Below, piece after piece: positions 1-5,575 of a DNA stretch of 5,575 nucleotides. This DNA comes from Sulfurimonas sp. (GTDB lineage Bacteria > Campylobacterota > Campylobacteria > Campylobacterales > Sulfurimonadaceae): contig JALSMC010000329.1 of the NCBI GenBank assembly GCA_026987995.1, forward strand, positions 1 to 5,575. Reading direction: 5' to 3'. The position numbers and the translations under genes are program-made. The notes below the pieces were generated by a model that had not been told where the DNA came from, ran no database searches, and worked only from the letters and a program-made list of their open reading frames with translations. Within the stretch, counting starts at the first letter, position 1. Every line of letters begins with the position of its first letter.

Positions 1-2
1 AT

Positions 3-254
3 TCATCAAGAATCAGACCAATTTACAATAGACTCATAGCTAAAAACGATGTTTCATATTCGGGGAAAAGTAAAGAGTACAGACTTGCAAACCCAAGAAA
101 CTTTAATCTAAAAAAGTTTAGACAAAAAAATGTAATTTTAGTTGATGATATTATAACTACGGGAACAACCCTACTAGAAGCGGTTAAAATTTTAAAAGCA
201 GCAGACAAAGAAGTTTTTCTCTGTCTAACACTCTGTGATGTAAGTCAAAAGTAG
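3..254 (+). CDS. comF: ComF-family phosphoribosyltransferase, C-terminal part (5' end outside window)
   Basis: Only the last 83 codons are visible, in the frame starting at base 3 and ending with TAG at 252-254. Visible residues 44-60 contain the PRPP-binding signature of type I phosphoribosyltransferases (VILVDDIITTGTTLLEA): two acidic residues followed by the TTGTT phosphate loop. Upstream, the R-L-A-N-P-R-N-F stretch resembles the conserved R..N..F segment that precedes this loop in ComF proteins. ComF family members usually run to about 190-240 residues, so over half is missing. ComF is linked to DNA uptake in naturally competent bacteria, but its biochemical role is poorly defined. An N-terminal zinc-finger part, if present, would lie outside the window. 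The gene converges on the minus-strand AsmA-like gene with only 2 bp between the stop codons. Another PRPP-dependent transferase is possible, but the loop context and C-terminal length favour ComF. Confidence 0.78.
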   Translation, partial: SSRIRPIYNRLIAKNDVSYSGKSKEYRLANPRNFNLKKFRQKNVILVDDIITTGTTLLEAVKILKAADKEVFLCLTLCDVSQK

Positions 255-288
255 GTTTAAAAAAGTCCCTTAAAGAACTTCCCTACTT
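249..288. terminator. Nested inverted repeat at convergent gene ends, possible bidirectional terminator
   Basis: AAGTAGG at 249-255 is perfectly complementary to CCTACTT at 282-288. Inside it, AAGT (263-266) can pair with ACTT (277-280). The structure covers the comF stop codon and the last codons of the AsmA-like gene, which is the only place a shared terminator could sit because the stops are 2 bp apart. The following T tracts are weak on both strands (TTCTTTAG on the plus strand), so this is not a textbook intrinsic terminator. It could also be a chance repeat in AT-rich DNA. Confidence 0.35.
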
Positions 289-1726
289 CTTTAGTTATAG
301 CCTTAGTAGCCTCTTTCTTTATAAGCTCCTCTGCATCTATATCAACCTTAGGTTTATTTACATCTCCTGAGAGTTTTACCCCTATTGGGTTACCATTTGC
401 ATTTATAGCAATCTCTGAGTTGATAGTATTACTTTTAGTATTGAGTAGTGTATTTTTTGTCACTATTGAAGAACGGTTTGATTTTAAATCAAGAGAAGCA
501 ATGATTTTCTCTTTGTTTATTTTTGCATTTACATCACCACTAAATGTCTCTTTGTACATATTTACACTTGCATACTGCTTTGCAAGGTCAAGTACTTGAT
601 TTTTTGTAAACTTACCTTGTGAGAGTTTTCCATCAAATGTACCTTTAGCTTCCGCTAGATTATACACTACATCTGCATTTATCAGTGACTTAAATATTTT
701 TGGATAGAGTAGCATATCTAAAACTTTTAAAGTTTGCATCCCTTTAAGTTTTGCAGTAAAGTCATCATTATGAAGTTTTGCAACAAGTTTACCATCAGCG
801 ATATTTGAGTACATACTAAAGTCTAAATCCTCACCTTTTTTAACTTCTCCATTTGCAATAATATTACCTTTTAAATGTCTTTGTGACACAAAAAATAGTC
901 TGTCAAGATTATGTACTTTTACTTTATAGTCAGTCTCTAAAGCTTGTGTTGTGATGTTAAACTTAGCACTCTTTACATCTAGGTTCACAAGGTTTGAGTT
1001 GAAGTCAACTTTCGTCTCTACTGTATCTTTACTTAGTTTTGAACTTGTAACTGCGTCATAAGTGGTACGAGGCATCATTGACTCAAATCCATAAGTACCT
1101 GTAAGATACTTTGAATCAAGTTTCCCTTTATATATCTTAGAGTTTATCACACCATCAAGGTTTTGAACATCTGCATTTGTGATGTTTACATTTAAGTCAA
1201 AAAGTCCATCTGTATAGTGAGGCTGTTTGAGTACTGCTAAAACTTCTTCTATGACTAAACCTTTTATGTCAGCACTCACTTTAGATGGAGCAAAGTTCAC
1301 TAACTCAGCTCTAAATGTTGTTTTAGATGAAGCGATATCACTTTCTCCATCAACAACCAAGAGTTTTGCATCTCCAATAACTGTACCATTTAAGTGTAAG
1401 GGTATGTCTAATTCTGCTTGGAGTAAGTCTTTAAGTGTTTTTAACTCTTCTAAATTAACCTTATAAACAACATTCATCGATTGTGAAAATATCGAATAAT
1501 CACCCTTGATAGAGATGGTATTGTTTGTATTAAGTGTGATAAATATTTCAAAATCACTTAAACTTAGTCTATATACATCTAATGTTGAGTCAAGTTTTGT
1601 TTGCTCACTTATTTTCTCTTGTATTGTAGGTGCTACAAGCCCATTTCCAAATGGTGTAAAAACTAATACATATATACTTATCAGTAAAAAAACCACGATT
1701 CCAACTATCCATTTAACTATCTTCAT
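257..1726 (-). CDS. AsmA-like inner-membrane-anchored periplasmic protein
   Basis: The protein has 489 residues. It starts with a short positive N-terminus and one hydrophobic segment (about residues 6-24), followed by the T-P-F-G-N-G turn at 24-29, a layout typical of AsmA-family proteins. The remainder (about 30-460) is predicted periplasmic, rich in alternating hydrophobic/polar beta-strand patterns (long runs of N, D, K, T, V, I) and free of cysteine. The end carries an AsmA-type signature: a V-K-L-S-G-D-V-N-K-P-K-V segment (450-461), then a lysine-rich amphipathic helix (466-489) ending in K-G-L-F. AsmA/TamB-like proteins are thought to form lipid-transfer grooves or to affect outer-membrane assembly; the substrate cannot be told here. 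The ATG at 1726 is preceded by AAAGG at 1733-1737 with a 6-base spacer. It is the last gene of the unit, 21 bp after the kinase stop. Similarity is by pattern, so a lineage-specific family within the AsmA clan is likely. Confidence 0.65.
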   Translation of the reverse strand: MKIVKWIVGIVVFLLISIYVLVFTPFGNGLVAPTIQEKISEQTKLDSTLDVYRLSLSDFEIFITLNTNNTISIKGDYSIFSQSMNVVYKVNLEELKTLKDLLQAELDIPLHLNGTVIGDAKLLVVDGESDIASSKTTFRAELVNFAPSKVSADIKGLVIEEVLAVLKQPHYTDGLFDLNVNITNADVQNLDGVINSKIYKGKLDSKYLTGTYGFESMMPRTTYDAVTSSKLSKDTVETKVDFNSNLVNLDVKSAKFNITTQALETDYKVKVHNLDRLFFVSQRHLKGNIIANGEVKKGEDLDFSMYSNIADGKLVAKLHNDDFTAKLKGMQTLKVLDMLLYPKIFKSLINADVVYNLAEAKGTFDGKLSQGKFTKNQVLDLAKQYASVNMYKETFSGDVNAKINKEKIIASLDLKSNRSSIVTKNTLLNTKSNTINSEIAINANGNPIGVKLSGDVNKPKVDIDAEELIKKEATKAITKEVGKFFKGLF

Positions 1727-1732
1727 TATTTG

Positions 1733-1737
1733 CCTTT
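1733..1737 (-). promoter_or_regulatory. Ribosome binding site of the AsmA-like gene
   Basis: AAAGG on the minus strand lies 6 bases before the ATG at 1726 and supports that start. It falls within the 21-bp gap after the kinase stop codon, so the AsmA-like gene can be translated independently within the same transcript. Confidence 0.6.
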
Positions 1738-1747
1738 ATATTTTATT

Positions 1748-3208
1748 TTAAACAGGGATATATACTATAAATTTTGTACCCTTACCTTCTTGCGTTTGCA
1801 GTTCTATTGTTCCCTTTAACTTCTGACTCACTAAATTGTATGCAATATTAAGACCGAGCCCTGTTCCTCCAGCATTTCTTTTTGTTGTCACAAAAGGGTC
1901 GAATGCTTTTTTCTTTATCTCTTCACTCATCCCTGCTCCGTTATCTTCAAAACTTAATTCAAACACATTATTGACTAAATTCATTTTGATGCTTATTATA
2001 GCATTCTCTTTTTTAAATTCAAATGCATGAATTATTGCATTCTGGATAAGGTTATTTAAAAGTTGTGCAAAAGTACCAGGAAATGAGTAAATGATAATAC
2101 TATCAGTAGGTTCTATAATTACCTTTACTGGGATTGACTTAAGCTTAGAGTTAAAAGTTTGAACTACTTCTTTTGTGTATGCAACAATATCAAATTTTCT
2201 CTTATCTTCAATACTTTGGTCCACAGATATTTTTTTAAAACTTCTCACAAGGGTAGCAGCACTGTCAACACTTTTAAATAGCAACCTTGCAGTTTCATTA
2301 AGACTAGATATTGTCTCTTGGAGGTAAGATTTTGTCATTGTCCCATTGTTCATTCTTTTTTCTAACTCTGCCGTCTCTTGCTTAATAATACTGCTTCCTG
2401 TTATTGCATTGCCTAGTGGAGTATTTACCTCATGTGCAACACCACTTACAAGTGCACCTAAAGATGCCATTTTTTCGGATTCTATAAGTTGTGTTTGTGC
2501 TTTTTTAAGAGTATGAAGTGACTCTGAAAGTTCTTTTGTCCGCTCCTCTACTCTACTTTCTAAATTCGATGTAAATGCTTGCAATTTTTCTTGATGGTCT
2601 GTAATAGATTCCATTAATATATTAAAAGAACCATAGAGTTTTCCTATCTCATTTGTCGATTTATATTCCAACTTTGTATCATAGGTTTGTGTTTGAGATA
2701 CATACTCTAAACTCCTCGAAAGTTCTACAATAGGAGAAATCAATTGGCTTGAAACTTTATAAACAACAACACCCATTAGGATTAATAGCACTAAAGAAAA
2801 GGTAAGCATATCAGTTAAAGCACTATCACATTTATTCCCATCTTTTATGAACCAAGACTCTTGTACTTTATCTATTTTCCCTTTGATTACCCTAGTATAA
2901 TTTTCTTTTTTATACTCTCCAAAAAGAGAACCATCTTCAAGGTAAACTTGCACTTGTAGTATAGAACTGTTGCGTTTTAGGTATGCTAAAGAGTTTTCTA
3001 AACCTTCTTTATCAAGAAAAAGAATTGGGGCTATCGAATGGTTTGCTATTAAGCCTGCTTCTATCTTACTCTCATTAATAAATGATTTTGTTTGGTATGA
3101 ATACGATGTAATGAGGTTATAAGAAAAACCAGATACCAAAGTTAATATAACTACTGTAAAAAGTGAAAGATAAATTTGAGTTTTAAAAGAGAGGTTGTTT
3201 AAATGCAT
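1748..3208 (-). CDS. Sensor histidine kinase with CHASE8-like periplasmic domain, HAMP, HisKA-like and HATPase_c
   Basis: With the ATG at 3208 the protein has 486 residues. TM1 is about 11-32 and a periplasmic domain about 33-131. That domain contains an A-x-I-L-F-L-D...LAYL pattern and a V-Y-L-E-D-G-S-L-F-G-E-Y strand that resemble CHASE8, the sensor domain of YfiN. TM2 is about 133-151, HAMP about 152-205, and a coiled coil about 205-245. The H-box is G-V-A-H-E-V-N-T-P-L-G, with phosphoacceptor H259. The HATPase has an N-box (N386/N390), D-N-G-A-G at 422-426, D-P-F at 437-439 and G-G-T-G-L-G-L at 447-453. All catalytic boxes are intact, so an active autokinase is expected. The HEVNTPLG box and the spaced second helix fit the HPK4 group. 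There is no attached receiver; the REC-GGDEF-EAL protein two genes upstream is the only response regulator in the window and the likely partner. The sensor ligand is unknown; the YfiR-like protein, overlapping by one base, is the best candidate. Confidence 0.9.
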   Translation of the reverse strand: MHLNNLSFKTQIYLSLFTVVILTLVSGFSYNLITSYSYQTKSFINESKIEAGLIANHSIAPILFLDKEGLENSLAYLKRNSSILQVQVYLEDGSLFGEYKKENYTRVIKGKIDKVQESWFIKDGNKCDSALTDMLTFSLVLLILMGVVVYKVSSQLISPIVELSRSLEYVSQTQTYDTKLEYKSTNEIGKLYGSFNILMESITDHQEKLQAFTSNLESRVEERTKELSESLHTLKKAQTQLIESEKMASLGALVSGVAHEVNTPLGNAITGSSIIKQETAELEKRMNNGTMTKSYLQETISSLNETARLLFKSVDSAATLVRSFKKISVDQSIEDKRKFDIVAYTKEVVQTFNSKLKSIPVKVIIEPTDSIIIYSFPGTFAQLLNNLIQNAIIHAFEFKKENAIISIKMNLVNNVFELSFEDNGAGMSEEIKKKAFDPFVTTKRNAGGTGLGLNIAYNLVSQKLKGTIELQTQEGKGTKFIVYIPV

Positions 3209-3726
3209 CACTTCTCCTTCACAGGGTTTATAATTTTTGAAGCAGCACCAAGAAGTTTATAGCTTATACGGAGTTGTGACTTTTGTAAAGCTTCTTGATT
3301 TATCGCAATTTTAATTTTATTTTCTTTTAAATAGAGCGCTAGCATAAAACCATCATATAACTTGTCGATAGAGTCACTTACAAGTAAGGTATAACCCAAG
3401 TGTTTGTCTTTTAGCTTTTGGAGGAGATTTTTATCTATCTTTTGAGAGTATAGTATGTCACATTTATTGAACTCTTCTTTCTCGCCTATATTAAAGACTT
3501 TAATAGGTAATTTTTTGTACCTTTTACCTTTATATAAGTTTTGAAAGGATTTATACATATTCTTGTCTTTATATATACATATTTTAAAATCTTCACTACC
3601 TTGCCTATAAGTGATGAGCTGGCTTATTCTACTGAGGAGTACACCCTTTAAGGTTCTTTCCTTCTCATTTGCATAAGAAAAAGTTGTAAATAAAACTAAT
3701 AAACACATATATATTAAAAATTTCAT
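3208..3726 (-). CDS. YfiR/DUF4154-like secreted periplasmic protein
   Basis: The 172-residue product starts with a clear Sec signal peptide: K2, hydrophobic core 3-16, and likely cleavage after S-Y-A (residue 19), giving a mature protein of about 153 residues. The mature part matches the YfiR/DUF4154 pattern: an early L-K-G-V-L helix (26-30), the F-K-I-C-I-Y strand (47-52), the C-D-I-L-Y strand (89-93), an L-L-V-S-D segment (114-118), and the C-terminal I-K-I-A-I-N-Q-E-A ... L-R-I-S-Y-K-L-L-G-A-A stretch (138-162), which is the most diagnostic. YfiR in Pseudomonas is a periplasmic repressor of the diguanylate cyclase YfiN and responds to redox and envelope stress. Two cysteines (C50, C89) remain in the mature protein and could form one disulfide. 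The gene starts 8 bp after the response regulator stop, with a weak AAGAAAG site touching that stop, and overlaps the kinase by one base. Its partner is therefore probably the kinase sensor domain (inference). Confidence 0.75.
   Translation of the reverse strand: MKFLIYMCLLVLFTTFSYANEKERTLKGVLLSRISQLITYRQGSEDFKICIYKDKNMYKSFQNLYKGKRYKKLPIKVFNIGEKEEFNKCDILYSQKIDKNLLQKLKDKHLGYTLLVSDSIDKLYDGFMLALYLKENKIKIAINQEALQKSQLRISYKLLGAASKIINPVKEK
3214..3219 (-). promoter_or_regulatory. Ribosome binding site that decides the kinase start codon
   Basis: AAGGAG on the minus strand lies 5 bases before ATG (3208) but only 2 bases before an in-frame GTG (3211). The spacing favours ATG. The site lies within the end of the YfiR-like coding region, and the junction reads GTGATG, so the TGA stop of that gene (3210-3208) shares its A with the ATG. 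This indicates translational coupling of sensor accessory protein and kinase. Confidence 0.75.
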
Positions 3727-3734
3727 GACTTTCT

Positions 3735-5444
3735 TTATTTTATCAACTCTGGTTTAGGCTCACCAAAATAATAACCTTGTGCATAATCTACACCCATTTC
3801 TTTTATTATCTCATATACTTCTTTTGAGTGTACATACTCAGCGACTGTTTTAAAACCTATTTTTTTTGTAAAAAAGAGTATCGATTCTGTAATAATCTGA
3901 GAGCTTTCATCAGTCTCAATATCTTTTATAAAAGCACCATCTATCTTAATACTTTCATATTGATGCTTACCAAGTTGAGAAAAGTTAGAACATTCAGATC
4001 CAAAATCATCTATACTTAAAGAGTAGCCCAAGGCAGTAAGTTTACTTAGATTCTCTGTTGCGATTATATTACCATTCATACTTGTCTCTTCAAGAATCTC
4101 AAACACTACTCTTTTACTATTAATATTGTATTTTTTTGCAGTACTCGTGATATATTCGATAAAGTTGTTCTCAGCTAAATCATGATCTGTAATATTGATA
4201 GAGAACATTAAGTCATTATTTTGAAATACTTGACAAGATTTTTCAAAAACTCTTTGTGTGATTTGATGCAAATAACCAGCGTAACGTGCTGTTTTTAAAA
4301 AATGAAATGGAGAAAAAATTTCATCCTCATGTTTTAGACGGACTAGAGCTTCATACTTCACAATAGTATCTGTAGCACATTCAACAATTGGCTGAAAGTA
4401 AACTAGTATATTGTCGTGATTGAGTGCATGTGCTATTCTCGATGTCCATGAGTTGTTTTCTTCGATTAAAGAGAGGTAATCTCTTGATTCATCATAATAC
4501 TCTACTCTATTACGCGACACCTCTCTTGCTTGCCTGAGTGCTAGTTCTGCTTTTTGGATTATATTTCCAAGTTGATAGTTTACGATTCCTATACTTACAC
4601 TAATATACAGAGAAATTTCATCAACTTCAAAAGGAGAATTATCAAGAAGTGCCTTAATTGTTGCAACTTCATCTTCTAACAAGTCTTTATCACCAGACTG
4701 AATGGAAACTGCAAAGACATCAGCTTCAAGTCTATATAGGACCATACTAGGTCTTAACACCTGTTTTACAATTTTACTCATATGGATTAATACCTGATCA
4801 CCAACATTAAACCCATAAGCATCATTAAGAAGTGAGAACCTATCTATATCTATAAGCATAAGTGTTTGAGGTCTTGTGGAATCTAAATCATAGTTGAGTT
4901 GTACTCTATTTGGCAAAGTAGTGAGTTTATCTGTGACAAGTAGTTTATATATTTCATCTTTTTTATTGAGTAGTTCTAAAAGTTGTGTGTATTGGACCAA
5001 TGCTGTCCTAATAGTAGTATAAAGCTTATCTGTTGTTAATTCTGTTTTTTCTTTATAGTCATTAATATCGTAGTTGTCAATTACATAGCGCTCAGGAGCT
5101 TCACCCGGTTGCCCTGTTCTTATAATAATCCGACTCATATCATTGTGTAAGTCATTACGAATAAACTTCGCGATATCTAAACCTGAATTATTTGTTTCCA
5201 TAACTACATCAAGTAAAATAACTGCTATATCTTCGTGTAAAGCTAAGACTTCCCTTGCCTCTTTTTCACTATATATAGAGATGAATTCTATTTTCTTGTT
5301 ATTATATTTAAAGGACTTCAGTGCAAGTTTTGTAAAAGCATGTACTTCTTGATCATCATCAATAATTACTATTTTAAATGGTTCATGGAGTTCTGATTCA
5401 TCTTCTATTACTTCCGGGGCAAATATTAATTCATCATTATTCAT
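3735..5444 (-). CDS. Response regulator REC-GGDEF(degenerate)-EAL, predicted c-di-GMP phosphodiesterase
   Basis: The cytoplasmic protein has 569 residues and no membrane segment. The receiver (about 23-155) has the acidic cluster D29-D31, phosphoacceptor D79, T110 and K131. Its D-I-N-D-Y-K-E-K-T-E-L-T end resembles receivers usually followed by DUF3369, but here a GGDEF domain follows (about 165-318). That domain keeps L-T-T-L-P-N-R (174-180) and D199/N207/D208, but the signature reads E-A-D-V-F (240-244) instead of GGDEF. The RxxD inhibitory site is also lost (R231, M234). The EAL domain (about 333-565) looks catalytically complete: E365 in E-A-L, N417, E449, D479-D480, K500, D502, E536 and Q556. 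The expected role is phosphorylation-controlled c-di-GMP hydrolysis, with the GGDEF part perhaps acting as a GTP-binding or dimerisation module. It is the first gene of the unit. The ATG at 5444 follows a weak AGG-containing site; no better in-frame start precedes the receiver. Confidence 0.93.
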   Translation of the reverse strand: MNNDELIFAPEVIEDESELHEPFKIVIIDDDQEVHAFTKLALKSFKYNNKKIEFISIYSEKEAREVLALHEDIAVILLDVVMETNNSGLDIAKFIRNDLHNDMSRIIIRTGQPGEAPERYVIDNYDINDYKEKTELTTDKLYTTIRTALVQYTQLLELLNKKDEIYKLLVTDKLTTLPNRVQLNYDLDSTRPQTLMLIDIDRFSLLNDAYGFNVGDQVLIHMSKIVKQVLRPSMVLYRLEADVFAVSIQSGDKDLLEDEVATIKALLDNSPFEVDEISLYISVSIGIVNYQLGNIIQKAELALRQAREVSRNRVEYYDESRDYLSLIEENNSWTSRIAHALNHDNILVYFQPIVECATDTIVKYEALVRLKHEDEIFSPFHFLKTARYAGYLHQITQRVFEKSCQVFQNNDLMFSINITDHDLAENNFIEYITSTAKKYNINSKRVVFEILEETSMNGNIIATENLSKLTALGYSLSIDDFGSECSNFSQLGKHQYESIKIDGAFIKDIETDESSQIITESILFFTKKIGFKTVAEYVHSKEVYEIIKEMGVDYAQGYYFGEPKPELIK

Positions 5445-5472
5445 ATAAAGACCTAGTATTAATCTAAATTAT

Positions 5473-5478
5473 ATTATA
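5473..5478 (-). promoter_or_regulatory. Probable sigma70-type -10 box of the four-gene unit
   Basis: On the minus strand TATAAT, preceded directly by TG, lies 28 bases before the ATG of the response regulator, giving a predicted leader of about 20 bases. No TTGACA-like -35 hexamer is found at 16-18 bp; weak or missing -35 boxes are common in Campylobacterota promoters. The gaps downstream (8 bp, a 1-bp overlap and 21 bp) are too short for clear extra promoters, so this one could drive all four genes. Confidence 0.5.
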
Positions 5479-5575
5479 CAGAGGTTTTTATTTACCCTGC
5501 TTAAATTTTAAATATGCATTAAAACACAACTTGATATACATAGACTAAACTTATCTAACAAAAATATATAAGTAT

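Follow-up and report, generated by a model that had tools for sequence, protein, structure and literature searches.

A YfiR-family protein next to a histidine kinase with a CHASE8-like sensor and a predicted c-di-GMP phosphodiesterase in Sulfurimonas

The stretch of DNA analyzed here, called the window, comprises positions 1-5,575 (5,575 nucleotides) of contig JALSMC010000329.1 from a Sulfurimonas sp. genome (assembly GCA_026987995.1; 334 contigs, 82% complete). Three adjacent genes lie on its minus strand in the order response regulator, YfiR-family protein and histidine kinase, and all three frames are open where the original prediction had placed them. They encode a 569-aa regulator with REC, degenerate GGDEF and EAL domains (3735..5444), a 172-aa protein of the YfiR/DUF4154 family (3208..3726), and a 487-aa kinase when read from a GTG codon (1748..3211). 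An alternative kinase start, the ATG at 3208 behind a Shine-Dalgarno-like AAGGAG (3219-3214), yields 486 aa and is probably the one used. This ATG overlaps the TGA stop of the YfiR gene as TGATG (overlap and AAGGAG together, 3206..3219, minus strand), and the two genes are likely to be translationally coupled. Pfam profile scores and the conserved gene order, both described below, rule out chance or mis-annotation.

A gene for a 489-aa protein of unknown family follows on the same strand, 21 bp past the kinase (257..1726), and a kinase followed by this gene is also found at two related loci, L079 and L170. It is possibly cotranscribed with the kinase but lies outside the signaling unit. A PADLOC scan of this protein and the YfiR-family protein gave no match. 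On the other side, 131 bp separate the regulator gene from the end of the contig. A scan for promoters and terminators produced nothing usable, with 33 promoter-like sites compared to 28.7 ± 5.5 in shuffled sequences.

The 172-aa protein matches the YfiR family of Pfam (PF13689) at 80.4 bits, well above the cut-off of 24.9, and the YfiR fold is supported both by an alignment profile searched against the PDB and by a structural model whose top neighbor is YfiR. The alignment profile was needed because phmmer with the single sequence returned only a chance match to a T-cell receptor. An N-terminal hydrophobic helix is present, and the protein is predicted to be periplasmic. Its cysteines are at positions 8, 50 and 89 only; C50 and C89 align with C71 and C110 of YfiR, which we take to be partners (C110 appears in a PDB title), and both cysteines occur in 14 of 23 alignment rows and neither in the other 9. 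There is no counterpart among these cysteines to C145-C152, presumably the second disulfide of Pseudomonas aeruginosa YfiR, and that pair is not taken as family-defining.

The kinase carries a HATPase_c domain (77.5 bits) and a periplasmic CHASE8 domain (PF17152, 30.5 bits, cut-off 27) between two transmembrane segments; HAMP (19.3 bits) and a HisKA domain of the HEVNTPLG type (18.6 bits) both score under their Pfam cut-offs. A residue check found the phospho-accepting H260 and the N- and G-box residues N391, D423 and GGTGLG. The CHASE8-like sensor that had been proposed is real, and it is homologous to the sensors borne by cyclases. However, the match covers only profile positions 8-81 of 102. 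Missing in frame are 38 residues that form the end of the domain, namely its last two strands and the start of the helix into the second transmembrane segment, with the junction between S130 and A131 (near window positions 2822 and 2821; feature 2821..2824, minus strand). The block is present in all aligned relatives (13 kinases, 8 listed proteins and 3 loci), the 8 proteins coming from 119 others among the 120 matches listed of 2854. That the gap arose between direct repeats was considered and not established. The gap had gone unnoticed in the original prediction. Because the domain is cut short, retained sensing by the window copy is not supported.

All nine catalytic residues that we take to define an active EAL domain (E, N, E, E, D, D, K, E, Q) are kept in the window regulator and in 10 of 10 regulators overall. 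EAL (199.3 bits) and GGDEF (86 bits) are recognized by Pfam, and Response_reg scores 25.8 against a cut-off of 30.2, with the REC residues D29, D30, D79, T110 and K131 kept and D79 as the phospho-acceptor. At the GGDEF site the window reads RLEADVF (EADVF in place of GG[DE]EF) and lacks the catalytic glutamate, as do 7 of the 10 regulators; it is present as G[IV]DEF in L084, L085 and L086. An intact EAL domain beside a degenerate GGDEF site leads us to predict c-di-GMP hydrolysis as the output, in agreement with the hydrolytic output first proposed for this separate regulator.

These features suggest, with a probability of about 0.72, that the YfiR-family protein gates the CHASE8-HAMP kinase, which would in turn switch the predicted phosphodiesterase through D79. 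An envelope signal would reach the predicted periplasmic protein, which may bind the kinase sensor through a hydrophobic patch like that mapped in P. aeruginosa, with F65 and the YfiR patch residues L129, I140 and L147 as candidate contacts, and so likely gate the kinase; phosphotransfer to D79 would then switch the regulator and its hydrolysis of c-di-GMP.

The order regulator/YfiR/kinase, referred to here as the triad, occurs in at least 12 distinct Campylobacterota loci including the window, and thus in at least 11 others, so that the gene pair is indeed conserved in related genomes. This is a lower bound from the best 80 of 524 relatives and includes L169, whose kinase is cut by a contig end. 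Left out were L083 (same contig as L056), L171, L172 and L174 (same contigs as L079, L080 and L081), L175 (regulator cut at residue 415, with no YfiR or kinase gene behind it) and L177, where the whole region, including neighboring genes, is in fragments and the sequence is therefore probably poor. Among the matches listed, 2 of 14 loci have the regulator/kinase pair without a whole YfiR gene (none in L081, a remnant in L085), which suggests that YfiR is dispensable in some lineages. Sulfurimonas aquatica, which is in culture and not pathogenic, appears to have the locus intact. In a sample of Gammaproteobacteria, kinases are the commonest identified YfiR partner.

Sensor and catalytic core of the triad kinases have different kin, and a swap at the level of domains is thus real. 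The sensors match those of YfiR-partnered cyclases with a profile probability of 99%. This comparison was made without HAMP, since matches of the sensor profile (SENS) can stem from the HAMP part, and used the 7 of 24 unfused cyclase or GGDEF-EAL partners with a clear SENS match. This kinship has limits, since the profile built on triad sensors picks up those of L034 and L043, further YfiR-kinases from Campylobacterota, barely or not at all (1.5 and 10.8 bits). The cores, on the other hand, group with kinases of the same genus that bear unrelated sensors. The proposal that a YfiR-CHASE8 module had been moved therefore stands as a domain swap, with a direction from cyclase to kinase that is putative.

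A different account, to which we give even odds, takes the Campylobacterota kinase and REC-GGDEF-EAL regulator as the constant part and YfiR with its sensor as an interchangeable front end recruited to it, rather than a rewired Yfi system. In three paralogous loci of the same genus, kinase and regulator are accompanied by a PhnD-type binding protein (PF12974, 155-166 bits), located between these two genes in L181 and L186, where YfiR would stand, and before the kinase in L178; a further locus in the genome of the window itself, L183, has kinase and regulator with no gene for a periplasmic partner in between or alongside. Kinase cores of L181 and L186 nest with those of L084, L085 and L086, and monophyly of the 13 triad-type cores is rejected by the AU test (p 0.0012). 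In the regulator tree, however, the 14 triad-type proteins form one clade (98) with the PhnD-partnered regulators outside (L081 and L085, neither with a complete YfiR, count among the triad rows in both trees), and sensor type goes with YfiR. Since it does, the recruited front end and the rewired Yfi system are two views of one swap, each taken from its own end.

PhnD-type proteins in the place of YfiR also speak for the idea that YfiR is related to ABC substrate-binding proteins and binds a ligand, reporting a small molecule rather than acting as a stoichiometric repressor. The next neighbors of the structural model after YfiR are indeed substrate-binding proteins (3lft 12.4, 3lkv 12.3, 8wgl 10.4), but YfiR is reported to work by protein-protein contact (PMC3375315), and we consider a ligand-binding role unlikely.

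Among known systems the window comes close to YfiBNR of P. aeruginosa (AwsXRO, TpbB), with which it shares a YfiR-family protein bearing the C71/C110-type cysteine pair, a membrane partner of the CHASE8/PAS-HAMP kind that carries a comparable hydrophobic motif, and a c-di-GMP output. It differs in that the partner is a histidine kinase instead of a YfiN-type diguanylate cyclase, the enzyme for the output belongs to a regulator of its own and is predicted to hydrolyze c-di-GMP, and no gene for YfiB (an OmpA/PAL lipoprotein) is found by Pfam among the five window ORFs. The structural comparison also met LuxP-LuxQ and XylFII-LytS, pairs of a periplasmic binding protein of the two-lobed sugar-binding type and a sensor kinase, whose kinase families and outputs differ from those here.

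The suggestion that such an arrangement might be undescribed proved wrong. Passages of PMC3375315 (2012) describe a modular YfiR-sensor core and divergent Yfi systems in which GGDEF-EAL, HPT or sensor histidine kinases have taken the place of the YfiN GGDEF domain, so that kinase outputs for YfiR are already published and the window is of the same kind. Neither Campylobacterota nor TonB-dependent receptors nor a REC-EAL regulator come up in those passages. Curated NCBIfam models also name the pair: NF053591 (YfiR_like_TOL0243) and NF053592 (HK_near_YfiR_like). Since the window proteins score far under the cut-offs (58 bits against 125, and 60.7 against 194), we claim only kinship to that pair. 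The YfiN model of NCBIfam matches related kinases, and the DgcN/YfiN model is outside the 25 best models listed for the kinases of the window and L079. No paper on YfiR in Sulfurimonas was found, and titles on YfiR with TonB receptors look incidental, in searches with most subscription journals outside their scope.

A neighborhood overlooked by the original prediction is that of TonB-dependent receptors: at 44 of 47 Campylobacterota loci, one is encoded no more than 3 kb from YfiR. L051, which our YfiR profile did not match, is outside this count and also has a receptor beside YfiR. The TonB profile was built on sequences from the loci surveyed, a large share of which contain YfiR, and could therefore overlook receptors of other types among the 69 control loci. 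Where relatives keep a receptor, it may control the system from the outer membrane. Tentatively, and against the odds as we see them, YfiR could be the periplasmic link of a general line from TonB receptor through YfiR to CHASE8 with exchangeable outputs: a cyclase, GGDEF-EAL, a kinase whose regulator is a phosphodiesterase of EAL or HD type, a SpoIIE phosphatase, or fusions. Such a line would resemble FecA to FecR, leading instead into c-di-GMP and phosphorelays, and the Campylobacterota kinase pair would even trade YfiR for a PhnD-type protein.

No receptor gene is present in the window, and nothing close to the triad receptor turned up in its 82% complete genome; the top-scoring match, at the other YfiR locus of the genome, has 27% identity, and a second match has 33% over 211 residues. 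Neither L079 nor L170 has a receptor in 17.6 and 14.5 kb, respectively, and the genes before their regulators are, as we read them, GrpE and DnaK. A receptor just beyond the contig end is therefore unlikely. With no receptor gene and a sensor that, as assembled, lacks its last two strands, the window kinase is probably locked in a single state or does not answer YfiR normally. The copy may even be decaying, its kinase constitutive or dead and the operon being lost in this lineage, as the loss of YfiR in L081 and its breakage in L085 would also suggest. Yet the three frames are open with catalytic residues intact, and in so fragmented a genome an error of assembly could account for the gap; decay is thus possible, although we would not bet on it.

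The domain swap presents YfiR and CHASE8 as a sensing unit that is portable, and within one kinase family of one genus sensor type and periplasmic partner change together. If the link to TonB receptors is true, it would name an upstream input for many YfiR systems that have no YfiB and would tie nutrient or metal uptake to c-di-GMP. If the sensor gap is real, the window locus would be a natural test of the role of the CHASE8 domain.

The window comprises the whole of contig G000:C329, one of 334 in a draft genome that is 81.6% complete, and carries three consecutive leftward open reading frames: a REC-GGDEF-EAL response regulator (3735-5444), a YfiR-like protein (3208-3726) and a histidine kinase (1748-3211). 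The DUF4154 and CHASE8 assignments of the original prediction are borne out by Pfam matches of 80.4 bits in the YfiR-like protein and 30.5 bits in the kinase sensor. HATPase_c (77.5), EAL (199.3) and GGDEF (86) are also found; HAMP, HisKA and Response_reg matches score under their own Pfam cut-offs. Because the regulator and YfiR genes are 8 bp apart and YfiR overlaps the kinase start as TGATG, with AAGGAG upstream, the proposed translational coupling of YfiR and kinase is likely. A 489-aa protein encoded at 257-1726 matched nothing in Pfam and, in NCBIfam, nothing over the cut-off; a 489-aa gene occupies the same position at triad loci L079 and L170. At L078 (G000:C235, 3875-8728) the same genome has a second YfiR, flanked on one side by a TonB-dependent receptor and on the other by a GGDEF-EAL protein.

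The ordered triad of regulator, YfiR and kinase is present at a minimum of 12 distinct loci (the window, L032, L056, L079, L080, L082, L084, L086, L169, L170, L173 and L176), with L169 counted although its kinase ends at the contig edge. Regulator and kinase persist without a whole YfiR at two more: YfiR is absent from the pair at L081 (L081/L174), and L085 retains a remnant (7828-8004) made of the signal-peptide region and a tail beside the pair. In a genus search, regulator matches at 54% identity or above occur in 10 of 135 genomes, with own, partial and broken copies counted.

Triad regulators are predicted to hydrolyze c-di-GMP. Among ten compared (window, L032, L056, L079, L080, L081, L082, L084, L085 and L086), all retain the REC and EAL residues, and the catalytic Glu of GGDEF is absent from seven, including that of the window, and present in L084-L086. 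The opposite output of the original proposal agrees with what is predicted for the triads, but it is no rule among YfiR-kinase pairs, since L240 and L244 combine a YfiR-hybrid kinase with the cyclase REC-PAS-GGDEF, and the partners are an OmpR-type regulator at L105 and REC-SpoIIE at L065. The regulators of gammaproteobacterial YfiR-kinase loci L089 and L092 are REC-DUF3369-HD proteins, with an HD-GYP motif in L089, and would provide a second route to hydrolysis; L115 and L225 encode REC-DUF3369 with no HD match within the reading frame.

DUF4154 was detected at E 0.001 in 34 of 397 Campylobacterota genomes (30 over the cut-off; 48 matches). Partners, classed with our own profiles and, for part of them, Pfam, are cyclases (18), GGDEF-EAL proteins (6), adjacent kinases (7), kinases past a TonB-receptor gene (5) and SpoIIE phosphatases past such a gene (2); four are unclear. 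YfiR is fused to GGDEF in four cases (L050, L068, L069, L070), to HK-REC in one (L051, 3957-6509) and to SpoIIE phosphatase in one (L036, 4622-6535). Eight proteins, including that of L051, were found with the single-chain DUF4154-HK-REC form. In two YfiR/TonB-receptor operons, at L055 (8684-10378) and L060 (2233-3765), CHASE8 is accompanied by a SpoIIE phosphatase domain. A class sample of Gammaproteobacteria around Pseudidiomarina yielded 25 matches in 15 of 114 genomes. Pairing with a kinase is ordinary there, as kinases partner 12 of the 25 (11 loci), GGDEF-EAL proteins five, and eight are unclear, seven of them in one genome. The partner kinases of L234 and L239 gave no sensor hit.

At three same-genus paralog loci, a PhnD-type binding protein (PF12974) takes the triad position of YfiR beside the same kinase and regulator family (L178, 2785-3651; L181, 4535-5383; L186, 4280-5128). 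In a tree of 61 YfiRs, the kinase label needs six changes, of which starred branches force at least two. The 12 triad YfiRs cluster together (88, not starred). Fourteen triad-type regulators form one clade (98). Thirteen triad-type kinase cores share a clade with PhnD-partnered L181 and L186, L090 (the same as L181) and L128 (support 98; 94/92 in a second tree), within which L084-L086 join the PhnD-partnered cores. A single clade of all 13 triad-type cores was rejected (p 0.0012). YfiR and kinases were probably joined more than once, because gammaproteobacterial YfiR kinases fall outside the shared clade and the cores of L034/L065/L067 and L037/L043/L045 fall far outside it, on long branches.

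Of 47 Campylobacterota YfiR loci, 44 have a TonB-dependent receptor gene no more than 3 kb from YfiR, both strands counted, and at 40 the distance is 300 bp or less; the three without are the window, L074 and L077. None was found within 3 kb of the kinase at 69 YfiR-less control loci from many phyla, where the profile may miss unlike receptors, or at 11 same-genus paralog loci. Receptors adjoin YfiR at 14 of 25 matches in the gammaproteobacterial sample, so this neighbourhood is seen in two phyla. Triad loci L032, L056, L082 and L176 have a whole receptor, shortened to 256 aa at L173 and fragmented at L080; none was seen near the triad at L079, L084, L086 and L170, and the L169 contig ends too early to judge. 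Because the genes adjoin, we infer a role for the receptor in YfiR signalling, possibly as its outer-membrane partner. At L221 (4769-8064), two YfiR and two receptor genes precede one kinase in a single operon.

In a 2012 paper (PMC3375315), divergent Yfi operons are described as mostly lacking YfiB and as often having GGDEF-EAL, HPT or a sensor kinase in place of the GGDEF domain of YfiN; a modular YfiR-YfiN[PAS] core is proposed there. NCBIfam already holds models for the YfiR/kinase pair. Kinase output from YfiR is therefore known, which answers the question, raised with the original prediction, of whether such an arrangement had been described. A literature search, mostly at listing level, found no published account of the separate phosphodiesterase regulator, the receptor neighbourhood or the exchange with PhnD-type proteins.

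From the CHASE8 sensor of the window kinase, an in-frame block of 38 residues is missing at the S130/A131 junction (2821-2824). All eight close relatives (P0010-P0017) keep these residues; P0010 is 94% identical to the window kinase outside the gap. The block is present in the L170 and L171 kinases, up to the contig end in the nearest genome (L169), in 13 further kinases aligned separately, and indeed in every aligned relative covering that stretch. In the L079 model it spans the final two strands and the first part of the helix that leads to the second membrane segment. The gap is either a loss in this strain or an assembly error. If it is real, the step from YfiR to the sensor is doubtful in this genome, but the doubt does not extend to the family of such units.
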